A DNA stretch of 8,032 bases from an uncultured Veillonella sp. (lineage in GTDB: Bacteria; Bacillota; Negativicutes; Veillonellales; Veillonellaceae). The stretch covers positions 1-8,032 of the forward strand of contig CABQQJ010000027.1 of NCBI GenBank assembly GCA_902466275.1. Reading direction: 5' to 3'. Positions 1-8,032 of this stretch are shown in pieces. The stretch's first letter is position 1. Every line of letters starts with the position of its first letter. Both the position numbers and the translations under genes were made by a program. The notes beneath the pieces are model-generated. The model was not told the origin of the DNA and searched no databases. It saw nothing but the letters and a program-made list of their open reading frames with translations.

Positions 1-1
1 T

Positions 2-433
2 AATGTGCCAGATCAAATTAGGTCCCATTATTTTAAGCTCAAGATTGTAGAAATATTTTTATTATTATCTGTAATCTCTACAGACTCCTATGAAAAACGA
101 GGAAGTTACCGAAAGCAACAGGTAGATATTGTAAAAGCTGTAAGTGAATATGTATCGACACAGTATATGAAGCGTATTACTATTGATTCCTTGTCTGAAC
201 AGTTTGATATTCCTACATCTACCCTGAAGCGTTGCTTTAAAGGTGTATTTGGTACAACCATACATCAATATCTAAAAGAATGTCGTATTAATGCGGCGAA
301 GAGATTGCTTCAAGACTCAGATCAGTCTATTTTAGAAATCGCTAATGCGGTAGGGTATGAGAATGGTAGTAAGTTTACGGGTGCATTTAAAGCGGCTACT
401 GGTGTAACGCCAAGTGCTTATCGTAAGGTTTAA
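2..433 (+). CDS. AraC/XylS-family transcriptional regulator, C-terminal part (5' truncated)
   Basis: This is the DNA-binding end of an AraC/XylS-type activator. The frame is open to the left edge, so the N-terminal ligand-sensing part lies outside the window; about 143 codons are visible of a family usually 250-300 residues long. Counting from the GTG at 5, the first helix-turn-helix is about residues 58-80 (ITIDSLSEQFDIPTSTLKRC) and the second about 108-140, with the family signature IANAVGYEN..KFTGAFKAATGVTPSAYRK. The segment before it (HYFKLKIVEIFLLLS) resembles the linker of PchR-like siderophore-responsive regulators. The gene is followed, on the same strand, by two TonB-dependent receptor genes. 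PchR/YbtA-type regulators typically activate a neighbouring receptor when its siderophore is present, so control of the downstream genes is a reasonable inference. The family call is firm; the PchR-like subtype and the targets are inferred. Confidence 0.9.
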   Translation, partial: NVPDQIRSHYFKLKIVEIFLLLSVISTDSYEKRGSYRKQQVDIVKAVSEYVSTQYMKRITIDSLSEQFDIPTSTLKRCFKGVFGTTIHQYLKECRINAAKRLLQDSDQSILEIANAVGYENGSKFTGAFKAATGVTPSAYRKV

Positions 434-510
434 ATAATTTGGATCTTATATTATTCTAGATAGAAATTTTGTGCTTTAGGCTAGGTTTGATAGTCTATGA
501 AAATTAAATA

Positions 511-558
511 TTGTCCGAAACGTATGTTTTTGGTCTATTCGGAGTAGATATGTATAAT
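511..558 (+). promoter_or_regulatory. Candidate promoter for first receptor gene
   Basis: Two readings are possible. One uses TTGGTC (530-535), a 17-base spacer and a perfect TATAAT (553-558); this places the start near 565 and leaves the left arm of the hairpin mostly untranscribed. The other uses TTGTCC (511-516), an 18-base spacer and TCTATT (535-540), each matching consensus at four of six positions. That would start transcription near 547, just ahead of the hairpin, and is fully conserved in the second copy, whereas TATAAT is not (CAAGAT at 5744-5749). The position is therefore uncertain. Confidence 0.3.
514..543. promoter_or_regulatory. Inverted repeat TCCGAA-N18-TTCGGA (possible operator)
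   Basis: The arms TCCGAA (514-519) and TTCGGA (538-543) are perfect reverse complements separated by 18 bases, and are identical in the second copy at 5705-5734. Only one base of the spacer differs between the copies (G526 versus A5717). It could be a dyad operator spanning a promoter, or a small RNA hairpin. No known regulator consensus was recognised. Confidence 0.45.
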
Positions 559-627
559 ACACTTTGCTACCATTAAATCTGTAAATGATTTTCAATGTCA
601 TTTGGTTGTGGTGGTAAAGTGTATTTT
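554..627 (+). ncRNA. Leader hairpin, copy 1 (putative structured 5' UTR element)
   Basis: Bases 556-573 pair with 608-625 as an uninterrupted 18-bp helix: AATACACTTT with AAAGTGTATT, GCT with GGT through one C-G and two G-U pairs, and ACCAT with GTGGT. One further pair (554-627) lies beyond a T-T mismatch. The 34-base loop contains a smaller hairpin (about 582-604) built on the Fur-like dyad. The copy at 5745-5814 forms the same helix with compensatory changes: C570-G611 becomes A-T, and A556-T625 becomes G-C. Single-sided changes also keep pairing (T573-G608 to T-A; T565-A616 to T-G). Retained G-U pairs favour an RNA rather than a DNA-level dyad. A T-run (624-628) overlaps the 3' end of the helix, so an attenuator is possible. 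No known riboswitch consensus was recognised. Confidence 0.55.
584..602. promoter_or_regulatory. Fur-box-like dyad, copy 1
   Basis: AATGATTTTCAATGTCATT is a 19-base imperfect dyad with seven of nine positions symmetric. Aligned in the best register (581-599) it matches 13 of 19 positions of the classical Fur consensus GATAATGATAATCATTATC. A Fur-type repressor site upstream of a TonB-dependent receptor fits iron- or heme-responsive control. The dyad also forms the inner hairpin of the leader structure, so the symmetry may reflect RNA folding instead. Confidence 0.5.
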
Positions 628-652
628 TATATGCATGGTTAAATATATGTCT

Positions 653-657
653 GGAGG
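653..657 (+). promoter_or_regulatory. Ribosome binding site deciding the start at 665
   Basis: GGAGG lies seven bases before the ATG at 665. This, together with the signal peptide that begins immediately at that ATG, fixes the start and rules out the longer in-frame reading from the TTG at 602. Confidence 0.9.
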
Positions 658-664
658 AAATTTA

Positions 665-3600
665 ATGAATAGGAGTTGGGTGCGGGCAAGGAGATATGTC
701 ATACTATCCTGCGCAGTAGCGTGCTGGTTGCAAATGCCGGTGGTTATGGCGGACAATGCGACTGTAACAACCGATGTGGTTCATGTTCGCGGTACATGGG
801 CTGAAGAGCAGGCAAAACAAGAGTCTCAGCAGACGACGATTATCACGAAGAAGGATATTGTCAAAAAGCAGGCAAAATCCGTAGAAGATATTGTATTTTC
901 CGAAACTGGCGTATCTAGAACCGTCGATTCGATGGGGCGCGTCGGCGTATCTATCCGTGGAGCGGATCCTCGTCATACCTTGATTCTTGTGGATGGACAG
1001 CCTGTGATGGGCGACCTTGCCAAATATCAAGGCGCCGGTGATGAATTACAGCGTCTCGGTACAGAAAATGTAGAACGTATAGAAATTATCCAAGGTGCAG
1101 CCAGTGCTAAATACGGATCCGATGCCATCGGTGGTGTTATCAATGTTATTACCAATAAACCGCGTAAGACCGCTGGCCTTCAGTTTAATGCGGAAGGTCG
1201 TAGAACTAAAGGCGACGGTGATATCGTACCGTTTTCCAATTTCTTTATGCGCGCTGATTCTGGCTCATTAGGTAAGTTAAAAGTTAATATTCACGGTAGT
1301 AAACGTGATATTATGCCTATTTATGCTAGCGAGCGGCGTCGTATCAGCGCTATGACCAATGATGAAGACCACGGGTTTTTAAAGAATTCCCTACGATATT
1401 ACGGTACAAATTCCAATATAGGTTTGGCCGCTACGTATGATATTAATGATAAACAGTCTTTGGGAGTCCGTATCGATAGGTATAATGAAGACTTGGAACG
1501 ATATGTAAAGCGCAGTACTTCTTATTTGGAACCTCAGGTTCATTACAAACGGGATTTAGATAGGAATAATCTTAATTTGACGTATACTGGTCAGGACAAT
1601 AAGAGTTCGTGGAAAGCGGAACTGAATTATACGCGGACCAAAGAAGATGATGTAACATTAACCAGTGACTACGGGAACAGTACCTATGAAGGGAAAAATA
1701 CATTAAACTATGTGGATAATGTAGATCATCGTCAATGGAGCGTAACACTCGGGGCAGATACGCAAGTCAATAAGAAACATCTCTTGTCTTATGGAATTGG
1801 GTTTATACGGGAGACAGGCGAAGGTAGCAGACTTAAAAATGCGCCTCATACCTATAAACGGCATATCGACCCCTGGGATTATGATAAAAGTCTGGCAGTA
1901 AAAAACGGTGTTCCCTCATCCACAATTTATGACCATTCTTTCAGAAAAAACGAGGCCGGTGTAGAGCAGTGGAATAAGGAGAAAGAATGGTATAACGGAG
2001 ATAAAAGCAAGCCAAACACATTGCCGGAATTTACTTACGAAGAATATCTTCAATATTTGGATCCCCAGGCGGGGATTGATTCAGCGGCCGCAATGGGGCT
2101 TGTGGACGGCCCCGTGACGGAGCGTACGCTGAAAAAACGGAATCCTGAAGCTTATGCGCGATATCAGCAGTTTGCTAAACGTTTATTAGCGGAGAATAAA
2201 GAATTTATTGAAGACTATCATTTTAATAAGGAGGGCCGAAAAGATGAAAACGGTAAGTATTATCCAGCACTTTATGATGCCTATTTACCGAGCTTTTACT
2301 ATGGCGCCGTACCGGATTTTGATTCTACGAAGTTGAAATTAAACGGAGCTTATTTTAAAGAAGAGTATTTAAAACGCGTTAATCAACAGACCGCAGGACG
2401 TGCAGAGATCAAGAAACAGAATTTCTTTATTCAGGATACGTGGCAGGTTAATAAAAATACTACTTTATCACCAATTATAAGACTGGATCATAGTGATTTA
2501 TTTGGCTCCAACTGGTCGTTTAATTTCGGTATGACTCATAATGTACATGGAAATGTACACCGCAGATTAAAGGCTAATGTGGGTACCAGTTATACGGAAC
2601 CTGGTATGGGCGAGCTGTATTATAACTGGGAAATGTATGGCCCAAATATTACAAATGCCACAATCGGTGGCGGTGAAGCCCGATTAGGTTGGTATTGGGT
2701 CGGAAATCCGAACCTTAAACCGGAGAAATCCATGAATTTTGACCTCTCTTTGGAAGGGGAAAATAAAAATACCTATGGTAAAGTAACCGTATTCCATAAT
2801 AATATTCGGAATTATATGTCGATTTACAATACGGGATATTTGATGGATTTTTATCCTCAGTATGATGAATCTACCACATATGGAGCGGCGAAATTTGCTC
2901 ATGCACCAGATATGATTTACAGTTTCCGTAATATCGGCAAGGCCCAAATTACGGGACTTCAATTTGAAGTTAAACAAACTTTGAATAAACACTGGAAGGC
3001 CCGTTTGGGATATACGTATTTACGAGCGCTTAATAAGAGCGATAAAGATATGCCTCGTGAATTACTGGATAAACCTCGTCATAAAGTGGATATCGGTGTG
3101 GATTTTGAGGATAAGGCTAGCGGATGGAGCGGTAGTCTGTGGGGAGATTATTATATTCATATGCTGGATAGTAACTCCTTGTCTGGTGGCGGTAATTATA
3201 TGGTATCTTATATTGATCCTAATAATTCCGATCGTTCCGTTATCAGATATAATTTGAATAATAGAAGAACCGCCGATATGTATGAACATAAAACTTATGG
3301 CATATGGAATTTGATGATTCAAAAGAAGATTGATAAGGATTCACGAATCTATTTCGGTATTGATAATCTCTTTAATCATCGTGATGATGATCGGGCTTTA
3401 TCGGCTCGAGTATATCGTATCGGATTAAATATGAAATTCGGTTTCGGTTCAGGTGAAAGTAAAACGAAACTTACGAAGGAGCAGTTTGAATCGTTACCTC
3501 CGGTTATGCTGCAGGATTTTATTACGCGTCCTTTCGATACAGACAGAAAACGAGGTATGGAACTTGTAGGTGATTATCGTGTACGTAATGACAGTCATCT

Positions 3601-5686
3601 TGGATCTGATCGTCCTGCTACGCGGGTGACTGCTACAAGTTACGTATCCGACGAGGCCGCAAAGAATCTGGCGGACCGCAAGGAACATGGCTTGAATCAA
3701 CGTATACGTGTCGGTGTCGATGCTCGTATTAACGATAATACGAATGTACGTGTTGTGGGTAGTGCTTCTGGCCAAGCTGGTGTAGATAGCAGTCATGAAA
3801 CAGAAGGCTCTAAAGGTTTTAATCATCAACGTCTCGAAGAACTAGATGTAACACATCACGGTTCTAAATGGGATCATAGTGTTGGTCGTATTACTGAATC
3901 TATGGGGGTTACAGGTTATTGGTTTAATAAAGAATATGACGGCCTTCGTAGTGTTTGGACGAATAAGAATACTCAAGTCCGTATCGGTGTGGGGACCTTT
4001 AAACATAGTACGGGAATTAGCGACAGTGCTTATACTCATGCTATTTATACGCATTTTAAACGGGTTCCAACGGTAGAGGAATTCTTAGGTGTTACTATGG
4101 ATTCGGACGGTGCCAATAAGGAACTCATCGTACCAAATGCAGGGAATACTATTAATTTCTACCAGCAATTAAAAGCCTTGCGCGATAAGGAAGGCACCTT
4201 AGATGCGGAGGTAGGTACATTAAAGAAGAAAATCGACGATATGACTTCCGATATCTGGTCTAAAGAATTTATTGACGGCATGTCCGCGGATCAACTGGCT
4301 CCATTAAAAGCGGAGTTGGCAAAGTTGGAAGCATCTTTGCCGGATGTGGAAGCTCGTGTGGCGAAAGAACGGGAACCGTTACGAGCTGCGCAGTTTGATG
4401 TGTTGCGCCGGATGCAGGAAATCGCAGTGAAAGCTTATGGTGCGGATGCGGCTAAACAGACTGTATCGATTAAGATGCCTGATGTGTCAGTAACGTATTC
4501 TTATAAATCGCGATACTATGATGAAGATGATGAACAATGGTATGAAGACGAACGTACTTTCACTCAGAAAATAGCACCGGGAACGATTGGGCTTGATAAG
4601 AAAAACCCATTGTTTGAAATGAAGTTGAGTGATACCACTGTTCTTTCCAATGGCGGAAAAACGTTTATTTCAAATTGGTACAATCAGAATAAGGCGGCTA
4701 TCGTGGAGGCGTATCGTGCCAAGGCGAAAGATATAGCAACCTATAGCTTCGGCAATAATCCGTATACGATGAAATTTGAAGATAATGCCTTTGACGGGCT
4801 GGACAAGTCTATTTATAAGGCGAATGTCGTTGATATTAACGACTCCGGCACGTCTGGTCTTATTAACGTAAAAGGAAGTGCCTATTATCCTTCTATGATA
4901 GCTTCGTACTTTAATAGCTTGGCCCGAATGCTTGAAAAAGCGGACGGCAACAGTCGTTTGCCGAGAGAGGCGCTAGGCAAATATACAGGTGCTGTTATTC
5001 CTTCAATAGGTGTCGTATTGGAGCGGGATACAATTCCACCAATTGAAAAGGCTACCTATGTTCAAGTTAAACATATGGTAACACCTCGACTTGGCTTAGC
5101 TGCGTGGTACTTACGCTCCTTTGGCGGTAGTGACTATCGCTTCTATACGGCGAATGGTAATGCTACAGAAGCGCATGAATTCAACAATATAGCTAATGTT
5201 TTCGGCATTGGGGCTAAGTATCAATTAAATCATAATGTAAGTGTTTCCTTCGACTATGGACAAAACCGTAGTGACTTTGGTCGCTTCATGAATGGCAATA
5301 CTCATTATGACCATAAGGCTGGATCCTCTCAATTCGATATCAAGGGCCGTGACGTAGGTGGTGTACCTCATTTCTGGGCATTGCGCTTTGATGTTGGTCG
5401 TGCCGATATGAATAAACCTGGTTCTTGGAATGCCTATGTGGATTATAAATACTTCGCACATGGTTCCTTCTTCGGCGGCAATGGTACAGAGGCCGTACCT
5501 GATCGCTACTTAGATGGTATTAAGAGCTTTACCTTTGGTGGTGGCTATGTGCCAACTAAAGATCTTCTTTTACAAGCATTCTATACATTTGATGCAAAAG
5601 GGATCAATAAACGAGATACCTTATATGGATCTGAAAACTTTAAACTTGGGAATTATACTCGTTTCCAAATGACGTATAAATTCTAA
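665..5686 (+). CDS. Giant TonB-dependent receptor fused to a C-terminal porin-like beta-barrel
   Basis: This 1673-residue outer-membrane protein should import a ligand using TonB-transmitted energy. A signal peptide (1-29, RARR then a hydrophobic core, cut after VMA) precedes a probable TonB box (TDVVHV, 36-41). The plug spans about 58-165 with the hallmarks VSIRGADPRHTLILVDGQPV and NVERIEIIQGAASAKYGSDA. Barrel 1 runs from about 170 to 925; it has the conserved NPNLKPE (681-687) and ends in a typical terminal strand, VYRIGLNMKF (916-925). Ordinary receptors (about 600-1000 aa) stop there. This one continues through a ~40-residue linker into a second barrel (965-1673) that ends in a second terminal strand, YTRFQMTYKF. 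No stop or frameshift interrupts the junction. A ~185-residue loop insert (402-586) differs strongly from its paralogue. The ligand is unknown; siderophore, heme or another metal chelate is inferred from the context of an AraC-type regulator and a Fur-like site. Confidence 0.93.
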   Translation: MNRSWVRARRYVILSCAVACWLQMPVVMADNATVTTDVVHVRGTWAEEQAKQESQQTTIITKKDIVKKQAKSVEDIVFSETGVSRTVDSMGRVGVSIRGADPRHTLILVDGQPVMGDLAKYQGAGDELQRLGTENVERIEIIQGAASAKYGSDAIGGVINVITNKPRKTAGLQFNAEGRRTKGDGDIVPFSNFFMRADSGSLGKLKVNIHGSKRDIMPIYASERRRISAMTNDEDHGFLKNSLRYYGTNSNIGLAATYDINDKQSLGVRIDRYNEDLERYVKRSTSYLEPQVHYKRDLDRNNLNLTYTGQDNKSSWKAELNYTRTKEDDVTLTSDYGNSTYEGKNTLNYVDNVDHRQWSVTLGADTQVNKKHLLSYGIGFIRETGEGSRLKNAPHTYKRHIDPWDYDKSLAVKNGVPSSTIYDHSFRKNEAGVEQWNKEKEWYNGDKSKPNTLPEFTYEEYLQYLDPQAGIDSAAAMGLVDGPVTERTLKKRNPEAYARYQQFAKRLLAENKEFIEDYHFNKEGRKDENGKYYPALYDAYLPSFYYGAVPDFDSTKLKLNGAYFKEEYLKRVNQQTAGRAEIKKQNFFIQDTWQVNKNTTLSPIIRLDHSDLFGSNWSFNFGMTHNVHGNVHRRLKANVGTSYTEPGMGELYYNWEMYGPNITNATIGGGEARLGWYWVGNPNLKPEKSMNFDLSLEGENKNTYGKVTVFHNNIRNYMSIYNTGYLMDFYPQYDESTTYGAAKFAHAPDMIYSFRNIGKAQITGLQFEVKQTLNKHWKARLGYTYLRALNKSDKDMPRELLDKPRHKVDIGVDFEDKASGWSGSLWGDYYIHMLDSNSLSGGGNYMVSYIDPNNSDRSVIRYNLNNRRTADMYEHKTYGIWNLMIQKKIDKDSRIYFGIDNLFNHRDDDRALSARVYRIGLNMKFGFGSGESKTKLTKEQFESLPPVMLQDFITRPFDTDRKRGMELVGDYRVRNDSHLGSDRPATRVTATSYVSDEAAKNLADRKEHGLNQRIRVGVDARINDNTNVRVVGSASGQAGVDSSHETEGSKGFNHQRLEELDVTHHGSKWDHSVGRITESMGVTGYWFNKEYDGLRSVWTNKNTQVRIGVGTFKHSTGISDSAYTHAIYTHFKRVPTVEEFLGVTMDSDGANKELIVPNAGNTINFYQQLKALRDKEGTLDAEVGTLKKKIDDMTSDIWSKEFIDGMSADQLAPLKAELAKLEASLPDVEARVAKEREPLRAAQFDVLRRMQEIAVKAYGADAAKQTVSIKMPDVSVTYSYKSRYYDEDDEQWYEDERTFTQKIAPGTIGLDKKNPLFEMKLSDTTVLSNGGKTFISNWYNQNKAAIVEAYRAKAKDIATYSFGNNPYTMKFEDNAFDGLDKSIYKANVVDINDSGTSGLINVKGSAYYPSMIASYFNSLARMLEKADGNSRLPREALGKYTGAVIPSIGVVLERDTIPPIEKATYVQVKHMVTPRLGLAAWYLRSFGGSDYRFYTANGNATEAHEFNNIANVFGIGAKYQLNHNVSVSFDYGQNRSDFGRFMNGNTHYDHKAGSSQFDIKGRDVGGVPHFWALRFDVGRADMNKPGSWNAYVDYKYFAHGSFFGGNGTEAVPDRYLDGIKSFTFGGGYVPTKDLLLQAFYTFDAKGINKRDTLYGSENFKLGNYTRFQMTYKF
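1868..2419 (+). other. Divergent large loop of barrel 1 (first receptor)
   Basis: Residues 402-586 lie between two segments shared with the downstream paralogue: DPWDYDKSL at the start and DTWQVNKN just after. Between them the two proteins are hard to align, although both are hydrophilic, rich in Tyr, Lys and Glu, and end near a similar KLNG-AxxxEEY stretch. A long loop between conserved strands is expected to be extracellular and to contact ligand, phage or bacteriocin; that role is inferred. Confidence 0.6.
3557..5686 (+). other. Second beta-barrel domain, resembling Negativicutes porins
   Basis: Residues 965-1673 show alternating amphipathic strands in two blocks. The first (965 to about 1150) begins MELVGDYRVR and includes LNQRIRVGVDARINDNTNVR and SVGRITESMGVTGYWFNKEYDG, which recall the 'GR...G.G...D..FDG' strands of SLH-porins in this class. 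The second (about 1440-1673) includes HFWALRFDVGRADMNKPGSW, VDYKYFAHGSFFGG and FTFGGGYVPTKDLLLQAFYTF, close to the usual porin end 'kpGsw..y..Y' and 'lGa.Yvp.kn..l...Y'. The final residue is Phe, as expected for a BAM-recognised beta-signal. No N-terminal SLH domain is visible, so peptidoglycan tethering is not indicated. The porin relationship is pattern recognition, not a database match. Confidence 0.65.
4157..4453 (+). other. Helical/coiled-coil insert within the second barrel
   Basis: Residues about 1165-1263 are rich in Lys, Glu, Ala and Leu with heptad-like spacing (LKALRDKEGTLDAEVGTLKKK, then LKAELAKLEASLPDVEARVAKE). Prolines break them into two or three helices, suggesting a helical hairpin. 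An acidic stretch (DEDDEQWYEDE, about 1285) and a mixed segment follow before barrel strands resume near 1440. Such a helical block is foreign to a barrel and must project on one side of the membrane; which side cannot be decided from sequence. Confidence 0.6.
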
Positions 5687-5704
5687 AAATTTATATCCGA
5701 TTTG

Positions 5705-5734
5705 TCCGAAACGTATATTTTTGGTCTATTCGGA
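5705..5734. promoter_or_regulatory. Inverted repeat TCCGAA-N18-TTCGGA, second copy
   Basis: TCCGAA (5705-5710) and TTCGGA (5729-5734) repeat the arms found upstream of the first receptor, with the same 18-base spacing. An extra TCCGA occurs at 5696-5700, just before this copy. The conservation suggests a shared operator or RNA stem. Confidence 0.45.
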
Positions 5735-5744
5735 GTAGATATGC

Positions 5745-5814
5745 AAGATACACTTTGCTAACATTAAAATGTGAATGATATTCAATGTCATTATATGTTG
5801 GTGAAGTGTATCTT
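5745..5814 (+). ncRNA. Leader hairpin, copy 2 (putative structured 5' UTR element)
   Basis: Bases 5745-5764 pair with 5795-5814 in an uninterrupted 20-bp helix, including G-U type pairs at 5756-5803, 5757-5802 and 5759-5800. Relative to copy 1, A5761-T5798 replaces C-G and G5747-C5812 replaces A-T; the T-T mismatch of copy 1 becomes A5746-T5813. The loop carries the Fur-like dyad as an inner hairpin. Five T residues (5813-5817) follow the helix. It could act as a leader attenuator or, being 58 bases after the upstream stop codon, partly as a terminator for the first receptor gene. The long 30-base loop makes a plain terminator less typical. Confidence 0.55.
5774..5792. promoter_or_regulatory. 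Fur-box-like dyad, copy 2
   Basis: AATGATATTCAATGTCATT is symmetric at eight of nine positions around a central C. In its best register (5771-5789) it matches 14 of 19 positions of the Fur consensus, including AATGATAxTCA. This is the better of the two copies. Confidence 0.55.
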
Positions 5815-5862
5815 TTTAATTTTTGTGTGGGAGATACAAGACATATGTTTAGTTATAAGTTT

Positions 5863-5868
5863 AGGAGG
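5863..5868 (+). promoter_or_regulatory. Ribosome binding site of the second receptor
   Basis: AGGAGG stands five bases before the ATG at 5874, a near-ideal Firmicutes-type site that sets the start. Confidence 0.92.
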
Positions 5869-5873
5869 GCATA

Positions 5874-8032
5874 ATGAACCGGTGGGGACATACAAAGCGT
5901 ACCATAATCCTGTCTAGTGCAGTTGCCTTGTGGCTTAGCGCACCTCTAGTGGTTTGGGCAGATAATGCGACTGTCACTACAGATGTTGTTAATGTGAAAG
6001 GCACATGGGCAGAAGAAGAAGCAAAATTGAACTCACAGCAAGTGCAAATCATTACCAAGAAAGAGATTGAAAAGAAACAGGCGAAGTCCGTCGAAGACAT
6101 TATTTTTACGCAAACAGGTGTATCTAGAACAGTTGATGCTATGGGGCGTGTGGGCGTGTCCATTCGCGGTGCAGAAGCGCGTCACACTCTCATCCTCGTA
6201 GATGGTCAACCAGTGCTAGGTGATTTTGATAAGTACTCTGGTGCGGCAGATGAAGTACAACGTTTGGGTACAGAGAATGTAGAGAGAATTGAAGTTATTC
6301 AAGGTGCGGCTAGTGCTAAATACGGATCCGATGCAGTAGGTGGTGTAGTTAATATCATCACTAAAAAAGCACAAAAGAAACCATCCGTACAATTTAATGC
6401 TGAAGGCTTGCGTCGCAAGAGCGATGGCGATGTATTTCCGTTCCAAAACTTCTTCATTCGTGCCGATTCTGGTCAAATGGGCAAGTTAAAGGTTGGTTTA
6501 TCAGGTAGTAAACGAGATCTTATGCCTGTTCTAGCATCTGTTAAACGTCGTGCCTCTGGGATGGCCTTTGATTATGCAAAACATAACTTCAAGCCAAATG
6601 TACTTCGTTACTATGGTGATGCGGCAGATATCGGTCTTGTAGCGACCTACGAGGCAAATGATAAAAATAAGGTAGAATTGCGACTTAATCGTTACACGGA
6701 AGACCTTGTGCGCGATGTTAAGCACTCCGACTCCGATTTAGAGCCACAGCAACACTTCAAACGTACGGCAGATCGTAATACAGCTAACCTGCAATGGTCC
6801 TCTAGAGCTGGAAAGAGTGACTGGACTGTAGAAACTAATTACTCTCGTATTAAAGAAAATGACGTAGCGCTCATTAACTATACAGGTCGTTCCGCTTATG
6901 AAGGCTCTAATGAGTTGCGTTATATTGATAACATCGATCATCGTCAATTAGATATTCGAGTAAATGCTAATACGCAAGTCAATAAAAATCATTTGCTAAG
7001 CTATGGTGTTAGCTATGCTCGTGAAGAAGGTTCTGGTAGTCGCTTAAAGAGTTCTCCTAATACAAGTACGATGTACATTGATCCATGGGATTACGATAAA
7101 AGCTTGTTAGTAGACCGCCTTGATCGTCTCGTGCGACGTAAAGGCGATAATAGTATTAAAGTTTACTCTCACATCCATGACTATAAATTCATTAATTCCG
7201 GTGGCGGCATGCCGCAATGGGATATGGATTATGAATACTATGGGGCTGAAACAAAGGCACAAAAGCCGGGCATTACGTACGATGATTATGTGAATTATGG
7301 TTTATCGGAAAGCAGACTTAGTGAATGGTCAAGCACATCGCCGAATAATCAACCCGTAACGGATGAATTTAAGAAGCGATATTATGCTTTAGAAAATCGG
7401 TTGAAATCGGAAAATCCTGAAATGGCGGCACATCGTGCAAACATCGTAGGTGACTATTTTAAATATGGTGAGTCTAACGATCCAGAAATGCGTAAGAAAG
7501 CACCTAAGCTAAATGGTAAGGCTTTCTTGGAAGAGTACCGTAATCGCGATCAACGCTTGACTACTGGTAGTGGTACGATTCGTAAAATAAACGCTTACAT
7601 TTCTGATACATGGCAAGTTAATAAGAATTTAACATTGTCTCCAATTGTGCGCTTCGACAATAGTAGCTTGTTTGGTTCTAACGTATCTGCATCTTTGGGC
7701 ATGACATATAACGTTAAAGGTAATACACATCGCAGATTTAAAGCCAATGTAGGTACCGGTTATACAGAGCCTGGTATGGGCGAATTGTGGTATAACTGGG
7801 AAATGTACGCTTCTAACCCTGTAGGGATTGGGGTAGCAAAACTCGGTTGGTATTGGGCTGGCAATCCTAATTTGAAACCAGAAAAATCGGTCAATTTCGA
7901 CATGAGCTTGGAGGGTGAAAATAAAAATACATATGCACGCGTAGGTGTATTCCATAACCGTATTAAGAACTATATGTCTGTATACTTCACTGGTGATTTT
8001 ATGGACTTCGCACCATATCTTAAAGGTGATGC
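5874..8032 (+). CDS. TonB-dependent receptor, paralogue of the preceding gene (3' truncated)
   Basis: A second outer-membrane receptor, open to the right edge; 719 codons are visible. A signal peptide (residues 1-29, cut after VWA) leads to a mature start, DNATVTTDVV, identical to the upstream protein, with the TonB box near TDVVNV. The plug (to about 165) agrees with the upstream paralogue at roughly four of five residues, including RHTLILVDGQPV and ASAKYGSDA. The barrel carries YTEPGMGELWYNWEMY and NPNLKPEKS (NPNL from 664). Between DPWDYDKSL (403) and DTWQVNKN (about 578) the sequence diverges sharply from the upstream copy, so ligand recognition may differ. Whether this protein also carries a second C-terminal barrel lies beyond the window. 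The gene has its own copy of the leader block and its own ribosome binding site. Confidence 0.95.
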   Translation, partial: MNRWGHTKRTIILSSAVALWLSAPLVVWADNATVTTDVVNVKGTWAEEEAKLNSQQVQIITKKEIEKKQAKSVEDIIFTQTGVSRTVDAMGRVGVSIRGAEARHTLILVDGQPVLGDFDKYSGAADEVQRLGTENVERIEVIQGAASAKYGSDAVGGVVNIITKKAQKKPSVQFNAEGLRRKSDGDVFPFQNFFIRADSGQMGKLKVGLSGSKRDLMPVLASVKRRASGMAFDYAKHNFKPNVLRYYGDAADIGLVATYEANDKNKVELRLNRYTEDLVRDVKHSDSDLEPQQHFKRTADRNTANLQWSSRAGKSDWTVETNYSRIKENDVALINYTGRSAYEGSNELRYIDNIDHRQLDIRVNANTQVNKNHLLSYGVSYAREEGSGSRLKSSPNTSTMYIDPWDYDKSLLVDRLDRLVRRKGDNSIKVYSHIHDYKFINSGGGMPQWDMDYEYYGAETKAQKPGITYDDYVNYGLSESRLSEWSSTSPNNQPVTDEFKKRYYALENRLKSENPEMAAHRANIVGDYFKYGESNDPEMRKKAPKLNGKAFLEEYRNRDQRLTTGSGTIRKINAYISDTWQVNKNLTLSPIVRFDNSSLFGSNVSASLGMTYNVKGNTHRRFKANVGTGYTEPGMGELWYNWEMYASNPVGIGVAKLGWYWAGNPNLKPEKSVNFDMSLEGENKNTYARVGVFHNRIKNYMSVYFTGDFMDFAPYLKGD
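7080..7589 (+). other. Divergent large loop of barrel 1 (second receptor)
   Basis: Residues 403-572 correspond in place to the divergent loop of the upstream receptor but differ in most residues and by about 15 in length. It contains a Gly-rich GGGMPQWDMDYEYYG stretch and a charged helical part (KKRYYALENRLKSENPEMAA), the latter reminiscent of RYQQFAKRLLAENKEF in the first protein. It is probably extracellular and a candidate specificity determinant. Confidence 0.6.

Follow-up and report, generated by a model that had tools for sequence, protein, structure and literature searches.

The 8,032-nucleotide stretch of DNA analysed here (the window) encodes one polypeptide of 1673 residues which, with high confidence, comprises a TonB-dependent receptor, a barrel related to the OmpM porins and a large domain inserted into loop L4 of that barrel. 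The parts of this fusion, all located on the + strand, are the following.

665..751, + strand: signal peptide, residues 1-29 (sequence, by eye)
764..787, + strand: TonB-box-like segment, residues 34-41 (alignment of 42 fusions, by eye)
818..1138, + strand: receptor plug domain, residues 52-158 (PF07715, 1.2e-21)
1160..3439, + strand: receptor barrel, residues 166-925, ending in VYRIGLNMKF (916-925) (PF00593, 2e-34; CirA, 1.6e-37)
3440..3553, + strand: linker, residues 926-963, presumably periplasmic (36-73 residues in 42 fusions)
3554..3997, + strand: second barrel, strands b1-b7, residues 964-1111, with the conserved loop L3 (1081-1085) (AlphaFold2 model; OmpM profile matches)
3998..5047, + strand: L4 insert, residues 1112-1461, mostly helical with a long coiled coil, probably extracellular (models; strand parity)
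5048..5683, + strand: second barrel, strands b8-b16, residues 1462-1673, ending in YTRFQMTYKF (hhalign; PF16930)
5456..5518, + strand: loop L7, residues 1598-1618, the most conserved loop (conservation 0.761)

The open reading frame extends unbroken from 602 (TTG) to 5686, and translation from the ATG at 665, which is preceded by GGAGG at 653-657, yields the 1673-residue chain. Pfam analysis of this chain returned the plug (52-158), the TonB-dependent barrel (520-902) and Porin_5 (PF16930, 1507-1599) above cut-off. A database protein of likewise 1673 residues, the second half of which is 98% identical, represents 5095 member sequences. Moreover, V. parvula SKV38 (L001) harbors a homolog that is 98% identical across the whole chain, and one genome of the Veillonella family set contains a second half with 100% identity; we therefore assign the locus in the window to Veillonella. 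Three genera, Veillonella, Colibacter and Megasphaera, provide intact fused frames, including one on the complete chromosome of SKV38. Thus, with an open frame, both halves matched by Pfam and the arrangement kept in many genomes, these results corroborate the sequence-only reading, which had proposed that a receptor and, behind it, a second porin-type barrel reside in one polypeptide. Additional to that reading are the OmpM type of the second barrel and its lack of SLH, the ~350-residue L4 insert, the tandem second copy, the heme-locus context and the occurrence across Negativicutes. That reading had also named a sequencing error at the junction as a possible pitfall. In favor of an assembly or sequencing artefact that fused two separate genes, four of the inspected copies are broken or masked (L079, L080, L081, L084) and fragments of the second half exist among the database proteins. 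However, a contig join or sequencing error is contradicted by the intact frames in the three genera, including the SKV38 chromosome, and chance or error is excluded by the protein standing for 5095 sequences together with the 69 of 77 strong copies that reside in frames of at least 1500 residues, which renders an artefact extremely improbable.

The N-terminal half combines a plug, a C-terminal barrel and, as judged by eye, an N-terminal TonB-box-like segment, as is characteristic of a TonB-dependent receptor. The PF00593 match runs to the last position of the profile (436/436), the closest solved structure is CirA (E 1.6e-37), and the terminal strand VYRIGLNMKF stops at residue 925. In line with the earlier proposal that residues 1-925 form a complete receptor, the receptor barrel thus appears complete, as far as can be told from profile and CirA homology. 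Residues 34-41, which we take to be the TonB box, contain DVVHV in the window, and ESVYVTA, DVIVQAT and similar sequences are seen in relatives (by eye); in the alignment of the 42 fusions, the segment is absent from P0118 and cut in L074. The plug, the barrel, the TonB-box-like segment and the terminal strand are shared with CirA and related receptors, whereas the fusion differs from CirA in that the chain continues into a porin half and in the length of the receptor half, which amounts to 925 residues as compared to the 639-residue CirA chain. The receptor half is also long for its family; residues ~440-575 fall between the regions aligned to known receptors and likely form a large surface loop peculiar to this half.

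The second terminal strand, YTRFQMTYKF, stops at residue 1673. By eye, both terminal strands are recognisable in all 42 non-redundant fusions, with a final F in 37 and I or L in 5 for the first strand, and F in 41 and L in 1 for the second, which sustains the earlier notion of a second terminal signal. Likewise, the suggestion that a short linker joins two presumably periplasmic ends agrees with a linker of 36-73 residues in these fusions, with a mean conservation of 0.352. Comparing the two halves with each other, their pairwise distances correlate at 0.87 (861 pairs), with a mean distance of 0.42 in each half; this divergence in step is compatible with an old fusion. The chain represents a natural test case for how BAM deals with two terminal signals on one polypeptide.

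The second half was aligned by hhalign with 21 OmpM-type proteins (probability 99.8, E 9.1e-30, residues 1510-1673), and its AlphaFold2 model, folded alone, matches the 16-strand barrel of VpOmpM1 (PDB 8bys) over 286 of the 323 OmpM1 residues, which represents the best structural and profile match. Together with the Porin_5 hit, this substantiates the assignment of a porin-type barrel that the sequence-only reading had made and had proposed to verify by profile search and structure prediction. The OmpM-equivalent strands, which we assigned on the model of the second half and give in model numbering, comprise b1-b8 (39-54, 83-96, 101-113, 129-141, 144-155, 161-174, 178-186 and 537-546) and b9-b16 (551-560, 586-595, 600-609, 644-653, 663-672, 694-706, 709-721 and 735-747); successive strands are connected alternately by turns of 2 to 9 residues and by loops that span 5 to 350. 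The second barrel is therefore predicted to be a complete 16-strand barrel of the OmpM type. One single larger barrel is disfavored, since the second half modelled alone already matches the OmpM1 barrel. An 18-strand barrel with a periplasmic insert, obtained when the model strands 199-208 and 520-529 are counted, was rejected as well, on the grounds that OmpM1 is matched by 16 strands and that the alignment of segments 80-186 and 585-748 to OmpM b2-b7 and b10-b16, respectively, leaves two strands between them. A sequence search of the PDB with the second half retrieved no clear relative, and the sole match of the PDB profile search was a designed barrel (E 0.00039). SLH domains were not matched in the 1673 residues at E up to 1 (Pfam), whereas both OmpM controls scanned contain one.

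Conservation was determined as the Jensen-Shannon score multiplied by the ungapped fraction in the 42 non-redundant fusions, which were derived from 218 sequences (the window, 25 locus frames and 192 of 297 database proteins selected by length). The highest values were obtained for L7 (0.761), the plug (0.754), L3 (0.747) and L8 (0.724), followed by the receptor barrel (0.597), while the L4 insert reached 0.380, with higher values at its two ends (0.67 and 0.57). In the 21 OmpM-type proteins, by comparison, L7 scored 0.424, L3 0.566 and the strands 0.46-0.70. Within the second barrel, inward-facing residues are more conserved than outward-facing ones in 15 of 16 strands, with b14 reversed, where sides were assigned by a hydrophobicity difference that is small for b4, b5, b6 and b14. 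Outward residues show good conservation in b13-b15 (0.72-0.73) and the lowest in b1, b3, b4, b7 and b8. Residues 1606-1613 of L7 are modelled at pLDDT <50. According to the accessible part of the structural paper, L3 and L7 build the constriction of VpOmpM1 (PMC10628300), a function that homology extends to the same loops of the fusion. Their high conservation, taken together with this role, favors a selective pore over a mere anchor, and the conserved loops would be more in keeping with selectivity than with a general pore.

Between b7 and b8, the 42 fusions carry an insert of 274-450 residues, as compared to 13 residues in an OmpM of SKV38. Given that the first strand presumably begins in the periplasm, strand parity places the 350 residues of the window in the extracellular loop L4. 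Predicted alone, the insert yields a long coiled coil (pLDDT 83.2, pTM 0.77). Its model gave no good match among solved folds, which does not imply a new fold, and Pfam returned nothing above cut-off for the domain in five members. Two OmpM-type proteins (L093:1428-2963 and L094:1180-2736) are longer just after b7 as well, with a coiled-coil-like sequence in L093, suggesting that the L4 loop may accept insertions.

The distribution of the fusion was followed in three genome sets. The Veillonella family set contains matches to the second half in 20 of 28 genomes, in G012 by a fragment alone. Among 300 Negativicutes genomes 68 match, comprising 41 strong cases (E below 1e-100), the G012 fragment and 26 weak ones, the latter with frames of 335-600 residues and one of 121; the 14 weak-match genomes inspected encode OmpM-like proteins, replaced in L104 by a porin that lacks the SLH domain. 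The receptor half likewise gives strong matches in exactly the 41 genomes with a strong second half. One of the 69 long frames contains a stop inside the match, and the remaining 8 of the 77 strong copies lie in frames of 274-1448 residues. Copies in this set were counted by hand, mostly with three candidates scored per genome, so that minor unfused copies may have escaped notice. Strong matches in the phylum set are limited to 3 of 398 genomes, which are members of the class set as well; each of them has long fused frames, and one has a short frame in addition. Stand-alone second halves were considered for database proteins of 394-1208 residues; their starts are scattered over many internal positions, and they resemble fragments cut off at contig ends. 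The fusion of L084 is interrupted by a masked N run, and L079 (2680-2860), L081 (3600-3980) and L080 show apparent frame breaks or stops that reflect either decay or sequencing error. Several fusion paralogs, perhaps for different ligands, are present in each of G003 (Colibacter), G004 (Megasphaera) and G160.

In the window, the fusion is flanked by the following elements.

2..433, + strand: C-terminal part of an AraC-type regulator that runs off the window (Pfam HTH_18, 9.7e-25)
511..625, + strand: leader of fusion 1, a 67-nt element followed by a strong hairpin and a T run
5702..5815, + strand: leader of fusion 2, a copy of the fusion 1 leader (repeat; RNA fold)
5874..8030, + strand: second tandem fusion, start only, ending inside the receptor half (frame; L001)

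In SKV38, where the regulator is complete (296 aa) and fusion 2 comprises 1690 residues with ~49% identity over the chain, the gene order is AraC regulator, fusion 1, fusion 2, ExbB, ExbD, TonB, flavodoxin and HutW, and genes for a binding protein, an ATPase and a FecCD-type permease are located upstream on the opposite strand. HutW, at 488 bits, exceeds its cut-off of 400, and the flavodoxin is BilS-like with 115 bits, below its cut-off of 155. The labels ExbB, ExbD and TonB rest on position and resemblance, as the best-scoring profiles for these genes are TolQ, TolR and TolA, closely followed by ExbB, ExbD and TonB, all below cut-off. The same gene order is kept in L002 and in L079, the first fusion of which is broken, and HutW also follows the fusion in L127. 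HutW exceeds its cut-off in 101 of the 300 class genomes, that is in 41 of 41 with the fusion and in 60 of 259 without (Fisher 5e-23, uncorrected for kinship and with G012 counted among the latter), and by hand we located it within ~5 kb of the fusion in 15 of the 41 (G001, G002, G013-G016, G018-G023, G108, G118 and G132). In the accessible part of the heme-flavodoxin paper, HmuR is named as the receptor in loci with HmuW and HmuF, and such loci are listed in V. dispar and V. atypica (PMC10404700). The fusion has the same kind of gene neighborhood, and SKV38 contains HutW/HmuW, a flavodoxin and a TonB system, the two latter with scores below cut-off. The word 'porin' does not occur in the main text of that paper as accessible (PMC10404700), nor do 'fusion' or 'fused' in that of the V. 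parvula outer-membrane proteome, which reports nine TonB systems (PMC5491611).

Multi-barrel outer-membrane proteins have reportedly been described, as predictions, by Solan in 2021. According to the accessible text on GfcD, this multi-barrel protein is predicted to contain 12 + 13 strands and functions in capsule export (PMC11494523). The likeness consists in two barrels predicted in one chain; unlike GfcD, the fusion joins a TonB-dependent receptor to an OmpM-type porin and is located in a heme/iron locus. The sequence-only reading had stated that no receptor-porin fusion is described, and our search of openly accessible papers likewise found none; with respect to multi-barrel proteins as such, that statement has to be narrowed, since these were already predicted, as for GfcD. 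The accessible part of a BAM review contains one passage on OmpM, and multi-barrel proteins were not found there. What is new relative to the predicted multi-barrel proteins is, within the open literature, the joining of a receptor to an OmpM-type porin. In diderm Firmicutes, OmpM connects the outer membrane with the wall by means of an SLH stalk, and V. parvula is described as having no general porins other than the OmpM paralogs. The fusion, in contrast, lacks SLH and carries a whole receptor in place of the stalk, and differs further in the ~350-residue L4 insert and in the far higher conservation of L3 and L7, so that this barrel type would occur here untethered, equipped with a domain at the surface and linked to an energised receptor.

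We slightly favor a reading in which a TonB receptor and an OmpM-related selective pore, the latter anchoring an extracellular capture domain at L4, act as one chain in heme or iron uptake. The chain would be exported, both barrels would be inserted by BAM, and the uncleaved protein would place them side by side in the outer membrane. Energised by the neighboring TonB complex, the receptor would then import heme or a different iron compound, while the L4 domain, positioned next to the mouth of the receptor, would capture or dock the ligand carrier, and the second barrel would provide a narrow selective pore as well as the membrane anchor of this domain. Heme or iron is the probable cargo, whereas the capture function of L4 is put forward tentatively. 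In TbpAB, HpuAB and SusCD, the receptor cooperates with a separate surface capture partner (TbpB, HpuA and SusD); in the fusion, by contrast, a loop domain of the second barrel would take this role within one and the same chain. If so, one molecule would unite capture, import and pore, and the fusion allows one to test whether a receptor can bring its own capture partner and pore. Heme receptors of the HmuR type contain a FRAP box with a histidine ahead of NPNL; the window, inspected by eye, has YTEP and GNPNL with no histidine between them. The absence of this histidine box and CirA as the nearest family count against the mechanism, as do the lack of a fold match for L4, the poorly modelled part of L7 and the 26 of 41 genomes in which HutW is not adjacent.

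The second barrel might instead be chiefly an assembly scaffold, in which an OmpM-like trimer gathers three receptors and the pore and L4 are secondary. The OmpM-type nature of the second half would fit this arrangement, since OmpM1 is a trimer according to the accessible part of its paper (PMC10628300), and the conserved outward residues of b13-b15, which in b14 exceed the inward ones, could provide the contact surface. However, a mere scaffold would not need inward residues, L3 and L7 to be the most conserved overall, and the outward faces of b1, b3, b4, b7 and b8 are the least conserved; we thus consider a scaffold unlikely. Even less probable is the cleavage of a precursor in the linker into a normal receptor and a separate porin, whereby the fusion would merely set a 1:1 ratio. 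While the variable length and poor conservation of the linker would permit this, strong matches to the two halves coincide in the 41 genomes, and 69 of the 77 copies retain one long frame.

Slightly less plausible still is that the second barrel serves as an ordinary diffusion porin that accompanies each receptor and would couple active import with general passive diffusion, as the sequence-only reading had suggested; the conservation of L3 and L7, which is far above that in the 21 OmpM-type proteins, and the 350-residue domain at L4 both point to a selective pore. A two-lane gate, in which the receptor imports heme, the second barrel with its highly conserved constriction exports the iron-free tetrapyrrole produced by HutW and the flavodoxin, and L4 strips or holds the carrier of the incoming heme above the two mouths, is more doubtful than any of these.

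The leaders of fusions 1 and 2 share repeats with 93% and 79% identity. Their hairpins are predicted at -29 kcal/mol (z -6.4; 548-625) for leader 1 and at -28.8 kcal/mol (z -5.7) for leader 2, and hairpin and T run resemble an attenuator; Rfam gave no match in the window up to E 1. Some stem differences among copies and strains look compensatory by eye. In addition, a GTCTATTCGGAGTAGA / ACTGAATGGAGTAGAA-like motif recurs upstream of the fusions in the three genomes compared (window 511-550, L003 and L079) and is possibly the site of the AraC regulator. Upstream of the fusion in L003 we also observed GATAATGATAATTGGAATTATC, which we take to be Fur-box-like.
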